Origin: Candidatus Omnitrophota bacterium
GTDB lineage: Bacteria > Omnitrophota > Gorgyraeia > Zapsychrales > Zapsychraceae
Direction of reading: 5' to 3'
DNA: 60,432 bases
NCBI GenBank assembly: GCA_015233195.1
Contig: JADFYE010000014.1
Coordinates: forward strand, 1 to 60,432
Shown here in pieces: positions 1 to 60,432 of this stretch. The notes under the pieces were generated by a model. It had not been told where the DNA came from, did not search any database, and saw only the letters and a program-made list of their open reading frames with translations. Each line of letters opens with the position of its first letter. Position 1 is the stretch's first letter. The translations under genes were made by a program, and so were the position numbers.

Positions 1-1
1 G

Positions 2-523
2 TATGATCAGGCAGTACTTTTATATACAGGTATAATGACTGATACAGGATCCTTTAGGTTTGATAATACTTCGCATCGGGCGCATGAGATCAGCGGTGAG
101 CTTTTGGATTTTGGTTTTTCCGCGAATGAAATATATCGTAAGATTTATGAAACCACGCCTTTGGGTGACATGAAATTACTTTCAAAAGTATTAACTCATT
201 TTGATTTGTTTGAGAACGATCAAGTTGTATTCGTAAATTTACCGAAACAAGTTATGGATCAATTTAGTGGTGAATTTGATTTGCGGGATCGTATATTTGA
301 TTTTTTCAGATCGATAAAAGAGATTGAAGCTGTAATTATATTTACCGAAGTTTCTCGTAAATTGACCAGGATAAATTTTCGGTCAAAGACTAGACTTAAT
401 GTAGCTAAATTATCAGAAATTTTTGGCGGTGGAGGACATAGACGGGCAAGCGGGTGCCAGATCGACCGAAGTATTAATCAAGCCCGGGCAATGGTATTGA
501 AACAACTCAAGAAAGTTTTTTAA
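2..523 (+). CDS. DHH-family phosphoesterase, NrnA-like (5' end outside window)
   Basis: The reading frame is open from base 2, so the gene begins before the window and only the C-terminal half is visible. NrnA-type DHH/DHHA1 phosphoesterases degrade very short oligoribonucleotides and dephosphorylate pAp in the cytosol. Visible support is the TDTGSFRFDNTS segment (the last metal-site motif of the DHH domain) followed by a DHHA1 substrate-binding domain ending in GGGGHRRASG, the family's glycine-rich signature. The stop codon overlaps the ribF start (TAATG), indicating one transcript. NrnA and RecJ share this fold. The short linker and the GGGGHRRASG ending favour NrnA, but the missing N-terminus prevents certainty. 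Confidence 0.82.
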   Translation, partial: YDQAVLLYTGIMTDTGSFRFDNTSHRAHEISGELLDFGFSANEIYRKIYETTPLGDMKLLSKVLTHFDLFENDQVVFVNLPKQVMDQFSGEFDLRDRIFDFFRSIKEIEAVIIFTEVSRKLTRINFRSKTRLNVAKLSEIFGGGGHRRASGCQIDRSINQARAMVLKQLKKVF

Positions 524-1467
524 TGGAGCCCATGAAAGTTATTAAAGGGATTAGTAAAGCTAAGGGTTGTTTTAAAGATATTGTTTTGGTGATTGGTATT
601 TTTGATGGACTGCATATCGGACACCAAAAGCTTATCCAACAAGCTATTAACCGGGCTAAGGAACTTAAGGCTAAGGTTGTAGTTTTGACATTTTCTCCTC
701 ATCCGATGCTGGTGCTTCATCCTGAGTATCATTTTAAAAAAATCTCATCATTAGCGTACCGGCTGAAATTATTTGAACAGTTTGGTTTGGATGCTGTGGT
801 AGTAGCGCGTTTTTCAAAACAGTTTTCAGAAATGACACCTGAGCTTTTTGTCAGGCGTTATTTAAAAGATATCTTTAAGGTGAAAGAAGTATTTGTAGGT
901 GATGATTTTCGGTTTGGGCAAGAGCGCCAAGGCACAATTACAACTTTTGGTGAATTAGCTCGTAGATTTGGATTTTCGTTAAGAATAGTTCCGCAGGTTT
1001 TGCGGGGTGCTGAAAAAATCAGTAGCACATTAATACGACGCATGATAACGAATGGGGATTTGGATATTGTTGAAGCGTGGCTGGGTCGTAAATTCGGGAT
1101 TATGGGTAAAGTTGAACGGGGGGACGGCAGAGGCAAGACTTTAGGTTTCCCGACGATAAATATTTATCCGGATCCGCTGCAAATTTTACCGCCGCAAGGT
1201 ATATACGCGGTATATGTTGAGGTGGATAGTAAAATTTATTCTGGAGTTTCAGTTATCGGTCAACGTAAAACATTTCATTCCGCTAATCCAAATGTTAATA
1301 TCGAGACTTATATTTTTGATTTTGCAAATGATGTTTATGGGCAAGAGGTGGTGGTTCAGTTTGTAAAATTTATCCGCGAAGAAAAGAAATTCTATTCTGC
1401 AATGGCTCTCATTGATCAGATTAAAAATGATGTAGAATCCGCAAAAAAAATTCTAAAAATTAATTAA
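523..1467 (+). CDS. ribF: Bifunctional riboflavin kinase / FAD synthetase
   Basis: The protein converts riboflavin to FMN and then FAD in the cytosol. It has 314 residues, the normal family length. The N-terminal nucleotidyltransferase half starts with a Rossmann-type segment containing FDGLHIGHQKLI (HxGH motif, about residues 28-39), followed by TFSPHP and VGDDFRFG. The C-terminal flavokinase half contains GKTLGFPTINIYP (about residues 203-215), the family's nucleotide/flavin-binding PTxN motif. The ATG overlaps the upstream stop as TAATG. A second in-frame ATG three codons later (532) is also possible. Downstream lies a promoter, so ribF closes the preceding operon. Confidence 0.95.
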   Translation: MEPMKVIKGISKAKGCFKDIVLVIGIFDGLHIGHQKLIQQAINRAKELKAKVVVLTFSPHPMLVLHPEYHFKKISSLAYRLKLFEQFGLDAVVVARFSKQFSEMTPELFVRRYLKDIFKVKEVFVGDDFRFGQERQGTITTFGELARRFGFSLRIVPQVLRGAEKISSTLIRRMITNGDLDIVEAWLGRKFGIMGKVERGDGRGKTLGFPTINIYPDPLQILPPQGIYAVYVEVDSKIYSGVSVIGQRKTFHSANPNVNIETYIFDFANDVYGQEVVVQFVKFIREEKKFYSAMALIDQIKNDVESAKKILKIN

Positions 1468-1497
1468 TTAAATTTATTAACCTTTTACCTTTTTTTA

Positions 1498-1526
1498 TTG
1501 ACAAGTAGGGTCTATTTATGTATATT
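1498..1526 (+). promoter_or_regulatory. Sigma70-type promoter of the dcw cluster
   Basis: A perfect TTGACA (1498-1503) is followed after exactly 17 bases by TATATT (1521-1526), five of six matches to the -10 consensus. Transcription would begin near 1533, immediately before the repeated GTGG boxes and about 53 bases before mraZ. This is the strongest promoter-like sequence in the first 18 kb and stands at the usual place for the main dcw promoter. Confidence 0.8.
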
Positions 1527-1536
1527 TGGATACGTG

Positions 1537-1560
1537 GTGGGGGGATGTGGAGTAAAGTGG
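1537..1560 (+). promoter_or_regulatory. MraZ operator: three GTGG boxes at 10-base spacing
   Basis: GTGG occurs at 1537, 1547 and 1557, exactly one helical turn apart, directly after the -10 element. MraZ is known to repress its own promoter by binding short G-rich direct repeats with about 10-base periodicity near the transcription start. The position and periodicity fit this, although the box here is GTGG rather than the TGGGN of Escherichia coli. Autoregulation of the cluster by MraZ is therefore inferred. Confidence 0.7.
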
Positions 1561-1585
1561 TTTATAAGAGAAATGCTAAAAATTT

Positions 1586-2023
1586 ATGTTTTACGGTGAA
1601 TTTAGACACAGCTTAGACGAAAAAGGACGTATTATCCTGCCCTCCAAGTTTAGAGATACTTGTGTTGAGCATGGTATAGAAAAATTCTTTTTGACCCGTG
1701 GTTTAGATAAATGCGTTTTTATGTTTACTGAAGAGGAATGGCGGCTTCAAGAACAGAAATTTAAAGCCAAACCTTTTACGAAAAAAGAAACCCGGATGTT
1801 TAATCGTTTATTTTTTTCTGGAGCAGTTGATACTATTCCGGATAAACAGGGTCGTTTTATTGTTCCTCAATATTTGAAAGATTATGCTGCGATTGAAAAG
1901 GATACGGTTTTAATTGGTGTATCGAATAGGATTGAAATCTGGGATCGTAAGACTTGGGATAATTTTTACGCAGCGTCGAATGATTCGTTTGAGCAAATTG
2001 CCGAAAATATGATTGATCTTTAA
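1586..2023 (+). CDS. mraZ: Transcriptional regulator MraZ
   Basis: MraZ is the conserved first gene of dcw clusters and a DNA-binding repressor of the cluster promoter. The 145-residue protein shows the expected duplicated SpoVT/AbrB-like half-domains, each with a DxxxR signature: DEKGRIILPSKFRD near residue 12 and DKQGRFIVPQYLKD starting at residue 86. The ATG at 1586 gives the family's canonical beginning (MFYGEFRHSLDEKGR). Its ribosome-binding site is weak, with only a TAAGAG about 16 bases upstream. The next gene, rsmH, follows after 11 bases. Confidence 0.95.
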   Translation: MFYGEFRHSLDEKGRIILPSKFRDTCVEHGIEKFFLTRGLDKCVFMFTEEEWRLQEQKFKAKPFTKKETRMFNRLFFSGAVDTIPDKQGRFIVPQYLKDYAAIEKDTVLIGVSNRIEIWDRKTWDNFYAASNDSFEQIAENMIDL

Positions 2024-2034
2024 GAGATTTTTTT

Positions 2035-2961
2035 GTGAATCAACAAGATAAAAACTCGACTCGGGGGGAGGCACTCTTCGGCCATGTATCTGTGATGCCG
2101 AATGAAGTTTGCGAGTTTTTATCAGTACGGTCGGGGGGCGTGTACGTTGATGGTACGTTAGGGTTAGGCGGTCATGCACAGATGATCTTAAAGTCGCTGG
2201 GGGGAGCTGGCCGCCTAATTGCTATCGATCAAGATTTGTCCGCGTTAGAGCAGGCGCGTAAGCGTTTGGCTGAATACGGGGAACAATGTGTCTTGGTACA
2301 TGATAATTTTAAGAATATTGACGCTATTTTGAATGCTCGGGGGGAGCATGCAATAGATGGAGCCCTGCTGGATCTGGGGGTTTCTAGTTATCAGTTAGAT
2401 GAAGCCGAACGTGGTTTCAGCATAAAAGGCGACGGTCCTTTGGATATGAGAATGAATTCCCAAGGATCGGTCTCTGCTTATGAACTGGTAAATACTTTAC
2501 CTGAAAATGAAATTGAGCGGATCATCCGTGAGTACGGCGAGGATCGTTTCAGTAAACGCATTGCCAAATCAATTTGTTATGTCAGGGCGAATGCGCCGAT
2601 CTCGACCACCGAGGATCTTAGGCGTGCAGTTATGAAGGCTATGCCGCAGGGAAGGTCGTGGCAGAAGACTCATCCTGCGACGCGGACTTTTCAGGCTTTT
2701 CGAATTGCAGTTAATCAAGAATTAGATGTTTTGACAATTGGTCTTAAAGCGTTGATCCGAAGGTTATCTTCTGGAGGACGTATAGTAATAATTTCTTTTC
2801 ATTCTTTGGAAGACCGTATAGTAAAAAATATTTTTCGTGAAGAAGCGCAGAATGGGGTTTTAAATATTTTGACAAGAAAACCTCTTATTCCGTCTGATAA
2901 AGAAGCAGAAGAGAATCCTAGATCTCGCAGCGCGAAATTACGCGCAGCAGAAAGAATATAA
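2035..2961 (+). CDS. rsmH: 16S rRNA (cytosine-1402-N4) methyltransferase RsmH (MraW)
   Basis: This cytosolic enzyme uses S-adenosylmethionine to methylate N4 of C1402 in 16S rRNA and is nearly always the second dcw gene. The 308-residue product begins, after a short leader, with the family hallmark HVSVMPNEV. It then shows the SAM-binding loop GTLGLGGHAQMIL, DLGVSSYQLDEAERGFS, and the C-terminal IISFHSLEDRIVK. The start is a GTG at 2035 preceded by TAAGAGA at suitable spacing. No ATG lies upstream of the conserved HVSVMPNEV. The stop overlaps the ATG of the next gene (TAATG). Confidence 0.96.
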   Translation: MNQQDKNSTRGEALFGHVSVMPNEVCEFLSVRSGGVYVDGTLGLGGHAQMILKSLGGAGRLIAIDQDLSALEQARKRLAEYGEQCVLVHDNFKNIDAILNARGEHAIDGALLDLGVSSYQLDEAERGFSIKGDGPLDMRMNSQGSVSAYELVNTLPENEIERIIREYGEDRFSKRIAKSICYVRANAPISTTEDLRRAVMKAMPQGRSWQKTHPATRTFQAFRIAVNQELDVLTIGLKALIRRLSSGGRIVIISFHSLEDRIVKNIFREEAQNGVLNILTRKPLIPSDKEAEENPRSRSAKLRAAERI

Positions 2962-3320
2962 TGAATTTGTTTAAATTCATAAGGTTGACTGGTTTTTGCA
3001 CGCTCTTGGCGCTGGTCTATATTCACATGCAAATGAATATAATGGATAATGCGTATCAACAAGAGAAGCAAGGTCGGCGGATTAAAGAATTAGCTGAATT
3101 TAATGGGAATATGCGATATGTAATTTTGAGGTTTAAATCCGCTAACTATATCGGCGATAAAATCTTCGCGGATAAGTCAGATATGCAGTTTGTAGACCAA
3201 GCTAATGTGGTACAAGTTTCAAGTGTGCAAACTGTTCCTGAAAATGCTCAATTGGGTGAGAGTAAAAAAAATTTATCTGATTCGCTCTTGAGTTTTTTAG
3301 GTAATGGAATTACCAAGTAG
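2961..3320 (+). CDS. ftsL: FtsL-like cell-division protein
   Basis: A 119-residue protein sits between rsmH and ftsI, the invariant ftsL position. It has one N-terminal membrane segment (about residues 8-24), then a charged heptad-rich stretch (QQEKQGRRIKELAEFNGNMR) that fits the FtsL/DivIC-type periplasmic coiled coil. The rest is a polar tail without known motifs. FtsL sequences are poorly conserved, so the name rests on position and topology. In the known divisome FtsL bridges FtsQ and the FtsW-FtsI synthase, both of which are encoded in this cluster. Translation is coupled to rsmH through the TAATG overlap. Confidence 0.8.
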   Translation: MNLFKFIRLTGFCTLLALVYIHMQMNIMDNAYQQEKQGRRIKELAEFNGNMRYVILRFKSANYIGDKIFADKSDMQFVDQANVVQVSSVQTVPENAQLGESKKNLSDSLLSFLGNGITK

Positions 3321-3330
3321 AATATTGTTT

Positions 3331-3370
3331 CAGGTTTCATCGGGGGGTGAAACCTGGTTTTCCTTTTTTA
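3331..3370 (+). terminator. Internal terminator or attenuator between ftsL and ftsI
   Basis: CAGGTTTCA (3331-3339) pairs perfectly with TGAAACCTG (3348-3356) around the loop TCGGGGGG. The stem is followed by GTTTTCCTTTTTTA. This is the form of a Rho-independent terminator, but it lies inside the dcw cluster 14 bases before the ftsI start. Partial termination that lowers expression of ftsI and the genes behind it is the simplest reading. Confidence 0.65.
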
Positions 3371-3383
3371 ATTCTCTTCACGA

Positions 3384-5138
3384 ATGTTAAGCGTGCACAA
3401 TTCAAGGTACGTCCTAAGGTTTGGTATTATTTTCTTAGGCCTGATCGGCCTATTTATCTATTTTGCTATTCGGCTTTCTACGTTGTATATTTTTAGTTCT
3501 TCCCGTCTTACAGAACTTGCTGATCGTCAACAACATCATATAGTTGATCTTGAACCAGTACGGGGTACAGTGTTTGACCGTAATCTTAGACCATTGGCTT
3601 TTAACACTGCTGTCTATTCAGTTTTTGCTAATACCCGGGCTATGCGGGATGAGGATAAACGCCAGGCAATAGCAGTTTTGCCGAATTTATTGGGTGAGAG
3701 TCCGGCGTACATTCAAGACAAATTAAGTAAGAGCAGATATTTTATTTGGGTGAAACGGAAGATAGATCCTGGAGTGGCAGATCAGATAAAGGCTCAAAAG
3801 ATCCGGGGGATTGGTTTTCGTAAAGAGTCAAAAAGATTTTATCCGAACGGGTATTTAGCGTCGCATATCATTGGTTTTTCGAATGTGGATAATCAAGGTA
3901 TGGAGGGTGTGGAATTACAATTTGATAATGAACTAAAAGGTACTGCAGGTTGGATGAATGTTTTGCGGGACGCGCGTTTAAGAGATTTACAGGTTGATGA
4001 TGATTTTTTAAATCCAAAAGACGGGAATTCAATTGAGTTGACGATTGATGAAACTATTCAGTATATAGCTGAACGCGCCTTAGACGAAGGATATAAGAAG
4101 CATAATGCTAAAGGCGGTTCGATTATTGTGATGAATGTAAAGACCGGTGAGATATTGGCTTTAGCAAATCGTCCGACGTATGATCTTAGTAAATATGCAG
4201 ACAGTGATGTGGCTAGCCGGACTAATCGGGCAATTAGTTTTGTTTATGAACCAGGTTCGGTATTTAAAATAGTTACAGCTTCGGCTGCTCTCGAAGAAGG
4301 GGCTTTTACTGAGAAAGATAAGATATTTTGTGAGAATGGTCAGTATAAGGTAGCTAACCATATTTTACACGATCATACTTCGCATGGACTTTTGACTTTT
4401 CAGGAAGTGTTTGAAGTTTCGAGTAATATCGGGGTTACAAAGATAGCGCAGAAATTAGGACCGGATAAAATTTATGAATATATAAATAAATTTCGTTTTG
4501 GAAAATCTACGGGTATAGATCTGAAAGGTGAAGTTAATGGCTGGGTAAAGAAACCTAGTGTTTGGTCTAAGACTTCAATCGGCGCTATTCCTATTGGACA
4601 GGAAGTTACAGTCACGCCTATTCAGTTAGTGTCTGCTACTGCTGCAGTAGCTAACGGCGGGGTGTATATGAAGCCGTATGTAGTTAAAGCGATTATAAGT
4701 TCGGACAATAAAGTTATAAAGTCGTTTGAGCCGCAAGTAGAAGAACGGGTTATAGGAGAGGATATTGCGCGGCGATTGACGGAGATATTAGTAGGGGTTG
4801 TAGAAAAAGGTACTGCGACTAAAGCGAAAATAAAAGGGATACGGGTCGCAGGGAAAACTGGTACTGCTCAAAAAGTTGAGAATGGCGCGTATACTCATAG
4901 TAAATTTTATTCTACGTTTATGGGATATGCGCCGGCAGATGATCCGGTTTTAGCCGCGATCGTTGTATATGATGAACCTCATCCAAGTTATTTCGGCGGT
5001 ACAGTCAGCGCCCCGGTGTTTAAGCGCGTGGTCGAGGATTCTTTAAGATATTTAAGGACTAAAGGTGAATGGAATGGAAATATAATAGCGTCGACACCTA
5101 AAGATGAAGCGAAAAATGAACCGAAATATAATGATTAG
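3384..5138 (+). CDS. ftsI: Peptidoglycan transpeptidase FtsI (PBP3-type)
   Basis: This class B penicillin-binding protein cross-links septal peptidoglycan in the periplasm together with FtsW. The 584-residue protein has an N-terminal membrane anchor (about residues 11-35), a PBP dimerisation domain beginning with PVRGTVFDRN, and a transpeptidase domain. The transpeptidase contains the three active-site motifs: SVFK (S292-K295), SSN (346-348) and KTG (K491). No PASTA domains follow. The start has no clear Shine-Dalgarno site and lies just behind the internal terminator-like hairpin. murE starts five bases after the stop. Confidence 0.95.
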   Translation: MLSVHNSRYVLRFGIIFLGLIGLFIYFAIRLSTLYIFSSSRLTELADRQQHHIVDLEPVRGTVFDRNLRPLAFNTAVYSVFANTRAMRDEDKRQAIAVLPNLLGESPAYIQDKLSKSRYFIWVKRKIDPGVADQIKAQKIRGIGFRKESKRFYPNGYLASHIIGFSNVDNQGMEGVELQFDNELKGTAGWMNVLRDARLRDLQVDDDFLNPKDGNSIELTIDETIQYIAERALDEGYKKHNAKGGSIIVMNVKTGEILALANRPTYDLSKYADSDVASRTNRAISFVYEPGSVFKIVTASAALEEGAFTEKDKIFCENGQYKVANHILHDHTSHGLLTFQEVFEVSSNIGVTKIAQKLGPDKIYEYINKFRFGKSTGIDLKGEVNGWVKKPSVWSKTSIGAIPIGQEVTVTPIQLVSATAAVANGGVYMKPYVVKAIISSDNKVIKSFEPQVEERVIGEDIARRLTEILVGVVEKGTATKAKIKGIRVAGKTGTAQKVENGAYTHSKFYSTFMGYAPADDPVLAAIVVYDEPHPSYFGGTVSAPVFKRVVEDSLRYLRTKGEWNGNIIASTPKDEAKNEPKYND

Positions 5139-5143
5139 AAAAT

Positions 5144-6604
5144 ATGCGATTAGATAAAATATTATCCGATGAGATCATTGAGCAGTTGCCTACGGAATTA
5201 TCGTCGAGGGAGATTTCCGTGGTGGTTTGTGATTCGCGTTTGGCAGAAAAGACTTGTTTGTTTTTTGCAGTTGAGGGAAGTGTTAAAAATGGCGCGCAGT
5301 TTATTGCTGATGCTGTTAGTCGGGGAGCTAAGACAGTAGTTGGTCAGGGTGTGGCTGGTTATAAAGTTGAAAATGGCGTTTTGTATATTAATGTTAATGA
5401 TCCGGCGAAACGGCTGCGTCAGGCTGTAGATAATTTTTATGGTCATCCGTCTGGATCAGTAAAATGTTTGGGTATTACCGGTACTAATGGTAAAACTACT
5501 ATTACATATTTATTACGTTCGATTTTCGGCGAGGCTGGCAAAGCCTGCGGAGTATTAGGCACTATTCAACATGTGATCGGCGATGAAGTTATTGAAGCAA
5601 AAAATACTACTCCGGGTTTAGTGGATATCCAAAAATATTTGGCATTGATGCGGGATCATAAAATGCAGTATTGCGCGATGGAAGTTTCTTCTCATGGTTT
5701 GGCGCAGAACCGGGTTGATCTTATTGATTTTAGTCAGGCGATATTTACTAATCTTACCCAGGATCATTTGGATTATCATAAGACCGAAGAAGAGTATTTT
5801 TTAGCAAAAGCCAAACTTTTCACGTCGCTTAAGTCTGATGCCTATGCGGTCATTAATATGGATGATCCCAGAGGTAAACGTTTAGCTAAGATGACAAGCG
5901 CTAAAGTTATCGGATACGCGGTTGATAATAGATCAGAGGTTCGCGCGGTTGATGTAAAAATGAGCGCGGCTGGATCAGAATTTAAATTGGTGCATGTTAA
6001 AGGTGAATTTATCGTCAAGACTTGTTTAATTGGTAAACACAATATTTATAATATTTTGGCTGCAGCGTCTGCGGCTTTGAACGAGAACATTGATCCGAAA
6101 TTTATTCAGAGCGGCATATTGAAGTGCTCTTTGGTCAAAGGTCGTCTGGAAAAAGTGGATTATGGTCAGGATTATTCAATATTCATTGATTACGCGCATA
6201 CGGATGATGCTTTAAAGAATGTTTTGGAATCATTAAAAAAACTGCCGCATCAAAAAATTATTTTAATATTCGGCTGCGGCGGTGACCGGGATAAAACCAA
6301 GCGTCCTAAAATGGCAAAAGTTGCGGGTGAATTAGCTGATTATTCGATTGTGACGTCGGATAATCCGCGCAGTGAAGATCCAAAACAAATTATTGAAGAG
6401 GTTATAAAAGGTTTTAATAAAAATAATTATGAAGTTGAAGTGGATAGGACTGAGGCGATTCGAAAAGGTTTAGCTTTGGCGAAAAAAGGCGACATTGTAT
6501 TGTTGGCAGGCAAAGGGCATGAGACCTATCAAATATTTAAAGACAAAACTATTGATTACGACGAGCGTGTAGTTATAAAGGAAATTTTGCATGTTATTAA
6601 TTAG
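5144..6604 (+). CDS. murE: UDP-MurNAc-tripeptide synthetase MurE (meso-DAP type)
   Basis: MurE adds the third amino acid of the peptidoglycan stem peptide in the cytosol. The 486 residues show the Mur-ligase ATP loop GTNGKT (113-118), the central EVSSHGL motif and the C-terminal DNPR motif (406-409). DNPR is the established signature of meso-diaminopimelate-specific enzymes, while lysine-adding enzymes differ there. This predicts DAP-type peptidoglycan. The stop overlaps murF by 14 bases. Confidence 0.96.
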   Translation: MRLDKILSDEIIEQLPTELSSREISVVVCDSRLAEKTCLFFAVEGSVKNGAQFIADAVSRGAKTVVGQGVAGYKVENGVLYINVNDPAKRLRQAVDNFYGHPSGSVKCLGITGTNGKTTITYLLRSIFGEAGKACGVLGTIQHVIGDEVIEAKNTTPGLVDIQKYLALMRDHKMQYCAMEVSSHGLAQNRVDLIDFSQAIFTNLTQDHLDYHKTEEEYFLAKAKLFTSLKSDAYAVINMDDPRGKRLAKMTSAKVIGYAVDNRSEVRAVDVKMSAAGSEFKLVHVKGEFIVKTCLIGKHNIYNILAAASAALNENIDPKFIQSGILKCSLVKGRLEKVDYGQDYSIFIDYAHTDDALKNVLESLKKLPHQKIILIFGCGGDRDKTKRPKMAKVAGELADYSIVTSDNPRSEDPKQIIEEVIKGFNKNNYEVEVDRTEAIRKGLALAKKGDIVLLAGKGHETYQIFKDKTIDYDERVVIKEILHVIN

Positions 6605-7958
6605 TGAAATTGTTAAGGCGACAAACGGAAAATTAGTTAGTAAAGGATTAGTTTTAAATGTAGATGCAGTTTCTACTGATTCAAGAAATGTTCTACCGGG
6701 TGAATTATTTTTTGCTATTGTTGGTGAAAAATTTGACGCGCATAATTTTTTGAATGAGGTAGTTAAAAAAGGTATTACTGCAGTGGTTGTGTCAAAGCCG
6801 GTTTCCCTTCCTGCGCAGGTCGCTGTTATAAAAGTAAAAGATACTACTGAAGCATTAGGTGATCTGGCGCGTTATTATCGAAATAAATTTGATATTCCGG
6901 TTATTGCTATTACAGGCAGCGCTGGAAAAACTACTACGAAAGATATGATTGCTTCGGTTTTATCTGAACGATACCAGGTATTGAAAAGTGTTAAAAGTTT
7001 TAATAATAAATATGGCGTGCCTTTAACTATTTTAAAGTTGCGTAAAGAGCATATGGTTTTGATCTTGGAATTAGGAACTAATCACCGAGGAGAAATAGCA
7101 GCTTTAGCTAAGATTGCTCAGCCGACCATGTGTGTATTTACGACCATAGGCGAATCGCATTTGGAAGGTTTAGGCAGTACCTTGGGAGTGTTTAAAGAAA
7201 AAAGCCAAATGGTAAGGCACATGAAACGCGACGGGATCGTGGTCTATAATTCGGATAATAAATATTTGCGGGCTTTTTCGTCAGACAAATATAGATTTCC
7301 AAAATTCAGTTATTCAGTTGAACAGGAATCTGATTTCAAAGCTGAGGACATTAAGCAGGATGCTCGTAAAATATCTTTTAAGGTGAAAAATCAAGATTTT
7401 ATTTTGAGTTCTCCAGTTTCGCACAATACCCATAACGCGTTAGCAGCGCTGGTGTGCGGCAAACTTTTAGGATTGTCATATAATGAAATAAAATCTGGAT
7501 TAAAAAAATTCAAGAATCCTGACGGAAGACAGAATATTTGTGCTATAAAAAAGAGAGTGTTAATTGACGATACCTATAACGCTAATCCAGTTTCATACCG
7601 CAGCGCGATTGATACGTTGAATAAGTGGTCGGGTAATGTTACTAAAATTTTAGTTTGCGGCGATATGTTGGAATTGGGAGAGGAAAAGATTGAACAGCAC
7701 AAGTCTTTAGGCAGGGTTGTTGCTGATACGAATATTGATGTGGTCGTAACTCTGGGTACCAATGCTGCGTATATAGGACAGGAAGTTAAAAAATTTTCGG
7801 ATAAAAAGGTTTATATTTGCAAAACTATTAAGCAGGTTGAATCTAGATTAAAAACTGTATGCAGAAATACCAGTTCTGTAATTTTAGTTAAAGGTTCTCG
7901 CGGCATGAAAATGGAACGCGCAGTTGAGTTTTTAAAACAATATTTTAAAAAATTATAG
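6591..7958 (+). CDS. murF: UDP-MurNAc-tripeptide:D-Ala-D-Ala ligase MurF
   Basis: MurF attaches D-Ala-D-Ala to the UDP-MurNAc tripeptide. At 455 residues it has the normal length. It has the ATP loop TGSAGKTTT (T108-K113), the ELGTNHRGEI segment typical of MurF, and DDTYNANP in the C-terminal domain. It overlaps murE by 14 bases and is followed after 10 bases by mraY, the usual order. The ligase that makes its D-Ala-D-Ala substrate (ddl) is encoded further down the same cluster. Confidence 0.95.
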   Translation: MLLISEIVKATNGKLVSKGLVLNVDAVSTDSRNVLPGELFFAIVGEKFDAHNFLNEVVKKGITAVVVSKPVSLPAQVAVIKVKDTTEALGDLARYYRNKFDIPVIAITGSAGKTTTKDMIASVLSERYQVLKSVKSFNNKYGVPLTILKLRKEHMVLILELGTNHRGEIAALAKIAQPTMCVFTTIGESHLEGLGSTLGVFKEKSQMVRHMKRDGIVVYNSDNKYLRAFSSDKYRFPKFSYSVEQESDFKAEDIKQDARKISFKVKNQDFILSSPVSHNTHNALAALVCGKLLGLSYNEIKSGLKKFKNPDGRQNICAIKKRVLIDDTYNANPVSYRSAIDTLNKWSGNVTKILVCGDMLELGEEKIEQHKSLGRVVADTNIDVVVTLGTNAAYIGQEVKKFSDKKVYICKTIKQVESRLKTVCRNTSSVILVKGSRGMKMERAVEFLKQYFKKL

Positions 7959-7968
7959 AGGGTTTTTT

Positions 7969-9054
7969 ATGTTTTTTTATTTAAGCCAATTTAAAGATTT
8001 ATTTTTTGGATTTAACATTTTTAGATATATCACTTTTCGTGCGGCTATGGCAGGATTGACTACATTTTTATTTTGTATGATCTTGGGTCCGATGTTTATA
8101 AGATGGCTGCAAAATATGCGGTTAAAAGAAATAGCCAAACGGCAGGATGCTCCGGGATTGGATCAGTTTCAAAAAGTTAAAGAAGGTACGCCGACCATGG
8201 GCGGCATATTTATTGTAGTGAGTATTTTACTTTCAGTATTGTTGTGGGCGGATATGACAAATTGTTATGTGATTTTTACTACAATTACTTGTTTATATTT
8301 GGCAATTTTAGGCGGGGTGGATGATTATGTAAAGTTAAAAGGTATAGGCAAGCATCGCGGGTTATCAATGCGGACTAAAATGTTTTGGGAAATATTTTTA
8401 GGTTTTTTTATTGGGTCATATGTTTATTTTAGTCCTAATATTCCGGTAGATGTGACTTTTCCGTTTCTGAAATTTTCGATGAATATTGGATGGGGATATA
8501 TTTTTTTTGCAGCGTTTGTTATCATTGGGACTTGCAACGCGGTTAATTTTACCGACGGGTTAGATGGCTTGGCTATTGGTTGTGTTTTATTCGCCAGTTT
8601 AACTTTGGCAGTGTTAAGTTATATTACAGGACATGCTTTGTTCTCGAATTATTTGCTTTTGCCGTATATTCCAGGGGCAGGTGAGTTAACTGTATTTTGT
8701 GCTGCTATAGCTGGCGCGAGTTTGGGATTTTTGTGGTTTAATTGTCAGCCGGCTAATGTGTTTATGGGAGACGTTGGATCATTGGCTTTGGGAGGGACTT
8801 TAGGGGTTATCGCGATATTCATTAAAAAAGAATTATTGCTTCCGATTATCGGAGGAGTATTTGTGCTTGAGGCTTTGTCAGTGATATTGCAGATTGGGTC
8901 TTTTAAATTGACTGGAAACCGGATATTTAAAATGGCGCCGTTTCATCATCATTTGCAGTTGAGCGGATGGAAAGAATCAAAGATCATTATACGGTTCTGG
9001 ATATTGGCTGTAATTTTTGCGTTGTTAGCTTTAACAACTTTGAAGATAAGGTAA
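7969..9054 (+). CDS. mraY: Phospho-MurNAc-pentapeptide transferase MraY
   Basis: This integral membrane enzyme transfers phospho-MurNAc-pentapeptide to undecaprenyl phosphate to form lipid I. The 361 residues contain about ten membrane helices, the early GTPTMGG motif, the catalytic acidic pair in GGVDDYVKLK, the NFTDGLDGLA loop and the MAPFHHHL histidine motif. All are diagnostic for MraY. An AGAGGG ribosome-binding sequence precedes the start. The gene is followed by the hairpin at 9061-9084 before murD. Confidence 0.96.
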   Translation: MFFYLSQFKDLFFGFNIFRYITFRAAMAGLTTFLFCMILGPMFIRWLQNMRLKEIAKRQDAPGLDQFQKVKEGTPTMGGIFIVVSILLSVLLWADMTNCYVIFTTITCLYLAILGGVDDYVKLKGIGKHRGLSMRTKMFWEIFLGFFIGSYVYFSPNIPVDVTFPFLKFSMNIGWGYIFFAAFVIIGTCNAVNFTDGLDGLAIGCVLFASLTLAVLSYITGHALFSNYLLLPYIPGAGELTVFCAAIAGASLGFLWFNCQPANVFMGDVGSLALGGTLGVIAIFIKKELLLPIIGGVFVLEALSVILQIGSFKLTGNRIFKMAPFHHHLQLSGWKESKIIIRFWILAVIFALLALTTLKIR

Positions 9055-9084
9055 AAGGAGCCCTGAACCACGCAGGGTTCAGGG
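9054..9084 (+). promoter_or_regulatory. Shine-Dalgarno followed by a hairpin, upstream of murD
   Basis: AAAGGAG (9054-9060) lies 36 bases before the murD ATG, which is too far for normal initiation. The interval contains a perfect 9-bp hairpin, CCCTGAACC (9061-9069) with GGTTCAGGG (9076-9084). If it folds, the effective spacing shrinks to 12 bases. There is no T-run, so a terminator is unlikely. It could be a structure-assisted ribosome site or simply an inserted palindromic repeat. Confidence 0.55.
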
Positions 9085-9096
9085 TGATTAAAATTT

Positions 9097-10413
9097 ATGG
9101 ATTTACAAAATAAAAAAGTAGTTATTATCGGTGCGCAGAAGAGCGGTTTGGCTGCGGCAAAGTTAGCTAAGACTGCGGGCGCGTCGCTGGTAAAGATATC
9201 GGAGATGTCGCTTCCTGAAAAATTTGATGCTTCAGTTCATTCATTTTTAAAAGAATTTGGAATTGAAGTTGAATGGGGCGGACATACTAAAGATTTTGTT
9301 CAAGATTCGGATTGGGTTATTTTGAGTCCGGGAGTTCGTTTTGACGCTGATCCAGTTAAATGGGCTAAAGAGAAATGTTTGCCAGTTTTAGGAGAGATTG
9401 AATTTGCTTTTCAATTTTGCAAAGTTCCGGTGATTGCGGTTACTGGAAGTAATGGAAAAACTACTACGGTTAATTTGATCAAGAATGTTTTAGTCAGCGC
9501 AGGATATAAAGCTTGTTTGTGCGGGAACGTGGGTACGCCTTTTTCAGAATACGCGTATGAGATAAATCAGAATGATTTTGTGGTGTTAGAGGTGAGTTCT
9601 TTTCAAATGGAATCTTTGGTGCGACCGGAAAGTATTTTTCGCAGCGAAAAAAGTCCGGCGGGATGGACGGTAAGAGGGTTTAAACCTTATATTGGTGTTA
9701 TTTTGAATTTTAATCCTAATCATTTAGACCGTCACGCGGATATAGACGAATATTTTAACGCTAAAAGCCAGATATTTCTAAATCAGACCTCAGAAGATTT
9801 TGCGGTTTTAAATGGGAATGCTCCACGTTTGGCTGAGCTGGCAGAACGTTTGCCGTCTAAGATTGAGTTTTATAATAAAAATATCCCGATTGAGAATGCT
9901 AATTTGAATGATAATCAATTAGCGGTTTTAAGAGTTGCTCAAATTCTTAATATTAAGCCTGTGGTTTGTCAGGAAGTATTTAATTCGTTTAAAGGTATTC
10001 AGCATCGGATGGAATTTGTGAGAAACTTAAATGGCGTTGATTATATAAATGATTCTAAAGCTACTACAGTTGAGTCTGGAGAATGGGCGCTGAATGCTAT
10101 GAATAAGTCGGTGATAATGATTTGTGGCGGTTATGATAAAAAATTAGATTATCGTCCGTTGCGTGAATTAGTTAGGGAAAAAGTTAAACATATGATAGTG
10201 ATCGGTGATACTCGTCCACGTTTGAAAGAAACCTTTTCGGATGTGGTGGCTTTACAGGAGGCGGATAGTTTTGAACAAGCAATACTTACTGCTAAAAACA
10301 TTGCTAAATCCGGGGAATGTGTTTTATTAAGTCCGATGTGCGCGAGTTTTGATATGTTTAAAAATTTTGAACATCGGGGAGAAGAATTTAAGAGGATCGT
10401 GAATAGTTTATGA
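9097..10413 (+). CDS. murD: UDP-MurNAc-L-alanine:D-glutamate ligase MurD
   Basis: MurD adds D-glutamate to UDP-MurNAc-L-Ala. The 438-residue protein has the N-terminal Rossmann-like UDP-binding domain, the ATP loop TGSNGKTTT (T116-K121), EVSSFQME, NHLDRH and INDSKATT, all typical. Between EVSSFQME and FKPYIGVILNFNPNHLDRH, where the family normally has only a few residues, there are roughly 18 extra residues (about 177-193). These are encoded by a palindromic DNA segment (9625-9658). The reading frame is intact on both sides, so the insertion appears tolerated. The gene overlaps ftsW by four bases (ATGA). Confidence 0.94.
   Translation: MDLQNKKVVIIGAQKSGLAAAKLAKTAGASLVKISEMSLPEKFDASVHSFLKEFGIEVEWGGHTKDFVQDSDWVILSPGVRFDADPVKWAKEKCLPVLGEIEFAFQFCKVPVIAVTGSNGKTTTVNLIKNVLVSAGYKACLCGNVGTPFSEYAYEINQNDFVVLEVSSFQMESLVRPESIFRSEKSPAGWTVRGFKPYIGVILNFNPNHLDRHADIDEYFNAKSQIFLNQTSEDFAVLNGNAPRLAELAERLPSKIEFYNKNIPIENANLNDNQLAVLRVAQILNIKPVVCQEVFNSFKGIQHRMEFVRNLNGVDYINDSKATTVESGEWALNAMNKSVIMICGGYDKKLDYRPLRELVREKVKHMIVIGDTRPRLKETFSDVVALQEADSFEQAILTAKNIAKSGECVLLSPMCASFDMFKNFEHRGEEFKRIVNSL
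9625..9658 (+). repeat. Palindromic element inserted in frame within murD
   Basis: CCGGA (9625-9629) pairs with TCCGG (9654-9658), and TTTTTCG (9635-9641) with CGAAAAA (9645-9651) around a CAG loop, giving an interrupted hairpin. It coincides with the family-unusual insertion in MurD, so it is best read as a mobile palindrome that landed in frame. The exact boundaries are uncertain and may extend to about 9675. Confidence 0.6.
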
Positions 10414-11498
10414 GAGAACTTCGGGTTTCTTTAGCCATGGTAGTTACTTTATTTTTGTGTATAGGCATTATTATGATCTATAGTGCCAGTGGTATTTATG
10501 CGCAACAAGTATTAGGTAATCCTTTATATTTTTTAGTCAGACATCTTTCATTTTTGGTTATGGGATTATTGGCAATGATACCGATTATGTTAATGGATTA
10601 CCGTGATCTGCAGAAAATTGCTAAGCCGCTGATGGTAGTATCAGTAATTTTGCTGGTGTTGGTTTTGATCCCGGGATTAGGTAAATCAAGTTTTGGCGCT
10701 CGTCGGTGGTTTAAAGTTGGACCTATAAATTTTCAGCCTTCAGAGTTGATGAAATTATCGATGCTGATTTATGTTTCGGATTTTTTAACGAGAAAGAAAA
10801 ATGATATCCGTAGTTTTTCTCATGGTTTTATACCACTAACTTTGGTTATGGGTGTAAGTTGTTTATTAATACTTAAAGAACCAGATATGGGTAATGCGGT
10901 TTTGATCGGTCTTATGGTTTGGGTTTTAATGTTTTTGGCTGGAGGTAAATTAAAACATTTACTTTCATTTTTTATTTTAGCTTTGCCGGCTTTAGTAATT
11001 TTGGTCATTAAGGAACCGTATCGTATGCGGCGGCTGGTGGCGTTTATTGATCCATGGAAGGATAGTTTAGGCGCGGGCTTTCAATTGACCCAATCGCATA
11101 TTGCTTTTGGTTCCGGCGGGATTTTTGGTTTAGGATTAGGGAAAAGTGTTCAGAAATTGTTTTATTTACCTGCGGCACATACTGATTTTATTATGTCGAT
11201 TATTGGAGAAGAATTAGGATTTTTAGGGGCGTTTGTGGTTATCATGCTTTTTATTATTTTTGTCTTTCAAGGCGCGCGTATTGCTAAACGCACTCAAAAT
11301 CCTTTCGGATATTTTTTAGCGAGTGGCATTGTTGGAATGTTGGGTACTCAAGCTATGGTGAATATCGGAGTAAGTATCGGGGCGTTGCCTACCAAAGGTC
11401 TGCCTTTACCTTTTATAAGTTATGGCGGGTCAGCTTTAATATTTAATTTAATGGCAATAGCTTTATTGTTGAATATTTCCCGTACCGAGGATTTATAA
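10410..11498 (+). CDS. ftsW: SEDS peptidoglycan glycosyltransferase FtsW
   Basis: FtsW polymerises lipid II into septal glycan strands in the inner membrane together with FtsI. The 362 residues form about ten membrane helices. The SEDS signatures are present: the periplasmic AHTDFIMSIIGEELGF segment and the C-terminal GLPLPFISYGGSAL. RodA is the close paralogue. The position between murD and murG identifies FtsW. The ATG overlaps the murD stop (ATGA), and murG starts two bases after the ftsW stop. Confidence 0.94.
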   Translation: MRELRVSLAMVVTLFLCIGIIMIYSASGIYAQQVLGNPLYFLVRHLSFLVMGLLAMIPIMLMDYRDLQKIAKPLMVVSVILLVLVLIPGLGKSSFGARRWFKVGPINFQPSELMKLSMLIYVSDFLTRKKNDIRSFSHGFIPLTLVMGVSCLLILKEPDMGNAVLIGLMVWVLMFLAGGKLKHLLSFFILALPALVILVIKEPYRMRRLVAFIDPWKDSLGAGFQLTQSHIAFGSGGIFGLGLGKSVQKLFYLPAAHTDFIMSIIGEELGFLGAFVVIMLFIIFVFQGARIAKRTQNPFGYFLASGIVGMLGTQAMVNIGVSIGALPTKGLPLPFISYGGSALIFNLMAIALLLNISRTEDL

Positions 11499-11500
11499 AA

Positions 11501-12571
11501 ATGAAAATTGTATTAGCTACTGGCGGGACCGGCGGTCATTTATTTCCGGCTTTAGCAACTGCTAAAGAATTGACTGCGGTTGGACATCGGGTGATTTTTT
11601 GCGGTGATTTTAAAAAAAATCAGGGATTGATCGAGGAGCAGGGTTATACTGTTATTCGGATAGACAGTAAAGGTATAACGTCTTTGAATCCGGTTAAAAT
11701 ATTTCTCGCCTTGTTTAATTCTTTTACTGCAGTTTTTCGCGCGCTAAAACATTTATATGGGATTAAACCAGACGTGGTATGCGGGTTTGGGTGTTATAGT
11801 GCTTTCCCTATTGTACTTGCCGCCATAGTTTTACGCATACCTTGTATTATTCATGAACAAAATGTGCAGCCTGGAAAAGCCAATAAATTGCTGGCATTTT
11901 TTGTTTCAAAAATTGCAGTTAGTTTTGTCCAAAGCCGTCAATTTTTTCCAGAGGGTAAAACTGTTTTTACTGGTTGCCCAATAACTTTAGAGATTCCTGC
12001 CAAGAATAAAACTGATCTATTAAAAGAGTATGGATTAAAGTCGGAATTTAAAACTATTTTGGTTTTTGGAGGAAGTCAAGGTAGTCAAAAATTCAACCGG
12101 GATTTAGTCGATATATTAGTTCAATCGCGGAACAAGTATGAATTTCAGGTTATTCATTTATCTGGATATAAAGATTTGGAAACGGTTAAAGAAAAATATT
12201 CACGTTCCGGTATTACAGCTCAAGTTTTTGATTTTTCGACGAAAATGGGGGAGCTGTACACTATGGCGGATTTGGTTATCGGACGTTCTGGTGCAATGAC
12301 TGTGTTTGAGTTGGCGATGTTTAAAAAAGCTGCAATTTTGATTCCATATCCTCACGCTGGGGGACATCAGATATATAATGCTCAAGTTTTAGAACAGTCA
12401 GGTGCGGCTAAATTGGTAGAAGATAAATATTTTAGTTCAGGAGAGGTCAGCTCTGCAGTCGAAGGGTTTTTAAATGGCACGTCGATTTTAGCGGATAAAA
12501 CAGTAGATTCTGATATCTATCAGCCGGATGCGGCAAAGCAATTGGCGAGGGAAATTTTTGTGTGTCGATAA
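11501..12571 (+). CDS. murG: UDP-GlcNAc:lipid I GlcNAc transferase MurG
   Basis: MurG converts lipid I to lipid II at the inner face of the cytoplasmic membrane. The 356-residue GT-B protein begins with the G-loop TGGTGGHLFPALA (about residues 7-19). It also has HEQNVQPGKANKLL, the second glycine-rich loop FGGSQGSQ, and the UDP-GlcNAc site PYPHAGGHQIYNA, where most family members have PYPHAADNHQ. It is the last classical gene before the intrusion of the DUF559 cassette. Confidence 0.95.
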   Translation: MKIVLATGGTGGHLFPALATAKELTAVGHRVIFCGDFKKNQGLIEEQGYTVIRIDSKGITSLNPVKIFLALFNSFTAVFRALKHLYGIKPDVVCGFGCYSAFPIVLAAIVLRIPCIIHEQNVQPGKANKLLAFFVSKIAVSFVQSRQFFPEGKTVFTGCPITLEIPAKNKTDLLKEYGLKSEFKTILVFGGSQGSQKFNRDLVDILVQSRNKYEFQVIHLSGYKDLETVKEKYSRSGITAQVFDFSTKMGELYTMADLVIGRSGAMTVFELAMFKKAAILIPYPHAGGHQIYNAQVLEQSGAAKLVEDKYFSSGEVSSAVEGFLNGTSILADKTVDSDIYQPDAAKQLAREIFVCR

Positions 12572-12628
12572 AGTGGTAGAGGTGGTATAGGTGGTATAGG
12601 TGGTAAAGGTGATAAAGGTAGTAAATGG
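12571..12628 (+). repeat. Short G-rich tandem repeat after murG
   Basis: Several imperfect copies of a 9-base unit close to GGTGGTATA follow the murG stop directly (variants GGTAGAGGT, GGTATAGGT, GGTAAAGGT, GATAAAGGT). A shorter trace with the same character occurs after the gcvPA stop near 56279. It looks like simple-sequence expansion. I see no coding role. Confidence 0.6.
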
Positions 12629-13011
12629 GGATGGGATACGGAAATATTCCCCTCCCCTTGTGGGAGGGGTTAGGGGAGGGGTTTTTGAGAAAAACGTTAA
12701 CACCAATTGCTCAGAGATTAAGGAATGAACTAACAGAGGCGGAAAAACATCTTTGGCTGGCGCTTCGGTCAAAAGGCATGGGTGTTAAATTTCGCAGACA
12801 AGCGGTTATTGGTAAATATATAGTAGATTTTGTGTGTTTTGAGAAAAAAATAGTTGTAGAAGTTGATGGAGGACAGCATAGTCAGAATGAAGATGATATA
12901 ACACGAGATGCATGGTTGAGAAGCCAGGGATTTGAGGTCATAAGATTTTGGAATAATGAAGTGCTTGAGAATTTGGATGGGGTGTTTCAAAAAATTGAAG
13001 AATATGTTTAA
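12625..13011 (+). CDS. DUF559-domain protein (Vsr-like endonuclease fold)
   Basis: The 128-residue product consists mostly of one DUF559 domain, a small predicted nuclease of the restriction-endonuclease-like superfamily related to very-short-patch repair proteins. Visible features are LTEAEKHLWLALRS, KFRRQAVIGKYIVDFVC (with the conserved D), the acidic/basic core VVEVDGGQHS, and QGFEVIRFWNNEVL. The first 20 or so residues (NIPLPLWEGLGEGF) are encoded by the left flanking GC-rich repeat, so the functional start is uncertain and could be internal. The gene interrupts the dcw cluster between murG and murC and is enclosed by inverted repeats, which suggests acquisition as a small cassette. Its substrate is unknown. 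Confidence 0.85.
   Translation: MGMGYGNIPLPLWEGLGEGFLRKTLTPIAQRLRNELTEAEKHLWLALRSKGMGVKFRRQAVIGKYIVDFVCFEKKIVVEVDGGQHSQNEDDITRDAWLRSQGFEVIRFWNNEVLENLDGVFQKIEEYV
12646..12683 (+). repeat. GC-rich hairpin repeat, left copy flanking DUF559
   Basis: CCCCTCCCC, CTTGTGGGAGGGG and TTAGGGGAGGGG form a C-rich block followed by two G-rich blocks that can fold back. The same arrangement recurs inverted at 13012-13050. A closely related version (CCCTCTCC, spacer, GGGGAGAGGG, then GGTGAGGGG) occurs at 24249, 26716, 26806 (inverted) and 36981. This copy is translated as the N-terminus of the DUF559 protein. Confidence 0.8.
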
Positions 13012-13050
13012 ATCCCCCTCCCGTACCCTCCCCACAAGGGGGAGGGAAAT
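13012..13050 (-). repeat. GC-rich hairpin repeat, right inverted copy flanking DUF559
   Basis: Read on the minus strand this segment gives TTTCCCTCCCCCTTGTGGGG, then AGGGTACGGGAGGGGG. This matches the left copy at 12646-12683 almost base for base. It starts at the DUF559 stop codon, so the two inverted copies frame the gene tightly. Confidence 0.8.
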
Positions 13051-13062
13051 CAAAGCTTAATT

Positions 13063-13854
13063 ATGAATAAAATTAGTATATTTTTAATTTCATTTCTATT
13101 GTTTGCCAACGCGGCTACGGCGAAGATTGACGCGCCTGAAGAAGGCTGGTCGGTCGTGAAGTCTCGTCATTTCTTAGTTTATTATAAAGACGTGCCTATT
13201 GATTTTGTGCATGCGGTAAAAAGCGCTGCTGAGACTAATTTTAAGGAAATATTTGATAATTTAGGTTTAGGTATTGGTGCGGGTTGGGATATAGATGAGC
13301 GGGCTAAAATATATATTTTTCCCAGCCAGGAAGAATATATAGCGTCGGGAAAAACTTATAAATGGTCGAATGGCATGGCTTTGGTGCAGGAAAAGATCAT
13401 CCGCACTTTTCCTTTAGACCATGGTTTTTTTGATTCAGTATTGCCGCATGAGTTAGGGCATATTATTTTTCGTAAGTTTGTAGGTTTTGAGGTTGAATTA
13501 CCGCTATGGTTTGAAGAAGGCGTGGCAATGTATCAGGAAAAAGCTAAACGCTGGGGCGCTAATAAATTCGTTAAGGATGCGATGAAGAACAAAAAGTTCA
13601 TGGATTTAAAAGAATTAACTAATACACGATTTAGTAAAACGACTAAACAGGAAGCTGTAGATTTGTTTTATGCGGAGTCTGCTAGTGTAATTAATTTTTT
13701 GATAAATGAATATGGTGAAGAAAGATTTTATAGATTTTGTAAAGATCTTAACGAGGGGTTTACCTTTGCAGCTTCATTTGAAAAAGCTTATCCACAACTT
13801 AGGACTATGGAGCGTTTTAATAAACGTTGGATAGAATACATAGAAAAATTATGA
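13063..13854 (+). CDS. Exported gluzincin-type metallopeptidase (peptidase MA-like)
   Basis: The 263-residue protein has an N-terminal signal peptide (MNKISIFLISFLLFANAATA, probable cleavage after ATA) and a zinc-peptidase core. HELGH (H129-E130-H133) is the HExxH zinc motif, and WFEEGVAMY about 30 residues later supplies the downstream glutamate expected of gluzincins. It probably acts in the periplasm or outside the cell. Substrate and specificity are unknown. It is not a usual dcw gene, yet its stop overlaps the murC start (ATGA), so translation of the two is probably coupled. Confidence 0.75.
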   Translation: MNKISIFLISFLLFANAATAKIDAPEEGWSVVKSRHFLVYYKDVPIDFVHAVKSAAETNFKEIFDNLGLGIGAGWDIDERAKIYIFPSQEEYIASGKTYKWSNGMALVQEKIIRTFPLDHGFFDSVLPHELGHIIFRKFVGFEVELPLWFEEGVAMYQEKAKRWGANKFVKDAMKNKKFMDLKELTNTRFSKTTKQEAVDLFYAESASVINFLINEYGEERFYRFCKDLNEGFTFAASFEKAYPQLRTMERFNKRWIEYIEKL

Positions 13855-15215
13855 AAAAACATTATCACTTAGTTGGAATAGGCGGGATAGGTATGGGAGG
13901 TCTCGCTGGTTTATTATTAGCCAAAGGACATAAGGTTACTGGTTCAGATGCAAAAGACAGCGATATGGTTAATATGCTGCGTCAGCAGGGAGCTGATATA
14001 GCAGTCGGGCATAATGCTTCAAATGTAACCCAGCCGGATTTTGTGGCAGTTTCAACAGCGATCAAACCTGATAATCCTGAAATAATCAGCGCGCGGGCTA
14101 AGAATATTCCTATATTAAGAAGAGCGGAATTATTATCTCAATTGATGCTAGAATATAAGACTATTGCGGTTACTGGGGCGCATGGCAAAACTACAACTTC
14201 GTCTATGATTTTGCATACTTTGCAGGTAAATGACTTGTCGCCCATGGGTGCGATTGGCGGGATTGTGCGTACGCTCTCGACCAATATCGCGTTGGGGCAA
14301 GGTAATTATTTTGTGGCAGAGGTTGATGATAGCGACGGAACACACTTGTTTTTCCATCCGGATTATTCAGTGATTACCAATATGGATAAAGAGCACATGG
14401 ATTTTTACCGGGATCTGGACCATATTGCTGAATTGTATGAAAAATATTTGAAGCAAACTAATGAACAGGGGATGATTTTTATTTGCGGGGATGATATAAA
14501 TTTAGCAGCTGTTGCGAAAAGTACAGGGCGAGTATTTCGGACTTTTGGTTTGAATAACGAAAATCGGATGCGACCTGAAGAAATAACCATTGAAGGACTG
14601 CAAAGTAAATTTGATTGTATCTTAGCTGGAAAATCTTTAGGACGAGTAGTGTTAAATGTTCCGGGCAGGCATAATATAATTAACGCTTTAGCCTGTATTT
14701 CGGTTTGCCTTGAGATTGGACTTAAATTTGCCGATATTGTCAAAGGTTTAGAAAGTTTTAGGGGAGTAGAGCGCAGGTTTCAGTTTTTAGGTGAGAAAAA
14801 TGGAGTGGTAATTTATGATGATTATGCTCATCATCCGACGGAAATAGCTGCCACTTGCAAAGTAGCCAAGACTTTAAAAGCTAATAAGGTTAAAAGAATA
14901 GTCGGGGTATTTCAGCCGCATCGTTATACCAGGTTAAAACATTTGTGGAAAGAATTTCAGGGGTGTTTTGAAGGGTGTGACAGTTTATTGGTAACTGATG
15001 TGTACGCGGCAAGTGAAAAACCTATTGAGGGAGTGGGTGCTGAGCTTTTTGTGGAAGAGATGAAAAAAAACACAAAAATAGAAGTAATCTATGTTAATCG
15101 TGATAAATTATTAGAAAGTGTTTTGTCTTTTATCCGTCCTGGAGATTTGGTTTTAACTTTAGGGGCTGGGGATATTACTAAATTGGGAAAAGAATTGATA
15201 CATGGAAAATTGTAA
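13851..15215 (+). CDS. murC: UDP-MurNAc:L-alanine ligase MurC
   Basis: MurC adds the first amino acid to UDP-MurNAc. I choose the ATG at 13851, which overlaps the preceding stop (ATGA) and gives the canonical beginning MKKHYHLVGIGGIGMGGLA. An upstream ATG at 13827 would add eight unlikely residues. The 454 residues contain the UDP-binding GIGGIGMGGLA loop, the ATP loop TGAHGKTTT (T108-K113), DDSDGTHLFF, and YDDYAHHPTEI, diagnostic of MurC. The usual next gene, murB, is missing, and ddl overlaps by 14 bases. Confidence 0.95.
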   Translation: MKKHYHLVGIGGIGMGGLAGLLLAKGHKVTGSDAKDSDMVNMLRQQGADIAVGHNASNVTQPDFVAVSTAIKPDNPEIISARAKNIPILRRAELLSQLMLEYKTIAVTGAHGKTTTSSMILHTLQVNDLSPMGAIGGIVRTLSTNIALGQGNYFVAEVDDSDGTHLFFHPDYSVITNMDKEHMDFYRDLDHIAELYEKYLKQTNEQGMIFICGDDINLAAVAKSTGRVFRTFGLNNENRMRPEEITIEGLQSKFDCILAGKSLGRVVLNVPGRHNIINALACISVCLEIGLKFADIVKGLESFRGVERRFQFLGEKNGVVIYDDYAHHPTEIAATCKVAKTLKANKVKRIVGVFQPHRYTRLKHLWKEFQGCFEGCDSLLVTDVYAASEKPIEGVGAELFVEEMKKNTKIEVIYVNRDKLLESVLSFIRPGDLVLTLGAGDITKLGKELIHGKL

Positions 15216-16164
15216 TTTAAAATTTGGTTGTATCGGGGTTTTGATGGGAGGATATTCATCTGAACGCGAGGTTTCTTTACGTTCTGGAAAGGCGATTTTA
15301 GACGCGTTATTAGCTGCTGGATGTGATGCAAAAGGGTTAGATATTCAATCCGAAGATGAACGTGAGATAAAGAAACAAATCCAAGAGGCTAAGATTGACG
15401 TGGCTTTTATTGCTTTGCATGGTAAACTCGGCGAAGACGGTAAAATCCAAAATATTTTGGAACAATTAAATTTGCCTTATACTGGTTCAGGGGTACAGGC
15501 TAGTCAGTTGTCTATTAATAAAGTTTTGGCTCATATGATATTTAATCAGAACGGAATTAAAACTCCTGAATATGTGGCTTTGCATAAAAGTGATGAATTT
15601 GTTATTGAAGATATTATAAAAAAATTAGGCGGGAAATTTCCTTTAGTGGTTAAACCGGCTTGTGAAGGCTCTTCGATTGGAATACATTTCGCTGAAAGTA
15701 AAGAAACTTTGTTATCCGCGATTGAATCATCTTGGCAATTTGTCGACCAGGTTTTGATTGAACAGTTTATCAAAGGACGAGAATTAACTGTGGGAATATT
15801 AGGTAATGATTGTCTGCCGGTAATTGAAATAAAACCTAAACGGGATTTTTTTGATTATACGGCTAAATATCAAAAAGGTTTGACTGATTATTTAATTCCC
15901 GCACCATTGCCAGAAGAGCTGGCAGGTAAAGTTCAAAAATTAGCATTTGCAGCTTATAAATCTTTAGGATGTGAAGATCTTTCTCGGGTGGATGTGATGT
16001 TGGATGAAAAAGATCAGCCTTTTGTTTTGGAAATAAATACCATACCCGGTTTTACTGAGACCAGCCTGTTACCCAAGGCTGCTCGTCAAGCTGGAGTGGA
16101 TTTTCAGTCATTATGTTTAAGATTAGTAGGAATGGCATATGGGAAAAGCAACCAAGAAGACTAA
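15202..16164 (+). CDS. ddl: D-alanine:D-alanine ligase
   Basis: This ATP-grasp enzyme makes the D-Ala-D-Ala used by MurF. The 320 residues include GGYSSEREVSLRSG at the start, ALHGKLGEDG, the KPACEGSSIGIH serine/glycine loop and the C-terminal EINTIPGFTETSL metal-binding segment, all family hallmarks. It overlaps murC by 14 bases and ftsQ by 26 bases, so translational coupling is likely. Confidence 0.95.
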   Translation: MENCNLKFGCIGVLMGGYSSEREVSLRSGKAILDALLAAGCDAKGLDIQSEDEREIKKQIQEAKIDVAFIALHGKLGEDGKIQNILEQLNLPYTGSGVQASQLSINKVLAHMIFNQNGIKTPEYVALHKSDEFVIEDIIKKLGGKFPLVVKPACEGSSIGIHFAESKETLLSAIESSWQFVDQVLIEQFIKGRELTVGILGNDCLPVIEIKPKRDFFDYTAKYQKGLTDYLIPAPLPEELAGKVQKLAFAAYKSLGCEDLSRVDVMLDEKDQPFVLEINTIPGFTETSLLPKAARQAGVDFQSLCLRLVGMAYGKSNQED

Positions 16165-16951
16165 AATAAAAATCCCAGTCAATCTGATCCGAAACATAGT
16201 GATAATCATTGTGTTATTCGGATTAGGTTTTTGGATTTCTCTTTCTATTTTAGATAGAATAATTCAGGCTCCGAATTTTAAGGTGCGGAAAGTAGTGGTC
16301 GAACAATCTTTAGATTTTATTCAGAGAACAGATTTTTCGTATATGGTAGGAAAAAGTATTTTTGAGGTTGATCTGCCTCGTCTGAAACAAGGCTTGGAAT
16401 TGCGGTATCCACAATTAGCGAATTTACGGGTGACACGACGATTTCCGAATGAAATTGTAATTGCCGCGCAAAAGCGTGATCCGTTTTTACAATTTGAATA
16501 TAACCGTAGATTAATAACTTTGGATCATAATGGTTATATTTTATTTTATGACCAGTTGCGCAATGAAAAATTACCGCTGGTAAAAGGGGTAAAAGTTTCT
16601 GGTCCGAATTTGACGCTGGGATACAAGTTGCGTTCTGATAATGCGTTTTTAGCTGTGGAAATTTTTAGGGCGCTGGAAGCAGAGCCTAAACTTAAAGGTT
16701 TAATAATATCGACGATGGATATTTCTAATATGTCGAAAGTCGAAGTTGCGTTGAACAATGGGCTTTTATTATATTTGTCTAAAGATAAAATGAAGGAAAA
16801 AATGGGTATGTTGGCTATAGTTATGCAGCAACCGAATTTTCAACCTGAAACAATAGAATATATTGATTTAAGGTTTAATGAGCCGGTATTAAAAGCCAAA
16901 CCGGAAGTGAAAAGTAAGGTCAAAGGTCAAAGACCAAAGGATAAAGGGTAA
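16139..16951 (+). CDS. ftsQ: Cell-division protein FtsQ
   Basis: FtsQ is a bitopic scaffold of the divisome. The 270-residue product has a short basic cytoplasmic tail, one membrane helix (about residues 18-40), a POTRA domain starting at about PNFKVRKVVVE and ending near NEIVIAAQKRDP, and a beta-rich FtsQ domain behind it. Position between ddl and ftsA supports the name. The last 18 residues are unusually lysine-rich and encoded by an AAAGGTCAAAG-type low-complexity stretch. Its start lies within ddl. Confidence 0.88.
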   Translation: MGKATKKTKIKIPVNLIRNIVIIIVLFGLGFWISLSILDRIIQAPNFKVRKVVVEQSLDFIQRTDFSYMVGKSIFEVDLPRLKQGLELRYPQLANLRVTRRFPNEIVIAAQKRDPFLQFEYNRRLITLDHNGYILFYDQLRNEKLPLVKGVKVSGPNLTLGYKLRSDNAFLAVEIFRALEAEPKLKGLIISTMDISNMSKVEVALNNGLLLYLSKDKMKEKMGMLAIVMQQPNFQPETIEYIDLRFNEPVLKAKPEVKSKVKGQRPKDKG

Positions 16952-16958
16952 TATAAAC

Positions 16959-18203
16959 ATGGTTAAGAAATTTTTTAAACAAAAGTTTTTTTGCGGTTTG
17001 GATTTAGGTGCCAACCGTATAAAAGTCGCGATATTAAAAACCTCGCCGGTTGAAGGGCAATATGAATTGATCGGTGATTCAATAAGTAAAGTCCATGGTT
17101 TTAAAAAATCTTCAGTAACTGATATCGCAGAATTATCTGAAAGTATTCGTTCAGCTGTGCAATCCGCCGCGCAAAAAGCGCAAGTAAAAGTCAAAGAATT
17201 GAATTTGGGTTTAGGTAGTGATTTAGTGGTCAGTCGACGTACTGGTACTACCATTCCTCTGGTCGAAAAAGGTCACAAAGTTATTACAGAGCGGGATCTG
17301 TATAGATTGCGTAATTTAGCCAAAATGTTAAGTTCTAAAATTGACGAGGAACTCATTCATGACATTCCTCAGTATTACAACGTTGATGATGATAATCAGG
17401 CGCTGAATCCGGTTGGTTTGTACGCGCGTAAATTAGAGATCAATACTTTGATGATATTAGTGAATGCGAATCGACTGCGTAATATTTTTAAATCTGTTAG
17501 CCAAGCCGGATATGAAATATCGAACGTCATGTTCAACACTTACGCGTCAGCTTCAGTAGTTTTACGGGATCAAGATAGTTTACGGGGGTGTGGACTGCTG
17601 GATATTGGCGCGCAATCTACAAATATATTGGTTTTTAAAAATGGCAGTTTAAAATTTTTTGATAAAATTAATGTCGGCAGTGACGATCTTAGTCAGGCAG
17701 TAGCGGATACATTAGGAGTGTCTTTTGATCTGGCTGAAAGCATCAAACGTTCACATGGCTATGCTTTAGCTGGAGAGCATGACGCGAATGAAGAAATATT
17801 GATAAAACAAAGTAATGCTTATAAGCCGATTAAACGCGGCGCGATCTTTGATGCTTTAGATAAAAAAGTTGAAGAATATACTGAACAGTTAAAAGCATTT
17901 ATTTTAAAAGAACATTTGTATGATGACATGGCTGACGGGATGGTAGTTATAGGCGGTGGTTCATTACTTCCGGGTTTGATAGAGCGAATCAGCCAAAAAT
18001 TAACTATTCCCGCAAATACTGGACGATTGCGGCATATTCATCATCCTCAAGCAACGTATGTATCCGAGTTGATTCCTGCTGTTGGTTTAGCTATGCAAGG
18101 GTTTAAGACTAAACCGCTTCCTTGGGATGGGTTGGGCAAAGATAACCGCGGAGTAAAACACATCTTTTCTAAACTTCATGATCTCTACCAAGAATACTTC
18201 TAA
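16959..18203 (+). CDS. ftsA: Cell-division protein FtsA
   Basis: FtsA is an actin-like ATPase that anchors FtsZ filaments to the membrane. The 414 residues show the phosphate-1 loop CGLDLGANRIKVAIL, the SHS2/1C insertion, the phosphate-2 segment GCGLLDIGAQSTNILVFKNG, and the adenosine motif VVIGGGSLLPGL. The C-terminal IFSKLHDLYQEYF is a plausible amphipathic membrane-targeting helix. A strong terminator follows at once. The expected downstream partner ftsZ is not here or anywhere in the window. Confidence 0.93.
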   Translation: MVKKFFKQKFFCGLDLGANRIKVAILKTSPVEGQYELIGDSISKVHGFKKSSVTDIAELSESIRSAVQSAAQKAQVKVKELNLGLGSDLVVSRRTGTTIPLVEKGHKVITERDLYRLRNLAKMLSSKIDEELIHDIPQYYNVDDDNQALNPVGLYARKLEINTLMILVNANRLRNIFKSVSQAGYEISNVMFNTYASASVVLRDQDSLRGCGLLDIGAQSTNILVFKNGSLKFFDKINVGSDDLSQAVADTLGVSFDLAESIKRSHGYALAGEHDANEEILIKQSNAYKPIKRGAIFDALDKKVEEYTEQLKAFILKEHLYDDMADGMVVIGGGSLLPGLIERISQKLTIPANTGRLRHIHHPQATYVSELIPAVGLAMQGFKTKPLPWDGLGKDNRGVKHIFSKLHDLYQEYF

Positions 18204-18252
18204 CCGGCTCCGCAGATGACGCATCTGCGGAGCCGGTTTATTTTAATCTTCT
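18202..18252 (+). terminator. Strong terminator at the end of the dcw cluster
   Basis: A perfect 17-bp stem, 18202-18218 (AACCGGCTCCGCAGATG) with 18222-18238 and an ACG loop, is followed by TTTATTTTAATCTT. It ends the + strand cluster and, because the minus-strand gene stops at 18238, may serve transcription from both sides, although the T-run is better for the + strand. Confidence 0.9.
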
Positions 18253-18576
18253 CGTTAAATGATACCGCACGTCTTTTAAGGTGTGGTGCATTCTTTGGAT
18301 CCCGTTAAAAATATACAATACCCAAAATGCTATTAATAAGAGGATGAATATGCCAATAGCTGCATAATAAGTTTGAGCTATTAACGCTCTTTCAGCTATA
18401 GTTGCAAATTTTGTTTGACTCGACAGGTCGATGACTGTAAAAATATTTATAAACCAGAATATGAATAGCACGATTAGAATGAATTGAAAGAAAATGTAGT
18501 AAAGGTGCCGCATCATCCATTTCGCTATGATGTTATCCCAGTGGCGAACTTTGTCCATCAAGTCTTTATAGGTCAT
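18238..18576 (-). CDS. Small two-helix membrane protein of unknown function
   Basis: A 112-residue protein with two clear membrane helices, around residues 25-47 and 70-92. A polar loop separates them (SSQTKFATIAERALIAQTYY), and the C-terminal tail is basic (RMHHTLKDVRYHLTRRLK). A good ribosome-binding site, TAGGAG, lies seven bases before the ATG on the minus strand. I do not recognise a family. It is the only minus-strand gene in the first 41 kb and is divergent from the response-regulator gene. The 154-base gap between them is AT-rich and must hold both promoters. Confidence 0.7.
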   Translation of the reverse strand: MTYKDLMDKVRHWDNIIAKWMMRHLYYIFFQFILIVLFIFWFINIFTVIDLSSQTKFATIAERALIAQTYYAAIGIFILLLIAFWVLYIFNGIQRMHHTLKDVRYHLTRRLK

Positions 18577-18730
18577 TTTAGTCTCCTAAATTTTTTTGAT
18601 GATTAATATGGATATTTTATATCTATTTTTGCTTATATATCAATATTAATTAAAAGTTTTGAAAAAAATGTACGCATGGTAATATATAAAAACAAGTCAT
18701 GTTATTATAAATGTAATATTAGGAGGACAC

Positions 18731-19096
18731 ATGTCACATAAGATTCTATTGGTCGATGATGAGCGTATAAATACCGCATTAATGCGATTCAGTTTAACTC
18801 AGTTTGGGTATAAAGTTTTTGCGGCATTTGACGGAGAGGAAGGCTTGGCTTTGGTTGAGAAAGAAAAACCAGATTTGATAGTCTTAGACGTGTTGATGCC
18901 AAAGATGAATGGTTTTGAATTTATGACAGAGCTAAAACGTATGCAAGGCATGGATATTGTGCCAGTAATAATGTTGACTTCTAATGAGACTATGGAAGAT
19001 ATATTCAGGCTGGAGGGGGTTAAAGGATATTTTGTTAAGCCAGTGGATTTTGTTCAATTACAGCAAAAAATAGAAGAATGTTTGGATAAAAAATGA
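18731..19096 (+). CDS. Single-domain response regulator (CheY-like)
   Basis: The 121-residue protein is one receiver domain without an output domain. The acidic pocket is VDDE (D9-D10), the phosphoacceptor is D53 in LDVLMPKMNG, the switch threonine is in MLTSNE (about residue 82), and the conserved lysine is K103 in YFVKPVD. It has a textbook Shine-Dalgarno, AGGAGG, six bases before the ATG. No histidine kinase is encoded nearby, so its partner and output are unknown. The stop overlaps the next start (ATGA). Confidence 0.93.
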   Translation: MSHKILLVDDERINTALMRFSLTQFGYKVFAAFDGEEGLALVEKEKPDLIVLDVLMPKMNGFEFMTELKRMQGMDIVPVIMLTSNETMEDIFRLEGVKGYFVKPVDFVQLQQKIEECLDKK

Positions 19097-20310
19097 TTAA
19101 TTCTCCAGAATTATTAGCTCCAGCTGGAGATTGGCCTTCGGTAAAAGCTGCGGTTGCGGGTGGGGCGGATAGTGTTTATTTCGGAGTTAAGAGTATTAAT
19201 ATGCGGCATTTAGCCACAAACTTCGACGCGCTTGAATTAAGTAAGGTTATGGATTTTTTGCGTGAACATAAACGCAAAGGTTATTTGACTTTAAATACTA
19301 TTTTAATGGACGGAGATTTAGCTAAAGCTGAGAATGTTTTGCAGGAAGCTAAAAAAGCCGGAGTGAACGCGATTATTTTATGGGATATGGCTGCTTTGAA
19401 AATGGCGAAAGATTTGGGATTGGAAATACATTTATCAACTCAAGCCAGCGTTGCGAATTATGAGGCGTTAAAATTTTATCAGGGTTTAGGGGTAAAGAGA
19501 GTAGTGTTGGCACGTGAATGCACGTTAGATGATATTACGCGTATAGTACAACTAAAACGCCGCGAAAATTTACCTTGTGAGATTGAGACTTTTATTCACG
19601 GTGCAATGTGCGTTAGTATAAGCGGCAGATGTTTTTTATCTCAATATTCGCATGGACGTTCTGCTAATAAAGGACAGTGTATTCAGCCTTGCCGCAGGGA
19701 ATATTTGATTAAAGATGTGGATCAGGAAGCGGAATTTATTTTAGGTCAGGATTATGTTTTGAGCCCTAAAGATTTATGTACTGTAGATTTTATTGACGAG
19801 CTGATTAAAGCTGGAATAGATTCATTTAAAATCGAAGGTCGGATGCGTTCGCCGGAATACATCAGAGTAGCAGTCGGGGTTTATCGTAAAGCAATTGATG
19901 CGTTTTATGAAGGCAAATTAGATGTGCCGTTAAAGAATGAATTGAAAGAGCAGTTGTATACAGTATATAATCGAGGGTTCTCGACCGGGTTTTATTTCGG
20001 TCAGCCGCAAGATGCAGTCAGCCGTACGCTGGAACATGAATATGAGAAAGTTTATATCGGCGAGGTAATGAAGTTTTTTAAAAAGATCAATGTGGCACAA
20101 ATCCGTCTGCAAGCCGCTGATCTTAATAAAGGTGATATTTTGATATTTATTGGGAAATCAACTCCCGCTGAATTTGTTACGGCTGAAGAGATCCAGAAGG
20201 ATAATGTTTTTATTGATAAAGCTGAACGGGGTATGCACATTGGGGTAAAAGTTCCATTCAATGTTAATCCGAGAGATAAAGTTTATATTTGGAAAAGGAG
20301 AATTAAATGA
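19093..20310 (+). CDS. Peptidase U32 family protein (TrhP/YegQ-like)
   Basis: The 405-residue protein starts with [27 protein letters not shown] and carries the U32 signature [19 protein letters not shown], followed by the cysteine-bearing [13 protein letters not shown] that in characterised members binds an Fe-S cluster. Members of this clade (TrhP) hydroxylate uridine-34 of tRNA using prephenate. Others were described as collagenase-like peptidases. The length and the C-terminal beta domain favour TrhP, but the assignment is by resemblance only. It overlaps both neighbours by four bases, so it is co-translated with the response regulator and trpB2. Confidence 0.85.
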
Positions 20311-21698
20311 AAGAGATTAATGTTTACTTAGACCCTAAAGAAATGCCGCGTAAATGGTACAACTTGGCTGCTGATCTCCCGACGCCGATGCTTCCGCCTT
20401 TAACTGCGGATGGAAAACCAATTACGCCTGAATCTTTAGCTCCAGTATTCCCGATGAATTTGATTGAACAGGAAGTCAGTCATGAAAGATGGATCGATAT
20501 TCCGGAACCGGTTTTGGATATTTTATGCAGATGGCGTCCAGTCCCTTTACGTCGGGCGATTGGGTTAGAAGCTTATTTAAAAACTCCGGCGAGGATCTAT
20601 TATAAAGATGAAAGTGTAAGTCCCGCAGGAAGTCATAAGACTAATTCGGCGATACCACAAGCTTGGTACAACAAACAATTTGGGATTAAACGTTTAGTAA
20701 CTGAGACGGGGGCTGGGCAGTGGGGTACAGCATTATCATTAGCGTGTAATTTTATCGGGCTGGAATGTAAAGTTTATATGGTTAGGGTAAGTTTTGATCA
20801 AAAACCGATGCGTAAGACTTTAATGCAGATTTGGGGCGGGCATTGCGTCAGCAGTCCGAGCGAATATACTCATGCTGGACGAGAAATGTTGAAAAAAGAT
20901 CCTAATACTCCGGGTAGTTTGGGGATAGCGATTAGTGAGGCTATTGAAGAAGCGGTGTCAGATAAAAAGGGTACGACCCGTTATGCTTTAGGCAGCGTCT
21001 TGAATCATGTGCTTTTGCATCAGACTATAATTGGTTTGGAAGCTAAAAAACAATTGGCTTTGATAGGAGAGAAAACGCCGGATGTGGTTATTGGCTGCGC
21101 TGGAGGCGGAAGTAATTTCGCAGGCATTTCTTTCCCGTTCGTCGCTGATAAAATAAATGGTAGTAAGATCACGATTATACCTGTAGAATCAGCGTCTTGT
21201 CCTAAAATGACTAGAGGTGAATTTGCTTATGATTTTGGTGATACCGCAGGCATGACGCCGTTATTACCTATGAATACAATTGGTCATGATTTTGTTCCAG
21301 CGCCGGTTCATGCCGGAGGATTACGTTATCATGGTATGGCGCCTTTAGTGAGTCAGGCTGTGGTCGAAGGATTGCTAGCTCCTCGGGCGTGTGATCAGTT
21401 GGATGCTTATAAGGCTGCGGCTTTATGGGCTAAGACTGAAGGGATGATTTGTGCCCCTGAAACCAGTCACGCGATAGCCGCGACTATTGATGAGGCGATT
21501 AAAGCGCGTGAAGAAGGTAAAGAAAAAGTAATTTTATTCTCGTATAGCGGTCATGGGCTTTTAGATCTTATGGGATATGATAAATATTTGTCAGGGCAGT
21601 TAGAAGGTTATACTTTGCCGGATGAAGAATTAAAAGCGTCGATGCAGGTGTTGAAAAAAATGCCGAAAGCTAAAATACATAAAACCGGCAAATGGTAG
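20307..21698 (+). CDS. Tryptophan synthase beta-like protein, TrpB2 type
   Basis: This 463-residue PLP enzyme matches the long TrpB2 branch (ordinary TrpB is about 400 residues). It has the N-terminal extension with [29 protein letters not shown] with the PLP lysine K111, [15 protein letters not shown], and the phosphate loop [12 protein letters not shown]. TrpB2 condenses serine and indole but often acts without TrpA. No trpA is nearby. It overlaps the U32 gene by four bases. Whether it serves tryptophan synthesis, indole salvage or another serine reaction cannot be told from context. Confidence 0.9.
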
Positions 21699-21710
21699 GG
21701 TGAAGGAAAT

Positions 21711-22991
21711 ATGAAAAAAAATGATAAATTTCAATATGTTGGTTTGGCTGTGGTTTTGATCGTCGGTGTCTATTTTATAATCGGTGGATTGCGACCTGAG
21801 GATATGAAACAAAATAACACGAAATTAGCGCAGATATTAAATAAAATCAAAGGTAAAGTGCCAGCAGCAGTTATTAGTGAAGTAGCGGCTCCGGATATTG
21901 AGGGCAAATATAGTGTTTTTACTTCAAAGATCGGGTCAGCAACAAAAGAAGTGCTGCCTAAATTAGAAAAATTAAATATGTTATTTTCTAACAATGCGTC
22001 TAAAGGTAATGCTTTGTCTATTCAATTGGAAAATGACAGAAAGATTTTGGAAAATGATTTACTCGACTTAAGACTTATCAGCAATCAATTTTTACAGGAT
22101 TTGCCTGAGGATGTAAAAGTTGATGTTTCGATAAAATATTCCGCATTTAAGAAAAAAGTCGTGGAGTTGTTCGCGGGTATAGAAAAAAATATGCCGGATT
22201 TGGTAATGCGTAGAACTAAATTTTTTGAACAGTTAGATCAAGTTGTTTTGGATAATAAATTTATTGATGGAGAATCGTGCTCTAATCGAGTCAGCTGCGG
22301 GCAGAAATTATTTGAATATTTTGGTCAGGATATCCGCGACTATGATTTGGATGCGGTAACCCGGAAGTATTCGGTAGTTAAAATGTGGAATGAGATGTGG
22401 GATATATTAAAACGTGAGACGGATTTGTTGCAGAGAAACACCGTTGGCACTTATGAAACTGTTTTGAGCTCAAATGAACAGATGTTAAATATTATAAATT
22501 CTATAGTGTCTAAGCAAAGTCGATCTGGAAAAGCCATTGACCTCTTGAATGGCTGGTTGATTCAAACGGAAGATTATTGGAGTAATTTGCGTTTAGGTCA
22601 GGAACGTTTTTTGCAGAATAATAAAGTTTTTTGGGACGGGTTAGGTTTAATTAAAGAAGCGCTTGGTGATGCGGATTTAGGAGAAACCGGAGCGCTGATG
22701 AAACCCCAGATTCAGGATATTACAGAAGCGGAACAATTAATAGCTGATATTTCGCTGCAGAATAAAGATGTAGACGTGGGATTTGACGATATGATGTCAG
22801 CGTCATGGTCGATTTTTAGTATGGCGTACAATAAATGGGGGAAAGGCGATAATATTGTTACAGATTGGCAGGAAAGGCAAAGATCTTTCAATCAGAAAAT
22901 ACTGGGTGCTGCTGTAGACACTTCAGAGTTGAAAAATCGTTTGATCAGAATATTAAATGAATTAGGCACTTTAAAAGAGAAAGCAGGCTAG
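21711..22991 (+). CDS. Membrane-anchored helical protein of unknown function
   Basis: The 426-residue protein has one membrane helix near its start (about residues 9-26), then an almost entirely alpha-helical, charged region with heptad-like stretches (for example KLEKLNMLFSN and LENDRKILENDLLDLRLI). The only cysteines noticed are a close pair in CSNRVSCGQK, which could form a disulphide outside the membrane. I recognise no family. It has a GAAGG ribosome site and touches ychF directly, so it belongs to the same transcript. A structural or scaffold role at the envelope is a guess only. Confidence 0.6.
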   Translation: MKKNDKFQYVGLAVVLIVGVYFIIGGLRPEDMKQNNTKLAQILNKIKGKVPAAVISEVAAPDIEGKYSVFTSKIGSATKEVLPKLEKLNMLFSNNASKGNALSIQLENDRKILENDLLDLRLISNQFLQDLPEDVKVDVSIKYSAFKKKVVELFAGIEKNMPDLVMRRTKFFEQLDQVVLDNKFIDGESCSNRVSCGQKLFEYFGQDIRDYDLDAVTRKYSVVKMWNEMWDILKRETDLLQRNTVGTYETVLSSNEQMLNIINSIVSKQSRSGKAIDLLNGWLIQTEDYWSNLRLGQERFLQNNKVFWDGLGLIKEALGDADLGETGALMKPQIQDITEAEQLIADISLQNKDVDVGFDDMMSASWSIFSMAYNKWGKGDNIVTDWQERQRSFNQKILGAAVDTSELKNRLIRILNELGTLKEKAG

Positions 22992-24065
22992 ATGGAAATA
23001 GGTATTGTAGGTTTACCAAATGTTGGAAAGTCATCATTGTTTAATGCTTTGACCGGCGCTGGAGTAGCAGCGGAAAATTTTCCCTTCACAACCATTGAGC
23101 CTAATGTTGGAGTAGTGCCTATACCGGATGCGAGGCTGGATCATTTAGGGAAAGAATTTAACAGCCAGAAAATTACTCCGTCGGGAATAAGGTTTGTGGA
23201 CATTGCTGGGTTAGTAAAAGGCGCGAGCCAAGGAGAAGGTTTAGGAAATAAATTTTTAGGAAATATCCGTTCAGTCGAAGCTGTGGCGCATGTGGTGCGT
23301 TGTTTTGTAGACGATAATGTGGTTAATGTTATGTCGCAATTAGATCCGGTTTCTGCAGCTGAGACTATTGAAACTGAATTGTTATTAGCCGATCTTCAGC
23401 AGATTGAGAAAAGTATTGACCGGGTGCGCAAAACCGCGAAAGCCGGCGACCGTGAATCACAAAAAAAATGCGAAGTTTTGGATGTGGTAGTAGCTGAATT
23501 AGGTAAAGGCATTCCAGTCCGTCGCCAAAAAGTAGATATGGAGTTAATACGCGAGTATCAGTTATTGACTGCTAAACCGATGATGTATGTCGCAAATATT
23601 GATGAAGCTAATTCCAGACCGGATCTGGTCGAAGCTTTGCAAGCTAGGGCAGAAAAAGAAGGCGCTGGTATTGTGGTTTTATGTACGAAAATAGAGGCGG
23701 AAATTATTCAGCTTCCGCCGGAGGAGCGGGAAGAATTTTATGAGACTGCCGGAATTACTGAACCAGGATTGCATCGTTTGGCAAGGGAAGGACAAAAATT
23801 ATTGAAACAGATTTGTTTCTTAACTGCAGGAGAGAAGGAGACCCGGTCTTGGATAATTTCTGAGGGGACTAAAGCTCCGCAAGCTGCAGGTAAGATTCAT
23901 TCTGATATTGAACGCGGGTTTATCCGCGCGGAAATTTATAAATACGCGGATTTTGAAAGATTAGGTTCGTATAAAGCTGTCGTGGAGAATAAACTTATTT
24001 CGCTCGAGGGTAAAGAGTATGTGATGAAGGATGGGGACGTGGTGAATTTTAGGTTTAGTGTTTAA
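22992..24065 (+). CDS. ychF: Ribosome-associated ATPase/GTPase YchF
   Basis: YchF is a universally conserved P-loop protein of the Obg family that binds ribosomes. The 357 residues include GLPNVGKSSLFNAL (residues 6-19), the switch-II segment DIAGLVKGASQGEGLGNKFL, NIDEA in place of the usual NKxD (the change that makes YchF prefer ATP), and a C-terminal TGS-type domain. It starts immediately after the preceding stop. Behind it comes a 229-base gap with a structured repeat. Confidence 0.95.
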   Translation: MEIGIVGLPNVGKSSLFNALTGAGVAAENFPFTTIEPNVGVVPIPDARLDHLGKEFNSQKITPSGIRFVDIAGLVKGASQGEGLGNKFLGNIRSVEAVAHVVRCFVDDNVVNVMSQLDPVSAAETIETELLLADLQQIEKSIDRVRKTAKAGDRESQKKCEVLDVVVAELGKGIPVRRQKVDMELIREYQLLTAKPMMYVANIDEANSRPDLVEALQARAEKEGAGIVVLCTKIEAEIIQLPPEEREEFYETAGITEPGLHRLAREGQKLLKQICFLTAGEKETRSWIISEGTKAPQAAGKIHSDIERGFIRAEIYKYADFERLGSYKAVVENKLISLEGKEYVMKDGDVVNFRFSV

Positions 24066-24092
24066 GAAATTATTGAGAGTTTTAAAGTCATC

Positions 24093-24217
24093 GGTATTTT
24101 GCGTAACGCTGGTTAGCCCCTGCGAGGCTAAACTGCGCTCGAAGATAATTCTCGCTCTCGTACGGTAAAGCGTGTACGAACCGTGCCCGCTCGAATTATC
24201 TACGTACGCTTAATACC
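24093..24217 (+). repeat. Structured dispersed element, copy A
   Basis: This element of about 125 bases recurs in reverse orientation at 56321-56442. The outer stem GGTATTTTGCGTA (24093-24105) pairs with TACGCTTAATACC (24205-24217) at 11 of 13 positions. A second hairpin is TTAGCC-CCTGCGA-GGCTAA (24113-24131). A third, long arm is GATAATTC/GAATTATC (24144-24151 with 24193-24200), capped by CGTAC/GTACG (24159-24163 with 24174-24178). Between the two copies several stem positions change in a paired way, while loop bases such as CC-GCGA and ACGAACCGTGCCCGCTCGAA stay identical. It may be a structured RNA or a palindromic mobile repeat. Confidence 0.7.
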
Positions 24218-24248
24218 TCTGACTATAAAATATTTTATAAAATATTAG

Positions 24249-24292
24249 TTCCCTCTCCAGCCTCTGGGGAGAGGGTGGGGTGAGGGGAGGGA
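24249..24292 (+). repeat. GC-rich hairpin repeat upstream of gnd
   Basis: CCCTCTCC and GGGGAGAGGG form a hairpin with a CAGCCTCT-type loop, followed by TGGGGTGAGGGGAGGG. The first 28 bases are identical to the copy inside the second giant gene at 36981. The trailing GAGGGGAGGG sits 2-3 bases before the gnd ATG and supplies its ribosome-binding purines. Confidence 0.85.
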
Positions 24293-24294
24293 AT

Positions 24295-25203
24295 ATGAAA
24301 ATAGGATTTGTCGGTCTGGGCCGGATGGGTTTGAATATGGTTCAGCGTTTGTTGAATGATGGGCATGAGATTGTGGCATATGCGCGTAAAGAATCTTCCC
24401 GCGAACCTGCTAAAAAAATGGGAGCTGAAACTGTGGCTTCACTTGAAGCACTGGTCGATAAATTGGAGGCTCCTCGAAAGATTTGGGTAATGGTGCCTGA
24501 AGGTGAAGCTACTGAAGAGACTATCCGGGAATTATGGAATCTGCTGGATAAGGGCGATATTGTGGTTGATGGCGGTAATTCAAATTATAAAGATTCTATT
24601 CGTCGGGCTAAAACTTATATTCCCAAGGGGCTGGGATTTATTGATTGCGGTACCAGCGGCGGGATATGGGGTTTGAAAATTGGTTATTGTCTGATGTATG
24701 GGGGAGAAAAAGAATTTGTTGCTCAGTTAGAGCCGGTATTTAAATCATTAGCGCCCAAGGACGGATATTTACACGTCGGACCAAGCGGGTCAGGGCATTT
24801 TGTTAAGATGATGCATAATGGAATTGAATACGCGATTCTGCAGGCGTACGCGGAAGGGTTTGAGATTTTAAATGCTAAAAAAGAATTTAATATTGATCTT
24901 CCGTCTGTGGCGCATTTGTGGAATCAAGGGAGTGTGGTTAGGTCATGGCTTTTGGAATTGGCAGAAGACGCTTTGAAAAAAGATCCGAAATTGGAAAATA
25001 TTAAAGGTTACGTTGACGATTCTGGTGAGGGACGCTGGAGTGCTAAAGAAGCAATTGATATTGATGTGCCTGCGCCGACTATTACTTTGGCGTTGTTTGA
25101 GCGTTTTCGTTCTCGTCAGGAACAATCGTTTGGGAATAAGTTTATTGCGGCGTTGAGGAATGAATTCGGCGGGCATGAGGTGAAAAAAAGTGGGCGAATT
25201 TGA
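24295..25203 (+). CDS. gnd: 6-phosphogluconate dehydrogenase, decarboxylating (short type)
   Basis: The enzyme oxidises 6-phosphogluconate to ribulose 5-phosphate and CO2. I choose the ATG at 24295, which gives the canonical Rossmann start MKIGFVGLGRMGLNMV. An ATG at 24280 would read through the repeat sequence. At 302 residues it belongs to the short class, unlike the 470-residue form. Motifs seen are DGGNSNYKDSIRRA, the substrate segment CGTSGGIWGL, and GHFVKMMHNGIEY with the catalytic lysine. It overlaps zwf by 14 bases, so both oxidative pentose phosphate enzymes are made together. Confidence 0.93.
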   Translation: MKIGFVGLGRMGLNMVQRLLNDGHEIVAYARKESSREPAKKMGAETVASLEALVDKLEAPRKIWVMVPEGEATEETIRELWNLLDKGDIVVDGGNSNYKDSIRRAKTYIPKGLGFIDCGTSGGIWGLKIGYCLMYGGEKEFVAQLEPVFKSLAPKDGYLHVGPSGSGHFVKMMHNGIEYAILQAYAEGFEILNAKKEFNIDLPSVAHLWNQGSVVRSWLLELAEDALKKDPKLENIKGYVDDSGEGRWSAKEAIDIDVPAPTITLALFERFRSRQEQSFGNKFIAALRNEFGGHEVKKSGRI

Positions 25204-26698
25204 ATTTGATCCTTCAGCATTGAAACAAAAGCGCGATCCTTGTGAAGAAGCAGCAGAGCATAAGGTCGAGCCTTTTGTGTTGGTTATTTTTGGTGGTACT
25301 GGGGATTTAAGCCGCAAGAAACTTTTGCCTTCTTTATATGAATTATTTTTTAAAGCTAAATTAGTTGATGAATTCTCCGTCCTTGCAGTAGGTTCCCGCA
25401 AATTTTCAGACGATGAATTCCGAAACCTAGCGTTGGATGCTATTAAGCAGTATGGAACATCGTCTATAGATCTTTCCCGCGTTCAAGATTTTCTAAAACA
25501 TTTACATTATTACAGCCATGATCTTAATCAAGACGGGCATTATGGCGAATTGTGTGACCGCTTAACTCAAATTTGCAATTCTCACCAGGTTCCGGTAAAA
25601 AATACAGTTTATTATTTAGCAGTTCATCCGGAAATGGTTGCAGAAGTCATTGAGCGTTTGCGTAAAGTCGAGATGTGCCATAACACTCCTAACAGTAAAA
25701 TTATTATTGAAAAACCTTTTGGTACTGACCGGGTTTCTGCTGAAACGCTGAACACTCAGTTAAGTAAAGTTTTTGGTGAGGAACAGATTTATCGGATGGA
25801 TCATTATTTAGGCAAAGATACAGTCCAGAATATTTTATTTTTCCGTTTTGGTAACAGCATCTTAGAACCATTGTGGAATAGGAATTATATTGAACGGGTG
25901 GATATAATTGTAGACGAAGATATTGGAGTTGAGGCGCGGGGTAAGTTGTATGAACAGTCGGGTATAGTACGCGATGTGGTGCAGAATCATGCTTTACAAA
26001 TTTTATCGTTAATAGCGATGGAACCTCCGGCAGGATTTGATGCTGAGCTTATTCGCGACGAGAAAGTTAATGTTTTACGCCATGTACGTAAACTCAGCAA
26101 AGAACACATTGTTAAATTTATGGTACGCGGACAATACAGGGAAGGGACGGTACAAGGGCAAAAAGTAGTTGGGTATCGTCAAGAACCTAATGTTGCTTCA
26201 AACTCAAACACGCCTACATTTTTTTCTGGTAAATTTTTTATCGATAACAGCAGATGGGCGGACGTTCCCTTTAATATACGCGCAGGTAAACGTCTGGCAG
26301 AGCGAAAAACTGAAGTTGTGATATCTTTTAAATTTCCGGCTTTACGTTTATTTGGTAATTCTTGCAAAGATTTGCATGCTAATGAATTGATTTTTAAGAT
26401 CCAGCCTCAAGAAAAAATTTGCTGGCATTTGAATGTTAAACGTCCGGGTATGGGCAATTATCCGCAAACTGTGCCTATGGTTTTTGATTATGATGTTATG
26501 TTCAACGAAAAACGTTTGCCGCCGTATGAACGTTTGTTAGCAGATTGTATAAGAGGCGATGCTATGCTTTTTGCGCGGCGAGACGAGGTAGAAGCAATGT
26601 GGTCGATAGTTGACCCGATCAACGCATTTTGGGACAATAATCCAGCGCAGGATTTTCCGAATTATGCTGCAGGAACTTTTGGACCAGTGCTGAAGTAA
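25190..26698 (+). CDS. zwf: Glucose-6-phosphate 1-dehydrogenase
   Basis: This enzyme oxidises glucose 6-phosphate to 6-phosphogluconolactone, feeding Gnd. The 502-residue product starts with GTG inside gnd. It contains the nucleotide loop FGGTGDLSRKKLLPSLY (about residues 34-50), EKPFGTD, and the substrate/catalytic motif RMDHYLGKDTVQN, where most homologues have DHYLGKE. No 6-phosphogluconolactonase gene is present next to it. The lactone may hydrolyse spontaneously or the gene lies elsewhere. Confidence 0.95.
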   Translation: MGEFEFDPSALKQKRDPCEEAAEHKVEPFVLVIFGGTGDLSRKKLLPSLYELFFKAKLVDEFSVLAVGSRKFSDDEFRNLALDAIKQYGTSSIDLSRVQDFLKHLHYYSHDLNQDGHYGELCDRLTQICNSHQVPVKNTVYYLAVHPEMVAEVIERLRKVEMCHNTPNSKIIIEKPFGTDRVSAETLNTQLSKVFGEEQIYRMDHYLGKDTVQNILFFRFGNSILEPLWNRNYIERVDIIVDEDIGVEARGKLYEQSGIVRDVVQNHALQILSLIAMEPPAGFDAELIRDEKVNVLRHVRKLSKEHIVKFMVRGQYREGTVQGQKVVGYRQEPNVASNSNTPTFFSGKFFIDNSRWADVPFNIRAGKRLAERKTEVVISFKFPALRLFGNSCKDLHANELIFKIQPQEKICWHLNVKRPGMGNYPQTVPMVFDYDVMFNEKRLPPYERLLADCIRGDAMLFARRDEVEAMWSIVDPINAFWDNNPAQDFPNYAAGTFGPVLK

Positions 26699-26715
26699 AA
26701 AATAAAAGTTAAAAT

Positions 26716-26759
26716 GATCCCCTCTCCAACCTCCGGGGAGAGGGTAGGGTGAGGGGAAT
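26716..26759 (+). repeat. GC-rich hairpin repeat, forward copy of an inverted pair
   Basis: CCCTCTCCAACCTCCGGGGA, GAGGGTAGGGTGAGGGG: the same family as 24249-24292. It lies 20 bases after zwf and, with the inverted copy at 26806-26850, can fold into one large hairpin or act as a terminator-like structure. The 187-base zwf-rhomboid gap contains essentially these two repeats and an AT-rich core. Confidence 0.85.
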
Positions 26760-26805
26760 AGTTTTTGAAATAAAATTTTTATATTGTTTTGTCTGTCTTT
26801 TAAAA

Positions 26806-26850
26806 ATAACCCCTCATCCTAACCTTCTCCCCAGAGGCGGGAGAAGGGAG
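26806..26850 (-). repeat. GC-rich hairpin repeat, inverted copy
   Basis: On the minus strand it reads CCCTTCTCCCGCCTCTGGGG, then AGAAGGTTAGGATGAGGGG, clearly the same family but more diverged. About 46 AT-rich bases separate it from the forward copy at 26716-26759. The arrangement resembles the DUF559 cassette without its gene. Confidence 0.8.
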
Positions 26851-26885
26851 CAAAAAGAGAATAATTAAAAATTTAAATATTATTT

Positions 26886-27590
26886 ATGCCAAAAACAAAA
26901 TCCCATTCTAATGTTGTTATAAATTTTTTAAGTGAAGCACAGGCTGCTTTGATAATTATCGTGCTCAATTGCATGATGTTTTGGTATGTTTATCATTCGG
27001 CTCTTCCTAAACCTCCAGTTCAAGATTTAATTTTATATCCCGGAAATTTATTGCGGGGTTATTTGTGGACGATACTTACTTCAGGATTCATGCACCGCGA
27101 TCTGATGCATTTATTTTTTAATATGCTCGGGATTTTAGTTTTTGGTCGGATAGTGGAAAGACAGTTAGGTGTGGCAAAAACTTTTTATGTATATTTTGGG
27201 GCGCTTTTTATATCCATGCTTTGCGCGACCATGGCGTATATGATGTTAGGCAGGAACGTGGCGCTTATTGGCGCTTCCGGCGCTCTGATGGGGTTAATAT
27301 CAGCCGCAATGTTGCTTGACCCATTTACTATTACTTATGAAATGATAATTCCTTTGCCAGTAATGTTAAAAGCCTGGCTGTTTTTTTACGCGGATTTTAG
27401 AGGGGTTTTAAGTCGGGTTAACGACGGAGTAAGCCATTTCGCGCATATATTTGGATTTTTATCAATTTCAGTTTTGATGTATTGGCTTTCCGTAAAAGAA
27501 CGCAAAAAAATGACAGTAGGATTAATCATTAACATAGCATCTTTCTTCGCGTTATTTTTGATTAGGAAATGGATATACAGTTATCTATGA
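26886..27590 (+). CDS. Rhomboid-family intramembrane serine protease
   Basis: The 234-residue protein has about six membrane helices. The catalytic serine is S131 in the GASGALMGL motif, and the catalytic histidine is H187 in SHFAHIFGF. The HRDLMHLFFNM segment is the conserved HxxxHLxxNM-like support of the active site. Rhomboids cleave membrane proteins within or near the bilayer. The substrate is unknown. The start has no obvious Shine-Dalgarno, and the stop overlaps dinB. Confidence 0.9.
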   Translation: MPKTKSHSNVVINFLSEAQAALIIIVLNCMMFWYVYHSALPKPPVQDLILYPGNLLRGYLWTILTSGFMHRDLMHLFFNMLGILVFGRIVERQLGVAKTFYVYFGALFISMLCATMAYMMLGRNVALIGASGALMGLISAAMLLDPFTITYEMIIPLPVMLKAWLFFYADFRGVLSRVNDGVSHFAHIFGFLSISVLMYWLSVKERKKMTVGLIINIASFFALFLIRKWIYSYL

Positions 27591-28750
27591 CCTTTATTTT
27601 ACACATCGACATGGACGCATTTTTTGCTGCTGTAGAACAGCGGGATGATCCTAGATTATTAGGGAAGCCAGTTATTATCGGCGCTGATCCGCAGGGAGGA
27701 AAAGGTCGCGGTGTGGTCTCGACTTGTTCGTATGAAGCGCGGAAATTTGGAGTGCATTCAGCAATGCCAATTTCGCAGGCTTTTAAGAAATGTCCAAAAG
27801 GATTTTTTTTACAGCCGGATATGGATAAATATAGCCGGGTGTCTGCTGAGATCATGAAAATTTTGTATGATTTCACGCCTGAGATTGAGCAGGTGAGTGT
27901 TGATGAGGCATTTTTAGATATTACCGGTTCATATCATTTATGGAAAACACCTTTGGCTGTCGGGCAAAGCATTAAAGCCCGGATTAAAAAAGATTTAGAT
28001 TTGAACTGTTCGATTGGCATTGCGTCTAATAAAATGATAGCAAAAATCGCGTCTGATTATTGCAAACCTAATGGGCTTTTGCAGATTAATGCTGAACAAA
28101 TTTTGGAATTTTTGTGGCCGCTTACTGTTGATAAAATTTGGGGAGTAGGCGCTAAGACAAAAGAGATATTGAATAATTCCGGCATATTCACAGTCGGGGA
28201 TATGGCGCACACGTCAAGAGAATTATTGCGGTCGCGCTTAGGCGAGCATGGTTTGGATTTGTATGAATTAGCCAATGGCATAGACGATCGAGGCGTAGTT
28301 TTAGAACATGATGTAAAATCTGTAAGTAATGAATATACTTTTGATGAAGATACAAATAATAAAGAGGAGCTGTATAAAACCATTTCTTATCTTTGTGAAA
28401 AAGTGTCATATCGTCTAAGACAGGATGAATTAAAGGGAAAAACTATAACTGTAAAAATCCGGACTGGTGCTTTTAAAACTGTTACCCGTTCCCGTACTTT
28501 AGACGACCGGACTAATTTTTTTGATGATATTTATAAAAACTCAAAACAATTGTTTGATGAATATTTTGGGTCTTTACCGTCTAAGGAAGTAGTTCGTTTG
28601 ATTGGGGTGCGGGTAGCAAATTTTGAAGAAAATTTTGTTCAGGATAGTTTGTTTGAACCAGCGCTGGATATTAAAAAAGAAAAAGTTCATCAGGTAATGG
28701 ATAAGATAAAAAATAAATTTGGCGAGGGAGTTATTGGACGAGGAAGATAA
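27587..28750 (+). CDS. dinB: DNA polymerase IV (Y-family translesion polymerase)
   Basis: DinB copies damaged DNA with low fidelity. I take the ATG at 27587, overlapping the rhomboid stop (ATGA) and giving MTFILHIDMDAFFAAVEQ, the normal N-terminus. An ATG at 27569 is less likely. Of 387 residues, the palm has D in HIDMDAFFA and the SVDEAFLD catalytic pair. CSIGIASNKMIAKIASDYCKP and the thumb helix-hairpin-helix (KIWGVGAKTKEIL) follow, with a little-finger domain behind. No clear beta-clamp-binding motif was recognised at the C-terminus. Confidence 0.94.
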   Translation: MTFILHIDMDAFFAAVEQRDDPRLLGKPVIIGADPQGGKGRGVVSTCSYEARKFGVHSAMPISQAFKKCPKGFFLQPDMDKYSRVSAEIMKILYDFTPEIEQVSVDEAFLDITGSYHLWKTPLAVGQSIKARIKKDLDLNCSIGIASNKMIAKIASDYCKPNGLLQINAEQILEFLWPLTVDKIWGVGAKTKEILNNSGIFTVGDMAHTSRELLRSRLGEHGLDLYELANGIDDRGVVLEHDVKSVSNEYTFDEDTNNKEELYKTISYLCEKVSYRLRQDELKGKTITVKIRTGAFKTVTRSRTLDDRTNFFDDIYKNSKQLFDEYFGSLPSKEVVRLIGVRVANFEENFVQDSLFEPALDIKKEKVHQVMDKIKNKFGEGVIGRGR

Positions 28751-28757
28751 AAATTTT

Positions 28758-30572
28758 ATGCGTAGAAATTTTGTTATAACCATATTTTTGGTGTTGCTGT
28801 GCTCCGCTTGCTCGCCTTTGCGTTCAGTTAAATGGGAGAATATGTATTCTCCTTTTGAACAGTTGCATATTGATGAAAAGACTACTTACGAAAACTCGCC
28901 TTTTACAAAATTAATAAATGTGGTTTTTAAAACGGGAATTACCGCATTACCTGGAAACGCGCCGCATTATGTTGATTTGCTTAACACCGGAGAGGACGCG
29001 TTCTTAGCGCGGGTTCATTTGATCCGTAATGCTAAACGTTCGATTTTGCTGCAGACGTATATTTGGGATAAGGATGAATGCGGCAGGTTTTTTATTAAAG
29101 AACTGATCGAAGCTGCAAACCGCGGAGTAAAAGTAAAAGTTTTGATCGATGCCATGGGCGCTACTAAAGATCTTGACCTGTTAGCTTATTTTGCCGACGC
29201 CAGCCCTAACCTTGAGATAAAATTTTATAACCCTAATGTTTTACGTATAAACCCTTCTGCTTTACAAATAGCGAGTCAAATGGCAATACGTTTAGATGGT
29301 ATGAACAAGCGCATGCACAATAAAACTTTAATTATTGACGACCAGATCGCGATCATGGGCGGGCGCAATTATCAGAATGATTATTTTGATATGAGCAGTT
29401 TAAGAAATTTTAAAGATCGAGATGTTTTAGTGGTTGGACCGATAGCCAAGCAAGTTACAGATTCTTTTATTCAATACTGGGCGTTTCATCAGGCAGTATA
29501 TGCTAAAGATATGTTGGATATTGGCGCTTTGATGAAAAATAAAACGTATAAAACAAAAATTACTGACCAGACTTTTGATTTTAACGATTTATTTAAAGAT
29601 GCTGAGACACAGTTGGCAGATCTAAAATTTATAGACCAGCGTTTTGTGAATAGCGCGCTTTTGGTGAAGCATTTGCAATTTATTGTTGATTTACCAGGAA
29701 AAAATTTCATACCTGGACTTGCTAGTGGAAGTGATGCAACTGATGCTTTATTAGATATTCTGCAGCAAGCCAAAAAACAAATAATTTTTCAAACGCCATA
29801 TTTAGTTTTGGATACTTATTTGGTCAAGAATATCCGTAAGCTGAAAAAACAAAATAAAGACTTGGATATCTTAATATCGACTAACAGTTTGGCAGCCACC
29901 GACCATATCACTGCTTACGCGCAATCTTTTAAACAGAAAAGTTTTTTTGTTGACGCTTTAAGGTTTAGGATATTTGAATTTAAGCCAGTGCCTAAGGATA
30001 TTGAGTTCATGCTTCCGAATTATAAAAAACACCCGCCAGAATTTTTTCCGGCTTACAAAGATTCAATTTTAGAGTGGGCAATGGAACCGATCTCTGTACC
30101 ACCGAATCGCAGATATGTTTGTATTCACGCGAAATCTTTTGTGATTGATGATCAAGTAGGCTGGGTCGGTTCATTTAATTTGGATCCGCGTTCAGCGCAT
30201 TTGAACACAGAATTAGGCGTTGTTATCTGGGATACAGCGTTTACTAAATTGCTAAAAGATAATATTGATGTGGATATGGCTACTGGTAATAGCTGGGTGG
30301 TGGGTCGCAGGAATAATGTACCGGTGGTAAAGCAATTAAATATGTTCATTGATAAAACTATGGAAACTTTGCCTTTGGGAGATGTTTGGCCATTCCAGCA
30401 TATTACGATGTTTGAATTAAAAGAAGGGGCTCAGCCAGTACCTTTCTATGATAATTTGTTCTATAAAAATTACCAGGAAGTTGGTTCTTTTCCTGAAGTT
30501 CCCTTTCCTCAAGGACAGATCAAAGTCATTCTGCTTAAAGCATTTATAGGTCTTGCAAAACCTTTAATGTAA
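28758..30572 (+). CDS. Phospholipase D / cardiolipin synthase-like lipoprotein
   Basis: The ATG at 28758 gives a lipoprotein signal MRRNFVITIFLVLLCSACS with a lipobox cysteine. An earlier in-frame ATG would spoil it. The 604-residue protein contains two HKD motifs: HNKTLIIDDQIAIMGGRN (H187) and HAKSFVIDDQVGWVGSFNLD (H457), each with the following G-N/G-S-F element. Such twin-HKD enzymes act as cardiolipin synthases (ClsC-like) or phosphodiesterases. The arrangement and lipid anchor resemble ClsC. It would act at the periplasmic membrane face. A long palindrome follows the stop. Confidence 0.88.
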   Translation: MRRNFVITIFLVLLCSACSPLRSVKWENMYSPFEQLHIDEKTTYENSPFTKLINVVFKTGITALPGNAPHYVDLLNTGEDAFLARVHLIRNAKRSILLQTYIWDKDECGRFFIKELIEAANRGVKVKVLIDAMGATKDLDLLAYFADASPNLEIKFYNPNVLRINPSALQIASQMAIRLDGMNKRMHNKTLIIDDQIAIMGGRNYQNDYFDMSSLRNFKDRDVLVVGPIAKQVTDSFIQYWAFHQAVYAKDMLDIGALMKNKTYKTKITDQTFDFNDLFKDAETQLADLKFIDQRFVNSALLVKHLQFIVDLPGKNFIPGLASGSDATDALLDILQQAKKQIIFQTPYLVLDTYLVKNIRKLKKQNKDLDILISTNSLAATDHITAYAQSFKQKSFFVDALRFRIFEFKPVPKDIEFMLPNYKKHPPEFFPAYKDSILEWAMEPISVPPNRRYVCIHAKSFVIDDQVGWVGSFNLDPRSAHLNTELGVVIWDTAFTKLLKDNIDVDMATGNSWVVGRRNNVPVVKQLNMFIDKTMETLPLGDVWPFQHITMFELKEGAQPVPFYDNLFYKNYQEVGSFPEVPFPQGQIKVILLKAFIGLAKPLM

Positions 30573-30575
30573 CCT

Positions 30576-30602
30576 CTTCCGTAACCCCCGGGGTTACGGA
30601 AG
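30576..30602 (+). terminator. Perfect 27-base palindrome after the PLD gene
   Basis: CTTCCGTAACCCC (30576-30588) is the exact reverse complement of GGGGTTACGGAAG (30590-30602), separated by a single C. The hairpin is very stable but lacks a proper T-run (GTCCTCTTG follows). It may therefore be a weak or Rho-assisted terminator, or an insulating palindrome just ahead of the giant-gene promoter. Confidence 0.6.
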
Positions 30603-30608
30603 GTCCTC

Positions 30609-30636
30609 TTGACAACTCTTATTTATATGGCATACT
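30609..30636 (+). promoter_or_regulatory. Promoter of the giant-gene pair
   Basis: A perfect TTGACA (30609-30614) is followed after 16 bases by CATACT (30631-30636), four of six -10 matches. Transcription would start near 30643, leaving a leader of about 30 bases with AGGAG at 30664-30668. It directly follows the palindrome that closes the previous unit. Confidence 0.65.
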
Positions 30637-30674
30637 TACACTCCATTTATTTAATTATTATATAGGAGATGGAT

Positions 30675-33600
30675 ATGCTCAAACGTCTTATCAGTTCATT
30701 TGTTTTAACTGCATTTTTATTCACCAACCTTTTTTCCGGAACAGGTTATGCTCAAGTAGTATTACCAATGCCCGGTACAATGTTGACTCCGACTGCGGTG
30801 TATAATCCTGCAATGATCCGAGGGGTGAATATTGACCCAAACAATCCGCTTAAGTTTGATTTTATTCTGGATCGCGGCGATAAAGTATTATCCGATTCTG
30901 ACTTTAAACTAGAATCAAGTAAACTGGTTAAATATTTCCTCGCTGCTTTAACTGTCCCGCAAAAAGAAATGTGGGTCAACCTTTCTCCGAACGAGCCAGA
31001 CCGTATTATTCCAGAAAATTTTGGCAAGACTGAAATGGGTCGCGATGTTTTAGCACAGGATTATTTATTGAAACAGCTGACTTCTTCTTTAATGTATCCC
31101 GAAAATGAATTAGGCAAAAAATTCTGGTCAAAAATTTATGAAAGAGCAAAAAAAGAATTAGGCACAACTGACATCCCGACTGATACCTATAATAAAGTTT
31201 GGATTGTCCCGCAAGTCGCAAAGATTTACGAACATTCCAAAGGCGCGTTTATTGTATCGACTCATCTGAAGGTGCTTTTGGAAGAGGATTATTTTGCAAA
31301 GCAACAAGCACAAATTTCCAAAAGCATCCCGAGAACGCAGGACGAGGGATTACATGACGCAAAGTTAAAAGTGCAATTAATGCATCAAATTATTATCCCA
31401 GAAATTGAACGGGAAGTTAATGAGGGGGAGATTTTTGCTAATCTTCGTCAGATTTATAGTTCTATGGTCCTTGCTCTGTGGTATAAACAAGCTTTAAAAA
31501 ATTCTGCCTTAGGTCAGGCATTTGTAGACCAAAAGAAGACTTCAGGACTTGAAACTGGCGATGTAAAAGCTAACCAAAAAATTTATGACCAATATTTAGC
31601 CGCGTTTAAAAAAGGCGTTTATGATTACGTTAAAGAAGAGTATGAACCTTCAGAACAAAAAATCATCAGTCGCAAATATTTTTCAGGTGGAGTTTCCGCA
31701 GATAGAGCTCAAATTAATACAATAAGAAAATCCGATGCTGCAGTATTAAATGCAGTTGATAAACTTGGCTCCCGCGTGAAAATCGCAAGCGTTACAGTTG
31801 GCGACGAAGCAATGCTTTCCGGAACAAATGCGATGGAATTTCTTTTTGCGAGTTACGCGGATATTAAAGGTGTAATGAGAGGTTTGGAAGAGTGGAAAGC
31901 TAAGGATCGGGATGAGGCAGAACGGTTAGTGGCAATTTTTGCTAAGCTGATGCCTAAGTTAGATGAATTCGAGAGCGGAGAATATCAATTATCGTCGGAT
32001 GAACAACAATTGTTGAATAAATTTGGTGAAGAGTTTATAGGGTCTAAAGATGGTATTTTGAGTTTTTTGAAAAATTTAAAAAAATCTCAGATCGCGGTCG
32101 TTCCTCCTGGAATTGTTAAAAATGTTCATAGAGACAAGAAAGTTTTTATTACAGGCGGTGGCGGATATATAGGAAAGAACGTTGCTTATGAATTATTAAA
32201 AGCAGGTTCGGATGTTGTGCTTTATGATGTATCGCCGAGAAATGTGGAAGCATTAATTAAGGAATTTGGAGAAAAACGCGTAGAAGTGGTTAGACAGGAT
32301 ATGCGGGATCTTCACATGCTGAAAAGGGCAATGCTGGGATGCGATTCTGTGGTGCATTTAGGCGCTTACATTGCCGCAGGTGATTCTACAAAACGACCGG
32401 CTCAATATTACGATGACAATGTGTTAGCAACATTGAACTTGTTAAAAACCATGAAAGAACTGGGTATTAGTAATTTGTCATTTGCTTCCAGCGCGGGAGT
32501 TTATGATGGAATTAATTTTAATAAAAATGAAGTTTTAGACGAAACTATTCATGCTAATCCGCAAAATCCTTACGGAGAGACCAAACTCATGATGGAGCGC
32601 TTGATGAAAGCGTATGGCGAGGATATTAATTGGTTTGCTGTCAGATTTTTTAATGTGGCAGGCGCAGTGTCGTTTAGAGGACGGGATGGTAAAGAATATG
32701 TTTTGGGAGAAGATCATGATGGCGCAGAAACCCATGTTATCGCCCGAGCAATTCAATCATTAAAAGAAAATAAAATTGCATTTAAAAAATTCGGTATTGA
32801 TTATAACACTCCGGATGGAACCAATGTTCGGGATTATATTCATGTAGGCGATTTAGCAAAAGCCATTGTCCGAACTTTGGCTGTACAGTATGTTAATGCT
32901 GAAAAGAAAATGAAGACCGCGCAGATTGTTAATTTAGGAACAGGATCTGGCACATCGGTTAATGAAATTACAGAGGCGATTCTTCAAGAACATAAAGCCG
33001 CAACTGGCGAAGATTTAAAATTTAAAGATGCTCCTCGTCGTCCAGGAGATCCGGATGCTTTAAAAGCCAGCGGGCTCAATGCTTTTGTGGAATTGGGTTT
33101 TGTTCCAACCCGAGGGGTTAAAGAAATTGTTAGGAGTGCTTATAAATATCATGTAACCCATCCGATTAATATTGATAATATCAAGCAGCCAGAGGCGAAA
33201 GATCAAACCAGCGAATCAAAATATTTAGAAACAATCCGTTTATCAATTATGCAAAATAAACAAATACCTTTAGACGTTCGTTTTGAGATTTTGTATCGGT
33301 TATTTATAGATATGGTTCGCGAACCAGCAGTTAATTATCGTGTTGGGAAAGGAATGGATCCGTTTAATGACAAGCAAAAGGAATTAATCGAAAAAATTAT
33401 TCAGGCTTCAACAGTAATATTTTCAACTCCAAATGTTTCTATAAGGGAGCAAGTTGCGAATAGCATGATATTAAAAAAATTATTTATTGATTTATATTTG
33501 GATCTTAAAGAAAGTGCTAATACATTTGAAAAGTTGGATTTTACAAGAGCAATGGATAGTTTTTATTCAATGGCTTATTTAGGAGAAGATTTATTAGATA

Positions 33601-36476
33601 GTAAAAATGACGAAGCCATGATCTCTAAGCGTAAGACAGATGAAGCAGTATGGAAAGAGTGGAAAGACGTTGATGCGACTATAGTAAAGAATTTAAGAGA
33701 TTGGCTGCCGCGCGAAACATTTTTAAATTTAATGGCAGAGAAAACAAAAAATCAAGAGACATGGTGGTCCGTATATTTTAATAACTTGGGTGAGGTTATC
33801 GGATGGGAGTATCGTCGCGGTAAAGCTGTAGAATTACAGTTTAACGGCACAAGATCTGAATACGTGTTACGCGGTGATAATGATTTTGATGGGGTGATAG
33901 CAACCAGCATTAAACTTTACGACCAAAGTATTTGTTTAGCTATGGGGCCTCGTATTTCAAATAAGATAACTCCGCAGGAAAAGGAAAATGGGGCCGCATG
34001 GGTCCATGGTGATGGTTGGAAAATGCCATTCTTGGGTCAGCATGGAATTAATATGAAAACTTTCTGGCGAAATAACTGGCGATCTTCTAATTTTGCTATA
34101 GATGTAGGAGAGAAGAAATATGGCAATATTATTGGGGCTGATGGTTTAAAAAAATGGGTGCCAATAGGTTTATTTTCGCAAGCGGGTGAGCTTTCAGTTG
34201 TATTGGTCGAAAGAGGCAGTCAGATTGTAGAAGGAAAGATACCAGTTGAGCGGTATTCTTTAAAAGGTATACGATTTGGACGCGATGAACAGTTTGATTT
34301 TACGACGAGGACGATTTTAACGCAAAAAAGCGTCGGTTTGTCAGAATCAGTTTTTGGTGAATTTTATTCAGAGGAAATGGAGATCGATAATGTTTCTAAG
34401 ACCGGAGAAAAAATAATTATCCCAGTTAAAATAAACAATAAAGAGTATTCTTTAAAAATATTTAGGGATAAAGATGGCAGGTTTTTTGTTTACGAAAGTT
34501 ACTGGCTTTTTGATCTTTTTGGTGATGATAAAACAGAATTTGCAGAATTTTTTAAATTATTGGCATCGTTAGTACCTGCAAACAGCATATTAGAAAATGT
34601 TATTGACGGGATTAAAAAACAAATCGTCAAAGATCCGTTGTCATTAGTTAAAATAAATGGCTTAGGGGAAATCGATCCGTATCCAAATCCAAATTCTGAC
34701 AAGGCGATGATTATTTCTGAACCGGATAAAATTGGGATAGCGGATAAAGGTGTTAAAGAATATACCAGAGAATATCCTGTGACAGTCATTGGGTTGCGCG
34801 ACGACGTGGTGGCGTTGCGTTTAGGTTCAGACGCGCCTTTGTTCATAGATGAAAAGGATCAAATACTAGGATTTTTAGAAAAGGATGTCACACGTTTTAT
34901 AGAAAATGAAATACCCGGAAATCATCCGATTGAGGAAGTGGATAAAGTTGTTAAACAAATTAGAACATATATGGGCGTGCCAAAACTCACAGTTGTAAAG
35001 CGTGAAGCGAGTCAGTCTTCTGTTAAAGGTTTAAAAGTTACGGTTAACGTGACTTGGGATCGGGCTATGCAGTCAGCAGCGCTTCAAATTGAAGGTCGTA
35101 TATTTTATAAAGATTCTTATGGGTATGGACAAGTGTTTGCATTTATTAAAATTGACGGTCAACTTAAATATATGTTGCAATTACTTCAACATCAAGACGG
35201 TGGAACTGTATGGGGCGCATATTTGGTGCCTGAAGAGAATTTTAAAAGTAATGGAAGTATCGGAACAGAATATGCAAAATTAAGTGCTTCTGCTTTAAGT
35301 ATTAGACCCATAATTTATTTTCCTCATGATCTATTTGTTTCGGATTATACAAAAGGGAAATTAGCAAAACCAAACGATAAATATCCTTGGTTGGAAGATT
35401 TGGTTCGTCAGATTTTAACTAGGGTTTTTTGGCAAACTCAAAATGACCCTGGTATAAATTTGCAAAAAGTTGCTTGGGCGTTTAATTTGCCAGTGGCGTT
35501 AGGTGATTTGTCTTTTAATGGAATAATGAGGAAACAAGTTTCGGTAGAGGTTTCAGACGATGAAGGTTTTGTGAGGAGTAATGTGAATTTTTATGAAGGT
35601 GATGTTGGTGATATAAAAATAACGAAAGTTGATAATGGATATCGGGTATATTATCAAACCAGAGCAAGCAAAGATTGGTATTTGATTGGCGCAATTGATG
35701 AAAATTTGGTAGGAGATGAAAATTTTAATGCGTGTACTAAATCAAAAATGTGGCTAACTGAAGCAGTAAAACAAACTATTGAGCAGGCACAAAAACTTGG
35801 CATGACCATTACCAAAGATGCTGCAATGATGAAAGCATCACAACCGCCGAATCAGTTTAATGGACCATACGTCAGAGAGGTGGCAGGACAAAAGCAAGTA
35901 GTGGCTTTTGTTAATATTTATGGCTTAAATAATTATATGTTGCAGTTGGTAGCTGAAAATAATGGTTGGCATGTTTTAATGGTTTCACAAGATTATTATG
36001 TTCGGTCTATGGGAGAAAGTCTGGGCACAATAGCTTCGAGAATGGAAATAGAGTCGAGAAATGATCGTATAAAACAAAAATATTTTCCTGCATTATGTAT
36101 AGTTGGGCTTAAAGGGTTTTATATTAATGGTGAGCTTTCATCACACGACAGTATTAAAACAGACTTTCCGTGGTTAGAACAGTTAGTTAGTGAAGTTTTA
36201 GCAAAACTTCCGAAAGATAAAGCCGCATTAGTAAAAGACGGTGGTATAGACTTGAATAATACTAATCTCGACGTGAATAAAGTTGAAGGTGGTTTTAAAA
36301 TTAATGCGGATGCTGCAATGATCCAGCAAATTCAAAATGCTACTGGTTTAGTGCCGGTTAGGATCGATATTTTTACAGTCGGGAATTTACGATTATTGCT
36401 GGGTTTGTCGGATACAACAACGCCGTCAGTTGCGTCGGACGAATCGTCGCCGATGGATAGGAAAGTTAATAGTTAA
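30675..36476 (+). CDS. Giant exported(?) modular protein with GalE-type epimerase domain
   Basis: The start at 30675 is chosen because AGGAG lies six bases before it; the ATG at 30669 abuts AGGAG. The 1933 residues are ordered as follows. A Sec-like signal peptide (ending GTGYAQ) leads a conserved N-terminal domain (about 40-345) with LVKYFLAALTVPQKEMWVNL, EPDRIIPE, EREVNEGEIFANLRQIY and RKYFSGG. A full NAD-dependent GalE-like domain (about 487-830) has TGGGGYIG, ASSAGVYDG, YGETK with Y near 632, and VRFFNVAGA. Helical and beta-rich regions follow, with a duplicated unit (about 1474-1587 and 1725-1846), GGIDLNNT at 1856 and a hydrophobic C-terminal box. D-x-A-M occurs at 377, 979, 1342, 1462, 1715 and 1879. 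The overall function is unknown. Confidence 0.8.
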   Translation: MLKRLISSFVLTAFLFTNLFSGTGYAQVVLPMPGTMLTPTAVYNPAMIRGVNIDPNNPLKFDFILDRGDKVLSDSDFKLESSKLVKYFLAALTVPQKEMWVNLSPNEPDRIIPENFGKTEMGRDVLAQDYLLKQLTSSLMYPENELGKKFWSKIYERAKKELGTTDIPTDTYNKVWIVPQVAKIYEHSKGAFIVSTHLKVLLEEDYFAKQQAQISKSIPRTQDEGLHDAKLKVQLMHQIIIPEIEREVNEGEIFANLRQIYSSMVLALWYKQALKNSALGQAFVDQKKTSGLETGDVKANQKIYDQYLAAFKKGVYDYVKEEYEPSEQKIISRKYFSGGVSADRAQINTIRKSDAAVLNAVDKLGSRVKIASVTVGDEAMLSGTNAMEFLFASYADIKGVMRGLEEWKAKDRDEAERLVAIFAKLMPKLDEFESGEYQLSSDEQQLLNKFGEEFIGSKDGILSFLKNLKKSQIAVVPPGIVKNVHRDKKVFITGGGGYIGKNVAYELLKAGSDVVLYDVSPRNVEALIKEFGEKRVEVVRQDMRDLHMLKRAMLGCDSVVHLGAYIAAGDSTKRPAQYYDDNVLATLNLLKTMKELGISNLSFASSAGVYDGINFNKNEVLDETIHANPQNPYGETKLMMERLMKAYGEDINWFAVRFFNVAGAVSFRGRDGKEYVLGEDHDGAETHVIARAIQSLKENKIAFKKFGIDYNTPDGTNVRDYIHVGDLAKAIVRTLAVQYVNAEKKMKTAQIVNLGTGSGTSVNEITEAILQEHKAATGEDLKFKDAPRRPGDPDALKASGLNAFVELGFVPTRGVKEIVRSAYKYHVTHPINIDNIKQPEAKDQTSESKYLETIRLSIMQNKQIPLDVRFEILYRLFIDMVREPAVNYRVGKGMDPFNDKQKELIEKIIQASTVIFSTPNVSIREQVANSMILKKLFIDLYLDLKESANTFEKLDFTRAMDSFYSMAYLGEDLLDSKNDEAMISKRKTDEAVWKEWKDVDATIVKNLRDWLPRETFLNLMAEKTKNQETWWSVYFNNLGEVIGWEYRRGKAVELQFNGTRSEYVLRGDNDFDGVIATSIKLYDQSICLAMGPRISNKITPQEKENGAAWVHGDGWKMPFLGQHGINMKTFWRNNWRSSNFAIDVGEKKYGNIIGADGLKKWVPIGLFSQAGELSVVLVERGSQIVEGKIPVERYSLKGIRFGRDEQFDFTTRTILTQKSVGLSESVFGEFYSEEMEIDNVSKTGEKIIIPVKINNKEYSLKIFRDKDGRFFVYESYWLFDLFGDDKTEFAEFFKLLASLVPANSILENVIDGIKKQIVKDPLSLVKINGLGEIDPYPNPNSDKAMIISEPDKIGIADKGVKEYTREYPVTVIGLRDDVVALRLGSDAPLFIDEKDQILGFLEKDVTRFIENEIPGNHPIEEVDKVVKQIRTYMGVPKLTVVKREASQSSVKGLKVTVNVTWDRAMQSAALQIEGRIFYKDSYGYGQVFAFIKIDGQLKYMLQLLQHQDGGTVWGAYLVPEENFKSNGSIGTEYAKLSASALSIRPIIYFPHDLFVSDYTKGKLAKPNDKYPWLEDLVRQILTRVFWQTQNDPGINLQKVAWAFNLPVALGDLSFNGIMRKQVSVEVSDDEGFVRSNVNFYEGDVGDIKITKVDNGYRVYYQTRASKDWYLIGAIDENLVGDENFNACTKSKMWLTEAVKQTIEQAQKLGMTITKDAAMMKASQPPNQFNGPYVREVAGQKQVVAFVNIYGLNNYMLQLVAENNGWHVLMVSQDYYVRSMGESLGTIASRMEIESRNDRIKQKYFPALCIVGLKGFYINGELSSHDSIKTDFPWLEQLVSEVLAKLPKDKAALVKDGGIDLNNTNLDVNKVEGGFKINADAAMIQQIQNATGLVPVRIDIFTVGNLRLLLGLSDTTTPSVASDESSPMDRKVNS

Positions 36477-36501
36477 TCGATTTATAAGAATCAGGATATA
36501 T

Positions 36502-39500
36502 ATGTTTAAACGCCTTATCAATTTAATCTTTGTGACGGCGTTTTTAATCAATAATCTATTAGCCGGCACAGGATACGCGCAAATGCGTTTATCGGCTTTG
36601 GCTCCAATGATTAACTCTGTTCCCGTGCCTCTGATCAAAGGCTTGCGTGTTGACCCCCAGCAGCCATTTAAGTTCGAATTTGTAGTCGATCCTAATGGTT
36701 CTACGAATAAAAATGATATCCAGCTTCTAATCAAATATTTTCTTGCTGGTTTAACTATTCCTGAAAAAGATTTATGGGTGAATTTGTCTCCCAAAGAACC
36801 GGACCGAATCATCCCTGAGGCGTTTTCTCAGACGGATATGGGAAAAGGTTTGCTTGAACAGGATTTCATATTAAAACAAATGACCAGCGCCATGATCCTG
36901 CCTAATAATAAATTGGGCAAGGAATTTTGGGAAAAAATTTATGAGAAAGCATATGAAACGAGAGGTAAAGAGGGAAAGGATTCCCTCTCCAGCCTCTGGG
37001 GAGAGGGTAAGGGTGAGGGGATTTTAAATAAAGTATGGATTATCCCCGATAAAGCAGTTGTATACGAAGGAAATAATACTGCGTATGTTGTAGAAGCAAA
37101 GTTAAAAGTGATGACGGAAGAAGATTATTTAGCTGGTGGTAGCCCCGTAAAATCGCTACGCGATCACGGGGTTTTAAATTATCAGACATTTTTAAAAAAT
37201 ATAATTATCCCCAAAATCGAAGCTGAAGTCAACGAAGGTCCTCAATTCGCCCAGCTCCGTCAGATCTATCACTCACTCATCCTTGCCATGTGGTTTAAAA
37301 AGAATTTGCAAAATCATATTATCAATAAAGGCTATTCTGACCGCAATAAGGTCGACGGTATTAATAATAATGATCCGCAAGCAAAACAAAAAATTTATGA
37401 CGCGTATTTAAAAGCGTTTACCGACGGCGCAAACGCGCTCATTAAAGAAGACTACGATCCTAATACTCAACAGATCGTACCGCGTAAATACATTTCCGGC
37501 GGGCTGGATTACACGCATTTTGATTCTGCAATGACGGTTACACAGGATAAAGCTATGGTTCCTGCAGAGCAGGGCTTAGTGTTGGTCAAGTCTGGCATAT
37601 TATCATCAGACAGCAAAATAGAAGAAACAGATGCGGCTATGAAAGTCCAAACAATTTTGGATCAGCAGAAAAAAGCTGGTTTGTATGTTTGGTCTGATGA
37701 TATTTCGCGGAAAGGTGCCCCGAACGGAGAGATAAATGATTTTGATCCATTCTTTGTGAAAAAATATGATTTTATTGATTTCATCATGACTCCTTTATCG
37801 AATAAAGAAGATATTTTGAAACGTCAAACTGCAGTTAAAGTATTTTTGGGACTTCCTGAAGAAAAACGTAGAAAATTAAGTCGAACGATCAATGATACAC
37901 TCAGGTGGTTTGAAGCGTACCAATTTTTTGGTCAATATACGTCGGATGAAGATGAAGTTTTTTCGCAGGATGAAAGGATCCCGCTACTTCTTCAGCGGAA
38001 GAAAAAAATCGGTAAAGATTATTTACAGAAAATAGCAGAGTATGAAAAAAAGGAAGGGTCTGATTGGTATTTGCGTCAAATTAATTATGGGGACCTTGAA
38101 CGGGATGCGCATGCTATGTTTAAAAGAATATTGACCCTTGATTCCGCGTTTGAGCGATTTTTTGATGAAATCCGTGAAATAGGTGATCCTTTGTTAACAC
38201 AATTGGCAGAAGATATATCAGCCATATTGAAAAAAACAAAAATGCCGTCTATTGAGGAGATTCTTGAAATTGCAAAGCGCGGGGATGAAAAGGCGCTCGA
38301 TAAAATTTTCAATAAGGTTCAGGATTCCGAAGAAATATTCGGGCAAATGATGATGTTCATTAATTTTGCGGACATGGTCAAAGAGATGCATTTTCAAGAA
38401 GCCACATATGATGATGAAAAACCTGCTGGGTATAAGAATGGTTGGATGTTTACAGATTCCCGGGATAAACAGGTTGTAAATAATTCCCCTGAAGATATTC
38501 CGGTTGCGGTTTATACAGGAAGCCAAATGGCTGGGAAATCGTATCAATTAAAACAGAATTTTTTTATCCAGCTTCTTGGGCAGTCAATGGGTTTTGTTCC
38601 AGCGGAGAACGCGAATATCCGTATTTATCAGAGTCTTGCGTTTTTAGATCGTCCGAGGACGCAGGCGCTCTATGACTTAAGTGCGTTTCAGGTAGAAATA
38701 AGAAATTTACTACCTGTGGACCGGAATAAAAAACACCCTTTGTTATTATTTATGGATGAGGGATATTCTACGACGTCACCGAATGAGCAGACCAGATTTT
38801 TGATAGGGACGCAAAAATTTGTTGAATCTTTTCAAGGGAGAATGCGTGTTGCCACGCATAATGAAGAATATATCCAGTGGGCAGAGATACAGCCTTTAAC
38901 ACGAATATATCACCCAGAGGTGATATTAAAGCCTGATGGAAAACCGGATTACAAAAGAAAGATTCTGCCTGGATCAGGAGATTCTTTGGCTATAACGGTT
39001 GCAAGATCTGAAGGTTTACAAAAAGAGATATTAAGCAGGGTCGAACGGTACCATGAACAAAATGGACAACTTGAACCAGTTGCGGATATTAAAAAAACAA
39101 TAAATCCTCTCACTCAATATTCAGAAGAAGAACGCGCTATATTAAAACAACGATCAGAGAGTTTTACCGGATTTTTACCTTTGGATAATGAACTGGTCAT
39201 TGATGATCAAGGACACGGAGGGAAAAATACTTTACGTTGGAAAGATCCGAAGCATAGTTCTCGAGAATCATCATTGTCCAGGTTTTTTGATCTGGACGAA
39301 AAAAGAGTAGCAGCTGCGTATCCGCCTAACGGTATTTTTTATCCATATTCCAAAGATAAGCATTGGTCTGATGGACAGCTTCAAGAAGGGATGAGTACTA
39401 TTATAAGCCGGATGTTGAAGATGGGCGCAACGAGTGATCCTAAAGAATTATTAGAGCGCCAGAAAATGTTTGAGTTGTTATCATCCAGTAAAATAGACAA

Positions 39501-41901
39501 TCTTTTCAGTCAGACAAAATTTTTGCATGGACTTATGCTAGTGCTTTTAAAGCTTGAGGATTTTGATGCGGGCGCTGTTAATTTTGCTTTATTAAATTAT
39601 CCTGAAGCAGAACAAATGTGTTTTCACAAAGAGAATGGAATGTTTTATCGAGGAGAACATCTTATAGAGAGTGGCATGCGGCAATTCCTGCAGATCGCAA
39701 AAGCGGTCATGAGTTTTTCAAAATATAAGGAAGATGCTATGGGGCTGACAGGTTATTTAGATACGATCGAAGAGTTAATGACATTGGATCGCGATCGGGA
39801 GATATTGTATGCCCAGATAAGCGAAGCGTATAACGAGGCAGTAGAAGAAATTTCAAAAGATCTGGATTGGAAAAAAAATCCTGACCGTGCGCATGAGATT
39901 TATCAGAAGTTTAAAGAAGATTATAATATAGATATCCAAGTAAGGAAAAAAACTGAGGTAGTAGAAAATCGGATCAATGAATTGATACTGCAAATTTCAT
40001 CTCTTCATAGAAATGAACAGGATTCTCTTGCAGCCTTGGAATGGTCGGGTTTAAGGGTATTATCATTAAGAGGGGATGATTTACTGATAAGAGCAACGCA
40101 GTATAGAGCTAATGACGATTCTTTATCGCAAGAAATAGCTTTTGCTGTAAAAACGAATTTGAAACAGTTTATAAGTGAATACCTTCGGATAGCGATGCCC
40201 GTCTCTATTTTAGATGCGGATTCGTCATTGCGCGAAAAAATCTTTCAACTTTTGAATCCAGCGGCTTCTTTGATTGCGGCAGATTTGATGAACGAGGCAG
40301 GACTTTCTATGTCGCTTAAGTTAGTATCTATGCCGCCGATCGCGGTTAAGTCTGTATTTATTAATTTTTTGGTTGATGATAAAGGTCCTTTACAGAGGCT
40401 TTTAGACGAGATGCGTTCTTATGATTCTGTTCCTTTGCATCAGATGAGTAATTATTTTGAACAATTATTCAGATATTATTTTAACGGAAAAATAAAGGGA
40501 TCGGATTATTTAGAAGATATAAAGGAAAATTATGACCGTTATAAGGAAATTCAAAATACAATAGAACAACTTAATACGGTTGTTAGTGTGTTGAATGACC
40601 GTGAGGTAGATAAAAAAGAAGTGATGGGACAACTCAGAGATCTTATCAGCAATCTTCGTCCGAAGCATCAAAATTTTGAAGTCGTATTTGAGTTAATAGA
40701 CAGGATCGCCGCAGGTGCGATCGCTTGGGATGGAAATCTTGATGTTATTTTAGGGGACTTGGATTCTCAGCATAAGGGAAAACGAGTAGGGGCTATGAAT
40801 ATAGGTGAATTATTAAGTAAGGTGGTTCCGCTAAAATATGAAGAATTGTCTGTGCAGTTATCAGCTATCGCATGGAATAGATCTTTTTTGGATTCTGGAA
40901 AAATAGATGAAGAAGAAAAAATTGCTGAAGAGTTATCAAAGTGGGAATCTATTCTAGAATTTGCAAAGATGATTCGTAGCGAACAATGGGCGAAAGTTGA
41001 ATTTACAAATGAGTCGGTTATGGAAGCGCGCAATGCGTGGAATGTCGCGAAAAAGAAAGCAGAACAATCCGGAGACCGCAGGCTGAATTTTAGGATTGAC
41101 GAGCGCGAAAGAGTGAGAATATATGCGTCTACCAATGGTTCGGGAAAAACATTTGCTTTGAAAACACAAATATGGCTGGCATTAGCCGCGCAAGTTACCG
41201 GCTTTGCTCCGTGTGATTTTATGCGCAGTCAAATTTTCAGCGGTATATTTTATATTGACCGTCCTGGTTCTGACGGATATGAGATAACTTTAAGCGCGTT
41301 CGGACGTGATATGAAGAACTGGAAGGATTATTTAAGCCGCCGGGCTAATATTCATGGGCCGGTATTAACTGCCATTGATGAAATTGCTTCAACCACATCA
41401 CCGACGTATCAGGAAGCATTCGCGTATGGGTTCAGCGAAGATCATTTAGAGCGGGGAGATTTTTTGTCTATCGCGACTCATAATGAGCAGTTTGTGGATG
41501 CATTTTCAAGGATTAATGGACGTCACACGGGAGTTTATCATTTTGAAACAGAAATTACGCCTGAAGGCGCAGTGAATTATCATTACAAAGTTGAGCCAGG
41601 TATGGAACCGAGTAATGCGCTGGCTGTTGCGAAAGCGCAAGGGCTTAAACGCATAGCAAATTTTGTTGAAAAAATTCCGTTGAAAGATGCGGGCGATAAA
41701 GCGCAAGTTTCATCGATTAATGGTGGGATTGATTTGCAGAATACGTCAGCACAGTTGCAGCAGTTTGGTAATCCCGCGAACTGGTCGATGTCAGATATTG
41801 AGAAAAATTTCGCGGCGTGGCCTGGAGTGAAATCAGTTATTTTTTCAATTATCCCGTTAAATGATTTGAATGGATTTTTGGCTGGTATACCTGTTATTTA
41901 G
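36502..41901 (+). CDS. Giant exported(?) protein with two MutS-like ATPase modules
   Basis: The ATG at 36502 yields the signal peptide MFKRLINLIFVTAFLINNLL followed by AGTGYAQ, parallel to the preceding gene. Upstream ATGs give an implausible arginine-rich leader. The N-terminal domain (about 40-335) matches its neighbour (KYFLAGLTIPEKDLWVNLSP, EPDRIIPE, EVNEGPQFAQLRQIY, RKYISGG). D-x-A-M occurs at 341, 349 and 377. Then come two MutS-type modules. Module 1 has a lever segment PLSNKEDILKRQ (about 430), Walker A TGSQMAGKS (672-680), GFVPAE, Walker B D752-E753 and ATHNEEY. Module 2 has DPKELLERQ (about 978), STNGSGKT (to 1550), GFAPCDF, D1626-E1627 and ATHNEQ. It ends with GGIDLQNT (1741) and a hydrophobic tail. 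No mismatch-recognition domain was seen. Confidence 0.82.
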   Translation: MFKRLINLIFVTAFLINNLLAGTGYAQMRLSALAPMINSVPVPLIKGLRVDPQQPFKFEFVVDPNGSTNKNDIQLLIKYFLAGLTIPEKDLWVNLSPKEPDRIIPEAFSQTDMGKGLLEQDFILKQMTSAMILPNNKLGKEFWEKIYEKAYETRGKEGKDSLSSLWGEGKGEGILNKVWIIPDKAVVYEGNNTAYVVEAKLKVMTEEDYLAGGSPVKSLRDHGVLNYQTFLKNIIIPKIEAEVNEGPQFAQLRQIYHSLILAMWFKKNLQNHIINKGYSDRNKVDGINNNDPQAKQKIYDAYLKAFTDGANALIKEDYDPNTQQIVPRKYISGGLDYTHFDSAMTVTQDKAMVPAEQGLVLVKSGILSSDSKIEETDAAMKVQTILDQQKKAGLYVWSDDISRKGAPNGEINDFDPFFVKKYDFIDFIMTPLSNKEDILKRQTAVKVFLGLPEEKRRKLSRTINDTLRWFEAYQFFGQYTSDEDEVFSQDERIPLLLQRKKKIGKDYLQKIAEYEKKEGSDWYLRQINYGDLERDAHAMFKRILTLDSAFERFFDEIREIGDPLLTQLAEDISAILKKTKMPSIEEILEIAKRGDEKALDKIFNKVQDSEEIFGQMMMFINFADMVKEMHFQEATYDDEKPAGYKNGWMFTDSRDKQVVNNSPEDIPVAVYTGSQMAGKSYQLKQNFFIQLLGQSMGFVPAENANIRIYQSLAFLDRPRTQALYDLSAFQVEIRNLLPVDRNKKHPLLLFMDEGYSTTSPNEQTRFLIGTQKFVESFQGRMRVATHNEEYIQWAEIQPLTRIYHPEVILKPDGKPDYKRKILPGSGDSLAITVARSEGLQKEILSRVERYHEQNGQLEPVADIKKTINPLTQYSEEERAILKQRSESFTGFLPLDNELVIDDQGHGGKNTLRWKDPKHSSRESSLSRFFDLDEKRVAAAYPPNGIFYPYSKDKHWSDGQLQEGMSTIISRMLKMGATSDPKELLERQKMFELLSSSKIDNLFSQTKFLHGLMLVLLKLEDFDAGAVNFALLNYPEAEQMCFHKENGMFYRGEHLIESGMRQFLQIAKAVMSFSKYKEDAMGLTGYLDTIEELMTLDRDREILYAQISEAYNEAVEEISKDLDWKKNPDRAHEIYQKFKEDYNIDIQVRKKTEVVENRINELILQISSLHRNEQDSLAALEWSGLRVLSLRGDDLLIRATQYRANDDSLSQEIAFAVKTNLKQFISEYLRIAMPVSILDADSSLREKIFQLLNPAASLIAADLMNEAGLSMSLKLVSMPPIAVKSVFINFLVDDKGPLQRLLDEMRSYDSVPLHQMSNYFEQLFRYYFNGKIKGSDYLEDIKENYDRYKEIQNTIEQLNTVVSVLNDREVDKKEVMGQLRDLISNLRPKHQNFEVVFELIDRIAAGAIAWDGNLDVILGDLDSQHKGKRVGAMNIGELLSKVVPLKYEELSVQLSAIAWNRSFLDSGKIDEEEKIAEELSKWESILEFAKMIRSEQWAKVEFTNESVMEARNAWNVAKKKAEQSGDRRLNFRIDERERVRIYASTNGSGKTFALKTQIWLALAAQVTGFAPCDFMRSQIFSGIFYIDRPGSDGYEITLSAFGRDMKNWKDYLSRRANIHGPVLTAIDEIASTTSPTYQEAFAYGFSEDHLERGDFLSIATHNEQFVDAFSRINGRHTGVYHFETEITPEGAVNYHYKVEPGMEPSNALAVAKAQGLKRIANFVEKIPLKDAGDKAQVSSINGGIDLQNTSAQLQQFGNPANWSMSDIEKNFAAWPGVKSVIFSIIPLNDLNGFLAGIPVI
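36981..37022 (+). repeat. GC-rich hairpin repeat inside the second giant gene
   Basis: The first 28 bases (beginning TTCCCTCTCCAGCCTCTGGG) are identical to the intergenic copy at 24249. The repeat is read in frame as DSLSSLWGEGKGEG at about residues 161-174. The paralogous giant protein has an unrelated, shorter linker (LGTTDIPTDTY) at this place, so this is an insertion between conserved segments that preserved the frame. Confidence 0.85.
37143..37171 (+). repeat. Second palindrome inside the second giant gene
   Basis: CCCCGT (37143-37148) pairs with ACGGGG (37166-37171), and ATCGC (37152-37156) with GCGAT (37160-37164) around TAC. It encodes SPVKSLRDHG in a linker that is not conserved with the paralogue. 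It looks like a different REP-type palindrome that inserted in frame. Confidence 0.6.
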
Positions 41902-42722
41902 AATTTTACTTCCGTCCACACTGGCAGATGGTCGCTGGGTCTCAGGTTTATAACTTTGCCTTTTGCAACAGTATTAAATCCTTTGGTGTAAATGTGGTCG
42001 AGCTGGGTTTTTCTACCTAATGCGAAAGTCCAGCCAAGGTTTGCCGTGGATTCTTGAAAATCATATTTTTTGAATGCGGTATTTATTTCTGCCCGGTCTT
42101 TTTTTGTAAAACTGTTGAAATCTCCACCTACGATTGCATATTTAATATCTTCAGGAATGTTTTTTACTACTAGATCAATTCTTTGTTTACGGTCGCTGGG
42201 TTTTACGAATACGCCTAGATGCACACAAAAAACCCTGATTTTTTTATCATTAACGTATACGGTGGCGCCTACCGCGATCCTCTGTTTTTGATTTAATTTA
42301 AAATGCGGCAGAATGATTTTTTCATCATCAGACATTTTCCATTTTGATAATATTGCGTTGCCAAAATCCTTATCATTATGTTGGTGCAAAACTGCCGGAT
42401 AATAAACATAATTATATTTTAATTCTTTGGCTATTCGTTTTACTCCAACCTCGTCCATTTCTTGTAAAAGTAAAATATCCGCGTCTTTTAAATTAGGTTC
42501 GGATTCTAGTAATTTAATCGCCTGAGTTATTTTTTTGGAGAATTTAATGTTATATGAAACAACCTTTATGGTTTTTTTGATTTCGGTTGGAGGTTTTAAA
42601 GTTGCAAGTTGGGCATAACGCGGACGGTCAGTTTTAGTGTAGTTAAAAAGATAGTTTTTGACACTGCACCCGCTTAATGCCAATATATAAATCACAAATA
42701 AGGACATATTTCTAATTCGCAT
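41898..42722 (-). CDS. Endonuclease/exonuclease/phosphatase-family lipoprotein
   Basis: A 274-residue protein has a lipoprotein signal (MRIRNMSLFVIYILALSGC, lipobox LSGC), followed by an EEP fold: VVSYNIKF, LLLQEMDE (metal-binding E), NAILSKW, CVHLG, GGDFNSF (catalytic D-x-N) and the C-terminal SDHLPVW (catalytic D-H). Members cleave phosphodiester or phosphomonoester bonds in nucleic acids, phosphoinositides or sphingolipids. The substrate here is unknown. It would be lipid-anchored outside the cytoplasm. The gene converges on the second giant gene and overlaps its end by four bases. Confidence 0.85.
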   Translation of the reverse strand: MRIRNMSLFVIYILALSGCSVKNYLFNYTKTDRPRYAQLATLKPPTEIKKTIKVVSYNIKFSKKITQAIKLLESEPNLKDADILLLQEMDEVGVKRIAKELKYNYVYYPAVLHQHNDKDFGNAILSKWKMSDDEKIILPHFKLNQKQRIAVGATVYVNDKKIRVFCVHLGVFVKPSDRKQRIDLVVKNIPEDIKYAIVGGDFNSFTKKDRAEINTAFKKYDFQESTANLGWTFALGRKTQLDHIYTKGFNTVAKGKVINLRPSDHLPVWTEVKF

Positions 42723-42772
42723 ATATTAATTTTAATATGATTTTGTATTTAAAGAAAGCTAATATTTTTTCT

Positions 42773-43423
42773 ATGTCTCGGATTTTAACTCTTACCGTTC
42801 TCTTAACTTTAATTTGCTCAACTTCTTGGGCGAGAACATATTATTACCGTTCTTACAATTCTCAAAAAGTAGTCAACGAATTCAAGTCAGAGATTCTTCC
42901 GCCTAAAAATTCTCAAATTTTGGTTAAATGGGAAAGAAAAATCGGTACAAAAGTTGAAAAAGAGGAATACGTTTTAGACCAGGATTACGCAACTCTTTCT
43001 TGGGTAGTGAAAATACCCCAGGATAATACTGATTATAAAGGAGAGCGGATTGGTTCTAAATTGGTGATTAACGGTATATTTAAAGGTACGCCTATTCAAA
43101 AGGTTATAAATATAGACAATGCCCCATTTTTATTTAATCCCAAAATTGGTTTAATGGGGTTTGTAAAATCAGATAAAGAACAACTGAAATATTGGGGTTT
43201 TAGATCAGATAGTTTAGAGGTTTTTAAGATGCAAGCTAAGCGGAAAGGTATTGAAATCATTGAAGTTAACGGAATTAAGACTGAGTGTTATAAGATTTGG
43301 TGGGCACCTGAAGCTTTTGCCGGTATATTTAATAGGATATATTGGTTCCGTACTTTAGACGGTATTTATGTTAAACAGTCAGCTGAAGAAGGCGTTATAC
43401 GAGAGCTGATCAAGCAAGAATAG
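42773..43423 (+). CDS. Exported protein of unknown function
   Basis: From the ATG at 42773 the 216-residue product begins with a signal peptide (MSRILTLTVLLTLICSTSWA). An in-frame ATG at 42737 is possible but would leave only 14 bases to the divergent EEP gene. The mature part is beta-rich with no motif I recognise (for example WERKIGTKVEKEEYVLD, YKIWWAPEAFAGIFNRIYWF). Neither start has a Shine-Dalgarno. It probably works in the periplasm or outer envelope. Confidence 0.65.
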   Translation: MSRILTLTVLLTLICSTSWARTYYYRSYNSQKVVNEFKSEILPPKNSQILVKWERKIGTKVEKEEYVLDQDYATLSWVVKIPQDNTDYKGERIGSKLVINGIFKGTPIQKVINIDNAPFLFNPKIGLMGFVKSDKEQLKYWGFRSDSLEVFKMQAKRKGIEIIEVNGIKTECYKIWWAPEAFAGIFNRIYWFRTLDGIYVKQSAEEGVIRELIKQE

Positions 43424-43484
43424 ATTTGTAAACTTGATTTAACTTGACATAAATTTAAACTTCTTTAAAATGATAATAAGTTTT

Positions 43485-43494
43485 CAGGTATAAT
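43485..43494 (+). promoter_or_regulatory. Probable -10 element upstream of the PilZ gene
   Basis: A perfect TATAAT (43489-43494) stands in CAGGTATAAT, 26 bases before the PilZ-gene ATG. No good -35 lies 17 bases upstream. The TTGACA at 43444-43449 is too far away. The same AGGTATAAT wording occurs before the S41 gene at 58748. Confidence 0.5.
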
Positions 43495-43519
43495 ATAACA
43501 CTTTGGTAAAAAGAAGGTT

Positions 43520-44032
43520 ATGGATAGAAATGAAAGTTTAGATATTACATCTGTTAATGATGAACGCAGAATTCATCCGCGCCATCATATTCAGGAAAGG
43601 ATTGGCTCTCATTTTCTGTATGAAATTGCTACCAAGGTGATATTTCAGAAGTTTGATAAATGGTCTAACCAGATAACAGGTACGCCAGTTAATGGTTTTA
43701 TTAAGAATATGAGCGTTGAGGGGTTATGCTTCACTACTGATGAAATGCTTAAAATCGGGGAGTCATTGAACCTTAATGTTTATTTACCTAAAGATGTGGA
43801 CCAGGTTCAGATGAGAGGCGAAGTGCGTTGGATAGCACCTTTAGCATTTTCAGGTGACTATCCTAAGTATGATATTGGGGTTAAATTGGTTACAGTAAAT
43901 GATCACCCGGTACGGGATACTATTTATTTTGATCAGCAGTATAATTTAGAGTGGAGTTCAGTTTTAGAATCGGTTTTTGGTAAGTATCGTATTTTGATGC
44001 AAAAAGAAAAAAATCCGGGCAATAATAGTTAG
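43520..44032 (+). CDS. PilZ-domain protein (possible c-di-GMP receptor)
   Basis: The 170-residue protein shows the PilZ ligand motifs: the arginine motif in ERRIHPRH (about residues 14-21) and NMSVEGLCF (the [D/N]xSxxG element) in the beta barrel, then GEVRWIAPL. PilZ domains bind cyclic di-GMP and switch motility, polysaccharide production or other targets. The ligand residues look intact, so binding is plausible. The start has an AGAAGG ribosome site, and glgP follows after nine bases, suggesting co-expression with glycogen breakdown. Confidence 0.8.
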   Translation: MDRNESLDITSVNDERRIHPRHHIQERIGSHFLYEIATKVIFQKFDKWSNQITGTPVNGFIKNMSVEGLCFTTDEMLKIGESLNLNVYLPKDVDQVQMRGEVRWIAPLAFSGDYPKYDIGVKLVTVNDHPVRDTIYFDQQYNLEWSSVLESVFGKYRILMQKEKNPGNNS

Positions 44033-44041
44033 GGGGACATT

Positions 44042-46522
44042 ATGGCAAGATTAAATAAGGGCGTCAAAGAACAGCATAGCTGGCTTAATATTTATAAAGA
44101 TATGTCCGCTCACGGTTTAGAGCTTTCTTTTAAAGCAAACCGTGAGTATGTTTTAGCAAAAGACCAATACACCGCAACCTCGCGTGATAATTTTTTGGCT
44201 TTGGCTTTATCCATCCGTGACCGCATTGTAGAACGCTGGATTGAAACTCAGCAATACTATCACAAAAATAATCTCAAACGGGTTTATTACTTTTCAATGG
44301 AGTTTTTGATTGGTCGTTTGTTAGGTACGTATCTTTATAGTTTAGGTGTTGATAAAGAAAGCAAAGCTGCTTTAGAAACCTTGGGATATAAGCTTGAAGA
44401 ACTTAGGGAACAAGAAGTTGACGCAGGTTTGGGTAATGGCGGTTTAGGTCGTTTAGCTGCGTGTTTTTTGGACTCTATGGCAACTTTGGAAATACCTGCG
44501 CATGGTTATGGTATACGTTATGATTATGGTATTTTTCAACAAAAGATTCAAAATGGACATCAGGTTGAGATCCCGGATGAATGGCTGCGTAATGGATGTC
44601 CGTGGGAGTTTCCTCGTCCAGAATATACGGTAAAAGTAAAATTTTACGGTCGGGTTGAAAATCAAAAAGATGATAAAGGTGTTGCTCGTCCACGTTGGGT
44701 TGATACTCAGGATGTTTTGGCAGTACCTTATGATACTCCGGTAGTTGGGCATAAAAATGATATAGTGAATACTTTACGTTTGTGGTCAGCGCGAAGTACT
44801 GAAGAATTTGATTTTGATTATTTTAATCATGGCGACTATGAACAAGCAGTTTATCAAAAGATTTTCTCTGAAAATATTTCTAAAGTTCTTTATCCGAATG
44901 ATAAACAAAGTTTTGGTAAAGAATTGCGGCTGAAACAGGAATATTTTTTTACTGCAGCGTCTATAGCTGACATTATCCGTCGGTATTTTTCTGAAAATAA
45001 AGATCTGCGTAAGTTAGATGAACGTGCAGCAATTCAGCTCAATGATACTCATCCAGCTTTAGCTGTCGCGGAATTGATGAGGATCTTGGTGGACGAGTAT
45101 AACATTGATTGGGATGCTGCGTTTGAAGCTACTAAGAAAACTATTGCTTATACTAATCACACGTTGATGCCTGAAGCATTGGAATGCTGGTCAATAGAAT
45201 TATTGCAAAGAGTTTTGCCTCGGCATTTGCAGATAATTTATGAGATCAACGCGCGGTTCTTGAATAATGTTCAGCGTCAATATATGAATGATCAAGGACG
45301 GATTGAACGGATGTCTTTGGTCGCTGAAGACGGCGAAAAACGTATCCGGATGGCGAATTTATGTATAGTAGGAAGCCATTCAGTCAATGGTGTTTCTCGT
45401 CTGCATTCAGATTTGTTAAAAGAAAAATTGTTTAAAGATTTTTATGAAATGGATCCGAAGAAATTTAATAATAAAACCAACGGTATAACTCCCAGACGCT
45501 GGCTTTTAAAAGCTAACCCGCGTTTATCGGATTTGATAACTGAATCGATTGGCGATGATTGGGTGGTTAATCTGGATGAACTTAAAAAATTAGAAAAGTT
45601 CAAGGAAAAGAAAACTTTCCGGGATCAATGGGCTGAGGTTAAATTAGCTAATAAAAAAGATTTGGCTGAATATATTTTAAAAAACAATGGAGTAAAAGTT
45701 GACCCGTATTCTATGTTCGACGTGCAAGTAAAGCGGATGCATGAATATAAGCGTCAGTTGTTGTTTACATTTTATATAATTTCTGAATATTTGAAGATCA
45801 AACATAATCCTAAAGCCTTTGTTCAGCCTCGCACTTTTATGTTAGGCGGAAAAGCTGCGCCGGGCTATTTTATGGCGAAATTGATTATCAAATTTATTAA
45901 TAACGTCGCGTGTGTAATCAATAATGATAAGTCAGTATCAGATAAGATAAAATTGATCTTCCTGGAAAATTATCGCGTATCTTTAGCTGAGAAAATTTTT
46001 CCAGCCAGCGATTTATCTGAACAGATTTCGACTGCAGGAACAGAAGCCTCTGGTACCGGTAATATGAAATTCATGATCAACGGTGCTTTGACCATTGGTA
46101 CTCTCGACGGGGCTAATGTGGAAATGGCGGAAGAATTAAGTAAAGACGATATTTTTATTTTTGGCTTGAAGACTCCGGAAGTCGATGATTTGAAACGGCG
46201 CGGTTATAATCCGCAGGATTTTGTTAACCAGTCGCAGACTTTAAAAGAGATTCAGAAGTTGTTTACAGATAATTTCTTTTCGCAATATGAATTAGGACTG
46301 TTTGATCCGATATTACAAAGTATTTTTTACAATGATAATTATTTGTTATGTGCGGATTTTGAGTCGTATATCAAAATGCAGGATAATGTATCAAAACAAT
46401 ATCAAGACAAAGATGCTTGGATCGCTAAATCGATTTCGAATGTGGCGCGTTCTGGAAAATTTTCCAGTGACCGTACCATTAGTGAATACGCGAAAGAGAT
46501 TTGGGGCGTTCCAACCAGATAA
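44042..46522 (+). CDS. glgP: Glycogen/starch phosphorylase
   Basis: This cytosolic PLP enzyme releases glucose 1-phosphate from alpha-1,4-glucans. The 826 residues have the normal length and contain YFSMEFLIGR, GNGGLGRLAACFLDSMATL, NDTHPALAVAELMR, KRMHEYKRQ, and the PLP-site segment EASGTGNMKFMINGALTIGT with K676. The ATG follows AGGGGGACATT. The glucose units could feed the zwf-gnd branch of the pentose phosphate pathway also present in this window. Confidence 0.97.
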   Translation: MARLNKGVKEQHSWLNIYKDMSAHGLELSFKANREYVLAKDQYTATSRDNFLALALSIRDRIVERWIETQQYYHKNNLKRVYYFSMEFLIGRLLGTYLYSLGVDKESKAALETLGYKLEELREQEVDAGLGNGGLGRLAACFLDSMATLEIPAHGYGIRYDYGIFQQKIQNGHQVEIPDEWLRNGCPWEFPRPEYTVKVKFYGRVENQKDDKGVARPRWVDTQDVLAVPYDTPVVGHKNDIVNTLRLWSARSTEEFDFDYFNHGDYEQAVYQKIFSENISKVLYPNDKQSFGKELRLKQEYFFTAASIADIIRRYFSENKDLRKLDERAAIQLNDTHPALAVAELMRILVDEYNIDWDAAFEATKKTIAYTNHTLMPEALECWSIELLQRVLPRHLQIIYEINARFLNNVQRQYMNDQGRIERMSLVAEDGEKRIRMANLCIVGSHSVNGVSRLHSDLLKEKLFKDFYEMDPKKFNNKTNGITPRRWLLKANPRLSDLITESIGDDWVVNLDELKKLEKFKEKKTFRDQWAEVKLANKKDLAEYILKNNGVKVDPYSMFDVQVKRMHEYKRQLLFTFYIISEYLKIKHNPKAFVQPRTFMLGGKAAPGYFMAKLIIKFINNVACVINNDKSVSDKIKLIFLENYRVSLAEKIFPASDLSEQISTAGTEASGTGNMKFMINGALTIGTLDGANVEMAEELSKDDIFIFGLKTPEVDDLKRRGYNPQDFVNQSQTLKEIQKLFTDNFFSQYELGLFDPILQSIFYNDNYLLCADFESYIKMQDNVSKQYQDKDAWIAKSISNVARSGKFSSDRTISEYAKEIWGVPTR

Positions 46523-46536
46523 AAAAGGAGGGTACA

Positions 46537-46812
46537 GTGGCACGCAATTTTGATGAACAACAATTATTACAGCTTCCAGAGGTAATTGAAGAGATTAAAC
46601 GTCACCTTTGGATCGAGAGTGAGAAAAAAGGTTTTGATCTGGGTTTTGAAAAAGCGAAACAAGATTGGTTGGATAAATATGCTGATGGTTGGGTGGCATA
46701 TTTCCGTCCGGATTTGAAAAAAGGGGTAAAACCACCAGCAGGAATTGCAGAAACTTCTAAACCAGTTGAACCCTTTATAGTTAAAAAACGTAGCGCTAAG
46801 GCATATCTTTAA
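46537..46812 (+). CDS. Small soluble protein of unknown function
   Basis: A GTG at 46537 is preceded by a near-perfect AAGGAGG at ideal spacing, which fixes the start and gives 91 residues. A longer version from an ATG inside glgP is unlikely. The sequence is helical and charged (LPEVIEEIKRHLWIESEKKG, FEKAKQDWLDKYADGW) and ends in a proline/lysine-rich tail. The W-E-x-E-x-x-G-x-x pattern faintly recalls DUF2934-type small proteins, but I would not assign it. It sits between glgP and the CBS protein. Confidence 0.65.
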   Translation: MARNFDEQQLLQLPEVIEEIKRHLWIESEKKGFDLGFEKAKQDWLDKYADGWVAYFRPDLKKGVKPPAGIAETSKPVEPFIVKKRSAKAYL

Positions 46813-46842
46813 TTAAGGTAAAAGGCAAAAGGTTAAAGGTCT

Positions 46843-47331
46843 ATGGATCAGCTTAGGTTGGTTTTTGAGAATTTGAAAGTTCGAGATATAATGCGTACAC
46901 CGGTAATTACTATATTCTCAGATGAGAATTTGAGTGACGCTTTAATTAAGTTCTCATCTTTTAATGTTAGTCATTTGGTAGTTATCGACCGGGGGCATAG
47001 GCTGGTAGGTCTTTTTAGCCATAAATATTTATATCGTACGCAGTCGCCGCGTAAGGTTATAGGTGATGATGTGTTGTATGATCCGGGCTTGATGACCGAC
47101 GGAGCAGATGGTTTGTATGACAAGTCAGCTTTAGATTGTTATATTTTGGAACATGTAATGAAAAAGAATCCGTATTATCTTCACCCTGAAGATAAATTGT
47201 CTAAAGCTTTGATAGATATGGCACAAAAAAATTTGGCGTGTATACCTATCGTTGATGAGAAAATGAAAGTTAAAGGTCTGGTTACTGATCACGATATTTT
47301 ATTGTACTTGGCAGGGATATTAGAAGAATAA
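46843..47331 (+). CDS. Tandem CBS-domain protein
   Basis: The 162-residue protein consists of two CBS motifs: VRDIMRTPVITIFSDENLSD with HLVVIDRGHRLVGLFS, and LEHVMKKNPYYLHPEDKLSK with CIPIVDEKMKVKGLVTDHD. A CBS pair binds adenine nucleotides and usually senses energy state for a partner protein. There is no attached catalytic or transport domain, so the target is unknown. An AAAGG ribosome site precedes the ATG, and the Pif1-type helicase begins two bases after the stop. Confidence 0.9.
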   Translation: MDQLRLVFENLKVRDIMRTPVITIFSDENLSDALIKFSSFNVSHLVVIDRGHRLVGLFSHKYLYRTQSPRKVIGDDVLYDPGLMTDGADGLYDKSALDCYILEHVMKKNPYYLHPEDKLSKALIDMAQKNLACIPIVDEKMKVKGLVTDHDILLYLAGILEE

Positions 47332-47332
47332 T

Positions 47333-48664
47333 ATGATTTTGAAATCAACTTTTCGTGAACCGCTCGAATTCAACGAGCGGTTTACTTTTACTATAGACCT
47401 GCTGGAAAATACCAGTCACAACGTCCTTATTACCGGTAAAGCCGGAACAGGCAAATCAACTTTACTGAAATATTTCCGTGAACACACTTTAAAAAATGTG
47501 GCAGTGCTTGCGCCTACCGGAGTGGCTGCTGTAAATATTCAAGGTCAGACCATCCATTCATTTTTTTGTATGCGACCGGATACTACACCGGATAGCGTCT
47601 ATAATATACGTTTACGTAAAACGCAAAAAGCGATATATAAAAATCTGGACGCTGTGGTCATAGATGAAGTATCTATGGTTCGAGCTGATCTTTTAGATTG
47701 TGTTGATAATTTTTTACGTGCTCATGGTAAACATCCGGATCTTCCGTTTGGCGGGGTGCAGATGATATTTTTTGGTGATCTGTTGCAGCTGCCGCCGATT
47801 GTTACTAGAGTTGAAGCGTCTACTTTTGGTTCATCTTATGAAAGCGCGTATTTTTTTGATTCTAAAATATTTATAGAGTTGGTTAAAAACGATAAGATAA
47901 TGTTTGTTGAATTGGATAAAATTTACCGTCAGAAAGATGAAGTTTTCATTAATTTGTTGGGGAATATCCGTTCTGGTCAGTTAACTGCGGAAAATATGAA
48001 TATGATTAACAGCCGGGTGGTACGGGATTTTGTTCCTCCTGAGAATGAGTTTTTTATTTATTTGACTACGACAAACCGGTTAGCTGATGAAGTTAATGAA
48101 AAAGAATTAGCTAAACTTGCTCATCCGCATTGCAAATTTAAAGCTGAAATATCCGGCAAGTTTGAAGCGAACAGTTATCCGACCAAGGAATCTTTGGAAT
48201 TAAAAGTCGGCGCGCAGGTTATGATGTTAAATAATGATACTGAAGGACGTTGGGTAAATGGGACAGTCGGGCGGGTGGTTGACCTAAATCCCAGGCAGGA
48301 TAAGATAAGCGTAGAATTAGAGGACGGGAAATTAGTTGATGTTGAACCTTTTGAATGGGACATGTACAGATTTTATTTTGATGAAGATTTAAATCGTTTG
48401 GAGTCTGAAAGTATCGGAGCATTTAAACAATTTCCTATTAGGTTAGCATGGGCGGTAACAATACATAAAAGCCAGGGAAAAACTTTTTCAAAGGTTATAG
48501 TTGATGTGGGTTGGGGCGCGTTTGCTACAGGTCAAATATATGTGGCGTTAAGCCGATGTACGGATTTTGAAGGGGTGATTTTAAAACGTCCAATAGGAAA
48601 AAAAGATATACTGATAGACGACCGTGTGATAGCATTTATGAAAACTATAAATAACAAGGAATAG
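47333..48664 (+). CDS. Pif1/RecD-type superfamily 1B DNA helicase
   Basis: The 443-residue ATPase has Walker A GKAGTGKST (G35, K41), motif Ia VLAPTGVAAVNIQGQTIHSF, Walker B AVVIDEVSMV, motif III FFGDLLQLPPI, motif V/VI WAVTIHKSQGKTFSKVIVD and VALSRC. These are the Pif1/RecD2 helicase core. It lacks large accessory domains. Such helicases unwind 5'-tailed DNA and resolve structured DNA. A 9-bp inverted repeat lies 25 bases into the gene. Confidence 0.92.
   Translation: MILKSTFREPLEFNERFTFTIDLLENTSHNVLITGKAGTGKSTLLKYFREHTLKNVAVLAPTGVAAVNIQGQTIHSFFCMRPDTTPDSVYNIRLRKTQKAIYKNLDAVVIDEVSMVRADLLDCVDNFLRAHGKHPDLPFGGVQMIFFGDLLQLPPIVTRVEASTFGSSYESAYFFDSKIFIELVKNDKIMFVELDKIYRQKDEVFINLLGNIRSGQLTAENMNMINSRVVRDFVPPENEFFIYLTTTNRLADEVNEKELAKLAHPHCKFKAEISGKFEANSYPTKESLELKVGAQVMMLNNDTEGRWVNGTVGRVVDLNPRQDKISVELEDGKLVDVEPFEWDMYRFYFDEDLNRLESESIGAFKQFPIRLAWAVTIHKSQGKTFSKVIVDVGWGAFATGQIYVALSRCTDFEGVILKRPIGKKDILIDDRVIAFMKTINNKE
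47358..47382 (+). other. Perfect inverted repeat at the start of the helicase gene
   Basis: AACCGCTCG (47358-47366) pairs exactly with CGAGCGGTT (47374-47382) across AATTCAA. In the mRNA the hairpin starts 25 bases after the ATG, where it could affect early elongation, or it may be another small inserted palindrome (it encodes REPLEFNERF). Confidence 0.5.
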
Positions 48665-48667
48665 TGT

Positions 48668-49519
48668 ATGTCAAACGCGATTTTGTTAGTTTCTTGTCCT
48701 GATCACCGAGGGATAACTGCTGCAATAACTAATTATATTTTCCAGCATAATGGAAATATTTTACATGCTGACCAGCATACTGATGACCAGACTAATACTT
48801 TTTTTATGCGGGTGGAATGGGATTTAACCGGGTTTGATGTGCCTCGGGAAAAGCTGGTCGAGAGTTTTGCTCCGATAGCACAGAAATTTAATATGGAATG
48901 GTCAGTTAATTATACTGACCAGAAAGCGCGGGTCGCGATTTTTGTTTCTCGTCATTTACATTGTTTATATGATCTTTTGTATCGTCGTCAAGCCGGGCAT
49001 TTGGATTGCGAGATTCCTCTTATAATCAGTAACCATCAGGATGCGGAAGGATTGGCTAAGCAATTTGGTATTAAGTTTTGTCATTTTTCTATTATGCCTG
49101 ATAATAAAAGCGACCAAGAAAAACGTGAGCTCGAACTATTAAAACAGGAACGGATTGATAGCATTGTTTTAGCCCGGTATCATCAAATATTAAGCCCAGG
49201 TTTTGTTGAAGCCTATAATAATCAGATCATAAATATTCATCACTCATTCTTACCGGCTTTCGTCGGGCAGAACCCATATGATCAGGCGTTTAGAAAAGGG
49301 GTTAAGATCATAGGCGCTACCAGTCATTATGTAACTGCTGATCTTGACCAGGGACCGATCATAGAGCAGGACACGGTACGTATTAGTCATAGAGATGAAT
49401 TAGCTGATCTTATCCGTAAAGGTGAGGATCTGGAAAAAATGGTGTTAAGTCGGGCAGTGCGCTGGCATTTACAGAAAAAGATTTTGTGTTACGGAAATAA
49501 AACAGTGGTATTTGATTAA
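48668..49519 (+). CDS. purU: Formyltetrahydrofolate deformylase
   Basis: PurU hydrolyses 10-formyltetrahydrofolate to formate and tetrahydrofolate, balancing the one-carbon pool. The 283 residues have an N-terminal ACT domain (SCPDHRGITAAITNYIFQHNG) and a formyltransferase-type domain with NIHHSFLPAFVGQNPYDQA and the GATSHYVTADLDQGPIIEQD segment, matching the N-H-D catalytic triad of the family. The glycine cleavage genes in this window also act on the folate one-carbon pool. The start has AAGGA at good spacing. Confidence 0.94.
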   Translation: MSNAILLVSCPDHRGITAAITNYIFQHNGNILHADQHTDDQTNTFFMRVEWDLTGFDVPREKLVESFAPIAQKFNMEWSVNYTDQKARVAIFVSRHLHCLYDLLYRRQAGHLDCEIPLIISNHQDAEGLAKQFGIKFCHFSIMPDNKSDQEKRELELLKQERIDSIVLARYHQILSPGFVEAYNNQIINIHHSFLPAFVGQNPYDQAFRKGVKIIGATSHYVTADLDQGPIIEQDTVRISHRDELADLIRKGEDLEKMVLSRAVRWHLQKKILCYGNKTVVFD

Positions 49520-50205
49520 TGAATATATCTCTAATTTTAAAAAACTCATTTGATCAGTATAAGAATTTTTACCAGCGGCTTTTGCCTTGGGGATTTTTTT
49601 TGGCTGTGGCTGCGGCAATCGCGAATTCTTTTGTGCTTAAACTTGCCAATGACCAAGTCCAAATTATTTTATTAAGTTTGATTATTGGGACGCTGTTTAC
49701 GAGTTGGCCGCAAATGGTTTTATATAAGTTAAGTTTACAAATTGAATCTAAAGGTGAAGCTGATGAGGATTTTAATAATGAGATAGCTCCGCGCTGGGGA
49801 AGATATTTAACGGTTATGTATGCGTATCAGTTTTTAATTTTAGCAGGTTTATGTTTGTTCATAATACCAGGGTTTTTATTGTTAACATTGTTTTGGTTTG
49901 CGCCGATATTGTTGCTCGATTTAAATAAAGATGAATTAATTTTTGAAAATTTTTTTAAACAAAGTCAACAGTTGGTCAAAGGAAATTTTTGGCAGGTGTT
50001 TAGCATAATGATATATACGGCGGTTTTTGTTTCTGCGCCGGTTTTGATTATTTCTTGGGCTAATATTAAATACGCGGAAATTATTTCATCAGTCTGGATG
50101 GCTTTAGCAGCACCTTATGTTTATATAGCGCAGATCCAGACTTATGTTGCGCTTAAGAATATGAAAAAAGATGAGCTCATAAAGGGCGAGGATAATGTCG
50201 GATAA
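49519..50205 (+). CDS. Multi-pass membrane protein of unknown function
   Basis: A 228-residue protein has about five to six hydrophobic helices (for example WGFFLAVAAAIANSFVL, LILAGLCLFIIPGFLLLTLF, IMIYTAVFVSAPVLIISWA). Its charged cytoplasmic segment contains KQSQQLVKGNFWQVF, a pattern seen in poorly characterised membrane domains of glycerophosphodiesterase-like and DUF975-like proteins. No firm family is assigned. It is translationally coupled to purU (TAATG) and overlaps xseA by 11 bases. Confidence 0.65.
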   Translation: MNISLILKNSFDQYKNFYQRLLPWGFFLAVAAAIANSFVLKLANDQVQIILLSLIIGTLFTSWPQMVLYKLSLQIESKGEADEDFNNEIAPRWGRYLTVMYAYQFLILAGLCLFIIPGFLLLTLFWFAPILLLDLNKDELIFENFFKQSQQLVKGNFWQVFSIMIYTAVFVSAPVLIISWANIKYAEIISSVWMALAAPYVYIAQIQTYVALKNMKKDELIKGEDNVG

Positions 50206-51508
50206 TATTTTTACAGTATCAGAGTTGAATGGGTATATTAAGGATGTTATTAACGCGGGATTTCCGCAAATAGTTTGGATATGCGGCGAGATACAAGGGT
50301 TTGACCGCAACAAAAATAAGAATCATATTTTTTTTGAGTTGGTAGAAAAAGACGAGAAGTCTAAAGATGTTAAAGCCCGGGTCGGAGTAGTGCTTTGGGA
50401 ATTCAAGAAAGCCCAGATAAATCAAATATTGCGTAAGAGTGAAAATGCTTTTGAATTAAAAGATGATATTGAGGTAAAACTTGCGTGCAAGGTTGATTAT
50501 TATGTACCGCATGGTGCAGTGCGTCTGGTAGTAGAGTCTATTGATCCGGTCTATACTTTAGGAAAGCTCGCCCAGGAAAAACAAAAATTAATTGCCCTTT
50601 TAAAAGCAAAAGGGGTATTGGACAAAAACAAACAGTTAGCACTTCCGACTGTACCATTGAATATCGGGCTTATCACGTCCGATGATTCTGCCGCGTACAA
50701 TGATTTCATGTCTGAACTTAAAAAAAGCGGGTTTAGTTTTAATGTTTATTTAAGAAACACCTTGATGCAGGGAAAGAAAGCAGAAGCTGATACAGTCCAG
50801 GCTTTGAAGGAATTGCAGCAGATTAAGACGCTGGATGTTATAGTTATAACCAGGGGCGGTGGTTCAATATCAGATTTAAGTTGTTTTGATAGTCAGATTA
50901 TAACCGAAGCAGTAGCTAACGCGAATATACCGATATTAAGCGGCATTGGGCATGAAATAAATATTACTATTACAGATTTGGCAGCGCATACTTTTGCTAA
51001 GACGCCTACAGCAATTGCTCAATTTATTGTTGGACGAGTGCAGGAATTTGTGGATAAATTGAATGATAGTTTAGATTTGGTTTTGCGTGGTAGTGAGACT
51101 TTATTGGAGCGCAATAAAAAGAAGCTTATTAATGACGCGGTCTCAATTCAGACGAAGATGCGGGAATTTTTTAAAGAACATCATACTTTGATTGCGAGAT
51201 TAGGTGAGGCTATGAAACAAAAGTCATTAAAATTATTAGCGTCTGAAAAACAAAGGGTTTCAAGGTTTACTGATAATTTGACGCGGGAAACAAAAAATTG
51301 TTTTCGTAAAGAAAATGATAAAGTAAATAATATTGAAAAGGTGGTGCGGGCTTTACATCCGGAAAATATTTTGAAACGGGGTTTTAGTATAACCCGAGAT
51401 CAGGCGGGAAAAGCTGTTAAAAGTATTAAGCAAGTTAAAGAGGGTGACACTTTGACTACGCAAGTGGTCGATGGGAATATAGAAAATAAAGTTGTAAAAA
51501 TAATATAA
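50195..51508 (+). CDS. xseA: Exodeoxyribonuclease VII large subunit
   Basis: XseA with XseB degrades single-stranded DNA into oligonucleotides. The 437 residues comprise an N-terminal OB fold (FTVSELNGYIKDVI, VWICGEIQG), the catalytic domain with GLITSDDSAAYNDF, TRGGGSISDLSCFD and SGIGHEINITITDLAAHTFA, and a long C-terminal coiled coil. The order OB fold, catalytic domain, helices is typical. The small subunit gene lies 49 bases downstream beyond a palindrome. Confidence 0.95.
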   Translation: MSDNIFTVSELNGYIKDVINAGFPQIVWICGEIQGFDRNKNKNHIFFELVEKDEKSKDVKARVGVVLWEFKKAQINQILRKSENAFELKDDIEVKLACKVDYYVPHGAVRLVVESIDPVYTLGKLAQEKQKLIALLKAKGVLDKNKQLALPTVPLNIGLITSDDSAAYNDFMSELKKSGFSFNVYLRNTLMQGKKAEADTVQALKELQQIKTLDVIVITRGGGSISDLSCFDSQIITEAVANANIPILSGIGHEINITITDLAAHTFAKTPTAIAQFIVGRVQEFVDKLNDSLDLVLRGSETLLERNKKKLINDAVSIQTKMREFFKEHHTLIARLGEAMKQKSLKLLASEKQRVSRFTDNLTRETKNCFRKENDKVNNIEKVVRALHPENILKRGFSITRDQAGKAVKSIKQVKEGDTLTTQVVDGNIENKVVKII

Positions 51509-51517
51509 ATTTCGTAG

Positions 51518-51537
51518 GGGCACAATATATTGTGCCC
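51518..51537 (+). repeat. Perfect 20-base palindrome between xseA and xseB
   Basis: GGGCACAATATATTGTGCCC is its own reverse complement. It is preceded by TTCGTAG and followed by GCATAC, an arrangement typical of small dispersed palindromic repeats in many bacteria. It may also lower xseB expression relative to xseA, but it has no T-run. Confidence 0.7.
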
Positions 51538-51557
51538 GCATACAAAAGGATAAATTC

Positions 51558-51752
51558 ATGAAAGACAATTATAAAGACGCTATGAATCGTTTAACTGAAA
51601 TTATTGAAAAAATTGAGGATGAAGATGTTGACGTTGATGAATTAGCTGCTAATGTTAAAGAAGCGGTAAAATTAATAAAGACGTGTAAAGATAAAATTGA
51701 AAAAGCAGAATTAGAAGTCAAAAAAGTAGTCGAGGAATTAGATAAGGAATAA
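51558..51752 (+). CDS. xseB: Exodeoxyribonuclease VII small subunit
   Basis: The 64-residue, strongly charged helical protein matches XseB in size and sequence (YKDAMNRLTEIIEKIEDEDV, DELAANVKEAVKLIKTCKDK). Several copies of XseB coat the XseA coiled coil. The location right after xseA confirms the name. Its start has AAAAGGA at suitable distance, and the next gene starts one base after the stop. Confidence 0.93.
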   Translation: MKDNYKDAMNRLTEIIEKIEDEDVDVDELAANVKEAVKLIKTCKDKIEKAELEVKKVVEELDKE

Positions 51753-51753
51753 C

Positions 51754-52656
51754 ATGCTTTCGCTTTCATCCTGCTGGAATTATTCTACGGACATTGACAT
51801 CCATAAATGGCTGGTTCAAGTCAAAGATATGGGTTTTAATGCTATAGAATTAGATTATAAAATATCCCGTTCGCATTTACAGCAGATCCATAAAACTTTG
51901 CCTAAATTAGGGTTGGCAGTTTCCAGTGTCCATAATTTTTGTCCTACCCCTAATGATGAGCTTTCTCCCCGCCATGTGTCTAATTATTATCGTTTATCTT
52001 CTTTAGATGAATGGGAACGTAAAAAAGCAGTTGGTTGGACGTGTTATACCATTGATACTGCCGTTGAATTCAAAGCCAAAGCTGTGGTGTTACACGCAGG
52101 AATGATTGAATCAGATGATATCAGGTCTAAAAAATTATTTGATTTGTATAAACATGGTAAAGAACTTTCTGCCGCGTTTTTACAAGAGCGGGAGCGGATT
52201 TTAAAATTCAGGAAAAAAAATTGTGATCCGTATTTGGCTGTTTTAGAAGAGAGTTTGCGGGATGTAATGGATTATGCGTATCGGAAAAAAATAAAGATAG
52301 GATTGGAAACCCGTTATTATCCAACTGAAATTCCAAACTTTCAAGAGATTGGAATGTTATTGAGTTTATTTGAGCGTAAAGGTATGGGCTATTGGCATGA
52401 TGTTGGACATGCTGAAATGAATAGTTTATTGGGTATTACAGACCATAGAGATTATTTGGAGGCATACGGAAAATATTTGATAGGCGTGCATTTACATGGC
52501 ATGGAAGGTATAGACGATCATTTAGTGCCTTTTGCCGGTGATATGAATTTAACCGCTTTAATGAAGTTTTTTGATAAAAGCGTGATTAAAGTGGTGGAAA
52601 CGTCAGCGTCTTCAGTGGAAGAAATGCGGGAAGCTGTTGATAGGTTAAAAAAGTAA
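51754..52656 (+). CDS. Sugar-phosphate isomerase/epimerase-like TIM-barrel protein
   Basis: The 300-residue protein has the xylose-isomerase-like (AP endonuclease 2) barrel pattern: MGFNAIELDYKI at the first strands, AKAVVLHAGMIE, KIGLETRYYPTEIPNFQEI with the metal-binding glutamate, WHDVGHAEMN, LIGVHLHGMEG and VVETSASSVEEM at the end. Metal-dependent sugar isomerases, epimerases and endonuclease IV share this fold, so the substrate remains open. The start has AAGGA from the xseB end, and the gene appears to be the last of the xse unit before the mazEF promoter. Confidence 0.82.
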   Translation: MLSLSSCWNYSTDIDIHKWLVQVKDMGFNAIELDYKISRSHLQQIHKTLPKLGLAVSSVHNFCPTPNDELSPRHVSNYYRLSSLDEWERKKAVGWTCYTIDTAVEFKAKAVVLHAGMIESDDIRSKKLFDLYKHGKELSAAFLQERERILKFRKKNCDPYLAVLEESLRDVMDYAYRKKIKIGLETRYYPTEIPNFQEIGMLLSLFERKGMGYWHDVGHAEMNSLLGITDHRDYLEAYGKYLIGVHLHGMEGIDDHLVPFAGDMNLTALMKFFDKSVIKVVETSASSVEEMREAVDRLKK

Positions 52657-52672
52657 TAGGGTGAAAGCAGAC

Positions 52673-52700
52673 TTGACAAAAGTATTTTATGTGGCATAAT
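52673..52700 (+). promoter_or_regulatory. mazEF promoter
   Basis: TTGACA (52673-52678) and CATAAT (52695-52700) are separated by 16 bases. The expected transcription start falls at about 52707, inside the inverted repeat at 52703-52729. It begins 17 bases after the preceding stop. Confidence 0.75.
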
Positions 52701-52702
52701 CA

Positions 52703-52729
52703 CTATGTAGATACATTGTAATTACATAG
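52703..52729 (+). promoter_or_regulatory. Probable MazE operator
   Basis: CTATGTA (52703-52709) and TACATAG (52723-52729) are perfect inverted arms. Inside lie further TACA/TGTA half-sites (TACATTGTA, TGTAATTACA). AbrB-type antitoxins bind such palindromes at their own promoter, so this is the natural autoregulatory site of the MazE-MazF complex. Confidence 0.65.
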
Positions 52730-52737
52730 GAGGTTTT

Positions 52738-52986
52738 ATGAGGGTTAATATTATTTCGATTGGTAATTCAAAGGGCATTCGAATACCGAAAGCATTATTA
52801 AATCAATGTCAAATTCATGAGGAAGTTGATCTTGTGGCTGATGGAAAGAAAATTGTCATTAAGCCTACGAAAGATCATCCACGTAAGGATTGGGGAAATC
52901 GGTTTGCTGATATGGCTAAAAATAAGGATGATGTATTAATAATCAATGACCTGATCGATATTAAGGATAATGAATGGACTTGGTAA
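52738..52986 (+). CDS. mazE: MazE-type antitoxin (AbrB/SpoVT domain)
   Basis: The 82-residue protein starts with the swapped-hairpin DNA-binding domain IISIGNSKGIRIPKALLNQC, typical of MazE, and ends in an acidic tail (NDLIDIKDNEWTW) of the kind that occupies the toxin's active site. A perfect AGGAGG precedes the ATG. It overlaps the toxin gene by 13 bases, the normal antitoxin-first order. It should neutralise MazF and repress the operon. Confidence 0.93.
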   Translation: MRVNIISIGNSKGIRIPKALLNQCQIHEEVDLVADGKKIVIKPTKDHPRKDWGNRFADMAKNKDDVLIINDLIDIKDNEWTW

Positions 52987-53303
52987 TCCGGCAGTATGAT
53001 ATTTATTTGATCAATTTGGATCCGACTATAGGGCATGAGATAAAGAAATCCCGTCCTTGTGTTGTTATATCTCCCAATGAAATGAATAGTCATATTAGCA
53101 CAATTATTATTGCACCTATGACAACGAAAAGCAGGGATTATCCTTCCAGGATTCCCTTGAAGTTTTTAAAGAAAGACGGGTGGATTGTTCTGGATCAGAT
53201 CAGAACGGTTGATAAAAGACGGATCATTAAGCGGCTGGGGACAGTTCCTGAATTAAAAGTTGCGGAAATAAAAGCTGTTATTAAAGAAATGTTGGTTGAT
53301 TGA
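52974..53303 (+). CDS. mazF: MazF-type mRNA interferase toxin
   Basis: The 109-residue protein has the MazF/PemK/CcdB barrel: IRQYDIYLINLDPTIGHEIK with the KSRPCVVISPNEMN catalytic arginine region, IIIAPMTTKSRDYPSRIPL, and the DQIRTVDKRRIIKRLG strand. MazF toxins cut mRNA (sometimes tRNA or rRNA) at short sequences. The cut site cannot be predicted. Its start lies inside mazE. The pair sits directly before a tRNA gene. Confidence 0.94.
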   Translation: MDLVIRQYDIYLINLDPTIGHEIKKSRPCVVISPNEMNSHISTIIIAPMTTKSRDYPSRIPLKFLKKDGWIVLDQIRTVDKRRIIKRLGTVPELKVAEIKAVIKEMLVD

Positions 53304-53310
53304 TTTTTAT

Positions 53311-53383
53311 GCGCCTATAGCTCAGTGGATAGAGCACTGGTCTTCGGAATCAGGTGTCGGGGGTTCGACTCCCTCTAGGCGCG
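53311..53383 (+). tRNA. tRNA-Arg (anticodon TCG)
   Basis: A complete cloverleaf is visible: acceptor GCGCCTA/TAGGCGC with discriminator G, D-arm GCTC-AGTGGATA-GAGC, anticodon arm CTGGT-CTTCGGA-ATCAG with TCG at positions 34-36, and T-arm GGGGG-TTCGACT-CCCTC. CCA is not encoded. Anticodon UCG reads CGA and probably other CGN arginine codons. Confidence 0.95.
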
Positions 53384-53419
53384 TTAATTTTTTGGTAATA
53401 AAAAATTTTAGGAAGAAAT

Positions 53420-54517
53420 ATGGAAAATAAAAATTTAAAATTTACTCCGCTTCATGATGAACATGTGTCATTAAAAGCTAAAATGGTTCCATTCGGCGGA
53501 TGGGATATGCCGGTACAGTATGACGGTATTTTAAAAGAATATGAATATACCCGTCGCGGCGTGGCGATATTTGATATTTGTCACATGGGCGAATTTTTGG
53601 TATTTGGCGATGCGGTTGAGAGTGGTTTAGATAATTTAGTTACTCAAAAGATCGCAGATATGCCGGTCGGTACTTGCCGTTATGGATGTATGCTTAATGA
53701 TCGTGGCGGTATTATGGATGACTTGATAGTGTTTCGTAAGGCAGAGCAGGAATGGTTTATTGTGGTTAACGCGTCGACAACAGCGAAGGATGCGGCGCAT
53801 TTTCAAAAACATTTATCGCCAAAGGCGCAATTTAAGGATATTTCTTCTCAGACGGGAAAAATTGATATTCAAGGACCTTTATCTCGGGATGTGATGAAAA
53901 ATTTCGCGCCGGGTATTGAGAAATTAGAATTTTATTCTTTCGGCATGTTTAAATGTTTGGGTGAAGAGGTGTTGATCAGCCGCACTGGATACACTGGCGA
54001 ATTAGGGTATGAAATTTACATGCCTTGGTCTAAAGCTGCGGATTTTTGGAAAGCATTGTTGAAAGATGCAAGAGTAAAACCTGCAGGTTTAGGAGCGCGG
54101 GATGTGTTAAGGCTCGAGGTGGGATATAGTTTGTATGGTCATGAATTAAACGAAGAAAAAACTCCGTTAGAATCAAGCTTGACAAGGTTTGTCAATTTTG
54201 ATAAAGATTTCATAGGTAAAAACGCTCTTATTACGCAAAAAAATATTGGATTGAACGAACAAGTGATTGGTTTTACCGCGCTTGACCGCCGTTCTCCTCG
54301 GGCAGAACAAAAGTTATTTGCGCAAGACGGTAGTGTTATAGGTGTGGTTACCAGCGGAAGTTTTTCTCCGGCGTTGATTAAAGGTATTGGTTTGGGATTT
54401 GTAAAAACCGGTTATGCTAAGCAGGGCACGTCAATATTTTTTGGCGAGGATAAATCCAAAAATCCGGCAATAGTATCAAGTCGGATATTTTATAAAGGCG
54501 GCTCATTAAAACAATAA
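53420..54517 (+). CDS. gcvT: Glycine cleavage system T protein (aminomethyltransferase)
   Basis: GcvT transfers the methylene group from the lipoyl arm of GcvH to tetrahydrofolate and releases ammonia. The 365 residues match the family: PLHDEHVSLKAKMVPFGGWD, GVAIFDICHMGEF, ISRTGYTGELGYEIYMPW, GLGARDVLRLEVGYSLYGHE and a C-terminal barrel with VTSGSFSPALIKGIGLGFV. A good AGGAAG ribosome site precedes the ATG. It is first in the run gcvT-gcvH-gcvPA-gcvPB-lipoate ligase. Confidence 0.96.
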   Translation: MENKNLKFTPLHDEHVSLKAKMVPFGGWDMPVQYDGILKEYEYTRRGVAIFDICHMGEFLVFGDAVESGLDNLVTQKIADMPVGTCRYGCMLNDRGGIMDDLIVFRKAEQEWFIVVNASTTAKDAAHFQKHLSPKAQFKDISSQTGKIDIQGPLSRDVMKNFAPGIEKLEFYSFGMFKCLGEEVLISRTGYTGELGYEIYMPWSKAADFWKALLKDARVKPAGLGARDVLRLEVGYSLYGHELNEEKTPLESSLTRFVNFDKDFIGKNALITQKNIGLNEQVIGFTALDRRSPRAEQKLFAQDGSVIGVVTSGSFSPALIKGIGLGFVKTGYAKQGTSIFFGEDKSKNPAIVSSRIFYKGGSLKQ

Positions 54518-54533
54518 TAGGGGAAGGGAAAAG

Positions 54534-54923
54534 ATGGAGATAATCGAACATTATCATTATACCAAGGATCATGAATGGGTGTGTATCGAGGAAGATTTGG
54601 TTGTAGTCGGTATCACCGATTATGCTCAGTCTTCTTTGGGAGATATTACTTTTGTTGAGTTGCCTGCAGTAGATACTGAGGTTGAACAATTTGAAGAGCT
54701 TGCTTCAGTGGAATCTGTAAAAGCAGCCAGCGATATTTTTTCTCCGCTCGGTGGTAAGATCGTGGATGTAAACCACAATTTGGAAGAGGAGCCGGGATTG
54801 ATCAACCGTTCTCCTTATGACCGCGGATGGATCGCCAAAATAGTAGCTTCAGATATGGATCAGTTAGGTAATCTGATGAATGCTGAAGAATATGAAAGTT
54901 TTTTGGCAACCGAGCAAGAATAA
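54534..54923 (+). CDS. gcvH: Glycine cleavage system H protein (lipoyl carrier)
   Basis: GcvH carries the aminomethyl intermediate on a lipoylated lysine between GcvP and GcvT. The 129-residue protein shows YTKDHEWVCIEEDLVVVGIT, the lipoylation site ESVKAASD with K63, and the C-terminal EYESFLATEQE. Size and site position are normal. It lies 16 bases behind gcvT, and the lipoate ligase four genes later can modify it. Confidence 0.96.
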   Translation: MEIIEHYHYTKDHEWVCIEEDLVVVGITDYAQSSLGDITFVELPAVDTEVEQFEELASVESVKAASDIFSPLGGKIVDVNHNLEEEPGLINRSPYDRGWIAKIVASDMDQLGNLMNAEEYESFLATEQE

Positions 54924-54937
54924 ACTGAAAGCACACT

Positions 54938-56278
54938 TTGAATCCGTATATTGCGAATACAGAGCAGGATGTTAATTACATGCTGCAGAAGATTGGTGTT
55001 AAGAAGATCGACGATCTTTTTATCGATATTAAGCCGCAGCATAAGCCGAAGTCATTTAATTTACCTAAAGGTAAATCAGAGTTTGAAGTCTTAGAATATC
55101 TGAAAAGTCTTTCCGCAAAGAATTCTACTCAATTAGTGCCTTTTATCGGCGGTGGTTATTATGACCACTATGTGCCGGCAGTTGTTTCAGCCTTGACTTC
55201 TCGGGGGGAGTTTTTTACTGCTTACACTCCGTATCAGCCTGAATGTTCACAAGGGACGCTGCAGTCTTTATTTGAATATCAAAGTATGATTTGCGCTATG
55301 ACTGACATGGAAGTATCGAACGCGTCTTTGTATGAAGGTGGGACAGCTTTATACGAAGCAGTTATGATGGCGCTTCGTATTACTGGCAGAAAAAAAGTTT
55401 TAGTCGACGGTGGTGTTAGCCCGATTCATAAAAAAATTATTCATTCATATACGGATAATTTGCATTATGAATTTGTAGAGACTCCGGTAATACATGGTCA
55501 GGCGAGCCGGGCAGCTATTAAAGAATTATTGAATAAAGATATTGCGGCAGTTGTGGTGCAGAATCCGAATTTTTTTGGCGCGATCGACGATTATACTGAC
55601 ATTGTGGATATGGCACATAAATGCGGAGCTCTGGTGGTTGAGAGCGTTTATCCGATCTCTTTGGGGATTTTAAAAACTCCGGGGGAAATGGGTGTGGATA
55701 TTGTTACAGGCGAGGGGCAGAGTTTAGGTCTGGCGTTAAATTTTGGCGGACCGTATTTAGGTTTTATGGCAACTAAAAAAGAATTTGTGCGTAAAATGCC
55801 TGGTCGTATTGTGGGGCAGACTGTTGATACACAAGGTCGACGCTGTTACGTTAACACTTTACAGGCGAGAGAACAGCATATCCGCCGTGAAAAAGCTACC
55901 TCGAATATTTGTACTAATGTTGCTTTATGTGCTATTCAAGCGGTAATTTTTATGTCTCTGGTCGGAAAACAAGGTTTTAAAGAATTGGCGGGTATCAATG
56001 CGGATAAAGCTGAATACATGAAACAATGTTTAGCCAAGATCAAAGGCGTAGAAGTAAAACGCAGTTCGCCGACGTTCAATGAGTTTACAGTATGTTTGCC
56101 AAAAGATGCCTCGTCGGTAGTTGAGGTCATGATTAAAAAAGGTTTTGCAGCCGGCTTCCCCTTAAGCCGTTATTACAAGGGTATGGATAATTATATGATC
56201 GTTGCAGTGACGGAAAAGCGTACTAAGGCTGAGATTGACGCTTATGTTAAAGCGTTGGGGGAAATTTTATTAAAGTGA
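54938..56278 (+). CDS. gcvPA: Glycine dehydrogenase (decarboxylating) subunit 1
   Basis: This is the N-terminal half of the split P protein, which decarboxylates glycine with subunit 2. The 446 residues use a TTG start at 54938, supported because it yields the family-typical beginning MNPYIANTEQDVNYML. The nearest ATG would truncate it. Motifs seen are FIGGGYYDHYVPAVV, YTPYQPECSQGTLQSLFEYQ, NASLYEGGTALYEA and GQSLGLALNFGGPYLG. It is followed by a 212-base gap holding the inverted structured element B. Confidence 0.94.
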   Translation: MNPYIANTEQDVNYMLQKIGVKKIDDLFIDIKPQHKPKSFNLPKGKSEFEVLEYLKSLSAKNSTQLVPFIGGGYYDHYVPAVVSALTSRGEFFTAYTPYQPECSQGTLQSLFEYQSMICAMTDMEVSNASLYEGGTALYEAVMMALRITGRKKVLVDGGVSPIHKKIIHSYTDNLHYEFVETPVIHGQASRAAIKELLNKDIAAVVVQNPNFFGAIDDYTDIVDMAHKCGALVVESVYPISLGILKTPGEMGVDIVTGEGQSLGLALNFGGPYLGFMATKKEFVRKMPGRIVGQTVDTQGRRCYVNTLQAREQHIRREKATSNICTNVALCAIQAVIFMSLVGKQGFKELAGINADKAEYMKQCLAKIKGVEVKRSSPTFNEFTVCLPKDASSVVEVMIKKGFAAGFPLSRYYKGMDNYMIVAVTEKRTKAEIDAYVKALGEILLK

Positions 56279-56320
56279 TAAAGGTGATAGAGGAGGACAA
56301 ATTTTAAATTAAAAGGCGCA

Positions 56321-56442
56321 GGTATTGAGCGGACATTGGGAATTCGAGCGGGCACGGTTCGTATGCTGAAAGCGTACGAGAGCGAGAATTCTCGCGAGCG
56401 TAGTTTAATTCGCTGGATTAAACAAGCGTTCCGCTAAATACA
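56321..56442 (-). repeat. Structured dispersed element, copy B (inverted)
   Basis: On the minus strand this matches copy A (24093-24217). The outer stem is TGTATTTAGCGGA with TCCGCTCAATACC (11 of 13 pairs), the second hairpin GTTTAAT-CCAGCGA-ATTAAAC, and the third arm GAGAATTC with GAATTCCC, capped by CGTACGC/GCATACG. Compared with A, the outer stem changes GCGTA/TACGC to GCGGA/TCCGC, a compensated pair, and the second stem changes most of its pairs while keeping the CC-GCGA loop. It fills most of the gcvPA-gcvPB gap but points against the genes. Confidence 0.7.
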
Positions 56443-56490
56443 TAAGACTTTTAAAAAATTTGTCTCATATAAGTAAAATTTTTGAGAAAT

Positions 56491-57954
56491 ATGATAAACA
56501 AACTTGTTCCATTAATTTTCGATGACAGCGTTAAAGGCAGACGGGGATATGTTAATCCTCCGTCCGGCGTTGACACCAAAGCTCCGATCCCTCAGGCTTA
56601 TTTGCGTAAGAGTGAATGCAATTGGCCGGAAGTTTCGGAATTGGACGTAGTACGTCATTTTACCCGCTTGTCCCGCATGAATTATTCAGTTGATACGCAT
56701 TTTTATCCGTTGGGTTCGTGTACTATGAAATATAATCCGCGCATAACTGAGAAGATCGCGCAGTTATCTGGTTTTACAGATCTGCATCCATTGTTACCTC
56801 AACTTAAACACGGCGAGAAATTCGCCCAAGGCGCTCTGCAGGTTTTATATGAAATGGAACAATTGTTATGCGAGATAACCGGATTTAAAGCTTTTACAAT
56901 GCAGCCTTTGGCTGGCGCGCATGGCGAGTTGTCCGGCGTAATGATGATTGCTGCATATCACAAAGCTAAAGGGAATAATAAAAAAAATATTTTGGTGCCT
57001 GACGCTGCTCACGGAACTAATCCGGCTACAGCCGCAATCGTTGGCTACGAAATTGTTTCAGTTAAAACAGCGCCTAATGGTGAGCTTGATATTGAAGATT
57101 TGAAAACTAAAGTCAATCAGGATACAGCAGGTATGATGATGACCTGTCCTGATACACACGGTATATTCCAATCACAGATCGACCAGATCGCCGAGATTAT
57201 TCACGCTGTAGACGGTTTAATGTATTATGACGGAGCTAATCTGAACGCGATTTTAGGACGCTGTCGTCCAGGTGATGTTGGGTTTGATGTAATGCACATT
57301 AACATTCACAAAACATTTTCCGCGCCACATGGCGGCGGAGGACCAGGTTCTGGTCCAGTAGGCGTGGGTGAAAGATTGTTACCGTTTTTGCCGATATCCC
57401 GGGTCGTAAAAAATACGGACGGTGATTTTGCTTTGAATTATGATTATCCACAATCCGTCGGATACGTTGCATCGTTTTATGGTAATTTTTCAGTCATATT
57501 GAAGGCTTTTGCGTATACATTGTTATTAGGCGGTCAGGGTTTAAAAGAAACCAGCGACCATGCGGTTTTAAATGCAAATTATGTCCGGGCTTGTTTAAAA
57601 GATCGTTATGAATTGCCTTATGATCGTATTTGCATGCATGAAGTGGTTTTTTCAGCGTCTGAACAAGTAAAACGCGGCGTCCACACTTTAGATATTGCAA
57701 AATTTTTGATAGATAAAGGTTTTCATCCGCCAACAATTTATTTTCCGATGACAGTAAAAGAAGCCATCATGATCGAGCCGACTGAAACTGAATCACGGCA
57801 AAGTATTGATGAATTTATTCAGGCGATGATTGAGGCTGATGAATTATCTAAAACTGATCCGGAAAGTTTTCATAATATGCCGACTACTATGCCGATCTCC
57901 CGTCCTGACGACGTAAAAGCAGCAAAAGACATTAATACCTGTTATCATTGTTAA
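56491..57954 (+). CDS. gcvPB: Glycine dehydrogenase (decarboxylating) subunit 2
   Basis: This is the C-terminal, PLP-carrying half of the split P protein. I use the ATG at 56491 (MINKLVPLIFDDSVKGRRGY). A TTG nine bases earlier is also open. The 487 residues contain HFYPLGSCTMKYNPRI, MQPLAGAHGELSGVMMI, DAAHGTNPATAAI and the PLP lysine K274 in NIHKTFSAPHGGGGPGSGPVGV. The split two-subunit form is common in many bacteria and archaea. The lipoate ligase starts one base after the stop. Confidence 0.96.
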   Translation: MINKLVPLIFDDSVKGRRGYVNPPSGVDTKAPIPQAYLRKSECNWPEVSELDVVRHFTRLSRMNYSVDTHFYPLGSCTMKYNPRITEKIAQLSGFTDLHPLLPQLKHGEKFAQGALQVLYEMEQLLCEITGFKAFTMQPLAGAHGELSGVMMIAAYHKAKGNNKKNILVPDAAHGTNPATAAIVGYEIVSVKTAPNGELDIEDLKTKVNQDTAGMMMTCPDTHGIFQSQIDQIAEIIHAVDGLMYYDGANLNAILGRCRPGDVGFDVMHINIHKTFSAPHGGGGPGSGPVGVGERLLPFLPISRVVKNTDGDFALNYDYPQSVGYVASFYGNFSVILKAFAYTLLLGGQGLKETSDHAVLNANYVRACLKDRYELPYDRICMHEVVFSASEQVKRGVHTLDIAKFLIDKGFHPPTIYFPMTVKEAIMIEPTETESRQSIDEFIQAMIEADELSKTDPESFHNMPTTMPISRPDDVKAAKDINTCYHC

Positions 57955-57955
57955 T

Positions 57956-58675
57956 ATGATCTTGCGTGATATTTCTTTTAATTCTCCTGCAGAAAATATT
58001 CTATTCGACGAATTTTTATTGCATCAGGCTGAAGCTGGACAATCTGGTGAGAGTCTACGTTTTTGGGAATCTCCTAAGTATTTTGTGGTCTTAGGTCGTA
58101 TCGGCAAAGTTGACGAAGATGTAAACCTTCCTGCAGTGAAATTTGATAAAATCCCAGTATTGCGCAGAGCTTCAGGCGGCGGCACAGTCTTACAGGGTCC
58201 GGGATGTTTAAACTATTCTTTAGTCTTATCAAAAAAAACAGACGTGAAACTAGCTGATATTAGAAGGTCTTACGATTATATTCTCTCCAAAGTAGTTAAG
58301 GTTTTGGGCAAACAAGGAATAGACTCTAAATATTTTCCAATCTCAGATATTGCTCTAAAAGATAATGAGAAAAAATTTTCTGGAAACGCTCAAAAACGTG
58401 GACGTAATTATATTCTGCATCATGGCACAATTCTTTATAATTTTGACCTTAATTTAATTTTTAAATATTTAACCATGCCTAAAAGTATTCCTGGATATCG
58501 TCAAAAGCGTCCTCACCAGGACTTTGTAACGAATATTTCGCTATCAATAGCAGACTTAAAAAAGCTTATGGCACAAGAGTTTAAGATTAAAGGAGCGGTT
58601 TCCGCAATTAATGCTTCAGAAAAACAACTTTGGTCTGAATTTTTCCTTAAAAAAGATCTTTCCGCGGGTATTTAA
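57956..58675 (+). CDS. Lipoate-protein ligase A family protein
   Basis: The 239-residue protein belongs to the biotin/lipoate A/B ligase fold: LRFWESPKYFVVLGRIGKVD, then the RRASGGGTVLQGPGCLNYSL lipoyl-adenylate loop, and GNAQKRGRNYILHHGTILYN with the likely catalytic lysine. Such enzymes attach lipoate or octanoate to carrier domains. Position directly after gcvPB points to GcvH as the client. LplA, LipM/LipL-type transferases and related proteins share these motifs, so the exact reaction is open. Confidence 0.86.
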   Translation: MILRDISFNSPAENILFDEFLLHQAEAGQSGESLRFWESPKYFVVLGRIGKVDEDVNLPAVKFDKIPVLRRASGGGTVLQGPGCLNYSLVLSKKTDVKLADIRRSYDYILSKVVKVLGKQGIDSKYFPISDIALKDNEKKFSGNAQKRGRNYILHHGTILYNFDLNLIFKYLTMPKSIPGYRQKRPHQDFVTNISLSIADLKKLMAQEFKIKGAVSAINASEKQLWSEFFLKKDLSAGI

Positions 58676-58747
58676 CCTATTAAGACGACAAAATTTAATG
58701 TTTTGGAGAATTAAAGTATAAAATTATATTCTATTTAATTAAAATAT

Positions 58748-58756
58748 AGGTATAAT
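58748..58756 (+). promoter_or_regulatory. Probable promoter -10 of the S41 gene
   Basis: TATAAT (58751-58756) stands in AGGTATAAT within a very AT-rich 136-base gap after the lipoate ligase. No good -35 is found at 17 bases. A transcript starting near 58763 would leave about 49 bases before the preferred ATG at 58812. Confidence 0.5.
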
Positions 58757-58811
58757 CTTAATTATTATTTAACCAATGGTATTTGTGAAAGTTATTGCAA
58801 GACTCACATAT

Positions 58812-60125
58812 ATGCGTTATAAAAAGTTCATATTATTAGTGTTGTTTTTAGGGTTGGCGCCTTTTTATTCAGAGTGCAAACTGGCTGAAAATAAAATGGA
58901 TATAAAACCTCTTAATACAAATATTTCAAAAAAATCTGCAGTTAAAGAATCCAAATCAGTTGACCAGGTTTATCAAAGTTACCTTGATTATTTTGAGCAA
59001 GTTTATAAATATATGGACGAGAACTATTATCACGCGGTTAGCCGGGAAGCATATAATGATTTTGTTCAAAAATTTAATACAAAAATTTATGCTCAATTTA
59101 AAGATACTGGTAAATCCGTTGATTTTATAAAATGGCGAAGCGCTGCACTTTTAGTTGATCATTTAAAGACGCAGGAAGATGTTTTTTCAGCTTTGTATCC
59201 GCCTAAGCCTGCTGAAGAATTTGTAAAAAGTGCTACAGGAAAAAGAAATGATCTTGGGATAGAAGGACATAAAATTGCAGAAGGATATTCAGTAGATAAA
59301 GTTGAACCTCGGTCGGATTCATATGTTAAAGGGTTAAGACCGCAAGATTTGATTTTAGCTTTTAACAGTCAGAATGTGGGTGATTTAGATGATGTGAAGA
59401 TTAAAGATTTTCTTAATCCTCTGGAAAATGCAGAAGTGGCAATTGATTACTTAGCTGCTGTAGATAAGCATAAAAAACAAATTAAAGTGAAAAGTCAGGA
59501 ATATATAAAGCAAACTGTATTTGCTTTTGATACAGGGGTGCCAAATGTTTATGGAATTAAGTTAGAAACTTTTAACCGGATGACGTCTGAAGATATGCTT
59601 AGGTACATGGAGTTTTTCCGTCAACAAGGATCGATTGAAGGACTTATTTTGGACTTACGCAATAATCCGGGAGGTCCGCCTTTAGCTGCCCGGGAAATAT
59701 CGGCTTTCTTTTTACCTGGAGGAGATCAGTTTGCATATTTTCACAAAAAGGGTTTGGAGGAAGCAAAGTTGGATGTTCCGGTTATCCCTGAACAGTTCAA
59801 ATATCATGGTCCGATGGTTATTTGGGTTAATAAGGATTCAGGAAGCGCGTCAGAATTATTTTCTGGCATATTGCAGCGTAAAGGTCGGGCTATTTTAATG
59901 GGATCTAATTCCGCAGGTCAGGTTATGTTAAAAAGTATGTTTGATATGGATGATAAAGCCATGCTGCTTTTAATAACTTCGCGCGGTTATCATTCCGACG
60001 GAACTCCTTTTAGTTTTGGTGGTTTGATACCTGATCAGCGGACTGCTACTGAAAGTGAAATATTGCAAGCATCTTTGAATTACATACGATACATGGATAT
60101 GAAAAACAGCGGAAAAATTAAATAA
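58812..60125 (+). CDS. S41-family (C-terminal processing) peptidase-like protein with PDZ domain
   Basis: The ATG at 58812 gives a signal-like start (MRYKKFILLVLFLGLAPF), so an envelope location is expected. An in-frame ATG at 58776 is an alternative. The 437 residues carry a PDZ domain (VEPRSDSYVKGLRPQDLILA) and an S41 core: LDLRNNPGGPPLAAREI and the nucleophile region SGSASELFSG with probable S345. In classical Ctp proteases the lysine base lies 25 residues later in a GKG motif. Here that place reads SAGQ, with Q370. It may be inactive, or use other residues as tricorn-like members do. Confidence 0.8.
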   Translation: MRYKKFILLVLFLGLAPFYSECKLAENKMDIKPLNTNISKKSAVKESKSVDQVYQSYLDYFEQVYKYMDENYYHAVSREAYNDFVQKFNTKIYAQFKDTGKSVDFIKWRSAALLVDHLKTQEDVFSALYPPKPAEEFVKSATGKRNDLGIEGHKIAEGYSVDKVEPRSDSYVKGLRPQDLILAFNSQNVGDLDDVKIKDFLNPLENAEVAIDYLAAVDKHKKQIKVKSQEYIKQTVFAFDTGVPNVYGIKLETFNRMTSEDMLRYMEFFRQQGSIEGLILDLRNNPGGPPLAAREISAFFLPGGDQFAYFHKKGLEEAKLDVPVIPEQFKYHGPMVIWVNKDSGSASELFSGILQRKGRAILMGSNSAGQVMLKSMFDMDDKAMLLLITSRGYHSDGTPFSFGGLIPDQRTATESEILQASLNYIRYMDMKNSGKIK

Positions 60126-60126
60126 G

Positions 60127-60432
60127 ATGAAAATTTTAGTAACTATACCGGCGTTTAATGAAGAAAAAAATATATTCAAAACTATTGAAGAGGTAATGGG
60201 TTGCGGTGTTGACGTATCAGTAGTGGTGATCAATGATGGCTCCGTCGATAAAACCGTGGATGAAGCTTCAAAGGCAGGCGCTAAAGTAATTTGTTTGCCG
60301 TTTAATTTAGGCATAGGCGGTGCTGTTCAGACGGGGTTTAAGTACGCGTACAAAAATAATTTTGATGTTATGATTCAGATAGACGGCGATAATCAACATG
60401 ATGCCGCGTATTTGAAAGATATTTTGGCTCCA
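60127..60432 (+). CDS. Family 2 glycosyltransferase (3' end outside window)
   Basis: The frame opens with ATG one base after the S41 stop and runs off the window, giving 102 residues of a GT-A fold: VTIPAFNEEKNI, VVVINDGSVDKTVD and VMIQIDGDNQHD (the DxD-type metal site region). The DGSxDKT and QxDGDxQHD wording is typical of dolichyl/polyprenyl-phosphate sugar transferases and related GT2 enzymes of envelope polysaccharide synthesis. The acceptor cannot be judged from this fragment. Confidence 0.88.
   Translation, partial: MKILVTIPAFNEEKNIFKTIEEVMGCGVDVSVVVINDGSVDKTVDEASKAGAKVICLPFNLGIGGAVQTGFKYAYKNNFDVMIQIDGDNQHDAAYLKDILAP

What the first reader, a model, noticed from the sequence alone, without database searches (positions are those of the whole stretch)
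30675..41901. Two adjacent giant genes form a carrier/cargo protein system
The two proteins (1933 and 1799 residues, 25 bases apart, one promoter) share a signal peptide ending in GTGYAQ, an N-terminal domain with the same motif order (KYFLA.LT, EPDRIIPE, EVNEG..FA.LRQIY, RKY.SGG), D-x-A-M tetrapeptides after it, and a GGIDL.NT box near the C-terminus. What lies between is unrelated: a GalE-type epimerase plus beta-rich repeats in one, two MutS-like modules in the other. Conserved ends with exchangeable middle modules suggest a shared delivery, anchoring or processing route. My memory of similar proteins in Omnitrophota is a family-level impression, not a search result.
Basis: partly seen in the sequence, partly recalled or inferred. 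Interest (0 to 1): 0.85.

Follow-up and report, generated by a model that had tools for sequence, protein, structure and literature searches.

The report
Exported proteins with swappable enzyme cargo
In a little-known group of bacteria (Omnitrophota), dozens of very large proteins per genome share the same export signal, the same front domain and the same tail but carry almost completely different enzymes in between, and nearly all of these cargoes differ even between two species of one genus; this looks like an undescribed way of sending a fast-changing set of enzymes out of the cell.

Summary
Two intact giant ORFs (1,933 and 1,799 aa, 25 bases apart) share a Sec-type signal peptide, a ~310-aa N-domain (44% identity, E 2e-85) and a GGIDL tail; the middles are unrelated (complete GalE; two MutS-type ATPases). 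The pair belongs to a family of 33 ORFs in this 2.0-Mb, 78%-complete genome (7% of its DNA). The family is restricted to one class of Omnitrophota. Of 58 complete relatives elsewhere, 53 carry both ends. Middles share almost nothing (3 of 528 own pairs) and include GalE, PGM, glutamate dehydrogenase, kinases and methyltransferases (PGI and PGK in relatives); PGI and PGK cargoes are extra copies beside housekeeping enzymes. In a congener whose PGK is 93% identical, 31 of 33 middles have no counterpart, and the P1-P2 locus is a clean empty site in conserved synteny. D-x-A-M occurs 100 times versus 5 expected, never inside recognised domains, with ordinary codon usage; SSP[VI] replaces it in other genomes. 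Best reading: a Sec-exported carrier/cargo repertoire with punctuated modules, probably directed at other cells. Architecture and turnover are shown; the route past the inner membrane, cleavage at the words and the target are inferred.

The parts
30609..30636 (+). single promoter-like match (TTGACA-16-CATACT) upstream of P1
   Evidence: consensus only, not above chance in the region
30675..36476 (+). P1, giant carrier/cargo protein, 1,933 aa (stop included)
30675..30752 (+). P1 signal peptide (aa 1-26, ...GTGYA|Q)
   Evidence: sequence; family-wide signal peptide and +1 Gln statistics
30753..31697 (+). P1 conserved N-domain (aa 27-341), no Pfam, NCBIfam, PHROG or PDB-fold relative found
31803..31814 (+). 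D-x-A-M word (DEAM, aa 377)
32133..33167 (+). P1 cargo: UDP-glucose 4-epimerase (GalE) module, NAD site TGGGGYIG and Y-x3-K (NPYGETK) present
33609..33620 (+). D-x-A-M word (DEAM, aa 979)
34698..34709 (+). D-x-A-M word (DKAM, aa 1342)
35058..35069 (+). D-x-A-M word (DRAM, aa 1462)
35817..35828 (+). D-x-A-M word (DAAM, aa 1715)
36240..36473 (+). P1 C-terminal GGIDL tail (with internal DAAM at 36309-36320)
36502..41901 (+). P2, giant carrier/cargo protein, 1,799 aa (stop included)
36502..36579 (+). P2 signal peptide (aa 1-26, ...GTGYA|Q)
   Evidence: sequence
36580..37506 (+). P2 conserved N-domain (aa 27-335)
37522..37641 (+). three D-x-A-M words (DSAM 37522, DKAM 37546, DAAM 37630)
38284..39057 (+). 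P2 cargo 1: MutS-type ATPase module (Walker A GSQMAGKS, Walker B LLLFMDE)
40837..41649 (+). P2 cargo 2: second MutS/MutS2-type ATPase module (Walker A STNGSGKT)
41722..41898 (+). P2 C-terminal GGIDL tail
30584..41902 (.). segment absent from the congener G164, where the flanking PLD and endonuclease/phosphatase genes adjoin directly (empty site); synteny conserved on both sides

Best explanation
P1 and P2 are two members of a large, lineage-restricted family of Sec-exported carrier/cargo proteins. Each has a signal peptide cleaved by signal peptidase I (leaving Gln at +1 in most), a conserved ~310-aa N-domain, one or more exchangeable cargo modules, and a GGID[L/F] tail. Short lineage-specific peptide words (D-x-A-M here, SSP[VI] in other genomes) stand between modules. 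The two constant ends are the address labels for a shared route: Sec across the inner membrane, then an unidentified second step that recognises the N-domain and/or the tail. The words are most likely recognition or cleavage sites that release or separate the modules. The cargo is a rapidly renewed, genome-specific set of enzymes that need cytosolic cofactors (NAD, ATP, UDP-sugars), so the most likely place of action is outside the producing cell, most plausibly inside or on host, prey or competitor cells. SHOWN: architecture, paralogue number, lineage restriction, cargo diversity and turnover, empty site, protein-level origin and between-domain position of the words. INFERRED: passage beyond the periplasm, cleavage at the words, and the target cell.
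For: 33 N-domain ORFs in one genome, about 141 kb or 7% of its DNA. 29 of 33 own ORFs have the tail, three others are cut by contig ends and one (L038) lacks it; the four tail-only hits all run off contig ends. 53 of 58 complete relatives in other genomes carry both ends. Middles: GalE, 2x MutS, UDPGP, PGM, GDH, shikimate DH, methyltransferase, kinases, HATPase, AKR, adenosine deaminase here; PGI, PGK, 4-alpha-glucanotransferase, acyl-CoA DH, GH116 and others in relatives. Only 3 of 528 own pairs of middles are similar. PGK and PGI cargoes are extra, divergent copies beside stand-alone housekeeping genes, and all complete ORFs checked have both ends. Congener G164: PGK 93% identical but only 2 of 33 own middles have any counterpart among its 28 family ORFs, although N-domains match at up to 78%; P1-P2 locus empty there in conserved synteny. 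Words: 100 versus 4.9 expected, 0 of 56 inside recognised domains (P 8e-8), background codon usage so selected as peptide, SSP[VI] in other genomes. N- and C-end identities correlate (Mantel r 0.35, P 0.0005), so the ends tend to travel together. Signal peptides in 108 of 119 by a strict heuristic, most misses visibly have one, +1 Gln in 81.
Against: No secretion machinery was linked to the family: T9SS SprA not found in the own genome (no positive control). No ATP/ADP translocase in 29 genomes of the family (no positive control), which removes one sign of intracellular parasitism. No expression or proteomic data. Several cargoes are eroded (PGK cargoes keep 70-97 of 166 residues invariant in stand-alone PGK). 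Folded 15-kb-scale multidomain enzymes are demanding Sec substrates. Cleavage at the words is not shown. The most conserved N-domain and tail have no fold match, and the tail model is low confidence (pTM 0.24).
Confidence: 0.5

Rival explanations
1. The proteins are exported but stay at the producer's own envelope or surface: a hypervariable coat, adhesin or decoy layer (for example against phages or predators), in which the enzyme modules serve as binding or structural domains rather than as delivered enzymes.
For: Signal peptides and constant ends fit equally. Presence/absence variation and near-total turnover between congeners fit a diversifying surface. Cargo catalysis is partly eroded in PGK copies. 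Giant Omnitrophota ORFs have been proposed as adhesins (PMC10066038).
Against: Several cargoes keep full-length catalytic cores (GalE, PGI 612 bits to a Vibrio enzyme), which a mere coat would not need. No membrane anchor: hydrophobic stretches after the N-domain are rare and mostly borderline, many lying in the tail.
Confidence: 0.25
2. Gene-birth or capture engine: the end modules spread as a unit and trap fragments of host and foreign genes, most cargoes being transient and of little function, kept open by recent capture.
For: Cargoes look like extra, often foreign-type copies of housekeeping enzymes (PGI cargoes score 630-680 bits while the stand-alone copies score about 75-106). Extremely fast turnover. 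Partial or diverged domains occur (PGM domain I only in Pfam, PGK with inserts).
Against: ORFs of 800-5,000 aa are open in nearly every copy and nearly always end in the tail. The words occur only outside domains in a lineage-specific form, which implies continued selection on the whole protein.
Confidence: 0.14
3. Targeting to an internal or periplasm-derived compartment of the producer that needs its own set of metabolic enzymes.
For: Central-carbon and glycogen-type enzymes (PGI, PGM, PGK, UDPGP, GalE, starch synthase, glucanotransferase) recur among cargoes.
Against: A compartment should need a stable enzyme set, but the set is almost completely different between congeners and each enzyme type is patchy across genomes (PGI cargo in 5 of 81).
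Confidence: 0.06
4. Ordinary diverged paralogues: the middles are homologous but evolve too fast to recognise.
For: Fast evolution of many long bacterial proteins; one pair (own L053 versus G164 L236) aligns along most of its length at 42%.
Against: N-domains at 60-78% identity sit next to middles with no similarity, and similarity stops a median of 14 aa after the KYFSGG end. Recognised modules belong to different superfamilies.
Confidence: 0.03

Closest known systems
Polymorphic toxin / effector systems (constant trafficking region, variable payload)
   Same: Constant region for export, exchangeable payload, many paralogues, strain-specific repertoire (general knowledge of these systems).
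   Different: Both ends are constant here, payloads are whole metabolic enzymes as well as kinases and ATPases rather than C-terminal toxin domains; no immunity gene is evident beside P1/P2 (flanks are PLD and endonuclease/phosphatase genes present also where P1/P2 are absent).
Type IX secretion cargo with C-terminal domain (Bacteroidota)
   Same: Sec signal peptide with +1 Gln (Bacteroidetes Q-rule, PMC5837995) and a conserved C-terminal tail on otherwise unrelated proteins.
   Different: A conserved N-domain in addition; tail has GGID and no Ig-like CTD fold was predicted; no T9SS family matched P1/P2; SprA not found in the own genome (uncalibrated).
Giant ORFs of Omnitrophota (Seymour et al. 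2023, PMC10066038; gigantic multidomain Omnitrophota proteins noted in PMC12419801)
   Same: Same phylum, very large multidomain proteins with enzymes, kinases and methylases, suspected role in contact with other cells.
   Different: The passages of those papers that were read name no shared N-domain, GGID tail, punctuation words or cargo turnover; the reported giant ORFs are mostly over 20 kb and transmembrane-rich, whereas these are 0.8-5 k aa and mostly soluble. An 8,222-aa PGK-bearing ORF checked here (G215) showed no N-domain.
UDP-glucose 4-epimerase GalE and MutS/KamC/MutS2 ATPases
   Same: Cargo modules of P1 and P2 are recognisable members with intact nucleotide-binding motifs.
   Different: Here they are domains inside exported multidomain proteins.

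Membership tests
Carrier/cargo family defined here (N-domain + GGID tail) | Sec signal peptide followed by the ~310-aa N-domain | tested here: met
Carrier/cargo family defined here (N-domain + GGID tail) | GGID tail at the C-terminus | tested here: met
Carrier/cargo family defined here (N-domain + GGID tail) | unrelated middles between constant ends, occurring with many different cargoes | tested here: met
Polymorphic toxin systems | variable payload at the extreme C-terminus | tested here: not met
   tail is constant at the C-terminus
Polymorphic toxin systems | immunity gene next to the payload gene | tested here: inconclusive
   no gene travels with the P1-P2 pair; immunity proteins for unknown cargo could be elsewhere
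Polymorphic toxin systems | payload is toxic to recipient cells | not testable with these tools
   needs expression and competition assays
T9SS cargo | recognised CTD family (Por secretion tail) at the C-terminus | tested here: not met
   no such Pfam or NCBIfam match
T9SS cargo | T9SS translocon (SprA) in the genome | tested here: inconclusive
   no match in the 78%-complete own genome and no control genome rang
T9SS cargo | Gln at +1 after signal peptidase I (Q-rule) | tested here: met
   81 of 108 predicted sites; Q-rule described as Bacteroidetes-specific in PMC5837995
UDP-glucose 4-epimerase GalE (P1 module) | full-length alignment with NAD motif and Y-x3-K | tested here: met
   NCBIfam score 251.5 is just below the 262.3 cut-off
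MutS (P2 modules) | MutS domain V ATPase with Walker A/B | tested here: met
MutS (P2 modules) | MutS mismatch-binding and connector domains | tested here: not met
   only domain V and part of the adjoining region matched
Omnitrophota giant ORFs (>20 kb, transmembrane-rich) | length over 20 kb with multiple transmembrane helices | tested here: not met
   P1/P2 are 5.8 and 5.4 kb without predicted TM stretches after the N-domain

The most novel reading that the evidence does not exclude
A previously unknown protein-delivery system of Omnitrophota: constant N-domain and GGID tail form a two-ended address for a dedicated transporter, lineage-specific peptide words are cut by a co-evolving protease, and the released, rapidly renewed set of metabolic enzymes reprograms neighbouring, host or prey cells.
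Probability: 0.3. Interest if true: 0.95.

Novelty: new variant of a known kind. Interest (0 to 1): 0.84.

Why it matters
About 7% of this small genome goes into exported giant proteins whose cargo is almost completely different from that of a congener. If they act on other cells, this is the first concrete candidate for how host-dependent Omnitrophota interact with partners, a question the field has left open. It would also show whole central-metabolism enzymes being used as exchangeable payloads. The lineage-specific punctuation words (D-x-A-M versus SSP[VI]) give a direct handle on processing. The N-domain and tail HMMs turn an undescribed family of at least hundreds of genes into something that can be searched, classified and tested.

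Tried and rejected
DNA-repeat origin of D-x-A-M: rejected, because Asp and Ala codons at the motif follow background usage. Chance occurrence: rejected by shuffles and by the other window ORFs. Family limited to these two genes: rejected. Fold of the N-domain: AF2 model mean pLDDT 73, no PDB match at E <= 0.001. Fold of the tail: low confidence, not searched further. PHROGs and PADLOC: only the epimerase and MutS parts match; the PADLOC hit is weak, E 3e-4. ATP/ADP translocase: not found in 29 family genomes, but the control could not ring. T9SS SprA: likewise uncalibrated. dN/dS of cargoes: not possible, because the only full-length congener pair (L053/L236) is just 42% identical. Distant class members (1-8 copies in other families) were examined for an ancestral function: they have the same scheme with a GID box and often SSP linkers, and no clue to function. 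Literature: searches on Omnitrophota with giant, effector, signal peptide and C-terminal domain found no description of this family.

Full report
CHECK. The window holds two intact giant ORFs, P1 (30675-36476, 1,933 aa) and P2 (36502-41901, 1,799 aa), on one strand and 25 bases apart. They are 44% identical over 351 aa from the start codon to the KY(F/I)SGG end of the N-domain (E 2e-85); after that nothing aligns except the short GGIDL box. P1 carries a full-length UDP-glucose 4-epimerase, with NAD motif TGGGGYIG and catalytic Y-x3-K visible in the sequence. P2 carries two MutS-type ATPase modules with intact Walker motifs. Neither N-domain nor tail matches Pfam, NCBIfam, PHROGs or PADLOC. The AF2 model of the N-domain (mean pLDDT 73) has no PDB fold match at E <= 0.001. 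The single promoter is only a consensus match.

FAMILY. An HMM of the two N-domains finds 37 stretches in the own genome (2.0 Mb, 77.6% complete), which belong to 33 ORFs of 521 to 2,791 aa, about 141 kb or 7% of the assembly. Twenty-nine end in the GGID tail; three others are cut by contig ends and one (L038) lacks it. The four tail hits without an N-domain all run off contig ends. Among public genomes the N-domain is found almost only in records named Omnitrophota (a few are named 'bacterium', Planctomycetales or Elulimicrobium, which I take to be naming or binning errors but did not test). In a sample of 193 genomes of the phylum, 56 have it, all of the window's class, including 22 of 23 of the window's order, with up to 82 first-look candidates in one genome. 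Of 58 ORFs from other genomes with both ends of the frame in view, 53 carry the tail 0-52 aa from the stop. Proteins of up to 5,005 aa keep both ends. More distant families of the class keep the scheme with a shorter GID box and often SSP words.

CARGO. Middles in this genome match GalE, MutS (two), UTP-glucose-1-P uridylyltransferase, phosphoglucomutase, glutamate dehydrogenase, shikimate dehydrogenase, methyltransferase, GHKL ATPase, RIO/protein kinase, FHA, aldo-keto reductase, PEP-synthase-type ATP-binding domain and adenosine deaminase. In relatives they match phosphoglucose isomerase, phosphoglycerate kinase, 4-alpha-glucanotransferase, acyl-CoA dehydrogenase, GH116, ankyrin repeats, ABC1 kinase, RmlD, starch synthase, CofD, fructose-bisphosphatase and others. 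About half of the middles match nothing. Only 3 of 528 own pairs and 42 of 7,021 pairs overall share any stretch of middle, while N-domains share 34-70% identity with that of P1. Cargo enzymes are extra copies. Every good genome of the order has a stand-alone PGK of about 400 aa, and where stand-alone PGI was found it is about 430 aa; the giant-frame PGK and PGI are additional and of different type. All complete giant frames with these enzymes that were opened have both ends, for example signal-N-domain-PGI-DxAM-PGM-DxAM-tail. Some cargoes are near-native (PGI, 612 bits to a Vibrio enzyme), others are eroded (PGK cargoes keep 70-97 of 166 residues invariant in stand-alone PGK).

WORDS. D-x-A-M occurs 100 times in the 33 proteins against 4.9 expected, but 1 against 1.5 in the other ORFs of the window. 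Asp and Ala codons at the motif match background usage, so it is selected as a peptide, not spread as DNA. In proteins with recognised domains, 0 of 56 words lie inside a domain although domains cover 25% of the length (P 8e-8); this is a lower bound on coverage, since undetected domains exist. Other genomes use SSP[VI] in the same positions, nearly exclusively by genome, and some use neither.

TURNOVER. A congener (G164) has PGK 93% identical and 28 family ORFs, yet only two of the 33 own middles resemble any of its middles: L053 along 1,764 aa at 42%, and the GalE part of P1 at 31%. N-domains match at up to 78%, and in pairwise alignments similarity ends a median of 14 aa after the N-domain's GG. 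N-domain and tail identities correlate (Mantel r 0.35, P 0.0005), so the ends tend to travel together. At the window's locus, the genes on both sides are syntenic and 51-90% identical, but P1 and P2 are missing: the PLD gene and the endonuclease/phosphatase gene adjoin directly. Both genomes are incomplete, so a few missed orthologues are expected, not 31.

MECHANISM. Signal peptides with signal peptidase I sites are seen in 108 of 119 proteins by a strict rule, and most of the misses visibly have one; Gln is at +1 in 81. A Q-rule is described as specific to Bacteroidetes (PMC5837995); the few other signal peptides seen in this genome do not follow it (small sample). Hydrophobic stretches after the N-domain are rare. 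I therefore infer Sec export. NAD-, ATP- and nucleotide-sugar-dependent enzymes would be idle in the periplasm, which points to action elsewhere; together with the genome-specific repertoire and the host-dependent lifestyle proposed for the phylum (PMC10066038), delivery to or against other cells is the best reading (about 0.5). Envelope coat or decoy (0.25) and gene capture with little function (0.14) remain open. No machinery was identified; the SprA and ATP/ADP-translocase searches were negative but uncalibrated.

KNOWN. Giant ORFs in Omnitrophota are known (PMC10066038), and multidomain gigantic Omnitrophota proteins with polysaccharide enzymes, kinases and methylases have been mentioned (PMC12419801). 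I found no description of this N-domain, tail, punctuation or turnover in the papers searched, but that library lacks most subscription journals. It works like a polymorphic effector or T9SS-cargo repertoire but fails tested defining features of both, so I file it as a new variant of the general kind 'exported proteins with constant trafficking parts and variable payload', with a real chance that it is a new kind.

Noticed in passing
window 36985-37023, about 31329, and P2 near 'SPVKSLRDHG'; also L033, L036-L039, L042, L044, L045, L048-L050, L052-L055: Short, often palindromic DNA repeats (for example CCCTCTCCAGCCTCTGGGGAGAGGGTNAGGGTGAGGGG and GTAGGGGCACGATACTTCGTGCCC) are inserted in frame in variable loops of the N-domain of many paralogues, at least seven repeat families, reminiscent of Rickettsia palindromic elements.
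   Followed up: partly
ends of P1 (36474), L034 10920 and L051 6237: The first gene of tandem family pairs ends in a similar extra tail after the GGID domain (SSPMDRKVNS, YGQLPMDNMNKQS, IGQLDPIDKRVNRS); cause unknown.
   Followed up: no
window 30574-30583 and 41903-41915 against L246: CTTCCGT stands at both borders of the P1-P2 segment, where the congener has one related copy: possible microhomology deletion or target duplication.
   Followed up: partly
middles of relatives (L059-L137): HExxH (zinc metallopeptidase-type motif) is enriched in middles, 15 found versus 2.0 expected, in 12 proteins.
   Followed up: no
window 26886-27590: A rhomboid-type intramembrane protease gene lies upstream of the pair; it is conserved in the congener that lacks P1/P2, so no link is implied.
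   Followed up: partly
G215:C56 (L214, L248): An 8,222-aa open frame contains a PGK-like domain but shows no N-domain of this family in the 5' part read: a different kind of giant protein.
   Followed up: partly
order-wide: Stand-alone PGI (~430 aa) scores only about 75-106 bits to the Pfam model, while the cargo PGIs score over 600 bits: the cargo is of foreign (classic bacterial/eukaryotic) type.
   Followed up: partly
L060, L073, L117: Records named Planctomycetales and Elulimicrobium carry family members; probably misnamed or mis-binned Omnitrophota.
   Followed up: no
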